From Frigidibacter oleivorans (GTDB lineage Bacteria > Pseudomonadota > Alphaproteobacteria > Rhodobacterales > Rhodobacteraceae), in NCBI RefSeq assembly GCF_003993775.1, contig NZ_RJRZ01000002.1:124001-188000 (forward strand): a DNA stretch of 64,000 nt, read 5' to 3'. A program made the translations under genes and the position numbers. Positions 1 through 64,000 of this stretch are shown here, piece after piece. Positions within the stretch are counted from its first letter, which is position 1. The number at the start of each line of letters is the position of its first letter. The notes beneath the pieces are model-generated. The model was not told where the DNA came from, did not search any database, and was given only the letters and a program-made list of their open reading frames with translations.

Positions 1-534
1 GTTCACGCCTTCCCCGCCTTTTCCGCCGCCTCCTTGTAGGCCCGCAGCACCGCGTTCATCCGGGTCTGATAGCCCTTTCCGCCCTTGCGGAAGAAGTCGA
101 GCACATCGGCATCGACCCGCAGCGAGATCATCGGCTTGCGCCCGGGCTCGACGAAGACGGCCGAGTCCCAGTCCACCTCGAAATCCTCCTCGGGATCCCA
201 GGGCGGGTCCTCCGTCTGGGCGCGCACCCGCTCCCAGTCGGTTTCGCTTTTCATCTTGCGCGCCTCTTCCAGGGTAACGCGCGTGATACGCTCTTCGCTC
301 ATTCGTTCGCGCCCTCCTTGCCGTGATCAGCCGCAGCCGTTGCCCGCGCCAGGTGAAGACGACCGCGATCAGCCGTCCGTCCAGCGGACCGATGGCGATG
401 CTGCGGATTTCGCCCGTAGACCGGGCGTCGATCAGCAGCCAGTCGTCATCGAAGATCGCGACCGCATCGACGAAATCCAGCCCGTGCTTGACCAGCGTCG
501 CCTGCCGCTTCGCCTCGTCCCATTCGAATTGCAT
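1..534 (-). CDS. brnT: BrnT family RNase toxin, frame open to window edge
   Basis: BrnT is a small RelE-like RNase that inhibits translation until bound by BrnA. Translating the minus strand from the ATG at 534 gives [20 protein letters not shown], then [38 protein letters not shown] and RTNERRAYH. These match the family opening FEWDxxKxxxNxxKHG and the closing SARxAxxxERxxY. Family proteins usually stop within about ten residues of that point (near residue 85-90). Here the frame continues without a stop through the whole of brnA to the first base of the window (178 codons). The real end is therefore unknown: either a long read-through extension or a lost stop. No ribosome-site alternative was needed; this ATG gives the full domain. 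Confidence 0.75.
3..302 (-). CDS. brnA: BrnA family antitoxin
   Basis: BrnA antitoxins bind and neutralise the RNase toxin BrnT and repress their own operon through a C-terminal ribbon-helix-helix domain. This 99-residue protein has the family layout: a charged, acidic N-terminal half ([14 protein letters not shown]) and a C-terminal block [20 protein letters not shown] followed by a helix ([13 protein letters not shown]). Its ATG lies inside the upstream brnT reading frame, so the two genes overlap and are probably translationally coupled. A 14-bp perfect palindrome upstream of brnT is the likely operator. Family call is firm; toxin neutralisation is inferred from the family. Confidence 0.88.
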
Positions 535-577
535 CGGCAGCCTCCAAACCGGAGCCTGCCGCCGATACATTGCCGAA

Positions 578-606
578 ACCTTAACGGTGTATATACACCA
601 CGTCAA
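578..606 (-). promoter_or_regulatory. Putative brnTA promoter with BrnA operator palindrome
   Basis: Reading leftward there is a -35-like TTGACG (606-601), a 17-base spacer and a weak -10-like TAAGGT (583-578). The spacer contains GGTGTATATACACC (586-599), a perfect 14-bp palindrome and the most AT-rich spot in this neighbourhood. BrnA family members autorepress through inverted repeats near the promoter, so this is the obvious operator candidate. Promoter assignment is by eye. Confidence 0.55.
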
Positions 607-682
607 TACACCCCGCCCGCCTTGGCATCCCCTGCCCCACCGCCTACATCGGGCAGGCAAGGAACCAGCCGTCGAGGACCCC

Positions 683-1990
683 ATGACCAACCTCACCCCG
701 CGCGAGATCGTCTCGGAACTCGACCGCTTCATCATCGGCCAGTCCGAGGCCAAGCGCGCCGTGGCCGTGGCGCTGCGCAACCGCTGGCGGCGCAAGATGC
801 TGGCCGACGACCTGCGCGACGAGGTCTATCCGAAGAACATCCTGATGATCGGCCCCACCGGCGTCGGCAAGACCGAGATCAGCCGCCGGCTGGCCCGGCT
901 GGCCCGCGCGCCCTTCATCAAGGTCGAGGCGACGAAGTTCACCGAGGTGGGCTATGTCGGACGCGACGTCGAACAGATCATCCGCGATCTGGCCGACACC
1001 GCCATCGCCGATACCCGCGCCCGGATGCGGGACGAGGTGAAGGCCCGCGCCCAGCAGGCGGCCGAGGACCGCGTGATCACGGCGCTGGCCGGCACCGATG
1101 CCCGCGAAGGCACGCGCGAGATGTTCCGCGCCAAGGTGAAGCGCGGCGAACTGGACCAGACGGTGATCGAACTGGAAGTGGCCGACACGCCCCCTGCCCT
1201 GCCGATGCTGGACATTCCCGGCCAGCCGGGGATGAGCATGGGGGCGATGAACCTGGGCGACATCTTCGGCAAGGCCTTCGGCCAGCGCCGGGTGCGCAAG
1301 AAGATGACCGTGGCCGACAGCTATGACGTGCTGATCGGCGAAGAGGCCGACAAGCTGTTGGATGACGAACAGGTGAAGCAGGCGGCGCTGGAGGCGGTGC
1401 AGCAGAACGGTATCGTCTTCATCGACGAGATCGACAAGGTCTGCGCCCGGGCCGAGGCGCGCGGCGCCGATGTCAGCCGCGAAGGCGTGCAGCGCGACCT
1501 GCTGCCGCTGATCGAGGGCACGACCGTCAGCACGAAATACGGGCCGGTCAGGACCGACCACATCCTGTTCATCGCCTCGGGCGCCTTCCACATCGCCAAG
1601 CCGTCGGACCTGCTGCCCGAACTGCAGGGTCGCCTGCCGATCCGGGTGGAGTTGCGGGCGCTGACCGAGGACGATTTCGTCCGCATCCTGACCGAGACGG
1701 ACAATGCCCTGACGCGGCAATACACCGCACTGATGGCGACCGAAGAGGTGCAGGTCGGCTTCACCGAGGACGGCATCGCCGCGCTGGCCCGCATCGCCGC
1801 CGAGGTCAACCGCAGCATCGAGAATATCGGTGCGCGGCGACTTTACACGGTGATGGAACGGGTGTTCGAGGAACTGTCCTTCGCCGCGCCGGACCGGTCC
1901 GGCCAGACGGTGACGGTGGATGCCGGTTTCGTCGAACGCAATATCGGCGACCTGTCGCGCTCGGCCGATCTCAGCCGCTACGTCCTGTAG
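683..1990 (+). CDS. hslU: HslU, ATPase subunit of HslUV protease
   Basis: HslU is the AAA+ unfoldase that feeds substrates to the HslV peptidase. The 435-residue length is standard. Walker A is GPTGVGKT (57-64), Walker B lies in GIVFIDEID (243-251), and the C-terminus SRYVL resembles the tail that docks into HslV. I chose the ATG giving [16 protein letters not shown], the conserved N-terminus; the much longer open frame upstream is spurious. The partner gene hslV, often adjacent in Alphaproteobacteria, is not in this window: the divergent brnTA pair sits where it might be expected, so hslV must lie to the left or elsewhere. Confidence 0.96.
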
Positions 1991-2084
1991 GGACCGGGTT
2001 CCGCCGCGACCGGTGCTGCGCTAGCTTGCGCGCGACCGGATCGCGGAGGCCGCCCTGCCCTGTCCCAGCCGTTTCCTGCATCGC

Positions 2085-3203
2085 ATGCTCGTCTGCGCTG
2101 TCGCCTGCGGCGCGCTGGCGCTGGCGGGCTGCGCGCCCCGGGGCGCGATCGTGCGCGCGCCAGAAGGCACGATGCCGGCAGCGGATGTCGCGCTGTTCGT
2201 CGCCACCAGCCGCGACCCGGATCCGGCGCGGCCCGGCGATTTCGGGCCCGGTCGCAGCCCCTCGCCCCGCTTCGCCCGCTATGACATCGCCGTGCCCGCC
2301 GATCACGCGGCGGGGCGGATCACCTATACCCGCCCGGGCGACGTGCCGGACCCGCAGCGCGACTTCCTGACGGTGGGGGACCGGCAGTTTGCCGAACCCG
2401 CCGCTTTCCGCCGCGATCTGGCGCGCGCGCTGGCAGAGCGGCCGGCGGGACAGCGCGACGCGGTGATCTTCGTCCACGGGTTCAACACCACCTTCGCCGA
2501 GGGCATCTACCGGATGGCGCAACTGTCGCACGACCTCGGGCTGCCGGGGGTGCCGATGGCCTATTCCTGGCCCTCCGAAGGCCAGCCGCTCGCCTATGGC
2601 TACGACCGGGACTCGGCGCTGTTCGCCCGCGACGGGCTGGAGCGGCTGATCGAGGAGACGGCGGCGGCGCGGCCCGACCGCATCCTGCTCGTCGCGCATT
2701 CGATGGGCGCCGAGATCGTGATGGAGGTGCTGCGCCAGATGGCGATCGGCGGCAACCCCGCGCAGGCGCGGATCGGCGGCGTGGTGCTGATCTCGCCGGA
2801 TCTGGACGTGGCGCTGTTCCGGGCGCAGGCGGCGCGGATCGGCCCGCTGCCGCAGCCCTTCCTGATCTTCACCTCGCGCCGCGACCGGGCGCTGGCGCTG
2901 TCCTCGCGCCTGTCGGGCGAGGCGCGGCGGCTTGGAAACCTGTCGCAGGTGGACGAGCTGGCAGAGCTGCAGGTGACGCTGATCGACGTGACATCCTATT
3001 CCACCGGGGTGGGGCACTTCACCCCGGCCACCTCGCCCGCGCTGCTGCGGCTGCTGGCCTCGTTGCGGCAGGTGGATGCGGCCTTTGCGGGCGATCCGTC
3101 CGGGCGTGCGGGCCTGCTGCCGGGGGCGGTGCTGACGGTGCAACAGGCGACGCAGGTGGTGCTGCAGCCGGGCGAGGGGCTGGCCGGCGTGCTGTCGCCC
3201 TGA
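2085..3203 (+). CDS. Alpha/beta hydrolase lipoprotein (DUF900-like)
   Basis: A probable envelope lipoprotein with an alpha/beta-hydrolase fold. The N-terminus ends in a lipobox LAGC (Cys16). The body has the DUF900 landmarks: an oxyanion-type strand VIFVHGFNTTF and a nucleophile elbow LLVAHSMGAE with Ser206; a His in TGVGHF near residue 310 could complete the triad. Substrate unknown. From the ATG the signal sequence has no Lys/Arg. A GGAGG (2045-2049) sits 5 bases before an in-frame CTG at 2055, which would add ten residues including Arg-Phe-Leu-His-Arg, so an upstream non-ATG start is a real possibility. Follows hslU by about 90 bases on the same strand. Confidence 0.82.
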   Translation: MLVCAVACGALALAGCAPRGAIVRAPEGTMPAADVALFVATSRDPDPARPGDFGPGRSPSPRFARYDIAVPADHAAGRITYTRPGDVPDPQRDFLTVGDRQFAEPAAFRRDLARALAERPAGQRDAVIFVHGFNTTFAEGIYRMAQLSHDLGLPGVPMAYSWPSEGQPLAYGYDRDSALFARDGLERLIEETAAARPDRILLVAHSMGAEIVMEVLRQMAIGGNPAQARIGGVVLISPDLDVALFRAQAARIGPLPQPFLIFTSRRDRALALSSRLSGEARRLGNLSQVDELAELQVTLIDVTSYSTGVGHFTPATSPALLRLLASLRQVDAAFAGDPSGRAGLLPGAVLTVQQATQVVLQPGEGLAGVLSP

Positions 3204-3223
3204 GGCGGATCACCTGACGCGGG

Positions 3224-3835
3224 TCAGCCGCGCCGCAGCCACACATAAAACGCCCCCTCGCCGCCATGCTTCAGATGCGCCTGCGTCACCTGCAGCACGA
3301 CATGCGACAGCGGCGGCATCTGCAGCCAGTGCGGCACCTGATGCCGCAGCAATCCGCGGCGCTGCGGGATCGGACCGTCATCCAGCCCCCGCCGGCCCTT
3401 GCCGGTGATGACCAGCACCATCCGCCGGCCGCGCTCCTGCGAGGACAGCACGAAGCGGATCAGTTCGGGATGCGCCTCGGCCAGCGTCAGGCCGTGCAGG
3501 TCGATCCGCGCCTCGGGCTCGATCTTGCCGCGGATCAGGTTGCGATGGGCCTTGCGGTCCATCCGTACCGGCTGGGCCGCCAGCCTCTCGCCCGGGCCGG
3601 GGGCCAGGTCGATGCGCGGCGGCAGGCGGGTGGCCGACTGGCCGATGCGGAAGGCGGGCAGGGCCGGCGGCTCGCGCGGCGCGTCGGGATCGGCGCGCGG
3701 CACCTCGGGCGGCAAAGGCGGCGCAGGATCGGCCTCCGCCGCCGCGCGGGGATGCAGGGGCGCGGCGCTGGCGGCGATGCGGTCCCACAGCGCGCGCTCT
3801 TCCGGGCTCAGCCCGCGGGGCCGGCGGCGCGTCAT
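3224..3835 (-). CDS. Smr/MutS2-C domain protein
   Basis: A 203-residue protein with a disordered Pro/Ala-rich N-terminal half and a C-terminal Smr domain. The diagnostic motifs are ARIDLHGLTLAEAH (LDLHG motif at 111-115) and VLVITGKGRRG (143-150). Smr domains bind or nick branched DNA or cleave RNA; stand-alone bacterial versions are poorly defined. The start is the ATG giving MTRRRPRGLSPEERALWDRI, typical of alphaproteobacterial homologues; the longer frame upstream runs into the hairpin region. Faces the hydrolase gene tail to tail, 20 bases apart. A 16-bp palindrome lies just upstream of the start and may affect its translation. Confidence 0.88.
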   Translation of the reverse strand: MTRRRPRGLSPEERALWDRIAASAAPLHPRAAAEADPAPPLPPEVPRADPDAPREPPALPAFRIGQSATRLPPRIDLAPGPGERLAAQPVRMDRKAHRNLIRGKIEPEARIDLHGLTLAEAHPELIRFVLSSQERGRRMVLVITGKGRRGLDDGPIPQRRGLLRHQVPHWLQMPPLSHVVLQVTQAHLKHGGEGAFYVWLRRG

Positions 3836-3839
3836 CGCG

Positions 3840-3855
3840 ATGCCCCGCGGGGCAT
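3840..3855. repeat. 16-bp perfect palindrome before smr start
   Basis: ATGCCCCGCGGGGCAT reads the same on both strands and ends four bases before the smr start codon on the minus strand. It covers the place where a ribosome site would be, so it could be an operator or a translation-limiting hairpin. No known protein is assigned to it. Confidence 0.5.
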
Positions 3856-3858
3856 GAA

Positions 3859-3883
3859 AAATGCCGCCCCGAAGGCGGCATTT
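3859..3883 (-). terminator. Hairpin between timA-like gene and smr
   Basis: AAATGCCGCC and GGCGGCATTT form a perfect 10-bp stem around a 5-base loop in the 88-base gap after the Tim44-like gene. On the minus strand it ends in a short run of U residues (AAAA on plus at 3857-3860), so it may terminate the upstream gene or attenuate smr. Confidence 0.55.
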
Positions 3884-3923
3884 CCGGCGCGGGGCGGCGC
3901 GCCACCGGCTTCGGTCATGCCGG

Positions 3924-4586
3924 TCACCCGCCCGTGGCGACCAGCTGCCAGTTGGGATCGTCGCTGCCCATGCGGCGCCCGAAGGTCCAGACGTCGCGCT
4001 GCCGCTTCGATGCCTTGGGATCGCCCTCGACGACATGGCCCTCCGCGTTCCGCGCGGCCGAGATCAGCTCGCCCGTGAACCGGACCGAGATTTCGGCCTC
4101 GCCGGTGTCGGGGTTGAACTCCGCCCCGTGCAGCGCAAGCTCGCGCAGGCCCACGAACTGCGCCTCGACCTTCAGGCCCTGCGCCTCGCGCGCGGCGACG
4201 ACCTCGGCGAAGCTGTCGAAGACCTCGGGTTCCAGATAGGGGCGGACGGGTTCCAGATCGCCCCGTTCGAAGGCCATCAGGATCATCTCGTAGGCGCCGC
4301 GCGCGCCCTGCAGGAACTGCCCGACCGAGAAGCTGGGCTCGACCCGCTTCATCGCCGCCAGCGCCTCTGCCGCGGGGGTGCCTTCGGCCACATGGTCGGT
4401 GATGTCCCGGTCGGGGCCGCCCTCGATCACCTCGAAGTCGCGGCGCGAGGGGCGATTGTCCGGCACCGGCACCGTCACAGGCGGTTTCTCGAACCCCTCG
4501 CGGGTGCCCAGGACCGCGCGCAGGCGCAGGATCAGGAAGATGGCAATCCCCGCGAGCACGAGAAGCTGGATCAGGGAACTTTGCAT
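3924..4586 (-). CDS. Tim44/TimA family membrane-anchored protein
   Basis: A 220-residue protein with one N-terminal membrane helix (LIQLLVLAGIAIFLILRL, about residues 5-22), an acidic linker, and a C-terminal Tim44-like NTF2-type domain from about residue 80 (SFSVGQFLQGARGAYEMILM to WTFGRRM). Bacterial Tim44 homologues lack the mitochondrial import role; alphaproteobacterial TimA-type proteins are proposed adaptors at the inner membrane. The start ATG puts the membrane helix at the N-terminus. Divergent from fxsA and secB, an arrangement I recall from other Rhodobacterales. Family call firm, function open. Confidence 0.88.
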   Translation of the reverse strand: MQSSLIQLLVLAGIAIFLILRLRAVLGTREGFEKPPVTVPVPDNRPSRRDFEVIEGGPDRDITDHVAEGTPAAEALAAMKRVEPSFSVGQFLQGARGAYEMILMAFERGDLEPVRPYLEPEVFDSFAEVVAAREAQGLKVEAQFVGLRELALHGAEFNPDTGEAEISVRFTGELISAARNAEGHVVEGDPKASKRQRDVWTFGRRMGSDDPNWQLVATGG

Positions 4587-4820
4587 CGGCGGACCTTTTG
4601 ACGAACGGGCGGACTGGGGCAGCGGTATCTTGGCGGTCGGGCTGGACGCTGTCCCGTGCGACGGCCTGCAGATGCGGGGCTGCAAGCGGGCCTGTCGGCA
4701 ACGGTGGCGGTCCTGGCAGACCTTACCTATGTAGGACAGGGGCGGCATCAAGTCCACCGCCCCCCGATGCCCACCCTGCGCGGCCCTGCGCCCGCGCCCC
4801 GACCGGAAGGAACCCCGACG

Positions 4821-5312
4821 ATGTGGCTGCTGCTTGCCTTCGTGGCCCTGCCGCTGATCGAGATCGCCCTCTTCGTGCTGGTGGGCGGCTGGATCGGCCT
4901 CGGGCCGACACTCGCGCTGGTGGTGCTGGGGGCGGCCGTGGGCATCATGGTGATGCGCGCCGAGGGGATGCGGGCGATGGCCGACCTGCGGCGGTCGCTG
5001 GACGAGCTGCGCGATCCGGCGGAACCCCTGGCACACGGGGCGCTGATCCTGCTGGGCGGCGCGCTGCTGCTGCTGCCGGGCTTTCTGACCGATGCGGTCG
5101 GGGTGGTGCTGCTGGTGCCGCCGCTGCGGCGGATGCTGCTGGCGCGGATGGGCCGGCGCGTCCGCGTGGCGGGCTTCGCCACCGGCACGGTGCGGACGCG
5201 CCCCGAGGTGATCGACGGCGAATTTCACGAGGTCCCGCACGATACGCTGCACAGGCCGGACGACAGCGATGGCCCCGCCCGGCCCGGCGGGTCGGGCTGG
5301 ACCCGGCATTGA
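4821..5312 (+). CDS. fxsA: FxsA family membrane protein
   Basis: FxsA is a small cytoplasmic-membrane protein; in E. coli excess FxsA suppresses F-mediated exclusion of phage T7. This 163-residue copy starts MWLLLAFVALPLIEIALFVL, matching the family's first membrane helix with its Pro-Leu-Ile-Glu motif. It then has GGWIGLGPTLALVVLGAAVG and a third hydrophobic stretch ALILLGGALLLLPGFLTDAV with the conserved LPGFLTD. The C-terminal tail is hydrophilic and probably cytoplasmic. An AAGGAA lies ahead of the chosen ATG. Followed by secB after 59 bases on the same strand. Confidence 0.92.
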   Translation: MWLLLAFVALPLIEIALFVLVGGWIGLGPTLALVVLGAAVGIMVMRAEGMRAMADLRRSLDELRDPAEPLAHGALILLGGALLLLPGFLTDAVGVVLLVPPLRRMLLARMGRRVRVAGFATGTVRTRPEVIDGEFHEVPHDTLHRPDDSDGPARPGGSGWTRH

Positions 5313-5371
5313 GGCCCGCACCCCAAGCTGATAACACTCGCCCGAGACAGACAGACCAACGGGAGAGACCC

Positions 5372-5890
5372 ATGTCAGAGACCGGCAACGGAGCCGCGCC
5401 GCAACCGGCACCGCAGCCCGCCGCCCCCCAGGTGCCGCGCATGCAGGTTCTGGCGCAGTTCATCCGCGACATGTCCTTCGAGAATGTGGTGGCGCAGAAG
5501 GGCCTGACCAGCGGCGACGTGCAGCCCGAAGTGCAGGTGCAGGTCAGCCTCGACGCCAAGAAGCGCCCGGCCGACAAGCAGTACGAGGTGGTGACCAAGT
5601 TCAAGGTGACCTCGACCAACCGCGCCGACAATACGCCGCTGTTCCTGCTGGAACTGGATTACGGCGGCATCTTCCATGTCGATGGCGTGGCCGAGGATCA
5701 GATGCATCCCTACCTGCTGATCGAATGCCCGCGGATGCTGTTCCCGTTCGTCCGCCGCATCGTCGCCGATACCACCCGTGACGGCGGCTTCCCGGCGGTG
5801 AACCTCGACACCGTGGACTTCCTCGCGCTTTACCGCGGCGAGATCGCCCGCCGGCTGGAGGCGCAGAAGGCGCAGGCCCCGGCGAACTGA
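5372..5890 (+). CDS. secB: SecB, protein-export chaperone
   Basis: SecB is a tetrameric cytosolic chaperone that keeps preproteins unfolded and delivers them to SecA. The 172-residue protein has a Pro/Ala/Gln-rich start typical of alphaproteobacteria. The SecB core follows: VLAQFIRDMSFENV, then the beta-sheet segment PEVQVQVSLDAKK, YEVVTKFKV, FLLELDYGGIF and the conserved LLIECPRMLFPFVRRIVAD. GGGAGAG precedes the ATG. A GC-rich hairpin with a short T run closes the transcript downstream. The next genes, tamA and tamB, also concern outer-membrane biogenesis. Confidence 0.97.
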   Translation: MSETGNGAAPQPAPQPAAPQVPRMQVLAQFIRDMSFENVVAQKGLTSGDVQPEVQVQVSLDAKKRPADKQYEVVTKFKVTSTNRADNTPLFLLELDYGGIFHVDGVAEDQMHPYLLIECPRMLFPFVRRIVADTTRDGGFPAVNLDTVDFLALYRGEIARRLEAQKAQAPAN

Positions 5891-5916
5891 CCGCGGCACG
5901 GCGGCCCGATGTGGCC

Positions 5917-5944
5917 GGGCGGGCACAGGCGGCCCGCCCCCGTT
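5917..5944 (+). terminator. Rho-independent-like terminator after secB
   Basis: GGGCGGGC (5917-5924) and GCCCGCCC (5932-5939) form an 8-bp GC stem with a 7-base loop, followed by CCGTTTT. Confidence 0.6.
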
Positions 5945-6048
5945 TTCCACCGGGAACCGGCAACGGGCCGCGCGATTGTATCTCTGGCTCTGGCACAAGA
6001 GGCCCGAAGGTGCAAACCTGCGGGCAGGACGCGAGGGAAGAACCACAG

Positions 6049-7851
6049 ATGCGCAGCTTGTACCGCCGGGTCGCCCCGGTCCTCGCCCTCGGGCTGACGG
6101 CATCGGTCGCGGGAACGACGGCGGCGCAGGACGTCACCTTCCGGGTGAAGGCGCAGGATGACGATGCGCTGCGCAACGCGATCCTCGGCGCCTCGCTGAT
6201 CGCCTCGACCAGACGCGACGAGGAATCGGAACTGCCGGACCTCTACGCCGCAGCACGCGCCGATTACGGGCGCCTGCTGGGGGCGCTTTATGCGCGCGGG
6301 CATTATTCCGGCGTCATCAGCATCCTGATCGACGGGCGCGAGGCGGCCGAGATCCCACCGCTCGACATGCCCGAACGGATCGGCCGGATCGACGTTCTGA
6401 TCGACCCCGGCCCGCAATTCCGCTTTTCCCGCGCCACGGCGGCGCCGCTGGTGCCGGGCACCGAACTGCCCGAAGGCTATGCCCGGGGCGAGCCCGCCTT
6501 TTCGGAGGAAATCGCCAATGCGGCCGATGCCGGCGCCGAAGGCTGGCGGCGCGCCGGCCATGCGAAGGTGGACCTCGCGCGGCAGGAGGTGACCGCCGAT
6601 CACCGGCAGGCGACGCTGGCCGCCGATCTGGTCTTCGCCCCCGGGCCGCGCGTGATCTTCGGCGAGATGACGGTGTCGGGCAACCGCCGCGTCACCACCC
6701 GGCGGATCGAGAAGATCGCGGGCTTCCCATCGGGCGAGGTTTACGACCCCGAGGAACTGGAGGATGTGGCGAACCGGCTGCGCCGCACCGGCACTTTCCG
6801 GTCGGTGTCCCTGACCGAGGCGGAAACGCTCGGCCCCGGCAATACGCTCGACTACATGCTGGTGGTCAGCGAGGAGCGGCGGCGGCGGCTGAGCTTTGGC
6901 GCCGAGATTTCCAGCGTCGATGGCGGGCGCGTCACCGCCGGATGGCTGCACCGCAACCTGCTGGGTGGGGCCGAGAGTCTGAACCTCGAGGCCGAGGTGG
7001 CGGGGATCGGCGGCGGCACCGGCGGCGTCGACTATTCGCTGGGCGCGCGGTTCGAACGTCCCGGCACGCCGTTCCGCGACAGCAACGCCTTCATCGAGGC
7101 CAATATCGCGCGGCTGCAGGAAGAGGATTACGATTCCGACACGGCGAACCTGACCTTCGGCCTGGAACGCTATATCACCGACCGGCTGACGGGCGAGGTC
7201 GGGCTGGGCTACGAGGCCTCGAACGTCACCGACAGCCTTGGCGAGCGCGAATTCCGGCAGATCATCCTGCCGGTCAGCCTGACCTGGGACGCGCGCAACA
7301 GCACCACGAACGCCACCGAGGGCTTCTACCTCGAAGGCGGGGTCCTGGCCTTTCGCGGTTTCGCCGATACCGGCAACGGCGCGCAGCTGACCTTCGACGG
7401 CCGCGCCTATCAGGGTTTTGCCGATGACCGCTTCGTGATCGCAGGGCGCGCGCAGATCGGCGCCGTCGCGGGGGCCGATCTTCTGGAAACGCCGCGCGAC
7501 TATCTGTTCTATTCGGGCGGCGGCGGCACGGTGCGCGGCCAGCCCTACCAGTCGCTGAAGCTGACGGTTACCGACGGCACCGACAGCGAGGATTACGGCG
7601 GCAACCGCTTTGCCGCCTTTTCGGCAGAGCTGCGCGCGGGGATCACCGAGAATATCGGCGTCGTCGCCTTCTATGACGCGGGCTATGTCGGCGACGGCGA
7701 CTTTTCCGACGGCGAATGGCACGCGGGCGCAGGTCTGGGCCTGCGCTACAACACCGGGATCGGCCCGATCCGGCTGGACGTGGCCGCCCCGGCCGGCGGC
7801 GATACCGGCGAGGGCGTGCAGGTCTATATCGGGCTGGGGCAGGCGTTCTGA
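6049..7851 (+). CDS. tamA: TamA, Omp85-family outer-membrane assembly factor
   Basis: TamA is an Omp85/BamA-related outer-membrane barrel that works with TamB in autotransporter and outer-membrane protein insertion and lipid transport. The 600-residue length fits the family. A signal peptide (residues 1 to about 25, cleavage near TTAAQ-DV) precedes POTRA repeats, including RVIFGEMTVSGNRRVTTRRI and the following LRRTGTFRSVSLTEAE. The beta-barrel follows from about residue 280, ending in YIGLGQAF with the C-terminal Phe expected of barrel proteins. The start ATG was chosen for the signal peptide and the GGGAAG ribosome site; the longer open frame starts inside the secB terminator. tamB begins 49 bases downstream. 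Confidence 0.94.
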   Translation: MRSLYRRVAPVLALGLTASVAGTTAAQDVTFRVKAQDDDALRNAILGASLIASTRRDEESELPDLYAAARADYGRLLGALYARGHYSGVISILIDGREAAEIPPLDMPERIGRIDVLIDPGPQFRFSRATAAPLVPGTELPEGYARGEPAFSEEIANAADAGAEGWRRAGHAKVDLARQEVTADHRQATLAADLVFAPGPRVIFGEMTVSGNRRVTTRRIEKIAGFPSGEVYDPEELEDVANRLRRTGTFRSVSLTEAETLGPGNTLDYMLVVSEERRRRLSFGAEISSVDGGRVTAGWLHRNLLGGAESLNLEAEVAGIGGGTGGVDYSLGARFERPGTPFRDSNAFIEANIARLQEEDYDSDTANLTFGLERYITDRLTGEVGLGYEASNVTDSLGEREFRQIILPVSLTWDARNSTTNATEGFYLEGGVLAFRGFADTGNGAQLTFDGRAYQGFADDRFVIAGRAQIGAVAGADLLETPRDYLFYSGGGGTVRGQPYQSLKLTVTDGTDSEDYGGNRFAAFSAELRAGITENIGVVAFYDAGYVGDGDFSDGEWHAGAGLGLRYNTGIGPIRLDVAAPAGGDTGEGVQVYIGLGQAF

Positions 7852-7900
7852 CGCCCGCCCCGAGGCAGGCGCAGGTTGACAGCGGAAGGCAGGGATTCGG

Positions 7901-10900
7901 ATGATCAGGCACACGCTTCTGTCGCTCGCGCTTTGTCTGCTGCCGGCCGGGCTGCTGCCGCTGGCGGCCGCCGCGCAGGAGGCGGCCCCCGCCGACAGCG
8001 CCCAGACCGAAGAGGATCGCGGCTGGATCACGGGCCTGATCGAGGACAACCTGTCCGGCGCCGGGCGTTCGGTGCGGCTGGTCGGGTTCCAGGGCGCGCT
8101 GTCGTCCCGCGCCACCTTCGAGGAACTGTCCATCGCCGATGACGAGGGCGTCTGGCTCACGCTGCGCGACGGCGCGATGCAGTGGAACCGCGCGGCGCTG
8201 CTGGCGGGGCGCATCCAGATCGCCGAACTGACGGCGGCCGAGATCGACCTGCCGCGCACACCCGCCGCGCAGGAGGACGCCCTGCCCGAAGCCGAGGCCA
8301 GCGGCTTTGCCCTGCCCGACCTGCCGGTCGCGGTCGAGATCGGCACGATCCGGGCCGATCGCGTCAGCATCGGCGCGCCGGTCTTCGGCACGGCGGTCAC
8401 CTTCTCGCTGAGCGGCAGCGCCCGGCTGGCCGGCGGCGAGGGCGAGACGGACCTGTCGGTGACCCGGCTCGACGGGGCGGCGGGGGAGCTGACCTTCGCC
8501 GGGTCCTACGACAATGACAGCCGGACCGCGCAGCTGGACCTGATGCTGTCCGAAGGGGCGAACGGCATCGCGGCCGGGTTGCTGGGCGTGCCGGGCAACC
8601 CGTCGCTGACGCTGGCGGTCACCGGCGCGGGGCCGCTGGACGATTTCGATGCCGAGATCGCGCTGACGACCGATGGCCAGCCGCGGCTGCAAGGCACGGT
8701 CGAACTGCTGGCGACGGTGCCCGAGGGCGCGGCAGAGGGCGCCCCGCCCGTCCGCAGCTTCCGCACCGCGCTGGCGGGGGATGTGGCGCCGCTGTTCCTG
8801 CCGGAATATCAGGAATTCTTCGGCGACCGCATCAGCCTCGACCTTGCCGGGACGCGGACGGCGGCGGGCGAGCTGTCGCTGTCGGACCTGACGCTGCAGT
8901 CGCGCGCGCTGACGCTGACCGGCCAGCTGCGGACGGATGCCGGGGGCCTGCCGGTGCTGGTGGACCTGCGCGGCCAGCTGGGCCTGCCCGGCGGCGAGCC
9001 GGTGCTGCTGCCCGTGGCAGGCGCGGAGACGCGGGTCGGGTCCGCCGACCTGACGGTCAGCTTCGACGCGGCGACCGGGCCGGACTGGCGGGTCGCGGGT
9101 CAGGTCCTGGGCCTCGACCGCCCGGACCTCGACATCGCGGACCTGCGGCTGGACGGGACCGGCCAGCTGCAGCGGGCTGAAACGGCGGCGCTGACCGGGC
9201 AGCTGATGCTGACGGCCGAGGGGCTGGCCCCCGCCGATCCGGCGCTGGCGCAGGCGCTCGGCCCGCAGGTGACCGGCAGTGCCGGGATCGACTGGCAACA
9301 GGGCGGATCGGTGACGATCCGCGATCTGGACCTGTCAGGTGCGGATTACGGGCTGACGGGCGATGCGGTGATCTCCGGCCTCGACAGCGCCTTTACCGTA
9401 GACGGGCAGGCGGTGGCGCGGCTGTCGGACCTGTCGCGGCTGTCGGGTCTGGCCGGACGGCCGCTGTCCGGCGCCGCCGAGGCGCGGGTGGATGGGGAAT
9501 ACGGCATCCTGTCCGGCATCTTCGACGCGGAACTGGCGGTGGAGGGCACCGACCTGTCGGCCGGCATCGCGGAACTCGATCGCCTGCTGGCGGGCCGGTC
9601 GCAGGTGGCGCTGTCCGCCCGCCGCGACGAGACAGGCACCACCCTGCGCAGCCTGACGCTGGACGCGCAGACCCTGACCGCCGCGGCGCAGGGCACCCTG
9701 CGGACCGAGGCGTCGGACCTGACGGCGACGCTGGATTTCGCCGACCTGTCGGTGCTGGGGCCGCAATATGGCGGACGACTGTCGGTCGAGGCGGCGCTGC
9801 AAGAGGCCGGGACGCTGCGCCGGTTCAACGTCACCGGCACGGGCGAGGCGCTGGAAGTCGGCATCCCGGAACTCGACGGGCTGCTGTCGGGCAGCACGCA
9901 ACTGACGCTGACCGGCAGCGAACAGGAGGGCGCGGTGGTGCTGGACGTGGCCCGGCTGGGCAACGCGGCGCTGACGCTCGACGCCAGCGGGCGCTATCAG
10001 GCGGGCAACAGCGACCTGACCGCACGGCTGGACTTTCCCGATATGGGCGCGCTCGGCCGGGGCTATGGCGGCAGCCTGACCGCCGAGGCGCGGCTGACCG
10101 AAGAGGGCGCGCTGCGCCGGCTGGACCTGACCGGCACCGGGCAGGACCTGTCGCTGGCGCAGGCAGAGCTTGACCGCATCCTCGCCGGCCGCACCGACCT
10201 GGCCCTTGCCGCGACGATGGAGGGCGAGGCGATCCGCATCGAGCGGCTGAACCTGACGAACCCGCAGCTGACGGCCACGGCCAGCGGCGGGCAAGCGGCG
10301 GATGGCGCCCGGGCGATCACCCTGGACGCGCGGCTGGCGAACCTCGCGCTGCTGGTGCCGGGCTTTCCGGGGCCGCTGACCGTGGAGGGCACGGCCGAGG
10401 AGCTGGCCGATGGCGGCTATCGGCTGGATCTGGCCGGGCGCGGGCCGGGCGGCACCGATGCGACGGTGCGCGGCACGGTTGCGGCGGGCTTCGGCACGGC
10501 GGATCTTGCCATTGCCGGGTCGGCGCAGCTGGGGCTGGTCAATCCGTTCATCGCCCCGCAGGCCGCCGAGGGGCCGCTGCAATTCGACCTGCGGCTGAAC
10601 GGCGCGCCGGGCCTGTCGGCGCTGTCCGGGCAGGTCCGGACCTCGGGCGCGCGCGTCACCGCCCCCACCGCCGGCATCGCGCTGGAGGAGATCGCGGCGA
10701 CCATCGGCCTGTCGGGCGGACGCGCGCAGATCGATCTGCAGGGACGCTTCAGCGAGGGCGGCCGGCTCGCGCTGTCGGGGCCGGTGACGCTGTCGGGCGG
10801 CTATGACGGCGCGCTGGACCTGACCCTGACGCGGGCGCATCTGCGCGATCCCGAACTGTACGACACCCGCGTCAGCGGCGACCTGTCCATCGACGGGCCG

Positions 10901-11794
10901 CTGACCGGCGGGGCCACGATCTCGGGCAGCCTGACGCTGGACGAGACGGAAATCCGCGTGCCCTCGACGGGGCTCGGCGGGGCCAGCACCCTGACCGACC
11001 TGAACCATGTGGGCGAGCCGGCGGATGTGCGGCGCACCCGCGTCCGCGCGGGGCTGCTGGATCAGGATGGCGGTTCGGGCGGCGGCGGTGGCGGCCGGCC
11101 CTACGGCCTGGACGTGCGCATCCTTGCCCCCAACCAGATCTTCGTGCGGGGCCGCGGGCTCGACGCGGAACTGGGCGGGCAGCTTCTGGTGCGCGGCGAC
11201 ACCAACAACGTGCAGCCGCAGGGCCAGTTCGAGCTGGTGCGCGGGCGGCTCGACATTCTCGGCCAGCGGTTCACGCTGGACGAGGGGCTGTTCCAGCTGC
11301 AGGGCAACCTCGACCCCTATATCCGCTTCTCGGCCTCGACCGAGACGGAGGACGACACCGCCACCATCGTGATCGAGGGCTTCGCCTCGGAACCCGAGAT
11401 CCGCTTCGTTTCGGGCGCGGGCCTGCCAGAGGAAGAGGTGCTGTCGCGGCTGCTGTTCGGGCGCGGGCTGGACAGCCTGACGGCCTTCCAGGCCGCGCAG
11501 CTGGCGGCGGCGGTCGCGACGCTGGCGGGGCAGGGCGGCGAAGGCATCATCGGGCGGCTGCGGCAGGATTTCGGCCTGGACGACTTCGACGTCACCACGG
11601 ATGACGAGGGCAACGCCGCGCTGCGGGCCGGCAAATACCTGACGGACCGCGTCTATACCGACATCACCATCGGCGGTGCCGGCGAAAGCTCGATCAACCT
11701 CAACCTCGACGTGACGCGGAACGTCACGGTCCGGGGTCAGGTCGGCAGCGAGGGCGGCGGCGGGTTGGGCATCTTCTACCAGCGCGACTACTGA
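7901..11794 (+). CDS. tamB: TamB, translocation/assembly module (DUF490)
   Basis: TamB is an inner-membrane-anchored, periplasm-spanning beta-rich protein that pairs with TamA and is related to AsmA/VPS13-type lipid-transfer bridges. This 1297-residue copy has an N-terminal hydrophobic anchor (SLALCLLPAGLLPLAAA, residues 5-21), a long repetitive beta-rich body, and the conserved C-terminal DUF490 domain (from about 1000; RGRGLDAELGGQLLVRGD, FVSGAGLPEEEVLSRLLFGR) ending GIFYQRDY. Three 99-residue repeats lie between residues 545 and 841, an internal expansion of the groove. A Gly-rich insert (SGGGGGG, about residue 1060) precedes the C-domain. Directly follows tamA, certainly the same functional unit. 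Confidence 0.94.
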   Translation: MIRHTLLSLALCLLPAGLLPLAAAAQEAAPADSAQTEEDRGWITGLIEDNLSGAGRSVRLVGFQGALSSRATFEELSIADDEGVWLTLRDGAMQWNRAALLAGRIQIAELTAAEIDLPRTPAAQEDALPEAEASGFALPDLPVAVEIGTIRADRVSIGAPVFGTAVTFSLSGSARLAGGEGETDLSVTRLDGAAGELTFAGSYDNDSRTAQLDLMLSEGANGIAAGLLGVPGNPSLTLAVTGAGPLDDFDAEIALTTDGQPRLQGTVELLATVPEGAAEGAPPVRSFRTALAGDVAPLFLPEYQEFFGDRISLDLAGTRTAAGELSLSDLTLQSRALTLTGQLRTDAGGLPVLVDLRGQLGLPGGEPVLLPVAGAETRVGSADLTVSFDAATGPDWRVAGQVLGLDRPDLDIADLRLDGTGQLQRAETAALTGQLMLTAEGLAPADPALAQALGPQVTGSAGIDWQQGGSVTIRDLDLSGADYGLTGDAVISGLDSAFTVDGQAVARLSDLSRLSGLAGRPLSGAAEARVDGEYGILSGIFDAELAVEGTDLSAGIAELDRLLAGRSQVALSARRDETGTTLRSLTLDAQTLTAAAQGTLRTEASDLTATLDFADLSVLGPQYGGRLSVEAALQEAGTLRRFNVTGTGEALEVGIPELDGLLSGSTQLTLTGSEQEGAVVLDVARLGNAALTLDASGRYQAGNSDLTARLDFPDMGALGRGYGGSLTAEARLTEEGALRRLDLTGTGQDLSLAQAELDRILAGRTDLALAATMEGEAIRIERLNLTNPQLTATASGGQAADGARAITLDARLANLALLVPGFPGPLTVEGTAEELADGGYRLDLAGRGPGGTDATVRGTVAAGFGTADLAIAGSAQLGLVNPFIAPQAAEGPLQFDLRLNGAPGLSALSGQVRTSGARVTAPTAGIALEEIAATIGLSGGRAQIDLQGRFSEGGRLALSGPVTLSGGYDGALDLTLTRAHLRDPELYDTRVSGDLSIDGPLTGGATISGSLTLDETEIRVPSTGLGGASTLTDLNHVGEPADVRRTRVRAGLLDQDGGSGGGGGGRPYGLDVRILAPNQIFVRGRGLDAELGGQLLVRGDTNNVQPQGQFELVRGRLDILGQRFTLDEGLFQLQGNLDPYIRFSASTETEDDTATIVIEGFASEPEIRFVSGAGLPEEEVLSRLLFGRGLDSLTAFQAAQLAAAVATLAGQGGEGIIGRLRQDFGLDDFDVTTDDEGNAALRAGKYLTDRVYTDITIGGAGESSINLNLDVTRNVTVRGQVGSEGGGGLGIFYQRDY
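9533..10423 (+). repeat. Three tandem 99-codon repeats inside tamB
   Basis: The anchor motifs ELDRLLAGR, ELDGLLSGS and ELDRILAGR begin at codons 558, 657 and 756, exactly 297 bases apart each time. Units 1 and 2 also share DLTATLDFADLSVLGPQYGG / DLTARLDFPDMGALGRGYGG and the ending AGTLRRF / EGALRRL. Unit 3 keeps the first third and then diverges. Confidence 0.85.
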
Positions 11795-11854
11795 GGCGGA
11801 CCGTCGCGCCAAATCCGTTCGTCGAATCGCGCGCGAACATCCTGCGCCGCGATT

Positions 11855-11867
11855 TGTTCCAGGAACA
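11855..11867. repeat. 13-bp odd palindrome upstream of PRC-barrel gene
   Basis: TGTTCC-A-GGAACA is perfectly symmetric and lies about 105 bases before the PRC-barrel gene, in an AT-richer stretch. Possible operator; no known regulator assigned. Confidence 0.4.
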
Positions 11868-11892
11868 GATCACAAGAATCTGATTTGTGTCA

Positions 11893-11918
11893 GGAACTTG
11901 CCCAAGGGGTGACGGGTT
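11893..11918 (+). promoter_or_regulatory. Possible EcfG-type promoter for PRC-barrel gene
   Basis: GGAAC (11893-11897), a 17-base spacer and GGTT (11915-11918). The -35 is perfect for alphaproteobacterial EcfG; the spacer is one longer and the -10 one base off compared with the better sites near dps. The EcfG locus lies only 3-4 kb away. Confidence 0.45.
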
Positions 11919-11971
11919 GTTGCGGCATAGCGGGTCGCATGGCGGCCCACCCTTCATGAGAGGACTGCGAC

Positions 11972-13087
11972 ATGAACAAGCTTCTTGCATCGACCGCTAT
12001 CGTTGCGATGACGGCTCTGCCGCTTGCCGCACAGACCGCGACCGAAACGACCGAGACGACCGCGCCGGAATCCACCGGCTCGATGGCGACCGACGCACCC
12101 GCTGCTTCGTCGACCGACACGATGACCGCGCCGGATGCGGCGATGGACACCCAGGACACGGCCGATGCGGCCGCGACCATGGGCACCGACACCATGGGCG
12201 GCAGCGATTTTTCCTACATGCCGACCGGCGACGAGGTGATGGCGTCCGACTTCCTCGGCAAGCGCCTGTACACCGCCGAGGGCGACGTGGACACCGCTGC
12301 GATCAACGAGGCGGATGCCAACTGGGATGACATCGGTGAAGTCAGCGACATCATCATGAACCCCGAAGGCCAGGCGCAGGCCGTGCTGGTCGATATCGGC
12401 GGCTTCCTCGGCATCGGCGAGAAGACCGTCGCAGTCAGCATGGACCAGCTGTCGATCGTTCCCGACGGCGACAACGCCGGCGACTTCTTCGTGGCCTTCA
12501 GCTCGAGCCGCGAGGCGCTGGAAAACGCCCCCGAGTTCGACATGGGTCCGATGGACGCGCAGCAGAACGCCGATGCGGGCATGGCTGCCGACACCGGCAT
12601 GGGCGCTGGCGCCGGCATGAGCGGGACCGACACCGCCGCGATGGACACGACGGCGCCGGCGGCTGACGGCACCACCGATCAGGACATGGCCGCGACCACG
12701 ACCACGGCCGCCGACCCGGCGATGACGGACAGCACCGCGACCGCCCCGGCTGCCACCGACATGGCCGCGACCGACGCGACGGGCGAGGCCGGCATGGAAG
12801 AGGCCGTCGACCCCAACACGCTGACCGCCGAGATGCTGCAGGGCGCCCCGGTCTATGACGCGAATGACGAGCGCATCGGCGACGTGTCGCAACTGGTGGT
12901 GGCCGATGACGGCACCATCACCCATACCGTGATCGATATCGGCGGCTTCCTCGGCATCGGCGCCAAGCCCGTCGCGCTCGACTTCGAGCAGATGGAAGTG
13001 ATGACGGAAGATGGCGGCGAAACGCTGCGCGTCCACGTCACCGCCACGGAAGAAGAGCTGGAGCAGATGCCCGAATATCAGGGCTGA
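11972..13087 (+). CDS. Exported protein with two PRC-barrel domains
   Basis: A 371-residue secreted or periplasmic protein. A signal peptide (MNKLLASTAIVAMTALPLAA) is followed by a Thr/Ala/Met/Asp-rich low-complexity linker. The first PRC-barrel domain (about residues 85-190; FLGKRLYT, WDDIGEVSDIIM, VLVDIGGFLGIGEKTVAV) precedes a second acidic Met/Ala/Thr linker. A second PRC-barrel follows (about 285-368; LQGAPVYDANDERIGDVSQL, TVIDIGGFLGIGAKPVAL). The nearly identical VDIGGFLGIG core shows internal duplication. PRC-barrel proteins bind RNA, proteins or membranes; exported ones in this order are stress-associated but uncharacterised. It stands alone, with a strong terminator after it and a possible EcfG promoter before it. 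Confidence 0.85.
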   Translation: MNKLLASTAIVAMTALPLAAQTATETTETTAPESTGSMATDAPAASSTDTMTAPDAAMDTQDTADAAATMGTDTMGGSDFSYMPTGDEVMASDFLGKRLYTAEGDVDTAAINEADANWDDIGEVSDIIMNPEGQAQAVLVDIGGFLGIGEKTVAVSMDQLSIVPDGDNAGDFFVAFSSSREALENAPEFDMGPMDAQQNADAGMAADTGMGAGAGMSGTDTAAMDTTAPAADGTTDQDMAATTTTAADPAMTDSTATAPAATDMAATDATGEAGMEEAVDPNTLTAEMLQGAPVYDANDERIGDVSQLVVADDGTITHTVIDIGGFLGIGAKPVALDFEQMEVMTEDGGETLRVHVTATEEELEQMPEYQG

Positions 13088-13107
13088 TCTGCAATCCCCT
13101 GACGACG

Positions 13108-13134
13108 AAGGCCCGGGCTTTGCCCGGGCCTTTT
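13108..13134 (+). terminator. Rho-independent terminator after PRC-barrel gene
   Basis: AAGGCCCGGGC and GCCCGGGCCTT form a perfect 11-bp stem with loop TTT, followed by TT. It probably also ends the opposite, leftward kinase operon. Confidence 0.85.
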
Positions 13135-13264
13135 GCTTTGGCGGGCGGGCGAGGACCGGGTAGCGACGATTGCGTGGTTCGTCCGGGGCCGCGACAGCAG
13201 GGGCAGGTGCCCGGGCGCGTGTTACGCCGGACCGCCGGAACCGCTATTTTTCCGGGACCGCCTG

Positions 13265-15031
13265 TCAGGCGTGACCGCTGCGCAGGCCGAACTGGCCGGG
13301 GGTCGCGGGATCGAACTGTGCCACCTCGAACCGCAGCGACAGGCGATAGCACTCGTCGCTGCCGTCAAGCTCGACGGCCGAGCCCAGCTGGCCGGCGAAG
13401 GCGTCGATCAGCTGCGTCCCCAGGCCGGAATGCGGCGCCGCCTCGGCCGGGGCGCCGGGGCCGCGCGAATTGGTGACGCTGAGGATCGCGTGGCGGTCGC
13501 CATCCGCCTTCAGGGCGATCCGGATCCGGCTGGCCGTTTCGCCCGCCGGAGGGACCGCATACTTGATCGCATTGGTCAGCGCCTCGGTCGCCAGCAGCGA
13601 CACCGGCACCGCCTGGTCGGGGTAAAGGATGACAGGGTCGAATTCCGTCTCGATCCGCAGGTTGCTGCCCGGGGTCACGGTCATCAGCGTCATCTGCGAC
13701 ACGATATCCCCCAGCAACTTGTCCGCCTGCACCGCCGACAGCGTTTCGGCCTGATAGAGGTTGCGGTGGATGGTGGCGAGGCTCGCCACCCGGTCCTGCA
13801 CCGATTTCAGCACCGCACGTGCGACGGGTTCCTTCACCTGACGGATCTGCATGTTCATGATCGAGGCGATCAGCTGCAGGTTGTTCTTCACCCGGTGATG
13901 GACTTCCTTCAGCAGGACGGTCTTTTCCTGCAGGCTCGCCTCCAGCTCGGCCTCGTCGCGGATCAGGATGCGGGCGAGGTTGTGGAAGGTCTGGCTGACA
14001 TCTGCGATTTCCGCCGGCGCGGAGGCCAGCACCTCGGGCGCGGTGTTCCGCCGGCCGAGCGCAAAGCGCCGCATCTGGCCCCGCAGTTCCCGGACATGGC
14101 GGATCACCAGCCGGTCGATGGCGGCATAGGCAACCACAAGGCTGGTCAGCCACATCGTCAGCGGGAACAGCAGGGTCGTGGGCGCAATCAGGTCGCGGCC
14201 CAGTTGCACCGCCTCGGCGGGCCAGCTGCCCAGCACGTTCACCAGCCCCGGCACCGCAGGAAAGACGACGAAGACCCGGTTCTTGCCCTCATGATCCCGC
14301 CCGCGAAAGACCTGTGTCCCCGCCTCGGCCAGCACGGTCAGGTCGAGCCCCTGCGGCAGCACCACATCCGTGTCGCCCAGGCTGTGATCGTTCGAGAAAA
14401 CGGCGGTGCCGTCGCTGGTAAACATTACCAGCGCCAGCGACCGATCGCGCTGTCCCCCGCCGCTGCGCAGCGCCTGCAGCGTGGCATGGGGAACCGAGAT
14501 GGTGAGCAGCCCCAGAAGCACCCCGTCGCGCGTGACCGGCTGCGAAACGATCAGCACCGGCTGGCCGGTGACACGGCCGCGTTCGTTCGCGGTGACCTGC
14601 GCCCCCGGATTTGCCATGAAACTGCGGTAGGTCGGGGTATCCGACATGTCCCGCGGGATCTCGGACGAGGAACAGCGCATCATGCCGTCGGTCTCGATCA
14701 ACCCGGCGAAGGAGAAAATCGGCGAGCGATTCACGAAATCGGTCAGAACCTGGCTGCAGGCGTCGGCATCGCCGATCCGGTCCAGCACCGACGGGATCAG
14801 CGCGGCCGAGGCGCCGAGAGCGTTTTCGAGGATCGCGCGCTCCGACGCGACGGCATCGGAAGTGCGCTGGATCAGCGCCTGTTCCGCCGCCTTGTCGGCA
14901 TCGCGCGCCATCTGCCAGGTCTGCGCAAGCGCGATCATCCCCAGCGGCAGCAGCGCGACGGACAACAGGAAGGCGAGACGAAACCCGAGCCGCTCGGTGA
15001 ACCGCAGCCTGCCCCTGAGCCCGGTCTTCAT
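13265..15031 (-). CDS. HisKA_2-type sensor kinase of the general stress response
   Basis: A 588-residue membrane histidine kinase. TM1 is at about 15-40, an extracytoplasmic sensor region (about 40-280, with conserved-looking Cys in DADACSQVL and MMRCSSS) follows, and TM2 is near 285-308. Then come a HAMP-like linker, the HisKA_2 dimerisation box LLKEVHHRVKNNLQLIASI (phospho-acceptor His378 or 379) and a HATPase domain (TEALTNAIKYA, SGLGTQLIDAF). HisKA_2/HWE kinases are the usual phosphodonors for PhyR. It begins five bases after the ecfG stop codon in the same operon, so PhyR is the expected target. The ATG giving MKTGLRGRLRF fits the ribosome spacing; the longer frame overlaps ecfG out of frame. 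Confidence 0.9.
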   Translation of the reverse strand: MKTGLRGRLRFTERLGFRLAFLLSVALLPLGMIALAQTWQMARDADKAAEQALIQRTSDAVASERAILENALGASAALIPSVLDRIGDADACSQVLTDFVNRSPIFSFAGLIETDGMMRCSSSEIPRDMSDTPTYRSFMANPGAQVTANERGRVTGQPVLIVSQPVTRDGVLLGLLTISVPHATLQALRSGGGQRDRSLALVMFTSDGTAVFSNDHSLGDTDVVLPQGLDLTVLAEAGTQVFRGRDHEGKNRVFVVFPAVPGLVNVLGSWPAEAVQLGRDLIAPTTLLFPLTMWLTSLVVAYAAIDRLVIRHVRELRGQMRRFALGRRNTAPEVLASAPAEIADVSQTFHNLARILIRDEAELEASLQEKTVLLKEVHHRVKNNLQLIASIMNMQIRQVKEPVARAVLKSVQDRVASLATIHRNLYQAETLSAVQADKLLGDIVSQMTLMTVTPGSNLRIETEFDPVILYPDQAVPVSLLATEALTNAIKYAVPPAGETASRIRIALKADGDRHAILSVTNSRGPGAPAEAAPHSGLGTQLIDAFAGQLGSAVELDGSDECYRLSLRFEVAQFDPATPGQFGLRSGHA

Positions 15032-15036
15032 GACGC

Positions 15037-15597
15037 TCAGGAGCCGGAGCCGGAAGCCGCCATCACTGCCATCGTCGCGGGATCGGTCATCGTCAGCTCC
15101 TCGCCTTCGGCCAGCTGCAGCAGTTCGGCCAGACGGCGGCGCCCGCGGTTCGCACGGCTCTTGATCGTGCCGACCGCGACACCGCACATGGCCGCCGCCT
15201 CTTCATAGGCAAAGCCCGAGGCACCGACAAGGATCAGCGCCTCGCGCTGTTCGTCGGGCAGCTGTTCAAAGGCGTTGCGGAAATCGGCGAGCGCGAGGCG
15301 ACCGTCGTGATCCGGCTTCGTCGCCAGCCGCGCGGCATGGATGCCGTCGACATCGGCCACCTCGCGCCGGGTCTTGCGCCGGGCGGAATAGAAGGTGTTG
15401 CGCAGGATGGTGAACAGCCACGCGCGCAGGTTCGTGCCGCGCTGGAAGCGGTCGATATTGCTCCATGCCTTCAGGATCGTGTCCTGCACCAGATCGTCGG
15501 CCGCGGCCGAGTTGCGGGTCAGGCTCAATGCAAAGGCGCGCAGCGCGCCCAGATGGGTCACCAGCTCTTCGCGCGGGTCGGCGCTGCCCGCGCTCAT
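15037..15597 (-). CDS. ecfG: EcfG-type ECF sigma factor
   Basis: EcfG directs RNA polymerase to general stress promoters in Alphaproteobacteria and is held inactive by NepR. The 186-residue protein has sigma region 2 (LRAFALSLTRNSAAADDLVQ, DTILKAWSNIDRF, LRAWLFTILRN) and region 4 (FEQLPDEQREALILVGASGF, YEEAAAMCGVAVGTIKSRAN). Its ATG overlaps the nepR stop (ATGA), implying coupled synthesis of sigma and anti-sigma. The operon order is nepR-ecfG-kinase with phyR divergent, the classic arrangement. The intergenic region has GGAAC promoters on both strands, so autoregulation is likely. Confidence 0.94.
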   Translation of the reverse strand: MSAGSADPREELVTHLGALRAFALSLTRNSAAADDLVQDTILKAWSNIDRFQRGTNLRAWLFTILRNTFYSARRKTRREVADVDGIHAARLATKPDHDGRLALADFRNAFEQLPDEQREALILVGASGFAYEEAAAMCGVAVGTIKSRANRGRRRLAELLQLAEGEELTMTDPATMAVMAASGSGS

Positions 15598-15749
15598 TTG
15601 GACGGATCCTGTTCCTTGAGCTTCTGCAGAAGCTGCATGAACTTGTCCGGAACCTCCTCATCCACCATCTGCTGGTAGACGCGTCGAAGGTTTTCATCAA
15701 TCTGCCGTTCGACGGTCGGATTCTTCGGGGTGGTTCCGTTCGACTTCAT
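15594..15749 (-). CDS. nepR: NepR anti-sigma factor
   Basis: A 51-residue protein, MKSNGTTPKNPTVERQI through QLLQKLKEQDPSK, found by reading the minus strand between ecfG and phyR. It carries the two NepR helices: IDENLRRVYQQMVDEEVPDK followed by FMQLLQKL, the family signature. NepR sequesters EcfG until phosphorylated PhyR, a sigma mimic, pulls it away. The stop codon TGA overlaps the ecfG ATG by four bases. It is easily missed because it is so short. Identification rests on signature, length and position together. Confidence 0.93.
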   Translation of the reverse strand: MKSNGTTPKNPTVERQIDENLRRVYQQMVDEEVPDKFMQLLQKLKEQDPSK

Positions 15750-15787
15750 ATCTGCAGTACCGGCCTGACATTATTTGAACGCGCGCT

Positions 15788-15812
15788 GGAACCGAACCGC
15801 CGGTCTGGCGTT
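15788..15812 (+). promoter_or_regulatory. EcfG-type promoter of phyR
   Basis: GGAAC (15788-15792), 16-base spacer, CGTTTG (from 15809): a textbook alphaproteobacterial EcfG promoter, about 40 bases before the phyR ATG. A GGAG ribosome site sits at 15842. Confidence 0.8.
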
Positions 15813-15819
15813 TGGTTCC
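15795..15819 (-). promoter_or_regulatory. EcfG-type promoter of nepR-ecfG operon
   Basis: On the minus strand, GGAAC (15819-15815), 16-base spacer, GGTT (15798-15795). It is interleaved with the phyR promoter on the other strand, so polymerase can occupy only one at a time. Confidence 0.7.
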
Positions 15820-15851
15820 CCGGGACAAGGAATATTTCGTTCGGAGATGAC

Positions 15852-16664
15852 ATGACAGAAGGCACGTCGACTGACATCTCGGCGCTGATCGGGGCAGAAC
15901 TGCCTTATCTGCGCCGATATGCGCGCGCGTTGACCGGCAGCCAGGGGACCGGAGACCGTTATGCGGTGGCCACGCTGGAGGCCATTCTTGTGGACCGGTC
16001 CGTCTTTGAATCCGGCCTGTCGCCGCGCGTCGCGCTGTTCCGCGCCTTCCACGCCATCTGGTCCTCGGCCGGCTCGCCCGTCGCGGAAGAAGGCAGCGAC
16101 ACGCTGGAAGCGCGGGCGCAAGTGCATCTGTCGGGCCTGACCCGCAACACGCGCGAGGCGCTGCTGCTGCGGACCATCGAGGAAATGCGCTTCGACCAGA
16201 TCGCGCAGATCATGACGATCAGCCAGGCCGAGGCCGAGGAACTGGTCGAGATCGCCATGCGCGAGATGGAGCGCAGCGTACTGGGCCGGGTGATGATCAT
16301 CGAGGATGAGACGATCATCGCGATGGACATCCAGAGCATCGTACAGGCGATGGGCCATGAGGTCGTGGGCGTGGCGCGCACGCGAGATCAGGCCGTGGCG
16401 CTGGGCGACAAGGAACGGCCGGACCTGATCCTCGCCGATATCCAGCTTGCCGACAACTCGTCAGGCATCGACGCCGTCAACGACCTGCTGACCCTGATGG
16501 GCGATGTGCCGGTGATCTTCATCACCGCCTTCCCGGAACGGCTGCTGACCGGCGAACGGCCCGAGCCGGCCTTCCTGATCTCGAAGCCCTATCTCGAGGA
16601 ACAGGTGCGGTCGGCGGTCAGCCAGGCGATGTTCTTCGCATCGACGGAATCGCTGGCGGCCTGA
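15852..16664 (+). CDS. phyR: PhyR, stress-response anti-anti-sigma regulator
   Basis: PhyR joins a sigma-like domain to a receiver. Phosphorylation frees the sigma-like part to bind NepR and release EcfG. The 270-residue protein has the sigma-like domain at 1-135 (ELPYLRRYARALTGSQGTGD, LSGLTRNTREALLLRTIEEM, IAQIMTISQAEAEELVEIA). The receiver follows (about 140-262) with acidic pocket IIEDE, phospho-acceptor Asp in LILADIQLADNSSGIDA, Thr in VIFITAF and Lys in FLISKPY. The start ATG follows a GGAG at suitable spacing; the longer upstream frame crosses the promoter region and is spurious. Divergent from nepR. Confidence 0.96.
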   Translation: MTEGTSTDISALIGAELPYLRRYARALTGSQGTGDRYAVATLEAILVDRSVFESGLSPRVALFRAFHAIWSSAGSPVAEEGSDTLEARAQVHLSGLTRNTREALLLRTIEEMRFDQIAQIMTISQAEAEELVEIAMREMERSVLGRVMIIEDETIIAMDIQSIVQAMGHEVVGVARTRDQAVALGDKERPDLILADIQLADNSSGIDAVNDLLTLMGDVPVIFITAFPERLLTGERPEPAFLISKPYLEEQVRSAVSQAMFFASTESLAA

Positions 16665-16697
16665 GCGGGCCATCTGCGGGTCCGGCTTCGGAACGGA

Positions 16698-16722
16698 AAA
16701 GGGCGCCTCCGGGGCGCCCTTT
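16698..16722. terminator. Bidirectional terminator between phyR and dps
   Basis: AAAGGGCGCC and GGCGCCCTTT form a 10-bp stem with loop TCCGG. A-tract on one side and T-tract on the other let it serve both converging genes. Confidence 0.8.
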
Positions 16723-16754
16723 GCATGTGCGGGATCGGTCGGTTGCCGTGGCGA

Positions 16755-17252
16755 TCACTGCGCGACGGTCGCGCGCAGCATCCAGGCCGCCTTTTCGTGG
16801 AACGCGGCGCGAGCGGTGACCAGATCGGCGGTGACGATGTCCTTGGCATCCTCGGCCACCTCTGCCACGTCATGCAGGCGCTTGGCCACGGCCTGATGGT
16901 CGCCGGCCAGCTCCTCGACCATGTTGGCGGCGTCGGGCAGCTTGGCGGTGTCCTTGATGCAGGACAGCTTTTCCATCTCGGCCAGCGTATGCGGCGCCAG
17001 CTGTCCGAGCGCGCGCATGCGTTCGGCCATCTCGTCGGCGGCCTCGAACATGTCCTCGTACTGTTCTTCGGTCAGCATGTGGATCGAGTAGAACAGCGGG
17101 CCTTCGACATTCCAGTGATAGGCGTGGGTCTTGAACAGCAGGCGGTAGGTATCGGCGAGCGAGCCCGCCAGCGACTCGGCCACTTTCGAGGGATCAGTGA
17201 CGCCGGTCTTTACGGCCTTGTCATGGGGGACGACCTTCAGCGGTTCGGTCAT
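16755..17252 (-). CDS. dps: Dps-family ferritin-like DNA-protection protein
   Basis: Dps forms a 12-mer that oxidises and stores iron and protects DNA during stress and stationary phase. This 165-residue protein shows the ferroxidase signature: LLFKTHAYHWNVEGPLFYSI, then HMLTEEQYEDMFEAADEMAE and RMRALG, with the His, Asp and Glu ligands in place. The C-terminal helices (DIVTADLVTARAAFHEKAAW) complete the four-helix bundle. It lies 37 bases downstream of the DUF1328 gene on the same strand and is probably cotranscribed from that gene's EcfG-type promoter, tying it to the general stress regulon. Confidence 0.95.
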   Translation of the reverse strand: MTEPLKVVPHDKAVKTGVTDPSKVAESLAGSLADTYRLLFKTHAYHWNVEGPLFYSIHMLTEEQYEDMFEAADEMAERMRALGQLAPHTLAEMEKLSCIKDTAKLPDAANMVEELAGDHQAVAKRLHDVAEVAEDAKDIVTADLVTARAAFHEKAAWMLRATVAQ

Positions 17253-17289
17253 GGTCAGCTCCTGTCAGGGGTTGGGGTCTGCTCGCAGG

Positions 17290-17460
17290 TCACGGCGTCT
17301 GGCCGCGCAGGGCCCGCGCAATCAGCGCGACGACGAACAGCACGAGGAAGATGAAGAACAGGATCTGGGCGATCCCGGCCGACGCGCTGGCGATGCCGCC
17401 AAAACCGAAGACGCCGGCAATCAGCGCGATGATGAAGAACACAGCGGCCCAGTAGAGCAT
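17290..17460 (-). CDS. DUF1328 small membrane protein (YtjA-like)
   Basis: A 56-residue, two-helix membrane protein: [20 protein letters not shown] then [20 protein letters not shown] and a short tail RALRGQTP. This matches the DUF1328 family exactly in length and pattern. Function is unknown; members are common near stress genes in Alphaproteobacteria. I use the ATG at 17460, preceded on the minus strand by an AAAGGAGG ribosome site; the longer frame is only the high-GC upstream region. Its promoter is a perfect EcfG-type site about 100 bases upstream, and dps follows. Confidence 0.9.
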
Positions 17461-17558
17461 CGGGGGCCTCCTTTCGCGATACGGGTTACGGGGGCAGCAG
17501 GGCGAGGGTAGCCCCGCAGGCTTGGGTGGGGTGCGTCCCCGAGGGGCGCATTGCCTTC

Positions 17559-17585
17559 CAAACGTCCGGCAGCCCGCGCGGTTCC
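17559..17585 (-). promoter_or_regulatory. EcfG-type promoter of DUF1328-dps unit
   Basis: Minus strand: GGAAC (17585-17581), 16-base spacer, CGTTTG (17564-17559). Same elements and spacing as the phyR promoter. Confidence 0.75.
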
Positions 17586-17643
17586 TGAGCGGCCGGCGCG
17601 GGCCTGCGGCGCCGCTCTGCGACGGGCTGTCGCGGAACCTGCC

Positions 17644-17668
17644 GGAACCCTGTTCGCACGCGGGCGTT
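17644..17668 (+). promoter_or_regulatory. EcfG-type promoter of DUF883-YqjE pair
   Basis: GGAAC (17644-17648), 16-base spacer, CGTT (17665-17668), about 60 bases before the DUF883 start. Another GGAAC at 17634 lies just upstream. Confidence 0.75.
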
Positions 17669-17729
17669 ACCGTCAGGAATGCCGATTGCCGGAGCATCCC
17701 GCCCGGCACCAGTTCAGGAGATGGAAGTC

Positions 17730-18071
17730 ATGGCCCGCGAACCCGATATCACCAACGGCAACGGCAAGGTGGCACAGGCCGACTACGAGGCGCTGTCGCA
17801 ACAGATCGCCGCGCTGAAATCCGATCTCGCCGGCATCACCGGCACGCTGGCCGACATGGGCCGTCACCAGTCGCGCTATGCCGCGGCCCAGGCCCGCGCC
17901 ACCGCCGACCAGCTGCGCGACGCCGGCGCCGAACAGGTCGAGGCGCTGCGCCTGCGCGCCAACGATGCGGTCGATCAGGCCGATGCCTTCGTGAAAGAGC
18001 GTCCGGGCACTGCGGTGGCGATCGCGGCCGCGCTCGGCTTCATTCTGGGCCTCGCCTCGTCGCGGCGCTGA
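17730..18071 (+). CDS. DUF883 (ElaB/YqjD-like) membrane-anchored protein
   Basis: A 113-residue protein with a soluble, alpha-helical N-terminal region rich in Ala, Gln and Glu (YEALSQQIAALKSDLAGITG and ARATADQLRDAGAEQVEAL). It ends in a C-terminal membrane helix preceded by the family hallmark (VKERPGTAVAIAAALGFILG LASSRR). E. coli YqjD and ElaB attach to ribosomes in stationary phase through this helix; the same role here is inference. The ATG used has AGGAG nine bases ahead; an ATG nine bases earlier touches the AGGAG. The stop codon shares one base with the next start (TGATG), so the two genes are coupled. Preceded by an EcfG-type promoter. Confidence 0.88.
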   Translation: MAREPDITNGNGKVAQADYEALSQQIAALKSDLAGITGTLADMGRHQSRYAAAQARATADQLRDAGAEQVEALRLRANDAVDQADAFVKERPGTAVAIAAALGFILGLASSRR

Positions 18072-18412
18072 TGTTCGGCCTTCTGAACAACGTCGAATAC
18101 CGCATGGTCCTTGCCGCACGCCGCGCGGCAAGGACCATCGTCTTCGGCGTGGCGATCGGCCTGTGCCTGATCGGCGCGTCGATCCTGCTGTCGGTCGCGG
18201 CCTTCGTGGCGCTGGCCAATGCCTTCGGCACCGCGCTCGCCGCGCTGGTACTGGGGGCGGCCTATCTGCTGCTGGCGCTGCTGCTGACGCTGGTCATGGC
18301 GATGCGCCCGCGCCTGCCGCCGCCGGCACCGCCGGTTCCCCTGGGCAGCGCCTTCCTGATGGGCATGCAATCGGGGCGCGCGATGGGGCAGGGGGTCAAA
18401 CGGGGCCGCTGA
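18071..18412 (+). CDS. YqjE/holin-X-like membrane protein
   Basis: A 113-residue membrane protein with two long hydrophobic helices (TIVFGVAIGLCLIGASILLS and ALVLGAAYLLLALLLTLVMA, joined by AFVALANAFGTALA) and a Pro-rich tail. This fits the YqjE / actinobacterial holin-X family, which regularly follows YqjD/ElaB-type genes. Despite the name there is nothing phage-like around it. The ATG overlaps the DUF883 stop. Converges on the YihY gene, with the two coding regions overlapping by 17 bases at their 3' ends. Confidence 0.78.
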   Translation: MFGLLNNVEYRMVLAARRAARTIVFGVAIGLCLIGASILLSVAAFVALANAFGTALAALVLGAAYLLLALLLTLVMAMRPRLPPPAPPVPLGSAFLMGMQSGRAMGQGVKRGR

Positions 18413-19274
18413 CGGCGGCCCCGGCATGGCGCGGCAGCGGCCTGGGGATGTTCAGAACCTGGTTCAGCGCCGCGCCCAGCAACACGGCATAGGCCGTGAG
18501 GTAGAACCACATCAGCAACGCGACCCCGGCGCCGAGCGAGCCGTAGATGCGGTTGTACGATGCGAAATTCGCCAGATAGACCGAAAACGCGACCGAGGCC
18601 GCCGCCCAAAGCAGTGCCGCCAGCGCCGCGCCCGGCGTCAGCCAGGGCGCGCGCTCGCGGATCGGGCTGTTCGGCCCGTAGCGATACACCATCCCCAGCG
18701 TCGCCAGCACCAGCGTGAAGCTGAGCATCCAGGGCAGCGCGGCGACGAGGCTGCCCTCGACCGGCCCCAGCGGCAGGAAATGCAGAAGGATCGGCAGGAT
18801 GACCACCGTCGCCAGCGCGACGATGGCCATCGCCATCACCGCCAGCGTCAGCAGCAGCGCGACAACGATATGGCCGATGCCGCCGCGGTTCGGGAAGGCA
18901 TGGATCGCGTTCAGCCCCTGCACCACCGAGGACAGGCCCGCGCGCGACGACCACAGCGCCACCATCAGCGACAGGCCCGTGCGCCAGCCGATGCTGGCGC
19001 CCGAGCTCTGGATCAGGGCGTCGACCTGTCCGGTGATCAGCCCGAAGGCCTCGGGCGGGATGAAGCCGGCTGCAACCTCGAGATATTCCTGGATCACGGC
19101 GGGGTCGGCCATCCAGCTCCAGACAGCGACCAGCGCCGTCAGCGCGGGAAAGACCGCGAACATTGCATAGAAGGCGACCCCCGCGGCGACGAGGCCGATA
19201 TTGCGGGTGTTCATCACGTCCCACACGCCGGTGACGACGCCCCAGGGGGTCAGGGTGGCCTGTTGTTCGGTCAC
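18396..19274 (-). CDS. YihY/BrkB-family inner-membrane protein
   Basis: A 292-residue polytopic membrane protein with six predicted helices, for example NIGLVAAGVAFYAMFAVFPA (the family's conserved first helix with Phe-Tyr and Phe-Pro), IVVALLLTLAVMAMAIVALA and YGSLGAGVALLMWFYLTAYA near the end. YihY/BrkB proteins were once called ribonuclease BN; that is now rejected and their role (possibly transport) is unknown. I choose the GTG at 19274, which has GGAGG a few bases upstream and gives a normal-length protein. The much longer frame runs through an inverted-repeat intergenic region. Confidence 0.88.
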   Translation of the reverse strand: MTEQQATLTPWGVVTGVWDVMNTRNIGLVAAGVAFYAMFAVFPALTALVAVWSWMADPAVIQEYLEVAAGFIPPEAFGLITGQVDALIQSSGASIGWRTGLSLMVALWSSRAGLSSVVQGLNAIHAFPNRGGIGHIVVALLLTLAVMAMAIVALATVVILPILLHFLPLGPVEGSLVAALPWMLSFTLVLATLGMVYRYGPNSPIRERAPWLTPGAALAALLWAAASVAFSVYLANFASYNRIYGSLGAGVALLMWFYLTAYAVLLGAALNQVLNIPRPLPRHAGAAVSGPV

Positions 19275-19653
19275 GCATCCTCCGCTGGATTGTCTGTCCG
19301 TCGCGTCCTCAGGGGATGGTAGGCAGATTTCGGCGCACATCAAGGCGTTGACAGCGTCGCGGTCCCGCGGAGGGGCATCCCGTGAAGGGAGCCGCGGAAC
19401 GGACTTCTGGTGAGGGACAATGGGGAAGTCCGTTCCGCGGCATCCGGCATTGGCGGGGACCTGAAGCCGGATCGCCGTGCGGCCCGGCAAAGCCGCGACG
19501 GTCGAGACAAGAACCCCGAGAGGCCACCACGGTTCCAGCGGTTTGCGGAAATTTTCCGCCTCGTGCCGGTGGGTTCCCGGCTTTCCGCTTGCCCCGGCCG
19601 CCCCGCGTGGTTCAGTGCAGCGGGCAGGACCGGCAGAACGGGGGGAAGCGCAT
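19275..19653. other. 379-base gene-free region with 17-bp inverted repeat
   Basis: Lies between the divergent YihY and xylB genes. No convincing ORF: the open frames crossing it have no family resemblance. It holds a perfect 17-bp inverted repeat (19391-19407 and 19425-19441) and a smaller symmetric element GCGGAAA-T-TTTCCGC at 19545-19559. I see no clear promoter for either gene. Confidence 0.6.
19391..19441. repeat. Perfect 17-bp inverted repeat with 17-base spacer
   Basis: GCCGCGGAACGGACTTC (19391-19407) and its exact reverse complement GAAGTCCGTTCCGCGGC (19425-19441). As RNA it would be a very stable hairpin on either strand, without a T tract on either side. It could be a small-RNA stem, a two-part operator or a relic of a mobile repeat. 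Confidence 0.75.
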
Positions 19654-21090
19654 ATGTTCATCGGGCTGGATCTGGGGACCTCGGGGCTGAAGGGCGTGCT
19701 GATCGACGACCGGCAGCAGGTGCTGGCCGAGGCGACGGCCACCCTGACGGTCGACCGGCCCGCCGAAGGATGGGCCGAGCAGGACCCCGCGCGATGGATC
19801 GCCGCGGCCGAAACGGTGCTGGCGGCGCTGGCCCGGCATGGGCTGGCGGCGGTGCAGGGGATCGGCCTGTCCGGCCACATGCATGGCGCGACGCTGCTGG
19901 ATGCCGGCGACCGGGTGCTGCGCCCCTGCATCCTGTGGAACGACACCCGCAGCCATGCCGAGGCGGCGGCGCTGGACGCGGACCTGCGCTTTCGCGCCAT
20001 CAGCGGCAATATCGTCTTTCCCGGCTTCACCGCGCCAAAGCTGGTCTGGCTGCGCAAGCACGAACCGGAGATCTTCGCGCAGGTCGCGCGCGTCCTGCTG
20101 CCCAAGGACTATCTGCGCCTGTGGCTGACAGGCGAACATGCGGGCGACATGTCGGATGCCGCCGGGACCAGCTGGTTCGACACCGGCGCGCGGGACTGGT
20201 CCGACACGCTGCTGGCGGCAAGCGGGATGACCCGGGCGCATATGCCCCGGCTGGTCGAGGGGTCCGAGGTCTCGGGCCAGCTGCGCCCGGCGCTGGCGGA
20301 CCGCTTCGGCATGGGCACGGGCGTCACCGTCGCGGGCGGGGCCGGCGACAATGCCGCCTCGGGCATCGGGGTGGGCGTGGTGCGGGCGGGGCAGGCCTTC
20401 GTCAGCCTCGGCACCTCGGGCGTGCTGTTCGCGGCCAATGACGGCTATCGCCCGGATCCGGCGACGGCGGTGCATACCTTCTGCCACGCGCTGCCGGGAA
20501 CCTGGCACCAGATGGGGGTGATCCTCGCCGCCACGGATGCGCTGAACTGGTTCGCGCGGCTGGCCGGCAGCGATGCAGCGGACCTGACGCGCGGGCTGGG
20601 GCCGCTGGAACCGCCCGGCAAGACGCGTTTCCTGCCCTATCTGGGGGGCGAGCGGACGCCGCTGAACGATGCCGCGGTGCGCGGGGCGTTCCTGGGGCTG
20701 GAACATGCGACCGGCCGCGACGAGGCGACGCGGGCGGTGCTGGAGGGCGTGGCCTTCGCCATCGCCGATTGCCGCGACGCGCTGGCTGCCACCGGGACCC
20801 GGATCGACAGCCTGATCGCCGTGGGCGGCGGGTCGCGGTCGGATTACTGGCTGCAGGCCATCGCCACGGTGCTGGGCATGCCGGTGCAGGTGCCGGAGGC
20901 GGGCGACTTCGGCGGGGCCTTCGGCGCGGCACGGCTGGCAATGATGGCGGCGACCGGCGCGGGGGCCGAGATCGCAGCGCCGCCCCGGATCGCCCGCACG
21001 GTGGACCCGCAGGCGGCACTGGCCGGGGCCTTTGCCGATGGCCATGCCCGCTGGCGGGCGGCGCGCGACGCGGTCCGGGCGCTGGCCTGA
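19654..21090 (+). CDS. xylB: Xylulokinase (FGGY family)
   Basis: Phosphorylates D-xylulose to xylulose 5-phosphate for the pentose phosphate pathway. The 478-residue protein starts with the ATPase phosphate-1 motif MFIGLDLGTSGLKGVLID. It has the xylulokinase-specific SGHMHGATLLD, the FGGY signature region (GGAGDNAASGIGVG and SLGTSGVLFAA) and a C-terminal LIAVGGGSRSDYWLQAIATV. The ATG follows GGGGGAAG. No xylose isomerase, transporter or regulator gene is nearby, so substrate supply must be encoded elsewhere; another FGGY sugar cannot be fully excluded. Confidence 0.9.
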   Translation: MFIGLDLGTSGLKGVLIDDRQQVLAEATATLTVDRPAEGWAEQDPARWIAAAETVLAALARHGLAAVQGIGLSGHMHGATLLDAGDRVLRPCILWNDTRSHAEAAALDADLRFRAISGNIVFPGFTAPKLVWLRKHEPEIFAQVARVLLPKDYLRLWLTGEHAGDMSDAAGTSWFDTGARDWSDTLLAASGMTRAHMPRLVEGSEVSGQLRPALADRFGMGTGVTVAGGAGDNAASGIGVGVVRAGQAFVSLGTSGVLFAANDGYRPDPATAVHTFCHALPGTWHQMGVILAATDALNWFARLAGSDAADLTRGLGPLEPPGKTRFLPYLGGERTPLNDAAVRGAFLGLEHATGRDEATRAVLEGVAFAIADCRDALAATGTRIDSLIAVGGGSRSDYWLQAIATVLGMPVQVPEAGDFGGAFGAARLAMMAATGAGAEIAAPPRIARTVDPQAALAGAFADGHARWRAARDAVRALA

Positions 21091-21106
21091 CCCGGTCTGC
21101 CGCGCC

Positions 21107-21808
21107 TCAGCGATAGCGGTTCCACAGCGCGGCCTCGCCCATCCCAGCCACGAAGGCGGCATGGGCGGCCGCCTCGGCCTCGGTCAGGCGGGGCGGCAGG
21201 GGCACGGGGCGCGGGCGGGGCCGCCAGCCGGCGGGCTGTCCGGCCGCCGTGGAAAGTCCGGTCGCCATCGGACCGCCGAGCGCGAAATCCGGCTGCCGGC
21301 CGCCCAGAAGTTCCAGATAGACCTCGGCCAGCAACTCGCTGTCGAGCAGCGCGCCATGCTTTTCCCGCGACGAGTTGTCGACGCCGAAGCGGCGGCACAG
21401 CGCGTCGAGCGAGCCGGGCGAGCCGGGGAACCGGCGGCGCGCGATGGCCAGCGTATCCACCGCCCGGTCCTGCGCGATCGGGGGACGCCGGCACCAGGAC
21501 AGTTCGGCGTTCAGGAATTTCATGTCGAAGGCGGCATTGTGGATGACCAGCTTCGAATCGGGGCCGATGAAGGCGAGGAAGGCATCCGCCACCTGCGCGA
21601 AGACCGGCTTGTCGCGCAGGAAGTCGTCGCCCAGCCCGTGCACGTCGAAGGCCTCTTGCGGCATGGCGCGTTCGGGGTTGATGTACTGGTGATAGGTCCG
21701 CCCGGTGGGCATCAGGTTCACCAGTTCCACCGCCCCGATCTCGACGATCCGGTGGCCCTCGCCGGGTTCGAAGCCGGTGGTTTCGGTGTCGAGAACGATT
21801 TCACGCAT
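21107..21808 (-). CDS. dnaQ: DNA polymerase III epsilon subunit (3'-5' exonuclease)
   Basis: Proofreading subunit of the replicative polymerase. The 233-residue protein has the DEDDh exonuclease motifs: DTETTG (Asp7, Glu9), [15 protein letters not shown] with its Asp near 98, and [20 protein letters not shown] with the catalytic His and Asp. The C-terminal tail ([18 protein letters not shown]) carries the alpha-subunit-binding region. Last gene of the leftward maf-aroE-coaE-dnaQ operon, overlapping coaE by eight bases. It lies about 2 kb left of oriC and is transcribed away from it. Confidence 0.95.
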
Positions 21809-22403
21809 CGGGTCGGTCCTTCAGCCGGGACACCAGTGCTGCCACGGCGGCGCGGGTCTGCGCAAGATCGACGGTGGGGATGACGTAATCCGCGCGGGCA
21901 CGCTTGTCGGCATCCGGCATCTGCCGCGCGAGGATCAGCTCCAGCTGCGCCTCGGTCATGCCGGGCCGGGCCAGCACCCGCGCGCGCTGCACCTCGGCAG
22001 GGGCGGACACGACGGCCACCGCATCGACCTGCGCCTCGCCCCCGGTCTCGTACAGCAGCGGGATGTCCAGCAGCACCAGCACCGCGCCCTGTGCCGCCGC
22101 CTGCGCGACGAATTCGGCACGGTCGGCGGCAACCAGCGGATGCACCGCCGCCTCGATCCGGGACAGGGCGGCGGGGTCGGCGGCGATCCAGTCTTTCAGC
22201 ACGCCGCGATCGACCGCGCCATCCCGCACCGCCGCCGGGTGCAGCGCGGCGATTGCCGCCACCGCCGCCCCGCCCGGCGCATAGAGCCGATGCACCGCCG
22301 CATCCGCATCCCAGATCGGCACGCCGAGTTCGCCGAACATCGCGGCCGTCGTCGACTTGCCCATGCCGATGGAGCCGGTCAGGCCCAGCCGGAACGGCCT
22401 CAT
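21801..22403 (-). CDS. coaE: Dephospho-CoA kinase
   Basis: Catalyses the last step of coenzyme A synthesis, ATP-dependent phosphorylation of the 3'-hydroxyl of dephospho-CoA. 200 residues; P-loop GSIGMGKS (10-17), the CoA-binding [15 protein letters not shown] region and the lid/LID motif [20 protein letters not shown]. Overlaps both neighbours in the operon (aroE by 4, dnaQ by 8 bases), indicating translational coupling. Confidence 0.95.
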
Positions 22404-23239
22404 CCGGCCAGAACCGCGGCGCGGGTCTCTGCATCGACCTCGGGCCGCTGGCCGAACCAGCGCTCGAACCCCGGGGCCGCCTGATGCAGCAGCATGCCCA
22501 GACCGTCCACCGTGGTGCAGCCCATCTCTTCAGCCGTCTTCAGGAACCGGGTCTTCAGCGGGGTATAGACCAGGTCCGTCACCACCGCCGTCTGCGGCAG
22601 CGCATCCATCGGGGCCAGGAACTCGGGCTTGCCGGTCATGCCGAGCGAGGTTGTGTTGACCGCGGTGGCGACGTCTTCCAGCATCGCGCCCGCCTGCACC
22701 CAGTCATGCACCACGATCCGCGCGCCGAATTCCGCGCGCAGCGCCTCGGCCCGCGGCCGCGTACGGTTCGTGAGACGGATTTCCGGCACGCCCACTTCAA
22801 GCAGCGAGGCGACGACGGCGCGGGCCGCGCCGCCCGCGCCGAAGACGGCCGCCGGACCCGCCGCGGGTGCCCAGAACGGCGCCTGCTGGCGCAGGTTGGC
22901 GATGAAGCCATAGCCGTCGGTATTGTCGGCATGCAGCTTGCCGTCCTTGCGGAAGATCAGGGTATTGGCCGCCCCGATCAGCGCGGCGCGGTCGGTCACC
23001 ACATCGGCGATCTGCAGCACGCTTTCCTTGTGCGGGATGGTGACGTTGCAGCCGACGAACCCGGCCTTGGGCAAGGCCGCCAGAACATCGCGCAGGTCCG
23101 CCTGCGCGATGTCGAGCGGGACATAGGCCCCGGCGATGCCATAGCGCCGCAGCCAATAGCCATGCAGCGCGGGCGAACGCGAATGCGCGACCGGCGAGCC
23201 GATGACGCCCGCCAGCGGGATCCGCGGATGATCTGTCAT
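22400..23239 (-). CDS. aroE: Shikimate dehydrogenase
   Basis: Reduces 3-dehydroshikimate to shikimate with NADPH in aromatic amino-acid synthesis. 279 residues. Shikimate site: [20 protein letters not shown] (Ser20, Ser22) and [11 protein letters not shown] with the catalytic Lys. NADP-binding loop: [17 protein letters not shown], then [12 protein letters not shown] with the Asn-Arg-Thr that selects NADPH. C-terminal [18 protein letters not shown]. Four-base overlaps with maf and coaE. Confidence 0.96.
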
Positions 23240-23832
23240 GGCGCGAGCTCCCCCCGCAGCCTCAGCCAGTTCAGCAGTTCCACGAGCGGCAGGCCCAGAA
23301 TGCTGAAATGACTGCCTTCGATGCGCGACATCAGCCGCACGCCCTCCTTCTCGATCTGGTAGCAGCCGACGGAATGCCGGATGTCCTCCCAGGTGCGCGC
23401 CACATAGGCGTCTATTTGGCCCTCGGTCAGGTCATGCAGGGTCAGCCGCGCCTCGCCCACATGCCGCCAGAGCGGTTGACCCGCGCGATATACCACGGCG
23501 GCCGACAGCAGGCGGTGGGTTTTTCCCGCAAGCTCGGCCAACTGTGCCCGGGCTGCATCAGGCGAGCCGGGCTTGGCGAAGACCTTTCCCTTCAGCTCCA
23601 GCACCTGATCGGCGCCGATCACCAGCGCCTCGGGCCACCGCTCGGATACCTTGCGCGCCTTCATCTCGGCCAGGGCATCGGCGATGTCGCGGGGCGTCGC
23701 GCCCTCGGCCGTCAGCGCGTGGCGGATCGCCTCTTCATCGACGCGGCCGGGATGGACCTCGAAGGCCAGTCCCGCGTTGCGCAAGAGGCTGGCCCGCGTT
23801 TCCGAGGCAGAGGCGAGGATGATCGGCGTCAC
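23236..23832 (-). CDS. maf: Maf-like nucleotide pyrophosphatase
   Basis: Maf proteins hydrolyse non-canonical or modified nucleoside triphosphates. 198 residues: LASASETRASLLRNAGL (the family SxxRxxLL motif with Glu in place of Pro), HPGRVDEEAIR, VIGADQVLELKGKVFAKP (catalytic Asp) and AAVVYRAG. The Gln in the ADQV motif points to the YhdE/YceF side of the family rather than a firm substrate call. First gene of the leftward operon, starting at the edge of the origin region, as in other Rhodobacterales. Confidence 0.93.
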   Translation of the reverse strand: MTPIILASASETRASLLRNAGLAFEVHPGRVDEEAIRHALTAEGATPRDIADALAEMKARKVSERWPEALVIGADQVLELKGKVFAKPGSPDAARAQLAELAGKTHRLLSAAVVYRAGQPLWRHVGEARLTLHDLTEGQIDAYVARTWEDIRHSVGCYQIEKEGVRLMSRIEGSHFSILGLPLVELLNWLRLRGELAP

Positions 23833-24249
23833 GCGGGCAATCCTGTGGAAAAGTGGCGGGCAACCGGCCGGGGGCGGCGGGGATATCGGGCGGTCCCCCT
23901 TCGGTCACCGGATTCCGCCCGCTCTGTCAACCGCGCGAGGGCGGGTTTTTCACATGTGCGCGGCGCCGTCCACGGGGTGTGGACAGCGCCCGGTCGGCCG
24001 GGATCTTCAATAGTTATCCACAGCTATCCTGTGAAACTTCCCCTCGCAACTCTCTGTTCTAAAATGGCTTTCCGTATATCTTGACTCTGCGGCAGAACTG
24101 CCAACAGGTCTTTCCACACCCTGCGGACGATGTGGATGAACCCCGTCGAAGGCCCGTGATCCCGTTACCCACAGGCCCTACGACATCATCTACTCTTCTC
24201 TCTTTATTCTTTGTCTTTAAGAAGAGCTGAAGACTGACGGAGCACGAAG
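23833..24249. other. oriC: Probable chromosomal replication origin oriC
   Basis: A 417-base gene-free stretch between maf and hemJ with clustered DnaA-box-like 9-mers. TTATCCACA (24014-24022) is perfect; TTTTTCACA (23946-23954) and, on minus, TTTTCCACA (23852-23844) fit TTWTNCACA. One-mismatch boxes are CTTTCCACA (24110-24118), TTACCCACA (24165-24173) and minus TCATCCACA (24139-24131). The right end (24181-24235) is pyrimidine- and AT-rich (TCTCTTTATTCTTTGTCTTT), a good unwinding element. GANTC methylation sites lie at 23911 and 24083. Genes on both sides run away from it, and parS sites and parAB follow within 6 kb. Caulobacter and relatives place oriC next to hem and maf-type genes. Confidence 0.87.
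24014..24022 (+). promoter_or_regulatory. Perfect DnaA box
   Basis: TTATCCACA, the consensus strong DnaA site, in the middle of the origin region. Confidence 0.85.
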
Positions 24250-24699
24250 ATGACCGACCTGCTGGCGACGATCTATCCCTGGACCAAGAGCCTGCACGTG
24301 ATCGCGGTCATCACCTGGATGGCGGGGATCTTCTATCTGCCGCGGCTCTACGTCTATCACGCCGAACGCGGGCAGGCGCCGGGCGAACCGGGCGACAGCT
24401 TCACGGTGATGGAACACAAGCTGCTGCGCTACATCATGAACCCGTCAATGTTGGCAGTCTGGATCTTCGGGCTGGCGCTGGTCTTCACGCCGGGGATCGT
24501 GGACTGGACGATGGTCTGGCCCTGGACCAAGGCCGCGGCGGTGCTGGCGATGACCTGGTATCACCACTGGCTGGCCCTGCGCCGCAAGGAGTTCGCCCGC
24601 GGCGACAACAGCCGCAGCGGCCGCACCTACCGGATGATGAACGAGGTGCCGACGCTGCTGCTGCTGGTCATCGTCTTCTCGGTCATCGTGAAGTTCTGA
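24250..24699 (+). CDS. hemJ: HemJ, protoporphyrinogen IX oxidase
   Basis: HemJ oxidises protoporphyrinogen IX to protoporphyrin IX in haem synthesis and replaces HemG/HemY in most Alphaproteobacteria. 149 residues and four membrane helices. Conserved features are KSLHVIAVITWMAGIFYLPR (His16), LYVYHAE, WPWTKAAAVLAMTWYHHWLA (Lys in the third helix) and MMNEVPTLLLLVIVFSVIVK. First gene to the right of oriC; rho follows after a 156-base leader. Confidence 0.94.
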   Translation: MTDLLATIYPWTKSLHVIAVITWMAGIFYLPRLYVYHAERGQAPGEPGDSFTVMEHKLLRYIMNPSMLAVWIFGLALVFTPGIVDWTMVWPWTKAAAVLAMTWYHHWLALRRKEFARGDNSRSGRTYRMMNEVPTLLLLVIVFSVIVKF

Positions 24700-24733
24700 A
24701 GGCGGGTTTCTCGCCGTCGAAGGGCCGGCAGCG

Positions 24734-24762
24734 TTGACTCGCGGCCCGGGCATCCTTATGTG
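24734..24762 (+). promoter_or_regulatory. Putative sigma-70-type promoter of rho
   Basis: TTGACT (24734-24739), 17-base spacer, TATGTG (24757-24762), leaving an untranslated leader of about 85 bases with a small CCCCG-CCTT-CGGGG hairpin near 24820. Rho genes are commonly autoregulated in their leaders. Confidence 0.5.
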
Positions 24763-24855
24763 ACGCCACCAGCAGGGCCGTCCGGCCCGATGCGCCCCCC
24801 GTAGTCTTTTGTCCGCCGCCCCGCCTTCGGGGTGTGCCCGCATGTTCCGAGCGCC

Positions 24856-26136
<1,281 letters not shown>

Positions 26137-26166
26137 CGCCGGCCAGGACCGATCCGGCAGGAGACG

Positions 26167-27441
26167 ATGAAGACGATTTTCGCCTTGGCCTCTGCGCGTG
26201 GCCGGGCCGGGGTGGCGGTCATCCGCATCTCGGGTCCCCGGGCGATGGAGGCCGGGCAGTCGCTGGCCGGCAGCCTGCCCAAGCCCCGGCACAGTGCGCT
26301 GCGGCTGCTGCGCCACCGGGGCGAGCCGCTGGATCAGGCGCTGGTCCTGTGTTTCGGGGCGGGCGCGAGCTTCACTGGCGAGGATGTGGTCGAATTCCAG
26401 CTGCACGGTTCCATCGCCACGGTGAATGCCGTGCTGCGGGTTCTGGGCGACCTGCCGGGCCTGCGGCTGGCGGAGCCGGGTGAGTTTACGCGGCGGGCGC
26501 TGGAAAACGGCTGTCTGGACCTGGCGCAGGTCGAGGGCTTGTCGGACCTGATCGAAGCCGAGACCGAGGCGCAGCGGCGTCAGGCGCTGCGGGTGCTGTC
26601 GGGCGCGGTAGGTGCACGGGCAGAGGCGTGGCGTGCGCGGCTGATCCGTGCGGCGGCGCTGATCGAGGCGACCATCGACTTTGCGGATGAGGATGTACCG
26701 GTCGATGTGACGCCCGAGGTGACGGTGCTGCTGGAAGGCGTTCTGGCCGAACTGCGGCGCGAGGCGGCGGGCGCCCTGGTTTCCGAACGCATCAGGGACG
26801 GGTTCGAGGTCGCCATTGTCGGGCTGCCGAATGCGGGGAAGTCCACGCTGCTGAACGCGCTGGCGGGGCGCGAGGCGGCGATTACCTCCGAACATGCCGG
26901 CACGACGCGCGACGTGATCGAGGTGCAGATGGATCTTCGCGGCCTGCCGGTGACGGTGCTGGACACCGCCGGCCTGCGCGCGACCGAGGACGCGGTGGAG
27001 GCGATCGGGGTGGAACGGGCGCTGGCGCGGGCGAGGGCCGCGGACCTGCGCGTGTTCCTGATGGTCGATGACGGTCTGCCCGAGGGGCTGGAACCCGCGG
27101 GCGAGGACATTGTCATCCGCGGCAAGGCGGATGCGGGCGGCGGCGTCTCCGGCCGGACCGGGGCAGGGGTGCCGGAGCTGATGGACCGGATCGGCGCGAT
27201 CCTGTCGGCCCGTGCGTCGGATGCCGGGGTCGTGACCCGCGAGAGGCAGAGGCTGGCAATCCTTCGCGCCATCGAGGCTTTGGAATCGGCGCGGGATGAT
27301 GTAAGGGAAGGCTCCCACAAGGCAGAGCTGGCGGCGGAGGAGATGCGGCGCGCGATCCGCGCGCTCGACTCGCTCGTCGGTCGCGTCGACGTGGAGCATC
27401 TGCTGGGCGAAATCTTCTCCAGCTTCTGCATCGGCAAGTAG
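26167..27441 (+). CDS. mnmE: MnmE, tRNA uridine-5-carboxymethylaminomethyl GTPase
   Basis: With MnmG it modifies U34 of several tRNAs. 424 residues: N-terminal tetrahydrofolate-binding domain ([20 protein letters not shown]), a helical domain, an inserted G domain with P-loop GLPNAGKST (219-227), G3 DTAG and a C-terminal CIGK that ends the protein as in all MnmE. The N-terminus is shorter than in E. coli, as usual for this order. The mnmG start lies two bases after its stop. Confidence 0.96.
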
Positions 27442-27443
27442 GA

Positions 27444-29324
27444 GTGTTTCACGTGAAACAGTTCGATGTCATCGTCATTGGCGGCGGTCACGCCGGGTCG
27501 GAGGCCGCACAGGCCGCCGCGCGGATGGGTGCGACCACGGCACTGGTGACGCTGCGCGCCGATGCCATCGGCGTCATGTCCTGCAATCCGGCCATCGGCG
27601 GGCTCGGCAAGGGCCATCTGGTGCGCGAGGTTGACGCCATGGATGGCGTGATGGGTCGCGTGGCCGACAAGGCCGGCATCCAGTTCCGCCTGCTGAACCG
27701 GCGTAAGGGGCCGGCGGTACAGGGGCCGCGGGCGCAGGCCGACCGCAGCATCTATCGGCAGGCGATGCAGGCGGAAATGGCGGCGCGGCCGGGCCTGACC
27801 GTGATCGAGGGCGAGGCGGCAGACTTCCTGATGCAGGGGGACCGGGTTGCCGGTGTCGTCTTGGCCGATGGCAGCGAGCTGGCGGCGCCGGCGGTGGTGC
27901 TGACCTCCGGCACCTTCCTGAACGGCGTGATCCATATCGGCGATGTGCGGCGGCCGGGCGGGCGAATGGGCGACCGGCCCTCGCTGCCGCTGGCGGCACG
28001 GATGCGGGCGCTGGACCTGCCGATGGGGCGGCTGAAGACCGGCACCCCGCCGCGGCTGGACGGCCGCACCATCGACTGGTCGGTGCTGGAAGATCAGCCG
28101 GGCGACGAGGATCCGGTGCTGTTCAGCTTCCTGCACAAGACGCCTTTCGTCCGGCAAGTCGCCTGCGGCATCACCCATACCAATGCCCGGACGCATCAGA
28201 TCATCCGTGACAACCTGTCCCGGTCTGCGATGTATGGCGGCCATATCGAAGGCGTCGGCCCGCGCTATTGCCCCTCGATCGAGGACAAGGTGGTGCGCTT
28301 CGCCGACAAGGAGTCGCATCAGGTGTTTCTGGAGCCGGAAGGGCTGGACGATCACACCGTCTATCCCAATGGCATCTCGACCTCGCTGCCCGAGGATGTG
28401 CAGCACGACTATGTCCGGTCGATGCGGGGGCTGGAGAATGTCGCGATCCTCCAGCCAGGCTATGCCATCGAATATGACTATGTCGATCCGCGTGCACTGT
28501 CCGCCACGCTGCAGCTGAAGGCGGTGCCGGGGCTGTTCCTCGCCGGGCAGATCAATGGCACGACCGGCTATGAAGAGGCGGCGGCGCAGGGTCTGGTCGC
28601 CGGACTGAACGCGGCGCTGCTGGCGCAAGAGCGGGACGAGGCGATCTTTTCGCGGTCCGACAGCTATATCGGCGTGATGATCGACGATCTGGTGACCCGC
28701 GGCGTCACCGAACCCTACCGGATGTTCACCTCGCGGGCCGAGTTCCGGCTGTCGCTGCGGGCCGACAATGCGGATCAGCGCCTGACCCCGCTGGCGCTGC
28801 GCCTCGGTTGTGTGGGGGAAGACCGGGCGCGGGCCTACGGCGAGAAGATGGAGGCGTTGCAGGCCGGTCGGTCGCGGCTGGAGGCGATGAGCCTGACACC
28901 GAAGGAAGCGGCCGAGATCGGTATCAAGACGAGCCAGGACGGGTTGCGCCGCAACGGGTTTGCGCTGCTGTCCTTCCCGGATGCCAGCTTCGACATGCTG
29001 ATGCAGGCCGATCCAGCCCTGGCCGAGATCGCGCCGGGCATCCGCGAACAGCTGGCCCGCGATGCGCTTTATGCCAACTATATCGCGCGGCAGGAGGCCG
29101 ACGTGCAAGCGATGCGGCGGGACGAGACGCAGGAAATCCCCGCCGGGTTCGACTATTCGAGCCTCGGCGGGCTGTCGAACGAGTTGAAGGGCAAGCTGGC
29201 GCGGGTGCAACCGAAGACGCTGGCGCAGGCTGGTCGCATCGACGGCATGACGCCGGCAGCGCTGACGCTGATCCTCGCCAGGCTGAAGGCGATGGGGCGG
29301 GACAACCGCCGCGCGGCGGGATGA
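27444..29324 (+). CDS. mnmG: MnmG, tRNA modification FAD enzyme
   Basis: FAD-binding partner of MnmE. 626 residues: dinucleotide fold [20 protein letters not shown] (Gly13-15), [20 protein letters not shown], and [17 protein letters not shown]-terminal MnmE-binding helices follow. The start is GTG at 27444, and codons 1-6 (MFHVKQ) are encoded by the parS site itself. GGAG overlaps the preceding mnmE stop. The 3' end overlaps rsmG by four bases (ATGA). Confidence 0.96.
27445..27460. promoter_or_regulatory. parS: parS centromere site at the mnmG start
   Basis: TGTTTCACGTGAAACA, the perfect 16-bp ParB-binding consensus, 3.4 kb right of the oriC consensus DnaA box. It overlaps the mnmG start codon, fixing the protein's first residues. 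Confidence 0.95.
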
Positions 29325-29935
29325 CCGGCGCCGATTCGCTGGCAGATGTTTCACGTGAAACACGCGACCGGCTGGAAACCTATGAGTCGCTGTTGCGAAA
29401 GTGGAATCCAGCGATCAACCTCGTCGCGAAGTCCACGCTGGGCGACCTCTGGACCCGCCATTTTCGCGACTCGGCCCAGCTGTTCGACCTCTGCCCGGCG
29501 GGCGCGACCCGCTGGGCCGATCTCGGGTCTGGCGGCGGGTTTCCGGGGCTGGTGGTGGCGATCCTCGCCGCAGAGCGCGCCCCGGGTCTGGCGGTAACGC
29601 TGGTCGAATCCGATGTGCGCAAGGCCGCGTTCTTGTCCACCGTCGCGCGGGAAACGGGGCTGAACGTCCGGGTGCTCGCCGATCGGATCGAGGCTGTTGC
29701 GCCCCTGTCTGCCGATGTGCTGTCCGCCCGCGCGCTGGCCCCCTTGCCGCAGCTGCTGGCCTTTGCCGAACGGCATCTGGCGCCGGGGGGCAGGGCGCTT
29801 CTGCCGAAGGGTGCCAATCATGCCGCAGAGATTGCCGAGGCGCTTGCCAGCTGGCGCTTCGACCTGCAGAAACATCCCAGCCAGACCGACTCGCAGGCGG
29901 TCATCCTCGAAGTGACAGGTGTTGCCCATGTCTGA
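29321..29935 (+). CDS. rsmG: RsmG, 16S rRNA m7G527 methyltransferase
   Basis: Methylates G527 of 16S rRNA using S-adenosylmethionine. 204 residues; SAM-binding loop [17 protein letters not shown] (67-76 core) and the substrate-side [19 protein letters not shown]. The second parS site encodes residues 9-14 in DVSRETRDR. The start overlaps the mnmG stop; the end overlaps the parA start by eight bases, so tRNA/rRNA modification and segregation genes form one run. Confidence 0.95.
29347..29362. promoter_or_regulatory. parS: parS centromere site inside rsmG
   Basis: A second perfect TGTTTCACGTGAAACA, 1902 bases from the first and about 600 bases before parA. Confidence 0.95.
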
Positions 29936-30734
29936 TCCGTCCCGCCCGCCCGGACCGCGCATCATCGCCGTTGCCAACCAGAAGGGCGGGGTGGGGAAGA
30001 CGACGACGGCGATCAACCTCGCCGCCGCGCTGGCAGAGGCCGGGCATCGCGTGCTGATCGTCGATCTGGACCCGCAGGGCAATGCCTCGACCGGGTTGGG
30101 GCTGGAACCCGGGGATCGGGGGCTGACCAGCTATGACTTGTTGCTGGAAGATGCGCCACTTCAAGATGTTGTGCGTCCCTCCGGTATCGCCAATATCTGG
30201 ATCTGTCCCGCGACCACCGACCTGTCCTCGGCCGACATCCAGCTTGTCGCCAATGAAAAGCGCAGCTTCCTGCTGCACGATGCGCTGCGGCAGGTGGAAA
30301 TCGACGACTTCGCCCTGGGCTTCGTGCTGATCGACTGCCCGCCGTCGCTGAGCCTGCTGACCGTCAACGCCATGGTCGCCGCGCATTCGGTGCTGGTGCC
30401 GCTGCAGGCGGAATTCTTTGCGCTGGAAGGCCTGTCGCAGCTGATGCTCACCATCCGCGAGGTTCGCGCCACCGCCAATCCCGACCTGCGGATCGAGGGT
30501 GTGGTGCTGACCATGCACGACATGCGCAACAACCTGTCGCAAATGGTTGAAAAGGACGCGCGCGACACGCTGGGGGACCTGGTCTTCGACACGGTGGTAC
30601 CGCGCAACGTCCGGGTGTCCGAGGCGCCGTCCTATGCGGTGCCGGTGCTGCAATATGACAGCCTGTCGAAGGGCAGTCAGGCCTACCGAGCCCTGGCGCA
30701 GGAACTGCTGGCACGCTGCATGATGCCGGCCTGA
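29928..30734 (+). CDS. parA: ParA, chromosome-partitioning ATPase
   Basis: ParA binds DNA non-specifically as an ATP dimer and drags ParB-parS complexes apart. 268 residues with deviant Walker A KGGVGKTT (19-26), VDLDPQGNAST, and VLIDCPPSLSLLTVNAM. I use the ATG giving [18 protein letters not shown]; an ATG nine bases earlier is possible but lies deeper in rsmG. parB follows after 17 bases. Confidence 0.95.
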   Translation: MSDPSRPPGPRIIAVANQKGGVGKTTTAINLAAALAEAGHRVLIVDLDPQGNASTGLGLEPGDRGLTSYDLLLEDAPLQDVVRPSGIANIWICPATTDLSSADIQLVANEKRSFLLHDALRQVEIDDFALGFVLIDCPPSLSLLTVNAMVAAHSVLVPLQAEFFALEGLSQLMLTIREVRATANPDLRIEGVVLTMHDMRNNLSQMVEKDARDTLGDLVFDTVVPRNVRVSEAPSYAVPVLQYDSLSKGSQAYRALAQELLARCMMPA

Positions 30735-30751
30735 GAAACGAAGAGGACGGG

Positions 30752-31639
30752 ATGAGCGACAAGAAACCCGAACGCCGGGGCCTCGGCCGCGGCCTGTCGG
30801 CGCTGATGGCCGATGTGAACCTGACCCCGGCCAGCGAAACCCGCGATCAGCCGCGCCGCGCCGACCTGCGCCTGCCGGTGGAAAAGCTGGTTCCAAACCC
30901 GAACCAGCCGCGCCGCGACTTCGCCCAGGCCTCGCTGGAGGAGCTGGCGGCCTCGATCCGCGAAAAGGGCGTGATCCAGCCGCTGATCGTGCGCGAGGCC
31001 GGCGATGGCCGCTTCGAGATCGTCGCGGGGGAACGCCGCTGGCGGGCGGCGCAACTGGCGCAGGTGCATGACCTGCCGGTGATCGTCCGCGACCTCGACG
31101 ATACCGAGGTGCTGGAAGTCGCGATCATCGAGAATATCCAGCGCGCCGACCTGAACCCGATCGAAGAGGCGATGGCCTATCGCCAGCTGATGGAACGCTT
31201 CGGCCATACGCAGGAAAAGCTGGCCGAGGCGCTGTCGAAAAGCCGCAGTCACATTGCCAACCTGCTGCGGCTGCTGAACCTGCCGCAAGAGGTGGTGGAC
31301 CATGTGCGCGAGGGCCGGCTGACGGCGGGCCATGCGCGGGCGCTGATCGTGACCGACGATGCCGCCGACCTGGCGCGGCAGGTCATCGCCAAGGGCCTGT
31401 CGGTGCGGGAAACCGAACGGCTGGCCAAGGGCGTGGGCGAGCCGCGCGCGCCCCGGGACCGGCCCGCGCCCACGGCAGACAAGGATGCCGATACGCGGGT
31501 GCTGGAACAGGATCTGACCGCTACCATTGGTATGAAGGTCCAGATCGACCACAAGGGGGAGGGGGGAACCATCTCCATCGCCTACAAGTCGCTGGACGAT
31601 CTGGACGAGATCTGCCGCGTCCTGTCGACGATGCGCTGA
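30752..31639 (+). CDS. parB: ParB, parS-binding CTPase partition protein
   Basis: ParB loads at parS and spreads as a CTP-dependent clamp. 295 residues: N-terminal ParA-stimulating RRGLGRGLSALM, the CTP-binding domain with VAGERRWRAAQLA and IIENIQRADLNPIEEA, the helix-turn-helix (EKLAEALSKSRSHIANLLRL), and a C-terminal dimerisation domain (LEQDLTATIGMKVQIDHKG). Ends seven bases before the convergent DUF454 gene, leaving no room for a separate terminator. Confidence 0.96.
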   Translation: MSDKKPERRGLGRGLSALMADVNLTPASETRDQPRRADLRLPVEKLVPNPNQPRRDFAQASLEELAASIREKGVIQPLIVREAGDGRFEIVAGERRWRAAQLAQVHDLPVIVRDLDDTEVLEVAIIENIQRADLNPIEEAMAYRQLMERFGHTQEKLAEALSKSRSHIANLLRLLNLPQEVVDHVREGRLTAGHARALIVTDDAADLARQVIAKGLSVRETERLAKGVGEPRAPRDRPAPTADKDADTRVLEQDLTATIGMKVQIDHKGEGGTISIAYKSLDDLDEICRVLSTMR

Positions 31640-31646
31640 GGCGGGA

Positions 31647-32006
31647 TCAGGCGCTCGGCCGCGTCCAGATGAACAGCGCCGTGCAGGCAAGCGCCAGCGC
31701 CTGCCCGGCGATGGCCAGCGGCGGCAGCCGCAACAGCACCGCCAGACCGAGGCTTCCCACAAAAGACAGCGAGGCGAGCTGCTTGCCGCGCAGCGGGATC
31801 GCCCCGCGCTCGCGCCAAGCGAGGATATGGGGGCCGAAGGTCGGGTGCGTGACCAGCCAGTGATGCACCCGCTCCGACGACCGGGCAAAGGCGAAGGCCG
31901 CCAGCAGCACGAAGGGCACCGTCGGCAGCAGCGGCAGCACGACGCCGATCGCGCCCAGCCCCAGGGCGGTCCAGCCCAGACCCGCCCACAGCATCCGCGC
32001 GATCAT
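31647..32006 (-). CDS. DUF454 (YbaN-like) membrane protein
   Basis: A 119-residue inner-membrane protein with hydrophobic segments WAGLGWTALGLGAIGVVLPL, TVPFVLLAAFAFARSSERVH and PLAIAGQALALACTALFIW. It carries the DUF454 signature LPLLPTVPFVLLAAFAFARS-S and WLVTHPTFGPHI. Function unknown. The start overlaps the hemW stop by four bases, so it is the last gene of the rph-rdgB-ridA-hemW run. Confidence 0.88.
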   Translation of the reverse strand: MIARMLWAGLGWTALGLGAIGVVLPLLPTVPFVLLAAFAFARSSERVHHWLVTHPTFGPHILAWRERGAIPLRGKQLASLSFVGSLGLAVLLRLPPLAIAGQALALACTALFIWTRPSA

Positions 32007-33166
32007 GCGGCCAGCTTCCGGATCACGGCGTTCAGCACGGCCCGGCCCCGTTCGGTGGCGCGCAGCCGGTCGGCATTGGTCTCGATCATCCCCAACTCCC
32101 GGAGGTCGCGGATCGCGTCGCCTGGTATCGGCGATCCGGCAAGGGCTTCATGTCGGGCGAGGCTGATCCCTTCGGCCAGCCGTAGCCCCATCAGCAGGTA
32201 TTCATCCGCCTGTTCCGTCAAGCCCAGTTCCTCGCGCGGGGCTTCGCCATTGCCGGCCTCGGCCCGTTCCAGCCAGACCTGCGGCGCCGTCGGGGTCTGG
32301 GTGCCGAATTTTCGGCCCCCCAGCGTCAACCGCCCATGCGCCCCGGGACCGATGCCTGCATAGTCGCCATAGCGCCAGTAGATCAGGTTGTGGCGGCTTT
32401 CCGCACCCTCGCGCGCGTGATTCGACACCTCATAGGCCGGCAGGCCGGCGGCGGCGCAGATGTCTTGCGTCAGCGCATACATGTCCGCGGCGTCATCCTC
32501 GACCGGCAGACCGCGCAGCCCGCCCGCCGCATGGCGGGCACCGAAGGCCGTGCCCTCCTCGATGGTCAGCTGATAGAGCGACAGGTGATCCACGGCCAGC
32601 GCCAGCGCCGCCTTCAGCTCCGCCGCCCAGTCCTGCGGGCTCTGGTCCTGCCGGGCATAGATCAGGTCGAAGCTGACGCGGTCGAACTCCGCCCGCGCCA
32701 CCTCGAAGGCCGCCCGCGCCTCGGCCGCTGTATGCAGCCGCCCCAGACGCCGCAGATCGGCATCGTTCATCGCCTGCATGCCCATCGACACCCGGTTGAC
32801 CCCGGCCTGTCGATAGCCGCGAAACCGCCCGGCCTCGATGCTGCCGGGATTGGCCTCCAGCGTGATCTCGGCATCGTTCCGCATCGGCCATGTCGCCCGC
32901 ACCCTGTCGAGGACCGCGGCCACGAGCTCCGGCTCCATCAGGCTGGGCGTGCCGCCGCCGAAGAACACGGTGTCAAGGATGCGGCCCCGTGTCTCTGCGC
33001 CGATGCGGTCGATTTCCGACAGGAAGGCCGCCTGCCAGCGGCGCTGGTCCACCCGTGCCGCGACATGGCTGTTGAAATCGCAATAGGGGCATTTCGAGGC
33101 GCAGAACGGCCAGTGCAGGTACAGGCCGAAGCCACCGTTCCGCCAGTCCTCGAGGCTCTCGTCCAT
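32003..33166 (-). CDS. hemW: HemW, radical-SAM haem chaperone
   Basis: HemW resembles coproporphyrinogen dehydrogenase HemN but acts as a haem-trafficking protein. 387 residues: LYLHWPFCASKCPYCDFNSH holds the radical-SAM CxxxCxxC (Cys22, 26, 29). FFGGGTPSLM is the SAM glycine motif, and RHNLIYWRYGDYAGIGPGAH is the HemW/HemN middle signature. A HemN C-terminal domain follows. Begins 54 bases downstream of ridA on the same strand. Confidence 0.92.
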   Translation of the reverse strand: MDESLEDWRNGGFGLYLHWPFCASKCPYCDFNSHVAARVDQRRWQAAFLSEIDRIGAETRGRILDTVFFGGGTPSLMEPELVAAVLDRVRATWPMRNDAEITLEANPGSIEAGRFRGYRQAGVNRVSMGMQAMNDADLRRLGRLHTAAEARAAFEVARAEFDRVSFDLIYARQDQSPQDWAAELKAALALAVDHLSLYQLTIEEGTAFGARHAAGGLRGLPVEDDAADMYALTQDICAAAGLPAYEVSNHAREGAESRHNLIYWRYGDYAGIGPGAHGRLTLGGRKFGTQTPTAPQVWLERAEAGNGEAPREELGLTEQADEYLLMGLRLAEGISLARHEALAGSPIPGDAIRDLRELGMIETNADRLRATERGRAVLNAVIRKLAA

Positions 33167-33220
33167 CGCCGTCTCCCGGGGCCGCGTACTCGGCCACCGG
33201 GTCCAGATAATCGCTGAGGG

Positions 33221-33598
33221 TCAGCCGCGAAAGGCGGTGACCTCGATTTCCACCTTCATCTCGGGGCGGATCAGGTCGGCGATGACCATCGTCGCCGCCG
33301 GCCGGACCTCGCCGAAATGGCGCCCGAGCACCGGCACGATATCCTCGACCCAGGCCGAGTTGGTGACCGTGTATTGCACCCGCACCACATCGGCCATCGA
33401 GAAGCCGCCCTCGGCCAGCGCCCCGGCGATGGTGGCAAGGCAGTTCTCGGCCTGCTCGGCGGCGGTGTCGGGCATGGTCATCGTGGCATAGTCATAGCCC
33501 GTGGTCCCCGAGACGAAGCACCAGTCGCCCGCCACCACGGCGCGCGAATAGCCCATCGTCTTCTCGAACTCGGAGCCAGAGGAGATCAGCTTTCTCAT
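33221..33598 (-). CDS. RidA family protein
   Basis: RidA-type trimers hydrolyse reactive enamine/imine intermediates. 125 residues: SRAVVAGDWCFVSGTTGYD, AAEQAENCLATIAGALAEGG, VVRVQYTVTN and the substrate-binding Arg in VRPAATMVIADLIRPEMKVE, ending IEVTAFRG. I chose the ATG that overlaps the rdgB stop (ATGA), giving [12 protein letters not shown]; the longer frame adds only MFR. Whether it is a true RidA or another Rid subgroup cannot be settled from sequence alone. Confidence 0.88.
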   Translation of the reverse strand: MRKLISSGSEFEKTMGYSRAVVAGDWCFVSGTTGYDYATMTMPDTAAEQAENCLATIAGALAEGGFSMADVVRVQYTVTNSAWVEDIVPVLGRHFGEVRPAATMVIADLIRPEMKVEIEVTAFRG

Positions 33599-34206
33599 GC
33601 GAAACATCCTTCGATGAACTTGCGGAAGGCATCGGCCCGATGGCTGATGCGGTTCTTTTGGGCGGGATCCATTTCGGCGAAGGTGATGTCGAACCCCTCG
33701 GGCTGGAACATCGGGTCATAGCCATGACCCTGCGTGCCGCGCATCGGCCAGACCAGCCGGCCTTCCACCTTGCCCTCGAATACCGCGTCGGTCCCGTCCG
33801 GCCAGGCCAGGACCAGCGTCGAGCGAAAGCGCGCGGTGCGGGGCAGGGGGGCCGCGATGGCCTCGCAGTCCGCCCAGGTGCGGGTCATCGCCATCGCGAA
33901 GTCGCGGCCGGCCGGGGTTTCGGCCCAGTCGGCGGTGTGGACGCCCGGCGCGCCGCCCAGACAATCCACCTCGATGCCGGAATCGTCGGCCAGCGCCGGC
34001 AGGCCCGTGGCCTTCGCCGCAGCATGCGCCTTGATCCGGGCATTGCCGACGAAGGTCTCTTCCGTCTCCGCAGGCTCCGGCAGCCCCATCTCGGCCGCGC
34101 CGACGACGCTGACGCCATGGGGCGCCAGCAGCGCCGCCATCTCTTCCAGCTTGCCGCGGTTGTGGGTGGCGACCAGCAGCCGGTCGCCGCTGAACCGCCG
34201 GGTCAT
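33595..34206 (-). CDS. rdgB: RdgB, XTP/dITP pyrophosphatase
   Basis: Removes ITP, dITP and XTP from nucleotide pools. 203 residues: [20 protein letters not shown] (the TxNxxK motif), [20 protein letters not shown] (catalytic Asp), [20 protein letters not shown] and [11 protein letters not shown]. Four-base overlaps with rph upstream and ridA downstream place it in the middle of a coupled operon. Confidence 0.95.
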
Positions 34207-34916
34207 GCCGTCGCGGCCTTCTGCGCCTTGACCAGATCGGCCACGCCCGCCTCGGCCAGGTCCAGAAGCTGCCCCATCTCGGTGCGCGAGAAGGTGGCGC
34301 CTTCCGCTGACATCTGCACCTCGATCAGCTTGCCTGCGCCGGTCAGGATGAAGTTGCCGTCGGTGCCCGCCTCGCTGTCCTCGGCATAGTCGAGGTCCAG
34401 CACCGGCTGCCCGCCATAGATGCCGCAGGACACCGCCGCGACATGGTCGAGGATCGGGTCGCTGGTCAGCGCCCCGGCCGCCAGCATCCGCTTCACCGCG
34501 ATCCGCAGCGCCACCCAGCCCCCGGTGATCGAGGCGCAGCGCGTGCCGCCATCGGCCTGGATCACGTCGCAGTCGATGGTGATCTGGCGTTCGCCAAGCG
34601 CGCGCAGATCCACGCCCGCCCGCAGCGCGCGCCCGATCAGGCGCTGGATTTCCTGCGTGCGGCCGGATTGCTTGCCTGCCGCCGCCTCGCGCCGGTTGCG
34701 GCTGTGGGTGGCGCGCGGCAGCATCCCGTATTCGGCCGTGACCCAGCCCTTGCCGGTGCCCTTCAGGAAGGGCGGCGCCTTCTCCTCGATCGAGGCCGTG
34801 CACAGTACATGCGTGTCGCCCATCAGGATCAGGCACGAACCTTCGGCATGTTTCGTCACCCCGGTCTCGATCGAGATCGGGCGCAGTTGGTCGAGCTTCC
34901 GGCCAGAGGGGCGCAT
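34203..34916 (-). CDS. rph: Ribonuclease PH
   Basis: Phosphate-dependent 3' exonuclease that trims tRNA precursors. 237 residues: [40 protein letters not shown], the conserved [20 protein letters not shown] (phosphate-site Arg) and [19 protein letters not shown]. First gene of the leftward operon, divergent from hrcA, an arrangement common in Alphaproteobacteria. Confidence 0.96.
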
Positions 34917-35061
34917 GACGTGGTCCTTTGCTGTCGGGCGTGTCTTTTTCGTCTGGCGCCCATTAGAGGGGCGGCCCCCGCCGATGCAACCCGCCGATGC
35001 GACCCGCGGTGCAGCGCGGCGACATCGCCGGCACCGTCCGGGGTCGCGGCGACGCGCCCGG

Positions 35062-35089
35062 TTGACGCCGGCGGCTGCCGCTCAATAAT
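35062..35089 (+). promoter_or_regulatory. Putative promoter of hrcA-grpE
   Basis: TTGACG (35062-35067), 16-base spacer, AATAAT (35084-35089), about 70 bases before hrcA. No CIRCE element (TTAGCACTC-N9-GAGTGCTAA) is visible in this gap, so HrcA autorepression is not supported by the sequence. Confidence 0.55.
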
Positions 35090-35161
35090 TGTCTTCCATC
35101 AGGGGCTCCGCTGCAGCGGACAGGCAGAAGGGTCGCGGGCGGGCGTGGCGGAACGGCGGCG

Positions 35162-36229
35162 ATGAGCGACGGCAGCAAGATCCTCGCCGAACTGAACGAC
35201 CGCAGCCGCGAGGTCTTTCGCCGCGTCGTCGAAAGCTATCTCGACTCGGGCGAGCCGGTGGGATCGCGCACCCTGACCCGCAGCATGAGCGAGAAGGTCA
35301 GCGCCGCGACCATCCGCAACGTCATGCAGGATCTGGAATATCTCGGCCTGCTCGACAGCCCGCATGTCTCGGCCGGTCGGGTGCCGACGCAGCTTGGCCT
35401 GCGGATGTTCGTCGACGGGCTGATGGAAGTCTCGACCGTGTCCGCCGCCGACCGCGAGCGCCTTGACGCCACGCTCGGCACCAACGAGGCCGACACCGCC
35501 GCGCTGTTCGACCGGGTGGGCTCTGCCCTGTCGGGCATCACCCGGGGCGCGAGCCTCGTGCTGGCGCCCAAGCACGAGGCGCCGGTGCGGCATATCGAAT
35601 TCGTGCAGCTGGGTCCCGACCGGGCGCTGGTGGTGCTGGTCTTCGCCGACGGCCATGTGGAAAACCGCGTCTTCCGCCCGCCGCTCGGCCAGACCCCGAG
35701 CTCGATGCGCGAGGCGTCGAACTTCCTGAACGCGCTGGCCGAGGGCAAGACCCTGTCGGAACTGCGCAGCCATATCGGGCGCGAGATCGTGGCCCGGCGG
35801 CAGGAGCTCGACATCCTCGCGCGGGAACTGGTCGAATCGGGCGGGGTGCTGTGGGAAAACGAGGGCGGGCCCTATGAACGGCTGATCGTGCGCGGCCGCG
35901 CCAACCTGATCAACGCGGCCGAGGCCGAGGAGCTGAACCGCATCCGCGAACTCTTCGACGATCTGGAACGCAAGCGCGACATCGCCGACTTCCTCGAACT
36001 GGCGGAAACCGGCGAGGGCGTGCGCATCTTCATCGGATCCGAAAACAAACTCTTCTCACTTTCGGGTTCCTCTCTGGTGGTCTCTCCCTATATGAACGCT
36101 GACCGTAAGATCATCGGCGCCGTCGGCGTCATCGGCCCGACCCGGCTGAACTATGGGCGGATCGTGCCGATCGTCGACTATACGGCGCAACTGGTCGGGC
36201 GCCTGCTGTCCGACCGGCGCAAGGGGTAG
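35162..36229 (+). CDS. hrcA: HrcA, heat-shock transcriptional repressor
   Basis: HrcA represses groESL and other chaperone genes via CIRCE elements and needs GroEL for folding. 355 residues: N-terminal winged helix (SREVFRRVVESYLDSGEPVG, SAATIRNVMQDLEYLGLLDS, PHVSAGRVPTQLGLRMFVD), a central GAF-like domain, and the C-terminal KLFSLSGSSLVVSPY and GAVGVIGPTRLNYGRIVPIV. grpE follows two bases after its stop codon. Confidence 0.95.
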   Translation: MSDGSKILAELNDRSREVFRRVVESYLDSGEPVGSRTLTRSMSEKVSAATIRNVMQDLEYLGLLDSPHVSAGRVPTQLGLRMFVDGLMEVSTVSAADRERLDATLGTNEADTAALFDRVGSALSGITRGASLVLAPKHEAPVRHIEFVQLGPDRALVVLVFADGHVENRVFRPPLGQTPSSMREASNFLNALAEGKTLSELRSHIGREIVARRQELDILARELVESGGVLWENEGGPYERLIVRGRANLINAAEAEELNRIRELFDDLERKRDIADFLELAETGEGVRIFIGSENKLFSLSGSSLVVSPYMNADRKIIGAVGVIGPTRLNYGRIVPIVDYTAQLVGRLLSDRRKG

Positions 36230-36231
36230 AC

Positions 36232-36774
36232 ATGAGCGAGACGAAGAAAGACGAGATTCTCGAGGATCAGGCGCAGATCGCCGAACCCGCCGACGAGGCC
36301 GGCTTCGACGAGATCGAGGCGATCCGGGCCGAACGCGACGAGCTGCGCGACCGGTTCATGCGCGCGCTCGCCGATGCCGAGAACTCGCGCAAGCGGGCCG
36401 ACCGCGACCGGCGCGAGGCCGAACAATATGGCGGATCGAAGCTCGCCCGCGACCTGCTGCCGGTGCATGACGCGCTGAAGCGGGCGCTCGACGCGGCGGG
36501 CGACGAACAGCGCGCCGCCGCCGCCGCGCTGATCGAGGGCGTGGAGCTGACCCTGCGCGAACTGACCAATGTCTTCGTCAAGCACGGCATGACCCCGGTG
36601 GCGCCCAAGGTCGGCGATACCTTCGACCCGCAGCTGCACCAGGCGATGTTCGAGGCGCCGCTGCCCGGCACCAAGGCCGGCGACATCATCCAGGTGATGG
36701 CCGAGGGCTTCATGCTGCACGACCGGCTGCTGCGCCCGGCGCAGGTGGGCGTCAGTTCCATGCCGAAGTCCTGA
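36232..36774 (+). CDS. grpE: GrpE, DnaK nucleotide-exchange factor
   Basis: Cochaperone that releases ADP from DnaK. 180 residues: acidic N-terminus, long coiled-coil helix (FDEIEAIRAERDELRDRFMR, ALADAENSRKRADRDRREAE) and C-terminal beta-wing domain (FDPQLHQAMFEAPLPGTKAG, DIIQVMAEGFMLHDRLLRPA). Cotranscribed with hrcA; dnaK and dnaJ are not in the window. Confidence 0.96.
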   Translation: MSETKKDEILEDQAQIAEPADEAGFDEIEAIRAERDELRDRFMRALADAENSRKRADRDRREAEQYGGSKLARDLLPVHDALKRALDAAGDEQRAAAAALIEGVELTLRELTNVFVKHGMTPVAPKVGDTFDPQLHQAMFEAPLPGTKAGDIIQVMAEGFMLHDRLLRPAQVGVSSMPKS

Positions 36775-36789
36775 CGGCTGCCGTCGCCC

Positions 36790-36810
36790 GCGGGGGTTTC
36801 ACACCCCCGC
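36790..36810 (+). terminator. GC hairpin downstream of grpE
   Basis: GCGGGGGT and ACCCCCGC pair around loop TTCAC, 15 bases after the grpE stop. No T tract, so a weak or Rho-assisted terminator. Confidence 0.45.
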
Positions 36811-36811
36811 A

Positions 36812-37002
36812 CCCCCGCGGGATATTTCCGCCGACAAGAAGGTGCCCGCCGGCTTCGGGCGGCACGGCCCGCCCTTTTCACAGGGGCGGGCCGCTTCTCG
36901 TCGGGCGGTCATCGGCGTCCCCGCCTGTACCGCATCCCGATGCTGCGGCATCCCGGTTAAGGAAAGCTTGCGCGCTTCTTGTCGGCGCAAATATCCCGGG
37001 GG
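36812..37002. repeat. Inverted pair of intergenic repeats between grpE and mutS
   Basis: Copy 1 (36812-36841) contains GGGATATTTCCGCCGACAAG. Copy 2 lies on the other strand (36975-37002) and there reads GGGATATTTGCGCCGACAAG, one base different over that span. Between them is a further hairpin (CGGCCCGCCC / GGGCGGGCCG, 36865-36893). I recall near-identical sequences after many genes in Rhodobacteraceae genomes. A degenerate third copy is present near 50.0 kb. Confidence 0.7.
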
Positions 37003-37003
37003 A

Positions 37004-37035
37004 GTCCGCCGCAGGCGGACGGGGGCAGCGCCCCC
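37004..37035 (-). terminator. Double hairpin after mutS
   Basis: GTCCGCC-GCA-GGCGGAC (37004-37020) and GGGGGC-AGC-GCCCCC (37021-37035) stand back to back, six bases beyond the mutS stop. Typical of the tail of the Rhodobacteraceae intergenic repeat; likely 3' end structure. Confidence 0.5.
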
Positions 37036-37041
37036 ATCCCG

Positions 37042-39678
37042 TTACCCCTCCAGCAGTGCCTTCAGGTCGTAAAGCGCCTGCAACGCCGCCCGCGGCGACA
37101 GCTCGTCGGGGTGCAGCGCCGCGAGCCGTGCCTCGACCGGCGAGGGGCCTTTCGGCACGGCGGCCGAGGCGGGCGGCGCTGCCCGGCTGAACAGCGGCAG
37201 GTCGTCGACGATGGCGGCCTTGCGCGCGCCGCCTTCGCGGTCGCCCTTTTCCAGCGCCTCCAGCACCACGCGGGCGCGGTCGATCACCGCGGGCGGCAGC
37301 CCCGCCAGCCGCGCCACCTGCACGCCATAGCTGCGATCGGCCGCGCCCTGCCGCACCTCGTGCAGGAAGATGACCTCGCCCTCCCATTCCTTCACCGCGA
37401 CGGTGGCATTCTCGACCCCCGGCAGCTTGGCGGCGAGCGCCGTCATTTCGTGATAATGGGTGGCGAACAGCGCGCGGCAGCGGTTGACCCCGTGCAGATG
37501 TTCCAGCACCGCCCAGGCAATCGACAGCCCGTCCCAGGTCGCGGTGCCGCGCCCGATCTCGTCGAGGATCACTAGCGCGCGGTCGTCGGCGCGGTTGAGG
37601 ATCGCCGCCGTCTCGACCATTTCGACCATGAAGGTGGACCGGCCGCGGGCCAGGTCGTCGGCGGCGCCGACCCGGCTGAAGAGCTGGCTGACGAGGCCGA
37701 TATGCGCCCGCTCTGCCGGAACGAAGGCGCCGGCCTGCGCCAGCAGCGCGATCAGCGCGTTCTGCCGCAGGAAGGTGGACTTGCCGGCCATGTTCGGGCC
37801 GGTCAGCAGCCAGACCGCCGGGGTCCCGCCCTCGGTCAGCGCGCAATCATTGGCGACGAAGGGCTGCCCCGCCCGGCGCAGCGCCGCCTCCACCACCGGA
37901 TGCCGCCCGCCCGCGATGGCGAAGGCGCGGCTGTCATCCATCTGCGGCTCGCACCAGCCGGCCTCGGCGGCGATCTCGGCGAAGGCCGCGGCCAGGTCGA
38001 TCTGCGCCAGCGCCTGCGCCGCCTGCCTGATCGCCGCCGCCTCGGCCAGCACGGCGGCGCGCAGGCCGTCGAAGATCCGCTTCTCGATCGCCAGCGCGTG
38101 CTGCGCCGCGTTCAGGATGCGGGTTTCCAGCTGGCTCAGCTCTACCGTGGTGAAGCGGACCTGGCTGGCCGTGGTCTGGCGATGGATGAAGCGGTCGGAC
38201 AGCGCCATCATCCGCTCGGCATGGGCGGAGGTCGTTTCGATGAAATAACCCAGCACGTTGTTGTGCTTGATCTTCAGGCCCGCGATGCCGGTCTCGGCGC
38301 AATAGTCGGCCTGCATCCGGGCGATGACGCCGCGCCCCTCGTCCCGCAGCGCGCGCGTCTCGTCCAGTTCCGAGTCATGTCCGGCCGCGACGAACCCGCC
38401 GTCCCGCGCCAGCAGCGGCGGTTCCGCCACCAACGCAGCGTCGAGCAGCGCCAGCACCGCCTCATGCCCGGTCAGCGCCGTGGCGGCCTCGCCCAGCAGC
38501 GGCGGCACCTCGCCGTCCAGCAGCGTCGCCACCTGGCCGGCCTGCGTCAGCCCGGCGCGGATCGCCGCCAGATCGCGCGGCCCGCCCCGGTCCAGCGCCA
38601 GCCGGCCCAGGGCGCGGTCCATGTCGGGCGCGCGGCGCAGCCGGTCGCGCAGGTCGGCGCGCAGGCGGTTGTCCTCCAGCAGCCAGCGCAGGGCGGCGTG
38701 GCGCGCGCGGATCGCGCCGAGGTCGCAGGAGGGCGCGGCGATCCGCCGGTCGAGCAGCCGCGCGCCCGCCGCCGTCACCGTGCGGTCGATGGCCGCCACC
38801 AGCGATCCCTCGCGCCCGCCCGACAGCGATTGCGTCAGTTCCAGGCTGCGCCGGGTGGCGGCGTCGATCTGCATCGCGCTGCCGGCGGTTTCGCGCAGGG
38901 GCGGGCGCAGCAACGGCAGCCGGCCGCGCTGCGTCAGGTCGAGATAATCGACGATCGCCCCCATCGCCGCCAGTTCCGCCCGGCCGAAGCTGCCGAAGGC
39001 GTCCAGCGTGGCGGTGCCGTACAGGTCGCAGAGCCGCCGTTCCGCCCCGGCGGAATCGAAGCTGGCGCGCGCCAGCGGCGTCAGCGCCGCCTGCGCCTCG
39101 GCGGCGAGCGGGCGCAGGTCCGCCTCGCGCGCATCCGCCACCAGCAGCTCGCGCGGGGCGAGCCGCGCCAGTTCGGGCGGCAGGCGCACCAGCGGGCAGT
39201 CGGCCACCCGGAATTCGCCGGTGGAGATATCGACCCAGGCCAGCGCCGCCGCGTCGCGCACCTCGGCCCAGGCGGCGAGGAAGTTGTGACGCCGCGCCTC
39301 CAGCAGCGATTCCTCGGTCAGGGTGCCGGGGGTGACCAGCCGCACCACGTCGCGCGCCACCACGGATTTCGCCCCGCGCTTCTTCGCCTCGGCCGGGTCT
39401 TCCAGCTGTTCGGCGATGGCGACGCGAAATCCCTTGCGGATCAGGGTCAGCAGATAGCCCTCGGCCGCATGGACCGGCACGCCGCACATCGGGATGTCCT
39501 GCCCCAGATGCTGGCCCCGCTTCGTCAGCGCGATGTCGAGCGCCGCCGCCGCCGCCACCGCGTCGTCGAAGAACATCTCGTAGAAATCGCCCATCCGGTA
39601 GAACAGCAGCGCGCCCGGATTGGCGGCCCGGATCTGCAGATATTGCGCCATCATCGGCGTTGCGGTCGGTTCGGACAA
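37042..39678 (-). CDS. mutS: MutS, DNA mismatch-recognition ATPase
   Basis: Recognises base mismatches and small loops and recruits MutL. 878 residues: the mismatch-binding [11 protein letters not shown] near the N-terminus (Phe-x-Glu wedge), connector, clamp and lever domains, and the ATPase with Walker [10 protein letters not shown] (about 622-630), [15 protein letters not shown] and [21 protein letters not shown]-terminal [17 protein letters not shown] is the tetramer tail. Stands alone, convergent with grpE. Confidence 0.97.
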
Positions 39679-39824
39679 CCTGCCCCCTTTGCCTGCCCCG
39701 TCTTGGCTGTCCGCGGACCCTAGCGAAGCCCGGGCGCAGGGAAAAGGCCGGGCGCGCGGATCGGTTGTGGGGGCCGGTCCGCGCAGCTAGGATTCGCCCG
39801 GACGCAGGATCAGGCAGGGCGGCG

Positions 39825-40709
39825 ATGACGATCTACAACCTCGGCTCGATCAACATCGACCATGTCTATCGCCTGCCGCATCTGCCCGGCCCGGGCGAGA
39901 CGCTGGCGGCACTGGACTACCGCACCGGTCTGGGCGGCAAGGGCGCCAACCAGTCGGCGGCGGCGGCCCGGGCGGGCGCGCGGGTGGTGCATCTGGGCGC
40001 GGTGGGGCCGGATGGCGGCTGGACGCTGGACCGGCTGCGCGGCTGGGGGGTGGAGGTGGACCATGTGGCACGGGTCGAGGCTGCCACCGGCCATGCGATC
40101 ATCAATGTCGATGCGGCGGGTGAAAACAGCATCGTCATCCATCACGGCGCCAACCACGGCTTCGCCTTCGACGCGGTGGACCGGGCGCTGGCGGGGGCCG
40201 CGCCGGGGGACCTGTTGCTGCTGCAGAACGAGACGGCGCATCAGGCGCGGGCGGCGATGCTGGCGGCGGGGCGGGGGCTGCGGGTGATGTATTCCGCCGC
40301 CCCGTTCGAGGTGGCGGCGGTGCAGGCGGTGCTGCCGCATGTGACGCTGCTGGCGCTGAACGCGGTCGAGGCGGCGCAGCTTTCCGCGGCGCTCGGCTGC
40401 GCGCCCGAGGCGGTGCCGGTGCCGCAGCTGCTGATCACCCGGGGGGCGGCGGGGGCGGACTGGATCGAACCTGCGCGCGGGCTGCACCTGCATGTGGCGT
40501 CGCCGAAGGTGGCGGCGGTGGACACGACCGGGGCGGGCGATACCTTCGCCGGCTATCTGGCGGCGGGGCTGGATGCGGGCGACCCGCCCGAGGCGGCCCT
40601 GCGCCGGGCGGCGGCGGCGGCGGCGCTGAAGGTGACGCGGCACGGCACGGCGGATGCGATCCCGGCCCGGGCCGAGGTCGAGGCCTTTCTGGCGGGGGCG
40701 GGCGCATGA
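39825..40709 (+). CDS. PfkB-family sugar kinase, ribokinase-like
   Basis: A 294-residue kinase. Opening YNLGSINIDHVYRLPHLPGP and GLGGKGANQSAAAARAGARV match ribokinase, including the sugar-binding GGKGANQ. PfkB signature 2 is AVDTTGAGDTFAGYLAAGL, with catalytic Asp. Ribose is the likeliest substrate but other sugars or nucleosides cannot be excluded. The start ATG is after GGCAGGGCGG. Overlaps the sulfotransferase-like gene by four bases; no ribose transporter is nearby, so the pairing is unusual for a ribose operon. Confidence 0.88.
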   Translation: MTIYNLGSINIDHVYRLPHLPGPGETLAALDYRTGLGGKGANQSAAAARAGARVVHLGAVGPDGGWTLDRLRGWGVEVDHVARVEAATGHAIINVDAAGENSIVIHHGANHGFAFDAVDRALAGAAPGDLLLLQNETAHQARAAMLAAGRGLRVMYSAAPFEVAAVQAVLPHVTLLALNAVEAAQLSAALGCAPEAVPVPQLLITRGAAGADWIEPARGLHLHVASPKVAAVDTTGAGDTFAGYLAAGLDAGDPPEAALRRAAAAAALKVTRHGTADAIPARAEVEAFLAGAGA

Positions 40710-41422
40710 ACATCGCGATGTGGTCGGGGCCGCGCAACCTGTCGACGGCGATGATGTATGCCTTCGCGGCGCGGGGCGATTGCGCGGTCTGGGACGAGCC
40801 CTTCTATGCGGCCTATCTGGCCGCGACCGGTATCGACCATCCGATGCGCGAGGCGATCGTCGCCGCGCATGAGGCCGACCCGGACATCGTCGCCCGCGCC
40901 TGCGCCGCGCCCGCGCCGGGGGGCGCGCGGCATTTCTACCAGAAGCACATGACGCTGCACATGATCGACGGTTTCGACCGGTCCTTCATCCGCGATTGCA
41001 CCAACGTCTTCCTGATCCGCCATCCCGCCCGGGTCGTCGCCTCCTACGCCGCCAAGCGCGAGGGGCCTACGCTGGCCGATCTGGGCTTCGTCCAGCAGGC
41101 GGAGCTTTACGATCAGGTGGCGGCGATGACCGGCCGCGCGCCGGTGGTGGTGGACAGCGGCGATATCCGCGCCGATCCGGCGGCGGTTCTGTCGCGGCTC
41201 TGCGCGGCGATCGGGCTGGACTTCACGCCGGCGATGCTGCACTGGCCGGCGGGGCCGAAGCCCTTCGACGGGGTCTGGGCGCCGCACTGGTACGGGGCGG
41301 TCCACCGCTCGACCGGCTTCGACGGGGCGGAAGGCCCGCTGCCGGAGCTTGCCCCGGACTATGCCGCGCTGGCCGCGGCGGCGCTGCCCTTCTACGACCG
41401 GCTGGCGGCGGTCAGGATCTAG
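40706..41422 (+). CDS. Sulfotransferase-like protein
   Basis: A 238-residue P-loop-type protein resembling sulfotransferases: a 5'-phosphosulfate-like loop MWSGPRNLSTAMMYAF at the N-terminus and a 3'-phosphate-like segment VFLIRHPARVVASYAAKR. Family members transfer sulfate from PAPS, but many bacterial homologues have no known acceptor. Start overlaps the kinase stop (ATGA). Its stop overlaps the stop of the convergent SCP2 gene by four bases (CTAG). Confidence 0.75.
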   Translation: MNIAMWSGPRNLSTAMMYAFAARGDCAVWDEPFYAAYLAATGIDHPMREAIVAAHEADPDIVARACAAPAPGGARHFYQKHMTLHMIDGFDRSFIRDCTNVFLIRHPARVVASYAAKREGPTLADLGFVQQAELYDQVAAMTGRAPVVVDSGDIRADPAAVLSRLCAAIGLDFTPAMLHWPAGPKPFDGVWAPHWYGAVHRSTGFDGAEGPLPELAPDYAALAAAALPFYDRLAAVRI

Positions 41423-41703
41423 CCGATCAGCTTCGACAGCTTCATCGCCACGGCGGCATTGCCCTGCAGCTTGATCTTGCCGGTGACCAGCGCGGTCATC
41501 GGGTTCAGGTTGCCCGACAGCAGCTTCACCAGGTTCTCCTCGCTGATCTTCAGCGTGCAGTCGGTATCGCGATCCACCCGGCTGGCGCCGCCATCGGCCA
41601 GCACGATCACGCCGCCTTCTCCACAATCAAATTTCAGCGAGCCCTCGAAGGGCTTTTCCTTCAGCTTGCGGTCGATGCGGGCGGCGATGTCGTCGAGTGT
41701 CAT
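41419..41703 (-). CDS. SCP2 sterol-binding domain protein
   Basis: A 94-residue stand-alone SCP2 domain: LKFDCGEGGVIVLADGGA, TDCTLKISEENLVKLLSGNL and PMTALVTGKIKLQGNAAVAM. SCP2 domains bind lipids or acyl chains in a hydrophobic tunnel; small alphaproteobacterial versions are uncharacterised. Divergent from ada, convergent and overlapping with the sulfotransferase-like gene. Confidence 0.9.
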   Translation of the reverse strand: MTLDDIAARIDRKLKEKPFEGSLKFDCGEGGVIVLADGGASRVDRDTDCTLKISEENLVKLLSGNLNPMTALVTGKIKLQGNAAVAMKLSKLIG

Positions 41704-41860
41704 CTGGATCTCCGGCTGTGCGGGGGCATCTGGCGCGGCGGGCGGGGCGCTGTCCAGCGGGGCGCGGCGTCACGGGCGCGAATTCGCCAGAGGGCCGCGA
41801 TCGGAAATCCACGCCCGGAAACCGGCGGACAGGCGGGGCGGCTCGTGTCAGGATCGGCGC

Positions 41861-43012
41861 ATGACCCTGTTCCCGCTTCCCCCCGACGACGTGCTTTATG
41901 ACGCGCTTCTGGCCCGCGATCCGGGCTGGGACGGGCGCGCCTATGTCTGCGTCGCCTCCACCGGCATCTTCTGCCGGCTGACCTGCCCGGCGCGCAAGCC
42001 GCTGCGCGCCAATTGCAGCTTTCGCGCGACGGTGGCCGAATGCCTCGACGCCGGGTTCCGGCCCTGCCGACGCTGCCATCCGCTGGCGCCCGAGGCCGGG
42101 GCCGACCCCGCCATCGCCACCCTGACCGAGGCGCTGGAGGCCGATCCCGCCCGGCGCTGGAGCGAGGCGGACGTGGCCGCGATGGGCTTCGACCCCTCGA
42201 CCGTGCGCCGCGCCTTTCGCCGGCAGTTCGGCATCACCTTCCTCGACATGGCGCGGCTGCGCCGGGTGCAGGCGGGCATGACGGAAATTGCCCGCGGCGG
42301 GCGGGTGATCGACGCGCAGCTGGAGGCGGGGTTCGACAGCCCGAGCGCCTTTCGCGCCGCCTTCGCCCGGCTGATGGGCGGCAGCCCGGCAGAATTCGCG
42401 GGCGACGCGCTGCTGCGGGCGGACTGGATCGACACGCCACTGGGGCCGATGGTGGCGGTGGCCGATGCCCATGCGCTGCACCTGCTGGAATTCGCCGACC
42501 GCCGCGCGCTGCCGTCGGAACTGGCGGTGCTGCGGCGGCAGGCGGGCGGCATCGGGCTGGGCCGCACCGCACCCATGGAGCAGGTGGCCGGGGAACTGGA
42601 CCGCTTCTTCGCCGCCCGCAGCGCCCGGTTCGAGGTGCCGCTGGCCCTGGCCGGCAGCCCCTTCACCCGCATGGTCTGGCAGGAACTGCGCCGCATCCCG
42701 GCGGGCGAGACGCGCAGCTATGCCGCGCTCGCGCAGTCCATCGGCAGGCCCACGGCGGTGCGGGCGGTGGCGCGCGCCAATGGCGCCAACCGCATCGCGC
42801 TGGTGATCCCCTGCCACCGGGTGATCGGCGCCGACGGCTCGCTCACCGGCTATGGCGGCGGGCTGTGGCGCAAGCAGGCGCTGATAGACCTGGAACGCCG
42901 GCTACAGCAGCACCAGCCGGATCAGGAAGGCGACGCTGCCCACCGCCGCCACCCCCGCCAGCCACAGCAGCACGAACCAGCCCAGCCGGCGCAGGACCTG
43001 CGGCATCAGTGA
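41861..43012 (+). CDS. ada: Ada, DNA methylphosphotriester and O6-alkylguanine repair protein/activator
   Basis: Ada repairs alkylated DNA and, once methylated on its N-terminal Cys, activates the adaptive response. 383 residues. The N-domain has all four Zn cysteines at E. coli positions (Cys38, 42, 69, 72; GIFCRLTC and PCRRC). An AraC-type HTH follows (about 75-180; FDSPSAFRAAFARLMGGSPA), then the O6-alkylguanine transferase with IPCHRVIG (acceptor Cys318). After about residue 347 it continues with a 36-residue Gln/His/Pro-rich tail that is the antisense of the DUF2474 gene; that tail is probably not functional. The ATG giving MTLFPLPPDD was chosen for the E. coli-like spacing. Confidence 0.93.
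   Translation: MTLFPLPPDDVLYDALLARDPGWDGRAYVCVASTGIFCRLTCPARKPLRANCSFRATVAECLDAGFRPCRRCHPLAPEAGADPAIATLTEALEADPARRWSEADVAAMGFDPSTVRRAFRRQFGITFLDMARLRRVQAGMTEIARGGRVIDAQLEAGFDSPSAFRAAFARLMGGSPAEFAGDALLRADWIDTPLGPMVAVADAHALHLLEFADRRALPSELAVLRRQAGGIGLGRTAPMEQVAGELDRFFAARSARFEVPLALAGSPFTRMVWQELRRIPAGETRSYAALAQSIGRPTAVRAVARANGANRIALVIPCHRVIGADGSLTGYGGGLWRKQALIDLERRLQQHQPDQEGDAAHRRHPRQPQQHEPAQPAQDLRHQ
42902..43006 (-). CDS. DUF2474 small subunit of the Cio-type oxidase
   Basis: A 34-residue, one-helix membrane peptide, MPQVLRRLGWFVLLWLAGVA then AVGSVAFLIRLVLL. It starts at a TGATG junction with the stop of the oxidase subunit II gene. DUF2474 peptides follow cyanide-insensitive bd-type oxidase genes and correspond to CydX-type stabilising subunits. 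The whole gene lies inside the 3' end of ada on the opposite strand. Confidence 0.85.
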   Translation of the reverse strand: MPQVLRRLGWFVLLWLAGVAAVGSVAFLIRLVLL

Positions 43013-44019
43013 TAGCCCTCTTCCGGGTCGATCTTGCCGCGGAACACCCAATAGGCATAGGCGGTATAGGCGAGGATCATCGGCAGCAGCACGACCGCCC
43101 CCGCCAGCATGAAGACCAGCGAGGATTGCGGGGCGGCCGCCTGTTCGATCGTCAGCGCGAAGGGCACCATCCAGGGGAAGAAGCTGATACCCACCCCGGC
43201 ATAGCCCAGCACGAACAGGCCGAGCGCGCAGAGGAAGGGCTGCCAGTCCGGCCCCCGCTGCAGGCCGCGCCACAGCAACAGCGCCATCCCCGCCACCAGC
43301 GCCGGGACGATGAACGAAAAGATCATCGTCGGCCATTCGAACCAGCGGTCGAGATAGCCCAGCTGCAGGAACGGCGTCCACAGGCTGACCACGCCCATGC
43401 CGGCGAGCGTGCCCGCCAGCGCCCGCCGCGCCATGTGCCGCGCCTCGTCCCGCAGGCCGCCTTCCGTCTTCAGCACCAGCCAGCAGGCGCCCAGCAGCGC
43501 ATAGCCCAGAACCAGCGCCACGCCGGTCATCAGCGAAAACGGCGTCAGCCAGTCGAACCAGCCGCCGGCATAGGCGCGGTTCTCGACCCGGATCCCCTGC
43601 ACCAGCGCGCCGAGCGCGATGCCCTGCGCGAAGGTCGCGGTGATCGAGCCGCCGAAGAAGGCCGCGTCCCAGCGGCGCGAGTCCGTCCGCCAGCGGTATT
43701 CGAAGGCGACGCCGCGAAAGATCAGCGCCAGCAGCATCACGATCAGCGGCGCGTAAAGCGCGGGCAGGATCGTGGCATAGGCCAGCGGAAACACCGCCAG
43801 CAGCCCGCCGCCGCCCAGCACCAGCCACGTCTCGTTGCCGTCCCAGACCGGCGCGACGGAGTTCATCATCACGTCGCGGTCGTGCTTCTCCGGGAACAGC
43901 GGGAACAGGATGCCGATGCCCAGATCGAAGCCGTCCATGATGACATAGGCCAGCACCGCGAAGGCGATGATCGCCGCCCAGACATAGGCGAGGGGCAGGG
44001 ACGCAAGGTCAAAGGGCAT
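43006..44019 (-). CDS. cydB: Cytochrome bd-type (Cio) quinol oxidase subunit II
   Basis: Membrane subunit of the bd-type oxidase. 337 residues, about eight helices; family start YVWAAIIAFAVLAYVIMDGF DLGIGILFP, and WDGNETWLVLGGGGLLAVFP, the signature stretch. Starts within the last bases of the subunit I gene. With the short Q-loop in subunit I, it fits the cyanide-insensitive CioB branch; cydB and cioB are alternative names. Confidence 0.93.
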   Translation of the reverse strand: MPFDLASLPLAYVWAAIIAFAVLAYVIMDGFDLGIGILFPLFPEKHDRDVMMNSVAPVWDGNETWLVLGGGGLLAVFPLAYATILPALYAPLIVMLLALIFRGVAFEYRWRTDSRRWDAAFFGGSITATFAQGIALGALVQGIRVENRAYAGGWFDWLTPFSLMTGVALVLGYALLGACWLVLKTEGGLRDEARHMARRALAGTLAGMGVVSLWTPFLQLGYLDRWFEWPTMIFSFIVPALVAGMALLLWRGLQRGPDWQPFLCALGLFVLGYAGVGISFFPWMVPFALTIEQAAAPQSSLVFMLAGAVVLLPMILAYTAYAYWVFRGKIDPEEGYH

Positions 44020-45427
44020 GGGGCGTCTCCTTCGCGGGTTCGGGATTGGCCGGGCCGGGGGTGATGCCCGCGGTCCGGATCGGCGCATCGACCAGTTCCT
44101 GTTCGTCGACCTCGGGCAGGCGCGCCATCAGCCGCAGCAGGTAGAAGACCCCGGTGCCGAAGATCAGGAAATAGACGACGACGAAGGCCACCAGCGACGC
44201 GCCCACCGCCGGGGCCGAGACGGGCGACAGGCTGTCCGCCGTCAGCATATGGCCATAGACCGTCCAGGGCTGACGCCCCACCTCGGTCGTGACCCAGCCC
44301 GCCAGCACCGCGACGAAGCCCATCGGCCCCATCGCCAGCGCATAGCGGTGCAGCCACGGGCTGTGATGCAGCCGGCCACGCAGGAACTGGACCAGCGCAA
44401 AGCCGCCCAGCCCCAGCATGGCGAAGCCCAGTGCCACCATGACGCGGAACGACCAGAACACGATCGGCACCGGCGGCTGTTCGTCGCGCGGGATGGTGTC
44501 CAGACCCGCCAGCGGCGCATTCAGGTCGTGCTTCAGGATCAGCGAGGACAGTTTCGGTATTTCCACCGCATAGCGCACCGTCTGCGCCTCCTGGTCCGGA
44601 AGGCCGAACAGGATCAGCGGCGCGCCCTCGGGATGGCTTTCGAAATGCCCCTCCATCGCCATGACCTTGGCGGGCTGGTGTTCCAGCGTGTTCAGCCCGT
44701 GCATGTCGCCGGCGAAGATCTGGATCGGCGCGACCACCAGGATCATGCCCATCGCCATGGTGAACATGCGATGCACCTCGGCCACGTCGCGGCCGCGCAG
44801 CTTGTGCCATGCCGCGACCCCGCCCACGACCAGCGCCGTGGTCAGGTAGGCCGCCAGCACCATATGCACCAGCCGGTAGGGGAAGGAGGGGTTGAAGATC
44901 ACCGCCCACCAGTCCACCGGCACGAACTGCCCGACCTCGTTGATCGCAAAGCCCGCGGGCGTCTGCATCCAGCTGTTCACGGCGAGGATCCAGGTCGCCG
45001 ACAGCAGCGTGCCGAAGGCCACCATCAGCGTGGCGAACAGGTGCAGCCCCTCGCCCACCCGCTTGCGCCCGAACAGCATGATCCCCAGGAACCCGGCCTC
45101 GAGGAAGAAGGCCGTCAGCACCTCATAGCCCATCAGCGGCCCGATCACCGGCCCGGCCTTGTCGGAGAAGGCCGCCCAGTTGGTGCCGAACTGGTAGGAC
45201 ATGACGATGCCCGACACGACGCCCATGCCGAAGGACAGGGCAAAGATCGTCTTCCAGAAATCGAAGAGCCGCAGATAGACCCGCTCGCGCGTCGTCAGCC
45301 ACAGCCCCAGCAACACCGCCAGAAAGCTGGCAAGGCCGATGGTGAAGGCCGGAAAGACGATGTGGAAGGCGACGGTGAAGGCGAACTGCATCCGCGCCAG
45401 CACCTCCGCGTCGAAAGCGTCGAACAT
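44009..45427 (-). CDS. cydA: Cytochrome bd-type (Cio) quinol oxidase subunit I
   Basis: Haem-bearing subunit that oxidises ubiquinol and reduces oxygen to water. 472 residues. RMQFAFTVAFHIVFPAFTIG carries the haem ligand His22. GYEVLTAFFLEAGFLGIMLF is the proton-channel Glu region, FPYRLVHMVLAAYLTTALVV another haem ligand segment, and GWVTTEVGRQPWTVYG the signature. The region between helices 6 and 7 is short, as in CioA. The order cioA-cioB-DUF2474 is typical. I see no FNR-type TTGAT-N4-ATCAA box in the 286-base gap to sodC. Confidence 0.94.
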   Translation of the reverse strand: MFDAFDAEVLARMQFAFTVAFHIVFPAFTIGLASFLAVLLGLWLTTRERVYLRLFDFWKTIFALSFGMGVVSGIVMSYQFGTNWAAFSDKAGPVIGPLMGYEVLTAFFLEAGFLGIMLFGRKRVGEGLHLFATLMVAFGTLLSATWILAVNSWMQTPAGFAINEVGQFVPVDWWAVIFNPSFPYRLVHMVLAAYLTTALVVGGVAAWHKLRGRDVAEVHRMFTMAMGMILVVAPIQIFAGDMHGLNTLEHQPAKVMAMEGHFESHPEGAPLILFGLPDQEAQTVRYAVEIPKLSSLILKHDLNAPLAGLDTIPRDEQPPVPIVFWSFRVMVALGFAMLGLGGFALVQFLRGRLHHSPWLHRYALAMGPMGFVAVLAGWVTTEVGRQPWTVYGHMLTADSLSPVSAPAVGASLVAFVVVYFLIFGTGVFYLLRLMARLPEVDEQELVDAPIRTAGITPGPANPEPAKETPHAL

Positions 45428-45713
45428 CGGTTTTCCCTTCTTGTCGGCGGCGGCCCAGGGGGTCGCGTCCCTGAACATATTCTGCCTTGTAAATGTGTAG
45501 ATTGCACCCTTCATCGAGGGACGTGTCGTCGCAGCGCGTCGGCAGGTCGCAGCGGCAGGGTGCCGCGGCGGGTGACGCATCGGGTCCCCGGGCCGGATCG
45601 TGCCTGTCTCGTCCCGGAACATCGCGCGGCGGGGGCTGTTCCCTTTAGGCGGGCGTCGGGATGCCACAGCCGGTGCCGCGCCCGGAAATTCATGTTCGAC
45701 CGAAAGGAACGCC

Positions 45714-46286
45714 ATGTCCCGCACCAGCCTCGCCACAGCCCCGGCCGCCTGCGCCGCCGCCCTTGCGGCGCTGCTCGCCTCGCCCGCCGCGGCGCAGGAC
45801 GCGCCCGCGCAGACAGCGCCCACGAACAGCGATCCCGCCATGGCCTCCGGCACGGCCGAGTTCATCGACGCCGAAGGTGCCTCGCTCGGCAGCGCCGAAC
45901 TGACGGCCACGCCGCATGGGGTGCTGATCGCGCTCGACATGACCGGCCTGCCGCCCGAGGGCTGGGTCGCCTTCCACATCCACGAAGGCACCGCCTGCGA
46001 CCCCGGCGAGCGGTTCGAGACGGCGGGCGGGCATTTCAATCCCAACGAGTCCGACCACGGCTTCATGGTCGAGACCGGCCCGCATGCCGGCGACATGCCG
46101 AACCAGTGGGTCGACAGCGACGGCAACCTGCGCAGCGAGGTGTTCAACACCTTCGTGACGCTGGGCGATGGCGCGCCGGGTGATGTCTCGGGCCATGTGC
46201 TGATGCTGCATGCCGAACCCGACGACTATGAATCGCAGCCCGCGGGCGGCGCCGGCGAACGGCTGGCCTGCGCGGTCATCGAGTAG
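45714..46286 (+). CDS. sodC: Cu/Zn superoxide dismutase
   Basis: Periplasmic enzyme converting superoxide to hydrogen peroxide and oxygen. 190 residues. A signal peptide (about 1-28, ASPAAAQ-DA) precedes the fold. Copper and zinc motifs are WVAFHIHEGTACDP, TAGGHFNPNESDHGF and HAGDMPN, with HVLMLHAEPDDYESQPAGG and the disulfide Cys in LACAVIE. GAAAGGAA precedes the ATG. Divergent from the quinol oxidase genes. A GGAAC-N16-TGTT at 45616-45640 is a weak EcfG-like match. Confidence 0.94.
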   Translation: MSRTSLATAPAACAAALAALLASPAAAQDAPAQTAPTNSDPAMASGTAEFIDAEGASLGSAELTATPHGVLIALDMTGLPPEGWVAFHIHEGTACDPGERFETAGGHFNPNESDHGFMVETGPHAGDMPNQWVDSDGNLRSEVFNTFVTLGDGAPGDVSGHVLMLHAEPDDYESQPAGGAGERLACAVIE

Positions 46287-46312
46287 GGGACGCCGCGCGG
46301 CCGGGCCGGCGC

Positions 46313-47611
46313 TCAGGCCGCGGCGGGGACCGGGGCGCGGCGGCCTGTGCCGCCGTGCCGCAGATAGCGCGCATAGCCCAGATCGGCGGCCGCGATATCG
46401 GTCGCCCGCCCCGACATCTGGTCCGCCAGCAGCCGGGCCGAACCCGCTGCCATCGTCCAGCCCAGCGTGCCGTGGCCGGTGTTCAGCCACAGCCCGGCCA
46501 CCGGCGTGGGTCCGACCACAGGCGTGCCATCCGGCGTCATCGGGCGCAGGCCGCACCAGAACTGTGCCGTCGCCGCATCGCCGCCGCCCACGAACATCTC
46601 ACCCACGGATTTTTCCAGCGTCGCCCGACGGGATTTGCGCAGCGACAGGTCGAAGCCGGCGATCTCCGCCAGACCGCCCACGCGGATGCGGTCGCCCAGC
46701 CGGGTGATCGCCACCTTGTACGTCTCGTCCATCACCGTCGACACCGGGGCGCGGGATTCGTCGCGGATCGGCATGGTCAGCGAATAGCCCTTCACCGGAT
46801 AGACCGGCAGGCGCAGCCCCAGGGGCGCCACCGCCCGCGGCGAATGGCTGCCAAGCGCCACCACCACCGCATCGGCGGCCAGCGGCCCGTCGGAGGTCAG
46901 CACGCCGGTCACCCGCCCGGCCTCGGCGATCAGCCGGGTGACGGCGACGCCATAGCGCAGGGTCACGCCCTTGGATGCGGCCAGCGGGGCCAGCGCCGCG
47001 GTGAACTTGAAACAGTCGCCGGTCTCATCCCCCGGCAGGCGCAGCCCGCCCGCAATCCGGTCGGCCGCCCCGGCCAGACCCGGTTCGGCGGCAAGACAGC
47101 CGGCACGGTCCAGCACCTCGAACGCCACGCCATCGGCCCGCAGCACGGCGATGTCCTTGGCCGCGGCCTCGACCTGTTTGTCGCTGCGGAACACCTGCAG
47201 GGTGCCCTGCATCCGTTCGTCATAGCGGATGCCGGTTTCGGCGCGCAGCGCGATCAGCCGGTCGCGGCTGTATTCGGCCAGCCGGACCATCCGGCTCTTG
47301 TTGCGGGCATAGGCGGCGGCGTTGCAGTTAGCCAGCATCCGCGCCATCCAGGCCAGTTTCACCGGATCGGGCGCGAGACCCACGACCAGCGGCGCATGGC
47401 GCTGGAAGGCCCATTTCAGCGCCTTCAGCGGAATGCCGGGCGCGGCCCATGGCGCGGAGTAGCCGGGGCTGACCTCGCCCGCATTGGCAAAGCTCGTCTC
47501 CAGCGCCGGGCCGGGCTGCCGGTCCAGCACCGTCACCTCATGCCCCGCCCGGGCGAGTTCATATGCGGTGGTGATGCCGATGACACCCGCCCCGAGGACG
47601 ACGACCTTCAT
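46313..47611 (-). CDS. dadA: D-amino acid dehydrogenase
   Basis: FAD enzyme that oxidises D-amino acids (typically D-alanine) to keto acids, feeding electrons to quinones. 432 residues: [20 protein letters not shown] (FAD fold), [40 protein letters not shown] and [20 protein letters not shown], all DadA hallmarks. I chose the ATG at the FAD motif; a frame extension would add MQQEFPV. No alanine racemase or Lrp gene is adjacent. Confidence 0.93.
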
Positions 47612-47787
47612 GACCGGAAACTCCTGCTGCACCTGTTCGCGTGGTGCGGCAGAAGATGCATCCGCCGCGACGGAATGTGCTGGCGAACTTGGCCGCCGGA
47701 TCGGGGATCTGCGGCGGAATCTACGGCGGAATACGTTTCGGCAGCAAGATCATTCGCGCGAGTAGCCGAATCACCGCCGTCTGTCCC

Positions 47788-48552
47788 TCAGCCGGCCCCG
47801 GCCTCGCCCGAATCTTCTGTCGTGACCAGCCGGTAGTCGCGCAGCGCCTCGGCATCCAGCAGGAAGATCTCGTCGGGCGGCGTCGTCAGCGCATCGCGCA
47901 TCAGCATCGGGTCGACGCCCATCCGGTCCAGATAATCCATCACCGCCGCCTGCCCGCGCTGCACATCCTCGACGGCGAGGAAGGCGGGCAGGATCGAGTT
48001 TTCGCCGAAATAGTGCTGGTGCACGCCCACCCGCCCGCCCTCGGCCACCCGCCGCTCCACCCCGCCGGCGAGAATATAGGGACAGGCCGACAGGCAGACC
48101 GCGCCCTCGGCCACCTCGGTCGCCATTCCCGCGGCCCGCGTGGCGCGGCCGATTTCCAGCGCATCCGCCACCGAGCCGCCGGAACTGTCCAGCCGCAACA
48201 GCGTCGCCCGCGCGCCGGCATCGCGCCGTTCCTGCAGATAGGCGGCAAAGCGGTCGGCATCGCCCTCGGCGATCTGGCCCAGCAGGGTGACGGCGGTGCC
48301 GTCGGCAGAAAATTCCAGCCGTTCCGGCATCGGCTGCATCGCGGGGGCGCCCGGCGTGCCGCCTGGGCGGACATCGGGGCGGTAGGGGCGCGTGGCGGGG
48401 CCGCTGCCGGGCGGGGCGAAGGTCGCCGGATCGGCGGCCTGACGCGCCGCGGGCGCAAGGTCCAGCGCCACCACCGCCAGCGCGATGGCGATCTGGCCCA
48501 CCATCACCGCGCGCAGGGCGCGGTCGGGCGTGCTGCGCCGCGCCTCGGTCAT
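47788..48552 (-). CDS. Membrane-anchored ClpP-fold (COG3904-like) protein
   Basis: A 254-residue protein with an N-terminal signal-anchor helix (AVMVGQIAIALAVVALDLA, about 15-33), a Pro-rich linker and a ClpP/crotonase-like domain. Fold landmarks are LLRLDSSGGSVADALEIGRA (oxyanion-type Gly-Gly) and AVCLSACPYILAGGVERRVA, where Ser-Ala-Cys occupies the nucleophile position. VGVHQHYFG has His at a plausible triad place, and DEIFLLDAEALRDYRLVT closes it. This predicts a periplasmic serine protease or an inactive relative. Start codon overlaps the stop of the upstream four-helix membrane gene, so the two are coupled. Substrate unknown. Confidence 0.75.
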   Translation of the reverse strand: MTEARRSTPDRALRAVMVGQIAIALAVVALDLAPAARQAADPATFAPPGSGPATRPYRPDVRPGGTPGAPAMQPMPERLEFSADGTAVTLLGQIAEGDADRFAAYLQERRDAGARATLLRLDSSGGSVADALEIGRATRAAGMATEVAEGAVCLSACPYILAGGVERRVAEGGRVGVHQHYFGENSILPAFLAVEDVQRGQAAVMDYLDRMGVDPMLMRDALTTPPDEIFLLDAEALRDYRLVTTEDSGEAGAG

Positions 48553-49862
48553 GGCCGGTCCGGACCCGGCTGGTCCAGCGGATGCTGGCCCGGCAGGCTG
48601 CGCACCGTGGCCAGCGCCGCGCGCAGTTCGGCGACGGTCATCGTATCCTCGACCGTGCTGTCGCCGCGCCCGGCCCGGATCGCGGCCTGCGTCACCATCA
48701 GGATGAAGACCAGCACCGCGGGCAGCAGGTCGATGGCCACGGCGCCCGCCCAGCTGGGAATGAAGTTGCCGGCATAGCGGATCACCGCATCGGCGGCCGA
48801 GATCGGGGTATAGACCGTCTCGTCCGGCTGCGGCAGGGCGATGACCTCGGCCGCGGCCGCCGCCAGCGTCTGTGCCCGCAGCGCGACCAGCCCCAGCACG
48901 GAATCGATGGTGCTGGCCTGACTGCTGCGCGCCAGTTCGCTGCCGCCGTCGAGTTCCGGCAGCACCACCGAATCCGCCAGATCCTGCGCCGCCCGGTCCA
49001 CCAGCGGGGCCACGTTCAGCTGCCGCAGCTGGGCCACGATCCCCGACAGGCGCACCGCCTCTTCCGAGAAGCGCACCGACCGTTCCTCGACCGGACCCGG
49101 CTCCACTGTCAGCGCTCGCATCCGGCTGAGGATGCGGTTGCCCTCGGCAAAGGCGGTGGCAATGGGTTCGTCCTGCGCCGCGATCTGCGATTCCAGCGCG
49201 GCCAGTTCCGCGGCCTTCTGGGTCAGCACCCGGAACACCGCGCCCTGGCCGGCAAAGCCCGACAGGCCGCCCCCGGCCTCCTGTTCCGAAAGGTCGCCGA
49301 AGCTCTGGCTGACGCGCGACACGTCCCGCGCCAGCCCCTGTCCCGCGACGGCATTGGACTGCGCCCGTTCCAGCGCCGCCTGATAGGTCTGCACCGTGGT
49401 CGCCAGATGCTGTTCCACCGCCGCGGACCCGGCCAGCGCCGCGGCGTTCAGCCAGGAGGACATGGCGACGATGGCCAGACAGCCCAGACCCATCGACAGG
49501 AACAGCCCCACCCGCGCCGCCGCGGTGCGCACCGCCGGCAGAAGCCGCATCATGTAGGACCAGAAGACGAAGATCCCGACCGAGACGGCGATGGAATAGG
49601 AGAGCGCCGCGAAGGTGGTCCAGACGCCGCTGCCGTCCAGCAGCGTCCGCACGCCCAGATAGGTGTAAATGCCCGAGGCCGCCGACAGCACGCCCAGGGC
49701 GGTGCCGGTGAAGCTGTCCAGCCAAGTCAGGTGCCGTTCCAGTTCGCGCGCGTGGCGGATACCGGGGCGTTCCGCAACGGCGGCACCGGGCGCTTCGGCA
49801 TAGGCAGGGTCGATCCGGGCGGGATGCGGCGGGGCGGGGTGCGCGGTCAGATCCTCGGGCAT
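48549..49862 (-). CDS. Uncharacterised 4-TM membrane protein with large helical domain
   Basis: I do not recognise a named family. The 437-residue protein has a Pro/Ala-rich cytoplasmic N-terminus and three membrane helices (about 52-74 FTGTALGVLSAASGIYTYLG; 82-107 AALSYSIAVSVGIFVFWSYM; 118-142 GLFLSMGLGCLAIVAMSSWL). A helical, Ala/Gln/Glu-rich domain of about 230 residues follows, with coiled-coil character (LTQKAAELAALESQIAAQDE), probably outside the membrane. A fourth helix (about 376-400, AIDLLPAVLVFILMVTQAAI) and a short tail end the protein. I use the ATG with GGAGA four bases ahead. It is translationally coupled to the ClpP-fold gene, so it may be its membrane platform or substrate receptor. 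Confidence 0.7.
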   Translation of the reverse strand: MPEDLTAHPAPPHPARIDPAYAEAPGAAVAERPGIRHARELERHLTWLDSFTGTALGVLSAASGIYTYLGVRTLLDGSGVWTTFAALSYSIAVSVGIFVFWSYMMRLLPAVRTAAARVGLFLSMGLGCLAIVAMSSWLNAAALAGSAAVEQHLATTVQTYQAALERAQSNAVAGQGLARDVSRVSQSFGDLSEQEAGGGLSGFAGQGAVFRVLTQKAAELAALESQIAAQDEPIATAFAEGNRILSRMRALTVEPGPVEERSVRFSEEAVRLSGIVAQLRQLNVAPLVDRAAQDLADSVVLPELDGGSELARSSQASTIDSVLGLVALRAQTLAAAAAEVIALPQPDETVYTPISAADAVIRYAGNFIPSWAGAVAIDLLPAVLVFILMVTQAAIRAGRGDSTVEDTMTVAELRAALATVRSLPGQHPLDQPGPDRP

Positions 49863-49985
49863 CGGGTCTCCAGCGGGGGCCGCGACCACAATTCCGCGCG
49901 GAATCCCGGAAATCTAGACGATCCTGCGCGGGGTAAAAGCCCTCGGCCGCCCCGCGCCGGTCAACTGCGCGCGAGCCGGCCGTGG

Positions 49986-50013
49986 CGTTTCGTCGGCGGG
50001 AGTATCCCGGGGG
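49986..50013. repeat. Degenerate copy of the grpE-mutS intergenic repeat
   Basis: Contains CGTCGGCGGGAGTATCCCGG, resembling copy 2 at 36975-37002 with several mismatches and the same orientation. Lies 17 bases before the argG stop codon. Confidence 0.5.
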
Positions 50014-50029
50014 CGGCCGCCCGCGTCGG

Positions 50030-51262
50030 TCAGCCCTTCTGCGCGACCCGGGCGTTGCGGGTGGCGATCAGCTTCAGCCGCAGCGCGTTGAGGTGGATGA
50101 ACCCCGCCGCGTCGCGCTGGTCATAGGCGCCGGCATCCTCCTCGAAGGTCACGTGCTTCTCGCTGTAAAGCGACTCGTCCGACCAGCGCGCGATCACCCG
50201 CGCCATGCCCTTGTAGAGCTTCAGGCGGACCGTGCCCGAAACATGTTCCTGCGTCTTGTCGATCAGCGCCTGCAGCGCCTCGCGTTCCGGGCTGAACCAG
50301 AAGCCGTTGTAGATCAGTTCCGCATAGCGCGGCATGATCGAATCCTTCAGGTGGCCCGAGCCGCTGTCCAGCGTGATCTGCTCGATGCCGCGATGCGCCG
50401 CCAGCAGGATGGTGCCGCCGGGGGTTTCGTAAAGACCGCGGGATTTCATGCCGACGAAGCGGTTCTCGACGAAATCCAGCAGGCCGATGCCATGCTTGCC
50501 GCCCAGTTCGTTCAGCCGGGTCAGGATGGTGGCGGGCGACAGCGCCTGGCCGTCGATGGCGACGGCATCGCCCTTGTCGAAGGTGATCTCGATGATCTCG
50601 GCGGTGTCGGGCGCCTCTTCCACCGGCACGATGCGCTGCGCGACGTAGTCGGGCGCCTCTTCGGCGGGGTTTTCCAGCACCGTGCCTTCGGACGAGGTGT
50701 GCAGCAGGTTCGCATCGACCGAGAAGGGCGCCTCGCCGCGCTTGTTCTTGGCGATCGGGATCTGGTTGGCCTCGGCAAATTCCAGCAGCTTCGTGCGGCT
50801 GGTCAGGTCCCACAGCCGCCAGGGCGCGATGACCTTGATCGCCGGATCGAGCGCCGCGACCCCCAGTTCGAAGCGCACCTGATCGTTGCCCTTGCCGGTG
50901 GCGCCATGGGCGACGGCATCCGCCCCCGTTTCCTGCGCGATCCGTACGAGGTGCTGCGAGATCAGGGGCCGGGCGATCGAGGTGCCCAGCAGGTATTCGC
51001 CCTCGTAGAGCGCGTTGGCCCGGAACATCGGGAAGACGAAGTCGCGCACGAATTCCTCGCGCACGTCGACGATGTGGATGTTCTCGGGCTTGATCCCCAG
51101 CAGCAGCGCCTTCTGCCGCGCCGGCTCCAACTCCTCGCCCTGGCCCAGATCGGCGGTGAAGGTCACCACCTCGCAGCCATATTCCGTCTGCAGCCATTTC
51201 AGGATGATCGAGGTATCGAGGCCGCCGGAATAGGCGAGCACGACTTTCTTGGGCGCGGACAT
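50030..51262 (-). CDS. argG: Argininosuccinate synthase
   Basis: Joins citrulline and aspartate using ATP in arginine synthesis. 410 residues: PP-loop AYSGGLDTS (10-18), [20 protein letters not shown], the signature [15 protein letters not shown] and the tetramer region [13 protein letters not shown]. The ATG giving [13 protein letters not shown] is standard. Divergent from the HWE kinase gene. Confidence 0.97.
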
Positions 51263-51404
51263 CGGCGGCTCCGTGGGGTCAGGGTCAACTGGCTCGCCGG
51301 AATAGGCAGTTTTGCCCCGTGCAGCAAGGGCGGCGGCCCGCAGGGGGACGGTAAACTTGTACCCGGGGCAATGTGCCCCCGGCGGCGCGCCCTGCCGCCC
51401 GGGC

Positions 51405-51432
51405 TTGCGGGGGGCAGGCGCTTGGCTATGCT
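51405..51432 (+). promoter_or_regulatory. Putative promoter of the HWE kinase gene
   Basis: TTGCGG (51405-51410), 16-base spacer, TATGCT (51427-51432), about 43 bases before the ATG. Confidence 0.45.
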
Positions 51433-51474
51433 GGGCTTGGCCATGCCGGACCGGCATGCCGCGAAAGGAAGACC

Positions 51475-52971
51475 ATGTTTTCGGCCAATACCGAATGCGC
51501 CCGGCTGATGCGCGAATTCGACTGGGCGGCCAATCCGCTCGGCCCCGCCGAAAGCTGGCCGCCGGAATTGCGCACGCTCGTCAGCGTCATGCACGGGTCC
51601 GGCCAGCCGATGTTCCTGACCTGGGGGCCGGAACAGATCATGCTGTACAACGACGGCTATGCCGAAATGTGCGAGGCGCGGCACCCGGCCATCGGCAAGA
51701 CCTTCCGCGAGTTGTGGTACGACATCTGGGACGATGTCTCGCCGATCCTGTTCCGCGCCTATGCCGGGCAGGGGACGCAGATGGATGACATCTCTTTCAT
51801 CATGCACCGCAACGGCTATCCGGAAGAGACGCATTTCGCCTTTTCCTATACCCCCGTGAAGAGCGAGAGGGGCGAGGTGCTGGGCATGTTCTGTTGCTGC
51901 ACCGAAACCACCGCGCAGGTCATGGCCCGCCGGCGCGAGGAGCAGGAACGCGAGATCCTCTATACCTGCTTCCGGCTGTCGCCCGGGGCTGTGGCGCTGT
52001 TGCGCGGGCCGAAGCACGAATTTCGCATGGTCAACCGGGCCTATTCCGAACTGATCGGGTTCCGCGACGTGATTGGCAAGCCGGTGGCCGAGGCGCTGCC
52101 CGAGGTGGTGGAGCAGGGCTATGTCGATCTGCTGGACCGCGTGTACGAAACGGGCGAGCCGCATGTCGGCGAGGGCGTGACGATCACGCTGCAGCGCGAC
52201 CGGGACAGGCCCCCGCAGCAGCGCGTGCTGGATTTCGTCTTTCAGCCCTTCCCGGACGACACCGGGGCGACCGCCGGCGTGCTGGTGCAGGCGGTGGACG
52301 TGACCGACCGGCACGAGGCGGAACGGCGCCAGCAGATCGTCAATGCCGAACTGTCGCACCGGATGAAGAACCAGCTGGCCGTCGTGCGGGCGCTGGTGTC
52401 GCAGACGCTGCGCACCGTCGACAACACCAAGGCCGCGCTGTCGGCGGTGGGCGAGCGGCTGATGGCCCTGTCGCGGGCGCAGGACCTGCTTCTGGGCGTG
52501 GGCAGCGGCGATGGCGAGGTGGGCGCGCTGGTGGCGGTGGCGCTGGAACCCTGGCAGGCGGAACCGGGCCGCATGTCCTTCGGCGGACCGCCTGTCCCGA
52601 TCGCGCCGCAGGCGATGCCGGCGCTGGCGCTGATCCTGTATGAACTGGCGACCAACGCGGTGAAGCACGGTGCGCTCGCCGCCCCGGACGGGCATGTCGC
52701 GCTCGACTGGACCATCGACCGGACGGGGGGCGAGCCGGTCTTCACGCTGTGCTGGCGCGAAAGCGGCAACCGCGACGTGCTGCGGCGCCCGCCGGACCCG
52801 CGGCACCGGGGGGCAGGCCTGCGCCTGATCGCGGCCAGCGCCGGCTCGCTGGGCGGCACCCATGAACAGGAGATCGGCGAGGAAGGGGCGCAGTTCCTGC
52901 TGCGGGTGCCGCTGTCCGCCCTGTCCCGGTCCGCGGGGGCGCCGCGGCCGCTCGCCTCGGCCGCGGGCTGA
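51475..52971 (+). CDS. Soluble PAS-HWE histidine kinase
   Basis: A 498-residue cytosolic kinase without membrane helices. PAS-like domain 1 is at about 20-150 ([20 protein letters not shown], an opening common in HWE kinases; [20 protein letters not shown]). PAS domain 2 is at about 160-280 ([32 protein letters not shown]). The HWE dimerisation box [20 protein letters not shown] contains His295, and the HATPase domain includes [25 protein letters not shown] precedes the ATG. No cognate receiver is adjacent; HWE kinases often feed PhyR, or the receiver-PP2C protein 3 kb away. Both are inferences. Confidence 0.88.
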
Positions 52972-53044
52972 GGCCGGGGAGACAGAGGCCGGGGCGGCGC
53001 CGGCCGAACTTGCTGTCGCGGCCGGTGGCGGCTATGCCCGCTCC

Positions 53045-54292
53045 ATGACCCGTTTTGCCGACGATGCCCGTTCCGCCACCGAATCCCTGCGCGGGTTGTT
53101 CCCTGCCACGCCGCTGCAGCGCAACGACTTCCTGTCGGACCGCCACGGCGCCGACATCTGGCTGAAGCGCGAGGATCTGACGCCGGTGCGCAGCTACAAG
53201 CTGCGCGGCGCCATCACCGCGATGCGGCGGATGCGGGCCGCCGATCCGCGGCTCGATCATTTCGTCTGTGCCAGCGCTGGCAACCATGCGCAGGGCGTGG
53301 CCTATGCCTGCCGGGAATTCGGGGTGCGGGGGACGATCTTCATGCCCGTGACGACGCCGCAGCAGAAGATCGACAAGACCCGCGCCTTCGGCGGTGCGCA
53401 GGTGGACATCCGGCTGACCGGCGACTGGTTCGACCAGACGCTCGCCGCCGCGCAGGCCTTCTGCGCCGAGGCGGGGGCGCGGTTCCTCGCCCCCTTCGAC
53501 GATGCCGACGTGATCCTGGGTCAGGCCTCGGTCGCGGTCGAGATGCTGGACCAGCTGGGCCGCGCGCCCGATCTGGTGGTGCTGCCCGTGGGCGGCGGCG
53601 GGCTGGCGGCGGGCATCGCCGGCGTTCTGGCCGACCGCGCGCCCGGGACGCAGTTGCGCTTCGTCGAACCGGCGGGGGGCGCGAGCCTGACGGCGGCGCT
53701 GGCGGCGGGCGCGCCGGTCACGCTGCCGCGCGTGAACAGCTTCGTCGACGGGGCGGCGGTGGCGCGGATCGGCGCGCTGCCCTTCGCGCGGCTTGCGGGC
53801 GTGGACCCGGCGCAGGTGCTGCTGGCGCCCGAGGACCGGATCTGCGGCACGATGATCGAGATGCTGAACGTCGAGGGCATCGTGCTAGAACCCGCGGGCG
53901 CCCTGTCCATCGACGTGCTGCCCCAGCTTGCGCCCGACATCGCCGGCAAGACCGTCGTCTGCGTGACCTCGGGCGGCAATTTCGACTTCGAGCGTCTGCC
54001 CGAGGTGCGCGAACGCGCGCAGCGTTTTGCCGGGCGGAAGAAGTATTTCATCCTGCGCCTGCCGCAGCGACCCGGCGCGCTGCGCGATTTCCTCGGCCTG
54101 CTGGGGCCGACGGATGACATCGCGCGCTTCGAGTACCTGAAGAAATCCGCCCGCAACTTCGGTTCGGTGCTGATCGGGATCGAGACGGCGGAAGCCGAGA
54201 ATTTCGCCCGGCTGGAGGCCGCGCTGCTGGAAGCCGGCTTCGTCTGGCGCGACATCACCGAGGACGAGACGCTGGCCGAGTTCCTGATCTGA
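53045..54292 (+). CDS. ilvA: Threonine ammonia-lyase (threonine deaminase)
   Basis: PLP enzyme converting threonine to 2-oxobutanoate, first step to isoleucine. 415 residues: LKREDLTPVRSYKLRGA with PLP Lys52, FVCASAGNHAQGVAYACREF, LPVGGGGLAAGI (phosphate cup), and a single C-terminal ACT-like regulatory domain from about 325 (YFILRLPQRPGALRDFLGLL). The single regulatory domain matches the short IlvA form. The longer frame upstream overlaps the kinase and was rejected. Confidence 0.94.
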   Translation: MTRFADDARSATESLRGLFPATPLQRNDFLSDRHGADIWLKREDLTPVRSYKLRGAITAMRRMRAADPRLDHFVCASAGNHAQGVAYACREFGVRGTIFMPVTTPQQKIDKTRAFGGAQVDIRLTGDWFDQTLAAAQAFCAEAGARFLAPFDDADVILGQASVAVEMLDQLGRAPDLVVLPVGGGGLAAGIAGVLADRAPGTQLRFVEPAGGASLTAALAAGAPVTLPRVNSFVDGAAVARIGALPFARLAGVDPAQVLLAPEDRICGTMIEMLNVEGIVLEPAGALSIDVLPQLAPDIAGKTVVCVTSGGNFDFERLPEVRERAQRFAGRKKYFILRLPQRPGALRDFLGLLGPTDDIARFEYLKKSARNFGSVLIGIETAEAENFARLEAALLEAGFVWRDITEDETLAEFLI

Positions 54293-54334
54293 CCGGCGCC
54301 GCCCATCCGGCGCCCGGGCAGCCGGGGCCGGCGG

Positions 54335-54733
54335 TCAGGCCGGAGGGCCGGACAGGAGCGCGCGCCGCGAGGCCGCGAAACAGGCGATCCCCGAGGCGAG
54401 GTCCAGCGCCGCGCCCATCTGCCGCCCGGCCGGACCCGCCAGCGCCACCAGTGCCTCGGCCCGGGCACAGAAATCGGCGAAGCGCGCGAAGCCCAGGTTC
54501 CAGGCGCTGCCCTTCAGGAAATGCAGGTCATCGGCCAGCGCGGCCGCGTCGGCCTCCATCCCGCCGGGGCCCGAGAGGCGTGCCAGCACCTGTTCCACCT
54601 CGTCGAGGAACAGCTCCACCACCTCGGCAAAGCTGTCCTCGCCGATCTCGTCGCGCAGGTCACGAACGCGCGCCCAGTCGATCAGGGGCGCGTCCGCCGC
54701 GCCCGCGGCCCCGCCCTCCGCCCTTCCGTCCAT
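54335..54733 (-). CDS. Hpt-domain phosphotransfer protein
   Basis: A 132-residue stand-alone histidine phosphotransfer domain: FAEVVELFLDEVEQVLARLS, then DDLHFLKGSAWNLGFARFAD with phospho-acceptor His71, and the closing helix with FCARAEALVAL. Such proteins shuttle phosphate between a hybrid kinase and receivers. I chose the ATG giving MDGRAEGG, immediately before the domain. Divergent from the receiver-PP2C gene, its most likely partner; the pair faces away from a shared 139-base gap. Confidence 0.87.
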   Translation of the reverse strand: MDGRAEGGAAGAADAPLIDWARVRDLRDEIGEDSFAEVVELFLDEVEQVLARLSGPGGMEADAAALADDLHFLKGSAWNLGFARFADFCARAEALVALAGPAGRQMGAALDLASGIACFAASRRALLSGPPA

Positions 54734-54872
54734 CGCCGCCTCCGCCAGTGTCGCCCGATGATCGGCGGCGGGGCTGAAGGCGGGGTTAAGCACCGGCGGG
54801 TCCGGCGGCGTTTCACCCGCCCTTAACGCCCGGCCGGACACAGTGGCGCGCGCCAGACCGCGAAGGGACCCC

Positions 54873-56171
54873 GTGACGCCGCCCGCCCGCCTTCCGCCCG
54901 GCCCGCCCGGCACCGATTCTGCCGGCCCGCCCGCCCCGGGCGGGGTGCGGCGGGCGCTGGTGGTCGATGACAGCCGGGCGCAGCGGCGGATGCTGGCCGC
55001 ATTGCTGGGCCGCGACGGGATCGAGGTGGTGGAGGCCGCCTCGGGGCAGGAGGCGCTGGAGATCGCCCTGCGCGACCGCTTCGACCTTGTGCTGTCGGAC
55101 TGGGTGATGCCGGGCATGGACGGCCCGACCCTGTGCCGCGAGATGCGGGGCAGGCTGCCCGGCCGCTATGTCTATTTCATCCTGCTGACCTCGAAGCGCG
55201 GGGCGGGCGAGGTCGCGGCGGGTCTGGGATCGGGGGCGGACGACTTCCTGTCGAAACCGGTAGACGGGCAGGAACTGCGCGCGCGCATCGCCGCGGGCGG
55301 CCGCATCCTGCAGATGGAACGCGAACTGACGCAGAAGAACCGCAGCCTGACCGCCGCGCTGGCCGACCTGCGCCGCATCCATGACGCGCTGGACCGCGAT
55401 CTGGCCGAGGCGCGGAACCTGCAGCAAAGCCTCTTGCGCGAACGCCACCGCAGCTTCGGCAGCGCCGAGGTGTCGCTGGTCCTGCATCCCTCGGGCCACG
55501 TGGGGGGCGACCTCGTGGGCTTCTTCCCGATCAACGCCCGGCGCGTGGGCCTGTTCGCGCTGGACGTGGCGGGGCATGGCGTCGCCTCGGCGCTGATGAC
55601 GGCGCGGCTGGCGGGGCTCCTGTCCGGCAGCTCGCCCGACCGGAACCTCGCGCTGGTGCAGACGGATTTCGGCATCTATGACGGGCGCCCGCCGGCGGAA
55701 CTGGCCGCGCAGCTGAACGCGATCCTGCTGGCCGAGATGTCGGAGGCCAGCTACCTGACCCTGCTTTACGCCGATGTCGATCTGGTGTCGGGGCGGGTGG
55801 CGATGGTGCAGGCGGGGCACCCGCATCCCGCGGTGCTGCGCGCGGGGGGCAAGGTCGAGTTCTGCGGCAGCGGCGGCCTGCCGATCGGCCTCTTGCCCGG
55901 CGCGCATTATGCCGAGGTAGAGCTGCGGCTGAACCCGGGTGACCGGCTGCTGCTGATCTCGGACGGCGTGATCGAGGCGGCGGATGCCGAGGGCCGGCTG
56001 CTGGAGGAGGAGGGGTTGGCCCGGCTCTTGCAGGGCGCCGCCGGCCTGCCGGGGCCGGACCTGCTGACCGCGCTGGTGGCCGGCGTCACCGCCCATGCGG
56101 CGGGCGAGCCCGCGGATGACGTGTCCGCCGTCTGCCTCGACTTCCACGGGGCAAAGCGCAACGCGGATTGA
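54873..56171 (+). CDS. Receiver-PP2C (RsbU/RbaY-like) phosphatase
   Basis: A 432-residue response regulator with a serine-phosphatase output. Receiver domain at about 25-145: RRALVVDDSRAQRRMLAALL (Asp32-33), phospho-acceptor Asp76 in VLSDWVMPGMDGPTL, Lys in DDFLSKPVDG. A coiled linker (MERELTQKNRSLTAALADLR) follows. The PP2C/SpoIIE domain has GGDLVGFFPI, LFALDVAGHGVASALMTARL and LLISDGVIEAADAEG. Such proteins act in partner-switching; in Rhodobacter capsulatus RbaY is a receiver-PP2C acting on RbaV/RbaW, and orthology is my inference. Start taken as GTG with AAGGGA upstream; a GTG 30 bases earlier is possible. Confidence 0.86.
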   Translation: MTPPARLPPGPPGTDSAGPPAPGGVRRALVVDDSRAQRRMLAALLGRDGIEVVEAASGQEALEIALRDRFDLVLSDWVMPGMDGPTLCREMRGRLPGRYVYFILLTSKRGAGEVAAGLGSGADDFLSKPVDGQELRARIAAGGRILQMERELTQKNRSLTAALADLRRIHDALDRDLAEARNLQQSLLRERHRSFGSAEVSLVLHPSGHVGGDLVGFFPINARRVGLFALDVAGHGVASALMTARLAGLLSGSSPDRNLALVQTDFGIYDGRPPAELAAQLNAILLAEMSEASYLTLLYADVDLVSGRVAMVQAGHPHPAVLRAGGKVEFCGSGGLPIGLLPGAHYAEVELRLNPGDRLLLISDGVIEAADAEGRLLEEEGLARLLQGAAGLPGPDLLTALVAGVTAHAAGEPADDVSAVCLDFHGAKRNAD

Positions 56172-56192
56172 CCCGGCCGCGCGGGGCGGTCG

Positions 56193-56636
56193 TCAGGCCA
56201 ACCCCATCGCCTGCCGCAGGAAAAGCCGGTCCCCGTCATTGCCCAGCAACTCGGCCGCCTCGGCGGCGGGCAACCAGATTGCCAGATGCCCCGGCTCCGT
56301 CGGCGGGCCCAGTGGCCGCACGGGCCGGGCCAGATAGACGGTGCACAGCTTTTCCGCCCAGCGGTCGTATTCGGGCATGTAGGTGAAGCGGCGGAACGCC
56401 CCCAGCCGCCGGGGCCGGGCGATGGACCAGCCGGTCTCTTCGTAGACCTCGCGGTGCAGGGCGCGGATCGGCTGTTCGCCGCGGTCGATCCCGCCGCCGG
56501 GCAGCTGGAATTCGGGCACCGGCCGCGCCTGATGCGTCAGCAGGACCGACGATCCCAGCGCCAGCACGGCATAGACCCCGGGCCTGCGCCCATAGCTGCG
56601 TCCCGCCTCGGGCGGCTCGCCCACGCGCCTGATCAT
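56193..56636 (-). CDS. Nudix hydrolase
   Basis: A 147-residue Nudix protein. The box GGGIDRGEQPIRALHREVYE ETGW fits GX5EX7REUXEEXGU, the metal and pyrophosphate site. Substrate is not predictable: the surrounding sequence (VYAVLALGSSVLLTHQARPV, FTYMPEYDRWAEKLCTVYLA) does not match a named subgroup I know. The ATG was chosen at MIRRVGEPPEAGRSYG. Convergent with the PP2C gene and divergent from hslO. Confidence 0.87.
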   Translation of the reverse strand: MIRRVGEPPEAGRSYGRRPGVYAVLALGSSVLLTHQARPVPEFQLPGGGIDRGEQPIRALHREVYEETGWSIARPRRLGAFRRFTYMPEYDRWAEKLCTVYLARPVRPLGPPTEPGHLAIWLPAAEAAELLGNDGDRLFLRQAMGLA

Positions 56637-56761
56637 TGCCCTTGGTCCTGTCGTTGCCGTCCCTATATGGACCGGGTATGCCAAGGGGCGAGCACCATGA
56701 AAAGCCCCGCCCGGCCAACCCCGACAATCCACGAAGCCCGAGACTCCCAAAAGGAGGACAT

Positions 56762-57796
56762 ATGACGACCCTGTCGCAGATCGCCTGGGACGATACCGTC
56801 CTGCCATTCCAGCTTGACCGCAGCGATATTCGCGGGCGGGTGGCGCGGCTCGACGGCGTTCTGGAAAAGGTGCTGGAACAGCACGACTACCCGCCGCAGA
56901 TCGAGGCGCTGGTGGCCGAGGCGGCGCTGCTGACGGCGCTGATCGGCCAGACCATCAAGCTGCGCTGGAAGCTGTCGCTGCAGATCCGCGGCGACGGCCC
57001 GGCGCGGATCATCGCCACCGACTATTACGGCCCCGGCGCCGATGGCGAGCCGGCCCGCGTGCGCGGCTGGGCCAGCTTCGACCGCGACCGGATGGAGGCG
57101 CTCGACGCCCCGCAGCCGTTCGACCTGATCGGACAGGGCTATTTCGCCATCCTGATCGATCAGGGCCCGGGAACCACGCCCTATCAGGGGATCACGCCCA
57201 TCGCGGGCGGCTCGCTCGCCGCCTGTGCGGAAACCTATTTCGCGCAGTCCGAACAGCTGCCCACCCGCTTCGCGCTGTCCTACGGCCGGTCCACCCTGCC
57301 CGGAAAGCCGGAACAGTGGCGCGCGGGCGGGGTGATGCTGCAGCACATGCCGAAGGCCAGCCCCTTCGCCGCGGGCGAGGGCGGCTCGGGCGAGGGCGGG
57401 CTGCTGGCCGCGGGCGACATCCTGCAGGGCGAGGACGAAGAGAACTGGGGGCGCGCCAACCTCCTGCTCGACACCGTCGAGGATCTGGAACTGATCGGCC
57501 CGACGGTGCACCCGACCGACCTGCTGGTGCGGCTGTTCCACGAGGAGCGCCCCCGCGTCTACGATCCGCAGCGGGTGGAGTTCGGCTGCACCTGTTCGGC
57601 CGACAAGGTGCGGCAGAGCCTGTCGATCTATTCGACGAAGGACATCGCCACGATGACCACCGACGAGGGCACGGTGACGGCGGATTGCCAGTTCTGCGGG
57701 GCGCATTACGTCTTCGATCCCGCGACGCTGGGCTTCGAAGCCGCGACCGCGCCCGAAGACGACGAGACCGGGCCGGAGGGCGAGGGTGACCGCTGA
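56762..57796 (+). CDS. hslO: Hsp33, redox-regulated chaperone
   Basis: Hsp33 becomes an active holdase when oxidants release Zn from its C-terminal cysteines. 344 residues: N-terminal domain with LPFQLDRSDIRGRVARLDGV and AEAALLTALIGQTIKLRWKL. The redox switch is FGCTCSADKVRQSL followed by ADCQFCGAHYVF, the CxC...CxxC Zn site. It has an acidic Gly/Glu insert (AAGEGGSGEGGLLAAGD) and an acidic tail. A strong AGGAGG lies before the ATG. Overlaps the next Nudix gene by 11 bases. Confidence 0.95.
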   Translation: MTTLSQIAWDDTVLPFQLDRSDIRGRVARLDGVLEKVLEQHDYPPQIEALVAEAALLTALIGQTIKLRWKLSLQIRGDGPARIIATDYYGPGADGEPARVRGWASFDRDRMEALDAPQPFDLIGQGYFAILIDQGPGTTPYQGITPIAGGSLAACAETYFAQSEQLPTRFALSYGRSTLPGKPEQWRAGGVMLQHMPKASPFAAGEGGSGEGGLLAAGDILQGEDEENWGRANLLLDTVEDLELIGPTVHPTDLLVRLFHEERPRVYDPQRVEFGCTCSADKVRQSLSIYSTKDIATMTTDEGTVTADCQFCGAHYVFDPATLGFEAATAPEDDETGPEGEGDR

Positions 57797-58415
57797 CCCC
57801 GCCGACCCGCTGCAGGCGCTGCGCGTCGCGCTGGCGCGCCCGCTGCGGCCCAGTTCCGACTATGACCTGAACCCCGGCACCGTCCTGCCGCCGTCCCGCG
57901 CGCTGCGGGCGGCGGGGGTGCTGGTCGCCTTCCAGACCGGTCGGGCGGGGCCGGACCTGGTGCTGACCAAGCGTTCGTCCCGGCTGAAGCATCATCCGGG
58001 GCAGATCGCCTTTCCCGGCGGCAAGGTCGAGCCGGCGGATGACGGTCCGGTCGGCGCCGCCCTGCGCGAGGCGTCCGAGGAGGTGGGGCTGCCCGTCGCC
58101 TCGGTTCAGGTGCTGGGCGTGCTGCCGCCGCATGAAACGGTGACGGGCTTCGTCTGTACGCCGGTAGTCGCCCAGATTGTCGGGCCGTTCCGGCCGGTGC
58201 CCGAGGCGGGCGAGGTGGACGAGGTGTTCACCGTGCCGCTGGCCCATGTCGCGCGCCTGTCGAACTATCGCATCGAGCGGCGGCGCTGGCGCGGGACATG
58301 GCGGGCCTATTGGGCGGTGCCCTACGGCCCGCATTACATCTGGGGCGCGACGGCGCGGATGCTGCGCGCGCTGGCCGAGGCGATGGCGGATGCGGGACAT
58401 GCGGATCACGGCTGA
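57786..58415 (+). CDS. CoA-type Nudix hydrolase
   Basis: A 209-residue Nudix protein of the CoA pyrophosphatase (NudL/UPF0035) group: LTKRSSRLKHHPGQIAFPGG, then KVEPADDGPVGAALREASEE VGL. These carry the UPF0035 LLTxRSxxLxxHxGxxxFPGG signature plus the Nudix helix. It would split coenzyme A to 3',5'-ADP and phosphopantetheine. Starts with GTG inside the hslO 3' end; its own end overlaps the CCA-enzyme gene by 17 bases. Confidence 0.88.
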   Translation: MTADPADPLQALRVALARPLRPSSDYDLNPGTVLPPSRALRAAGVLVAFQTGRAGPDLVLTKRSSRLKHHPGQIAFPGGKVEPADDGPVGAALREASEEVGLPVASVQVLGVLPPHETVTGFVCTPVVAQIVGPFRPVPEAGEVDEVFTVPLAHVARLSNYRIERRRWRGTWRAYWAVPYGPHYIWGATARMLRALAEAMADAGHADHG

Positions 58416-59592
58416 CTGGCTGACCGCACCGGGGCTGGTGGCGGTGCTGGACGCGCTGACCGGGGCCGGGCAGCGGGCGCTGCTGGTGGGCGGCTGCGTG
58501 CGCAACGCGCTGATCGGGGCGCCGGTCAGCGACCTCGACATCGCCACCGATGCGGAGCCCGACCGGGTGATCGCGCTGATGCAGGCGGCGGGGCTGAAGA
58601 CGGTGCCCACCGGGTTGGTCCACGGCACCGTCACCGTCGTCGCCGGGGGTGTCCCGCATGAGGTGACGACCTTCCGCCGCGATGTCGAAACCTTCGGTCG
58701 GAACGCGACCGTCGCCTTCTCGACCCGGATCGAGGACGACGCGGCGCGGCGCGACTTCACCATGAACGCGCTTTATGCCGAGGGGGGCGGCCGCGTCATC
58801 GACCCGCTGGGGACCGGCCTTGCCGATCTGGCGGCGCGGCGGCTGCGTTTCGTTGGCGAACCGGCGGACCGGATCGCCGAAGATTACCTGCGCATCCTGC
58901 GCTTCTTCCGGTTCCACGCCTGGTATGCCGATCCGGCCGGGGGACTCGACCCCGAGGGGCTGGCCGCCTGCGCCGCCGGGGCCGAGGGTATCGAGCGTCT
59001 GTCGCGGGAACGGGTGGGGGCCGAGATGCTGAAGCTGCTGGCCGCGCCCGACCCGGCCCCCGCCGTCGCAGCGATGCGGGCGTCGGGGGTGCTGGCGCGG
59101 GTGCTGCCCGGGGCGGATGACCGGGCGCTGGCGCCGCTGCTGCATCTGGAGGAGGGCGCCGCCCCCGATCCGCTGCGCCGGCTGGCGGTGCTGGGTGGCG
59201 CGGCCCCGGACGAGGCGTTGCGCCTGTCCCGGGCGCAGGCGCGCGACCTTGCCGACCTGCGCGCGGCGGCGACGGGCGGGCAGGGGCCGGCGGAACTGGG
59301 CTGGCGCCTGGGGGCCGACCGCGCGCGCGATGCGCTGATGGCCCGCGCCGCGCTGCTGGAACAGCCGCTGCCCCAAGGCTGGCAGGAGGCGGTCGCGCGG
59401 GGGGCGGCGGCGCAATTCCCCCTGACCGCCGCCGACCTGATGCCCGCCTTTGCCGGCCCGGCGCTGGGGGCCGAACTGAAGGCGCGCGAGGCCAGATGGA
59501 TCGCGTCGGACCTGACCGCCAGCCGCGACGACCTGCTGGGCGACGACGGGACGGGCGGCGGAGAGGGCGGGGGCAGCGACGGGCAAGACTAG
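58399..59592 (+). CDS. cca: CCA tRNA nucleotidyltransferase
   Basis: Adds or repairs the 3' CCA of tRNAs. 397 residues: nucleotidyltransferase core LLVGGCVRNALIGAPVSDLD IATDA with metal Asp45 and Asp47, DDAARRDFTMNALYAEGGGR, and EDYLRILRFFRFHAWYAD, the class II nucleotide-recognition helix. The C-terminal tail (GTGGGEGGGSDG) is Gly-rich and disordered. Overlaps the CoA Nudix gene; this pairing recurs in Rhodobacterales as I recall. Confidence 0.93.
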   Translation: MRITADWLTAPGLVAVLDALTGAGQRALLVGGCVRNALIGAPVSDLDIATDAEPDRVIALMQAAGLKTVPTGLVHGTVTVVAGGVPHEVTTFRRDVETFGRNATVAFSTRIEDDAARRDFTMNALYAEGGGRVIDPLGTGLADLAARRLRFVGEPADRIAEDYLRILRFFRFHAWYADPAGGLDPEGLAACAAGAEGIERLSRERVGAEMLKLLAAPDPAPAVAAMRASGVLARVLPGADDRALAPLLHLEEGAAPDPLRRLAVLGGAAPDEALRLSRAQARDLADLRAAATGGQGPAELGWRLGADRARDALMARAALLEQPLPQGWQEAVARGAAAQFPLTAADLMPAFAGPALGAELKAREARWIASDLTASRDDLLGDDGTGGGEGGGSDGQD

Positions 59593-59657
59593 CCTTCCCG
59601 GTTTTCCTTCGCCCGCGCAGCCGCTATATGCACGGGGCAACGGAAAGGCGCATTCCC

Positions 59658-61511
59658 GTGTTCCGCTTCTTCGAAAACCTCGTCGATCCCTACGCCCCCT
59701 ATCCCGAGGCGGATACCCCGCCCCGGACGCTGTGGGCGTTCCTGTGGTCCTATTGCGGGCCGTTCCGCAGCGTGTTCGCGGTGACGGCGATCCTGTCGGT
59801 GCTGGTCGCCTCGCTGGACGTGGCGCTGATCTGGTATGTCGGCCGGGTGGTGGACCTGCTGTCCTCGGGCGATCCGGGGGCGGTGCTGGCGGCGCATGGG
59901 CTTGAATTCGCGGGTGCGGCCTTCGTCATCCTCGTGCTGCGGCCGATCATCGCCGGCGCGGACATGGCGCTGCTGCACAACACGATCCTGACCAATTTCG
60001 GCACGCTGATCCGCTGGCGCGCGCATCGGCATGTGCTGCGCCAGCCCGTCGGCTGGTTCGAGAACGACTTCGCCGGGCGCATCGCCAACCGGATCATGCA
60101 GACCCCGCCCGCGGCGGGGGATGCGGTGTTCCAGACTTTCGACGCGATGGCCTTCGCGGTGACCACGGTCATCGGGTCCTTCGCGATGCTGGCCGGGGCG
60201 GACCTGCGGCTGACGCTGCCGCTGATCCTGTGGCTGCTCGCCTATCTCGCGCTTCTGCGCTGGACGGTGCGGCGGGCGGGGCCGGCGTCGAAGGCATCCT
60301 CGGACGCGCGGTCGGCGATCACCGGGCGCGTGGTGGACAGCTATACCAACATCCATTCGGTGAAGCTGTTCGCGCATCACGACCGCGAGATCGGCTATGC
60401 CAAGGACGCCATCGAGACTGCCCGCCGGACCTTCCAGAAGGAAATGCGGATCATCACCTCGATGGACGTGATGCTGACGGTGCTGAACGGGCTGCTGATC
60501 GTCGGGGTCACCGGCTGGGCGATGGCGCTGTGGCATGGCGGGCAGGCGACGGTGGGCGTGGTCGCGGCGGCGGCGGCGCTGGTCCTGCGGCTGAACAACC
60601 TGACCTACTGGATCATGTGGGCCACCACTGGGCTGGTGCAGGCGCTGGGCACGGTGGCCGAGGGGATGGAAACCATCGCCCAGCCCATCGCGCTGACCGA
60701 CCGGCCGGCCGCGCCGCCGCTGGCGCTGCGCGAGGGCCGGATCGAGATCGACGCGCTGACCCATCACTACGGGCGCGGCAGCGGCGGGCTCGACCGGCTG
60801 ACGCTTTCCATCGCGCCGGGCGAGAAGGTGGGCATCGTCGGGCGGTCCGGCGCGGGCAAGTCGACGCTGGTGAAGCTGATCCTGCGGTTCTACGACCCCG
60901 AGGAGGGGCGCATCCTGATCGACGGGCAGGACATCGTGCAGGTGTCGCAGGATTCGCTGCGCGCCAAGATCGGCATGGTCCAGCAGGATTCGAGCCTGCT
61001 GCACCGGTCGGTGCGCGACAACATCCTCTACGGCCGCCCCGATGCGACCGAGGCGGAGATGATCGCCGCCGCCCGCCGGGCCGAGGCGCATGACTTCATC
61101 CTGACGCTGAAGGACCCCGAGGGCCGCAGCGGCTATGACGCGCAGGTGGGCGAACGGGGGGTGAAGCTGTCGGGGGGCCAGCGGCAGCGGGTTGCGCTGG
61201 CGCGGGTGATCCTGAAGGACGCGCCGATCCTCGTGTTGGACGAGGCGACCTCGGCCCTGGACAGCGAGGTCGAGGCGGCAATTCAGGACACGCTTTATGG
61301 CGTGATGGAAGGCAAGACGGTGATCGCCATCGCGCACCGGCTGTCCACCATCGCGCGGATGGACCGGATCGTGGTGATCGAGGCGGGCCGCATCGCCGAG
61401 GAAGGCAGCCATGCCGACCTGCTGGCCGCGGGCGGGCTGTATGCCCGGTTCTGGGATCATCAGTCGGGGGGCTTCATCGGCACCGATCTGGACGAAAGGG
61501 CCGCCGAATGA
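59658..61511 (+). CDS. ABC exporter, fused membrane and ATPase domains (copy 1)
   Basis: A 617-residue half-transporter. Six-helix exporter domain (about 1-320; VFAVTAILSVLVASLDVALI, FVILVLRPIIAGADMALL) is followed by an ATPase with Walker A GRSGAGKS (395-402), signature LSGGQRQRVALAR, Walker B ILVLDEATSALDSEVEA and H-loop IAIAHRLSTIARMD. Start GTG follows GGAAAGG at nine bases and gives VFRFFENLVDPYAPYP. Overlaps the second ABC gene by four bases, so a heterodimer is likely. Both ATP sites look complete. Substrate unknown; lipid or peptide exporters are typical of this architecture. Confidence 0.88.
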   Translation: MFRFFENLVDPYAPYPEADTPPRTLWAFLWSYCGPFRSVFAVTAILSVLVASLDVALIWYVGRVVDLLSSGDPGAVLAAHGLEFAGAAFVILVLRPIIAGADMALLHNTILTNFGTLIRWRAHRHVLRQPVGWFENDFAGRIANRIMQTPPAAGDAVFQTFDAMAFAVTTVIGSFAMLAGADLRLTLPLILWLLAYLALLRWTVRRAGPASKASSDARSAITGRVVDSYTNIHSVKLFAHHDREIGYAKDAIETARRTFQKEMRIITSMDVMLTVLNGLLIVGVTGWAMALWHGGQATVGVVAAAAALVLRLNNLTYWIMWATTGLVQALGTVAEGMETIAQPIALTDRPAAPPLALREGRIEIDALTHHYGRGSGGLDRLTLSIAPGEKVGIVGRSGAGKSTLVKLILRFYDPEEGRILIDGQDIVQVSQDSLRAKIGMVQQDSSLLHRSVRDNILYGRPDATEAEMIAAARRAEAHDFILTLKDPEGRSGYDAQVGERGVKLSGGQRQRVALARVILKDAPILVLDEATSALDSEVEAAIQDTLYGVMEGKTVIAIAHRLSTIARMDRIVVIEAGRIAEEGSHADLLAAGGLYARFWDHQSGGFIGTDLDERAAE

Positions 61512-63361
61512 ACACCGACCGGATGATCGACGCCTTCAGCCCCGCCGAGGGTCCGCCGCCGCAAAGCCTGGGCGCGTTTTTCGCCTGGTGCCTCGCCGGG
61601 GCGTGGAAGGTGCTGGTCTGGGCGGGGCTCTTCTCGGTCGCGGCCGGCGCGCTGGAGGTGGTGTCGGCGGTGGTGCTGGGCCGGGTGATCGACGGGGCGC
61701 TGTCCTCGACCCCCGAGACGGTGTTCCGCGATCACTGGCCGCTGTTCCTGTCGGCGGCGCTGTTCTACATGGTGGTGCGGCCGGGCATCTTCGGCCTGTC
61801 CTCGGCCTCGAACAGCATCCTCGTGCAGCCGAACCTGCTGCCGCTGGTGCTGTCGCGGCTGCACCGCTGGACGATGGGGCAGGCGGTCACCTTCTTCGAT
61901 AACGATTTTGCCGGCCGCATCGCGCAAAAGCAGATGCAGACCGCCCGCGCCGTCACCGATGTGGCGAGCGAGGTGATCAACGTCGTTGCCTTCGCGCTGG
62001 CCTCGGTGATCGGGTCGGTGATCTTCCTCGTGGCCATCGACGCCTGGATCGCGGTGGCGCTGGCGGCGTGGCTCGTCGTCTATCTGGGGATGATCCGCTG
62101 GTTCCTGCCCCGGGTGCGCGGCCGGTCGGCCGCCCGCGCCTCGGCCCGGGCGATGGTGACGGGGCAGGTGGTGGACACGATCACCAACATCAAGACCGTC
62201 AAGCTGTTCGCCCATGCCGATCACGAGGATCGCGCCGCCCTGTCGGCGATGGCGGGGTTCCGCGACCGGGCGCTGGATTTCGGCTATGTCTCGGCCTCGT
62301 TCCGCTTCTCGCTGATGACGCTGTCGGGGCTGCTGCCGATCATCCTGATCGGTGGCGCGATCCTGCTGTGGCAACAGGGCGGGGCGACGGCGGGCGACAT
62401 CGCCGCCTCGGGCGCCATCTCGCTGCGGATCGCGCAGATGTCGGGCTGGGTCAGCATGACGCTGATGTCGATCTATGGCAGCGTCGGCGAGGTCGAGGAC
62501 GGGATGCGCACCCTGTCGCCGCCCCACAGCCTGACCGACGCGCCGGATGCCGAGGTGCTGGGCCGCGTCACCGGCGCGGTGGCCTTCGACCGGATCACCT
62601 TCACCTATGGCCGGGGCGGCGGCGGCGGGGTGCAGGGCATCGACCTGACCATCCACCCGGGCGAACGCGTGGGCATCGTCGGCGCCTCGGGCGCGGGCAA
62701 GTCCACGCTCGTGGCGCTGTTGCTGCGGCTCTACGATGTCGAGGCCGGGGCGATCCGCATCGACGGGCACGACATCCGCCGCGTGACGCAGGAAAGCCTG
62801 CGCCGGCAGATCGGCATGGTCACGCAGGAAACCGCGATGTTCAACCGCTCGGCCCGCGAGAACATCCTCTACGGCGATCCCGGCGCCAGCGAAGAGGCGA
62901 TGATCGCCGCCGCCAGGGCCGCCGAGGCGCATGAGTTCATCCTCGGGCTGCGCGACCATGCGGGGCGGACCGGCTATGACGCCCATCTGGGCGAGCGCGG
63001 GGTAAAGCTGTCGGGCGGCCAGCGGCAGCGGATCGCGCTGGCCCGTGCCTTCCTGAAGAACGCGCCGATCCTGGTGCTGGACGAGGCGACCTCGGCCCTG
63101 GACAGCGAGGTCGAGGCCTCGATCCAGACCGCGCTGACGCAGGTGATGCAGGGCAAGACGGTGCTGGCCATCGCGCACCGGCTGTCCACCATCGCGGCGA
63201 TGGACCGGATCGTGGTGATGGATGCCGGCCGGATCGTCGAACAGGGCAGCCATGACGAGCTGCTGGCGCGGGGCGGGCTGTATGCCCGCTACTGGAACCG
63301 GCAGTCCGGCGGCTTCATCGGCACCGACGAGGACGAGACCGGGGCGGAGGCCGCCGAGTGA
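61508..63361 (+). CDS. ABC exporter, fused membrane and ATPase domains (copy 2)
   Basis: A 617-residue paralogue of the preceding protein with the same domain order: membrane domain (LSAALFYMVVRPGIFGLSS, FALASVIGSVIFLVAIDAWI) and ATPase with Walker A GASGAGKS (392-399), LSGGQRQRIALAR, and ILVLDEATSALDSEVEAS. Segments around Walker B are almost identical to copy 1, pointing to tandem duplication. Begins at a four-base overlap (ATGA) with copy 1. Its stop overlaps the start of the methyltransferase gene. Confidence 0.88.
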   Translation: MNTDRMIDAFSPAEGPPPQSLGAFFAWCLAGAWKVLVWAGLFSVAAGALEVVSAVVLGRVIDGALSSTPETVFRDHWPLFLSAALFYMVVRPGIFGLSSASNSILVQPNLLPLVLSRLHRWTMGQAVTFFDNDFAGRIAQKQMQTARAVTDVASEVINVVAFALASVIGSVIFLVAIDAWIAVALAAWLVVYLGMIRWFLPRVRGRSAARASARAMVTGQVVDTITNIKTVKLFAHADHEDRAALSAMAGFRDRALDFGYVSASFRFSLMTLSGLLPIILIGGAILLWQQGGATAGDIAASGAISLRIAQMSGWVSMTLMSIYGSVGEVEDGMRTLSPPHSLTDAPDAEVLGRVTGAVAFDRITFTYGRGGGGGVQGIDLTIHPGERVGIVGASGAGKSTLVALLLRLYDVEAGAIRIDGHDIRRVTQESLRRQIGMVTQETAMFNRSARENILYGDPGASEEAMIAAARAAEAHEFILGLRDHAGRTGYDAHLGERGVKLSGGQRQRIALARAFLKNAPILVLDEATSALDSEVEASIQTALTQVMQGKTVLAIAHRLSTIAAMDRIVVMDAGRIVEQGSHDELLARGGLYARYWNRQSGGFIGTDEDETGAEAAE

Positions 63362-64000
63362 TCCTGACGGTCGAGCGGCTGGGGCACCGGGGCGATGGCA
63401 TCGCCCAGGGACCGGACGGGCCGGTGCGGGTGGCGATGGCGCTGCCCGGCGAGGTGGTGGAGGGCGAGCCCGAGGCGGGCCGCATCGCCGCGCCGCGCAT
63501 CCTGACGCCCTCGCCCGACCGGGTGCGCGCGCCCTGCGCCCATTTCCGCGCCTGCGGCGGCTGTTCGCTGCAACATGCCTCGGATCCCTTCGTCGCCGGC
63601 TGGAAGGCACAGGCGGTGCTGTCGGCCCTGTCCGCGCGCGGCATCGCGGCCGAGGTGGCGGCGGTCCGGACCTCGCCCCCCCGGTCGCGGCGGCGGGCGG
63701 TGCTGGCCGGGCGGCGGACGAAGAAGGGCGTGACCCTGGGCTTTCACGCCCGAGCCTCCGACACGGTGGTCGAGATCGCGGATTGCCACCTGCTGCACCC
63801 GGCGCTGATGGCGGCGCTGCCGGTGCTGCGCGCCGTGGTGGCGGCGGGGGCCAGCCGCAAGGGCGGGCTGGACCTGACCGTGACGCACAGCAGCGGGGGC
63901 ATCGACCTTGCGGTGGCGGGCGGCAAGCCGATGGACGCGGGCCTGTTCCAGACGCTCGCCGCGCTGGCCGAGGGCGCCGACCTTGCCCGCCTGACCTGGG
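63358..64000 (+). CDS. RlmD/TrmA-family RNA methyltransferase, cut by window edge
   Basis: The first 214 codons of a class I SAM-dependent RNA methyltransferase of the TrmA/RlmC/RlmD group. It starts with GTG overlapping the ABC stop (GTGA). The N-terminal TRAM-like segment is VERLGHRGDGIAQGPDGPVR. The Fe-S cluster motif follows as CAHFRACGGCSLQH plus a fourth Cys in VEIADCHLL (Cys63, 69, 72 and near 146). The SAM domain lies outside the window. Family members methylate U747 or U1939 of 23S rRNA, or U54 of tRNA; which one cannot be decided from the N-terminus. Confidence 0.82.
   Translation, partial: MILTVERLGHRGDGIAQGPDGPVRVAMALPGEVVEGEPEAGRIAAPRILTPSPDRVRAPCAHFRACGGCSLQHASDPFVAGWKAQAVLSALSARGIAAEVAAVRTSPPRSRRRAVLAGRRTKKGVTLGFHARASDTVVEIADCHLLHPALMAALPVLRAVVAAGASRKGGLDLTVTHSSGGIDLAVAGGKPMDAGLFQTLAALAEGADLARLTW

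Follow-up and report, generated by a model that had tools for sequence, protein, structure and literature searches.

Two overlapping genes of Frigidibacter oleivorans, here called M and P, raise the question whether a membrane protein with a long helical domain and a ClpP-fold protein encoded behind it form a conserved unit, and what such a unit would do. They were noticed in a 64,000-nucleotide stretch of DNA, the whole of which is called the window here, by a sequence-only reading that recognised no named system and suggested a membrane-associated protease with its own scaffold or substrate sensor.

Genes M and P

Both open reading frames were confirmed where that reading had placed them, M first and P behind it on the minus strand of a genome of 4.05 Mb in 38 contigs, and the stop of M and the start of P share four bases (Table 1). 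Also the architecture read from the letters agreed with the AlphaFold2 models: the predicted helices of M fit a four-helix membrane protein with a domain of about 225 residues between the third and fourth transmembrane helices, and P was predicted as an N-terminal helix followed by a ClpP-like domain, the Ser-Ala-Cys claimed for it lying within CLSACPY (residues 153-159).

Table 1. Features of the M-P locus, in positions of the window.
Feature	Position	Strand	Basis
Gene M, 4-TM protein with long helical domain, 437 aa	48549..49862	-	ORF list, AlphaFold2, invariant columns
M TM1, residues 50-72 (approximate)	49647..49715	-	AlphaFold2 helix 33-72; boundary by eye
M TM2, residues 84-104 (approximate)	49551..49613	-	AlphaFold2 helix 81-110, hydropathy
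M TM3, residues 118-142 (approximate), with SSWLNAAALAG	49437..49511	-	hydropathy, invariant columns, AlphaFold2
M helical domain, residues 143-368, predicted periplasmic	48759..49436	-	AlphaFold2; charge bias
M glycine-rich loop, residues 196-216	49215..49277	-	between helix 114-196 and the next helix
M TM4, residues 369-392 (approximate), with D378 and P381	48687..48758	-	hydropathy, invariant columns, AlphaFold2
M stop / P start overlap, ATGA	48549..48552	-	sequence
Gene P, membrane-anchored ClpP-fold protein, 254 aa	47788..48552	-	ORF list, AlphaFold2, fold search
P membrane anchor, residues 16-35 (approximate)	48448..48507	-	AlphaFold2 helix 9-38; positive N-terminus
P Gly125-Gly126, matching the ClpP GG	48175..48180	-	78/78; aligned to own ClpP
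P nucleophile motif C153-L-S155-A-C157	48082..48096	-	C, S, C each 78/78; Ser in register with ClpP Ser
P His178, catalytic-His position	48019..48021	-	78/78; in register with ClpP His
P Asp227, likely third triad position	47872..47874	-	spacing: 49 residues after His, as in own ClpP

Co-occurrence and distribution of the pair

A scan of genome contigs for M found 88 relatives, of which 80 were kept; their record titles are Rhodobacterales names. P followed M in 78 of the 80 loci, and in the other two (L080 and L085) the contig ends just after or inside M. The stop of M and the start of P, the latter chosen mechanically, overlapped by four bases in 54 of the 78 loci and ranged from -26 to +9 in the others except L042, in which the M frame is broken in the record. 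Two hand-thinned alignments were used, A1 for P (the window and 58 loci) and A2 for M (the window and 53 loci); L042 and L085 were removed from the M set and from the identity calculation, and the truncated L033 was dropped from the conservation count of P. Mean pairwise identity was 68% for M and 49% for P among 77 M-P pairs, the window included. As order and closeness are kept in nearly all relatives and both proteins are conserved, the arrangement is more than chance.

Among 149 genomes sampled from the same family, and searched with limits of 1e-3 for M and 1e-25 for P, 45 had a match to M and 46 to P. Long matches to both were present in 44, always on the same contig and strand and separated by -18 to 221 bases, apart from one at 626, and a long match to only one of the two was found in none of the 149. 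The co-occurrence that the sequence-only reading had proposed as a test was thus found both in the contig loci and in this sample. The three odd genomes, searched with the window proteins only, contain fragments, namely a 79-residue M match in G423 and C-terminal P pieces of 95 residues in G336 and 71 residues in G428, and no intact single gene was therefore seen in the sample. The P pieces (L146, 212-496, in G336; L145, 3089-3301, in G428) lie without a detected M, which suggests that the pair was lost jointly. In all genome-sample searches only a few candidates, at most 4 to 18, were scored in each genome, and the absences are therefore soft.

In a class-wide sample of 289 genomes seven matched M, and of these matches the one in G101, a 34-residue stretch containing a stop, is probably due to chance. 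The P profile matched 73 of the 289; most of these matches were much weaker, and many are probably ordinary ClpP. P-type proteins are thus far more widespread than M. The M matches in a phylum sample of 398 genomes, 19 altogether, all fell within this class, the alphaproteobacteria. P adjoined M in 21 of 23 further loci with an M match, two of which are both S. meliloti and several of which are duplicate genomes of the earlier samples, and the rhizobial pairs have the same arrangement. Carriers were few, 2 of 17, in the family of genome G015.

M and P are a true conserved unit, and being overlapping genes kept together in many alphaproteobacteria they are probably one envelope protease unit.

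M also matched 139 plasmid or chromid records, chiefly of Sinorhizobium and Phaeobacter. On the 227 kb plasmid record pP66_a of Phaeobacter inhibens (L121) the pair lies beside MgtC/SapB, STAS-domain and lytic transglycosylase genes.

The ClpP-like protein P

The model of P (59 sequences, pLDDT 87.4) consists of one N-terminal helix (residues 9-38) and a ClpP-like domain, with a proline-rich linker of about 40 residues between them, and it matched an S. aureus ClpP mutant structure in VIA with Z 16.0 over 156 residues at 2.8 A. Invariant in all 78 P sequences were S155, H178, G125, G126, C153, C157, P158, Y159 and Q179. Position 227 was occupied by D in 47 of the sequences, E in 16, Q in 7, N in 6 and other residues in two, and was thus acidic in 63 and non-acidic in 15. 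Profile comparison with the ClpP of the same genome set serine on serine and histidine on histidine (hhalign E 1.9e-4 over 91 columns, with a probability of only 48%), and the Ser-His and His-acid spacings were 23 and 49 residues in P and 25 and 49 in that ClpP. The two glycines match the GG of ClpP, which has the oxyanion role. A ClpP fold without catalytic geometry in a structure had been named beforehand as grounds for abandoning the proposal; at the level of the alignment, serine and histidine appear in register with those of ClpP.

The window P had no Pfam match at E 1, CLP_protease included. Its relatives matched CLP_protease weakly (34 of 59 members at E <=0.1, the best 5e-5) and NfeD1b_N weakly in 7 of the 59, and the best NCBIfam match of P was NF045542 (E 0.00097, residues 88-180), with 19.1 bits against a cut-off of 120. 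The Phaeobacter copy is named 'ATP-dependent Clp protease proteolytic subunit' in its RefSeq record. The C-x-S-A-C motif is not special to the pair, as it is found in 14 of 16 P-profile relatives without an M match, the other two not being shown by the pattern used. Judged by this motif and by recognisable homology, P is a member of the known CxSAC-type ClpP-like proteins and not wholly unrecognised. For P the original statement that no named system is recognised was thus only partly supported, while M convincingly matched no described family.

Comparison with known proteases

P shares with ClpP (S14) the fold, the registered Ser, His and GG, and the His-acid spacing. It differs from ClpP in its membrane anchor, its predicted periplasmic side, the CxSAC motif in place of the AASMG of ClpP and the variable third residue, and in that no ClpX-like ORF lies beside it in the window; the one ordinary ClpP of the genome is encoded elsewhere, adjoining an ORF that reads as ClpX. 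The other alphaproteobacterial CxSAC ClpP-like proteins, which we take to be COG3904, have the same nucleophile motif, but no M match was found in the 16 short loci or among the M matches listed for their genomes.

The partner proteases of NfeD1b/stomatin operons have a membrane-attached ClpP-like domain and a membrane partner gene; in NfeD1b/STOPP the ClpP-like domain is followed by TM helices and an OB domain, and the partner is an SPFH protein (stomatin). Unlike these, P ends in the model after the ClpP-like domain, with no C-terminal membrane or OB domain, and the 54 M members, which matched 14 Pfam families at E 0.1, had no match to SPFH/Band 7. SppA (S49) belongs to the ClpP-like superfamily and is membrane anchored, with a Ser-Lys dyad. 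Against P, SppA_67K reached 12.8 bits, the NCBIfam cut-off being 311.45; the window P contains no Lys, so there is no SppA-type dyad, and any alignment column has a shared Lys in at most 11 of the 59 sequences. Also the phage ClpP-related head maturation protease represented by NF045542, far below its cut-off, differs from P, which is membrane-anchored and for which no phage setting was seen.

The membrane protein M

The AlphaFold2 model of M (pLDDT 84.5) has long helices at residues 33-72, 81-110, 114-196 and 369-400, with more helices between the last two, and is read as four predicted TMs with a helical domain (about 143-368) between the third and the last. The mean majority-residue fraction over 77 rows was 0.81-0.87 in TM1-TM3 and 0.84 around TM4, against 0.67-0.77 for the helical domain. 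In TM3, residues S135, S136, W137, L138 and N139 were invariant in the 54 rows of A2, but only N139 was kept with certainty throughout the ten diverse rows listed. D378 and P381 were present in all these ten rows, as was the glycine-loop pattern G-x-[LY]-[ST]-G-x-x-G-x-G, the P-less relatives L135 and L136 included in both cases; overall, the loop was about as conserved as the helix beside it (0.77 vs 0.76).

The HMM searches proposed earlier for both proteins left P with a sub-cut-off NCBIfam match at best and M without a family above cut-off: the best Pfam score of the window M was 12.8 bits against a cut-off of 27, and NCBIfam gave no match. The best Pfam match among the M members was Head-tail_con (2.2e-4, in 4 of 54), followed by matches of single members to StiP (0.0018) and others, all of which were taken as chance coiled-coil matches. 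No Foldseek match to a known fold was found for M at E 0.001 or better, and the VIA matches, to designed bundles (best Z 13.3) and to ClyA-type and BAR-type helical proteins, were set aside as lying in the range that the tool gives to common arrangements. M is thus without a convincing Pfam, NCBIfam or PDB relative; what is new is M and its pairing with P, which itself already falls in a known superfamily.

The distant M relatives L135 and L136 occur without P, and M may accordingly have a role of its own. In L135 (7922-9247, genome G097) the M relative lies among ORFs that, by reading of their translations, appear as an integrase, a recombinase, a TraG/VirD4-like coupling protein, a relaxase and an ArdC-like protein, so mobile elements may also carry M-like proteins. 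Upstream of both P-less relatives there is an ORF of about 230 aa (L136, 1997-2707; L135, 9870-10565); its product resembles a membrane protein and might serve as a partner in place of P.

Topology and the proposed complex

The net charge of M was +3.1 in the TM2-TM3 loop and +1.2 after TM4, and -1.8 in the TM1-TM2 loop and -2.7 after TM3, at the start of the domain; the N-terminus of P had +2.3. Some signals disagreed: the charge was neutral (-0.4) ahead of M TM1 and positive (+1.1) behind the P anchor. Taken together, the charge bias mostly places the soluble domains of both proteins in the periplasm. For a protease provided with its own scaffold, both domains would have to lie on one side, as is predicted here.

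The reading preferred here, with a probability of roughly 0.55, is that M and P form one inner-membrane complex, in which P would be an ATP-independent periplasmic serine peptidase held and regulated by M. The N-terminal helix would anchor P and the proline-rich linker would carry its ClpP-like domain into the periplasm, while M would cross the membrane four times and extend its long helical domain into that compartment too. Proteins of the envelope or membrane would then be the substrates of P, a putative Ser-His(-Asp/Glu) peptidase that M would hold, gate or target. The computed features from which this reading starts are gene linkage, fold, the invariant Ser, His, GG and Cys residues, and topology by charge; catalysis, contact with M, the substrates and the regulatory role of M are what we infer. 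Several results count against it: the third triad position is not always acidic, the hhalign probability to ClpP is low and the window P lacks a Pfam match, some charge signals are contrary, P-type proteins are far more widespread than M, and M has the two distant P-less relatives.

Envelope proteolysis is less well mapped in alphaproteobacteria than in enterics. A ClpP-like enzyme in the periplasm, if P is one, would need to function with no ATP at hand. M, as a dedicated and more conserved membrane partner, is a concrete candidate for how this could be done. It is a speculative extension, of low probability, that M replaces the AAA+ unfoldase and feeds or opens a ClpP-like chamber in the ATP-free periplasm, where ion flow or lipid state, acting through N139 in TM3 and D378 and P381 in TM4, could drive the long domain and the glycine-rich loop.

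Relation to SMb20360 of S. meliloti

The P profile matched pSymB of S. meliloti 1021 only once at E 0.01 (370827-371528), directly behind an M ORF. The P ORF there has 267 aa, or 243 aa if started at the internal Met25, and the annotation of another S. meliloti strain gives the gene an earlier start, with 261 aa. The available part of a study published in 2012 assigns SMb20360, with 243 aa, to the Clp-protease superfamily (PMC3462710). Because of this length and the uniqueness of the pSymB match, the S. meliloti P gene is very probably SMb20360, and P has thus very probably been mutated once already. The protein is about 36% identical to the window P over residues 55-244.

According to the same part of that study, a GUS insertion in SMb20360 was expressed in nodules (8/13 and 13/16 in two strains) and not in free-living cells, and plant growth with the gene disrupted was like that of the wild type, the gene being dispensable for symbiosis (PMC3462710). 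This absence of a symbiotic defect also counts against the proposed complex. The available text does not mention the M gene beside SMb20360 (PMC3462710). In the literature searched, no published description of M or the M-P unit was found, and searches for a periplasmic or membrane-bound ClpP gave no paper. S. meliloti and Phaeobacter inhibens, laboratory organisms that carry the pair, make the proposal directly testable, and for the likely P gene there is already a published insertion mutant.

Alternative explanations

The main rival, an unlikely one, is that M is the substrate or regulated target of P. In this reading P would cut M within its periplasmic domain and thereby disassemble or switch it, in the way in which stomatin is cut by its partner proteases. 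The strict pairing and the shared predicted compartment agree with this, as does the fact that M is the more conserved partner and occurs without P in distant relatives; a stomatin-specific membrane-bound protease has been published, according to the part of the source available (PMC3795559). However, no cleavage site was identified in M, and adaptor and substrate readings are not separated by these results. That M is conserved more strongly than P and has relatives lacking P would suit either a working part under the control of P or a general scaffold.

A sensor role, in which M would respond to a signal in the envelope by releasing P for the first cut of a signalling cascade, is improbable. 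In S. meliloti RCAM1750 the pair lies behind three response-regulator genes on the same strand, and the mutant of the likely P gene is described as highly competitive under salt and detergent stress, by another study cited in the available part of PMC3462710. Against such a sensor stands the lack of a conserved regulatory neighbour. When eleven window ORFs were compared with the 80 loci (flanks up to 6 kb, identity at least 40%), only cydB and the ORF at 41459 recurred beside the pair, both in the same two Frigidibacter loci (L007 and L008), and an operon with the window neighbours was rejected. Nor was there a striking shared promoter pattern: upstream of M in 54 sequences, simple patterns occurred at about chance level relative to mononucleotide shuffles, with two exceptions too weak for use, an RpoH-like pattern (8 of 54 against 2.7 expected) and GGAAC (9 against 5.1).

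Also doubtful, at about one chance in ten, is that P is no protease and instead another ClpP-fold hydrolase or a pseudoenzyme forming a structural ring, with the Cys pair redox-active or structural. The variable third residue and the invariant CxSxC around the serine would suit this, but the strict invariance of Ser, His and the glycines is unlike a decaying enzyme. A mobile defence or toxin-type cassette is very unlikely: distribution is patchy, even within the family, neighbours vary and a P-less M relative lies near ORFs reading as transfer genes, but sequence conservation is high, ORF clustering around the pair gave, besides the pair and antisense shadows, neighbour clusters common to groups of up to 25 of the 80 loci, and a defence system was rejected on PADLOC, which had no match for M and one of only E 0.019 for P.

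By reading of translations, the upstream neighbour of the pair in the window (50030-51457, minus strand) is an argininosuccinate synthase and the downstream one (46313-47632, minus strand) a D-amino-acid dehydrogenase-type oxidoreductase. Further on, the ORF at 45600-46286 (plus strand), which reads as a Cu-Zn superoxide dismutase, is divergent from those reading as cytochrome bd oxidase subunits, cydAB (43006-46150, minus strand), and the window ORFs at 54335 and 56193 look non-coding.
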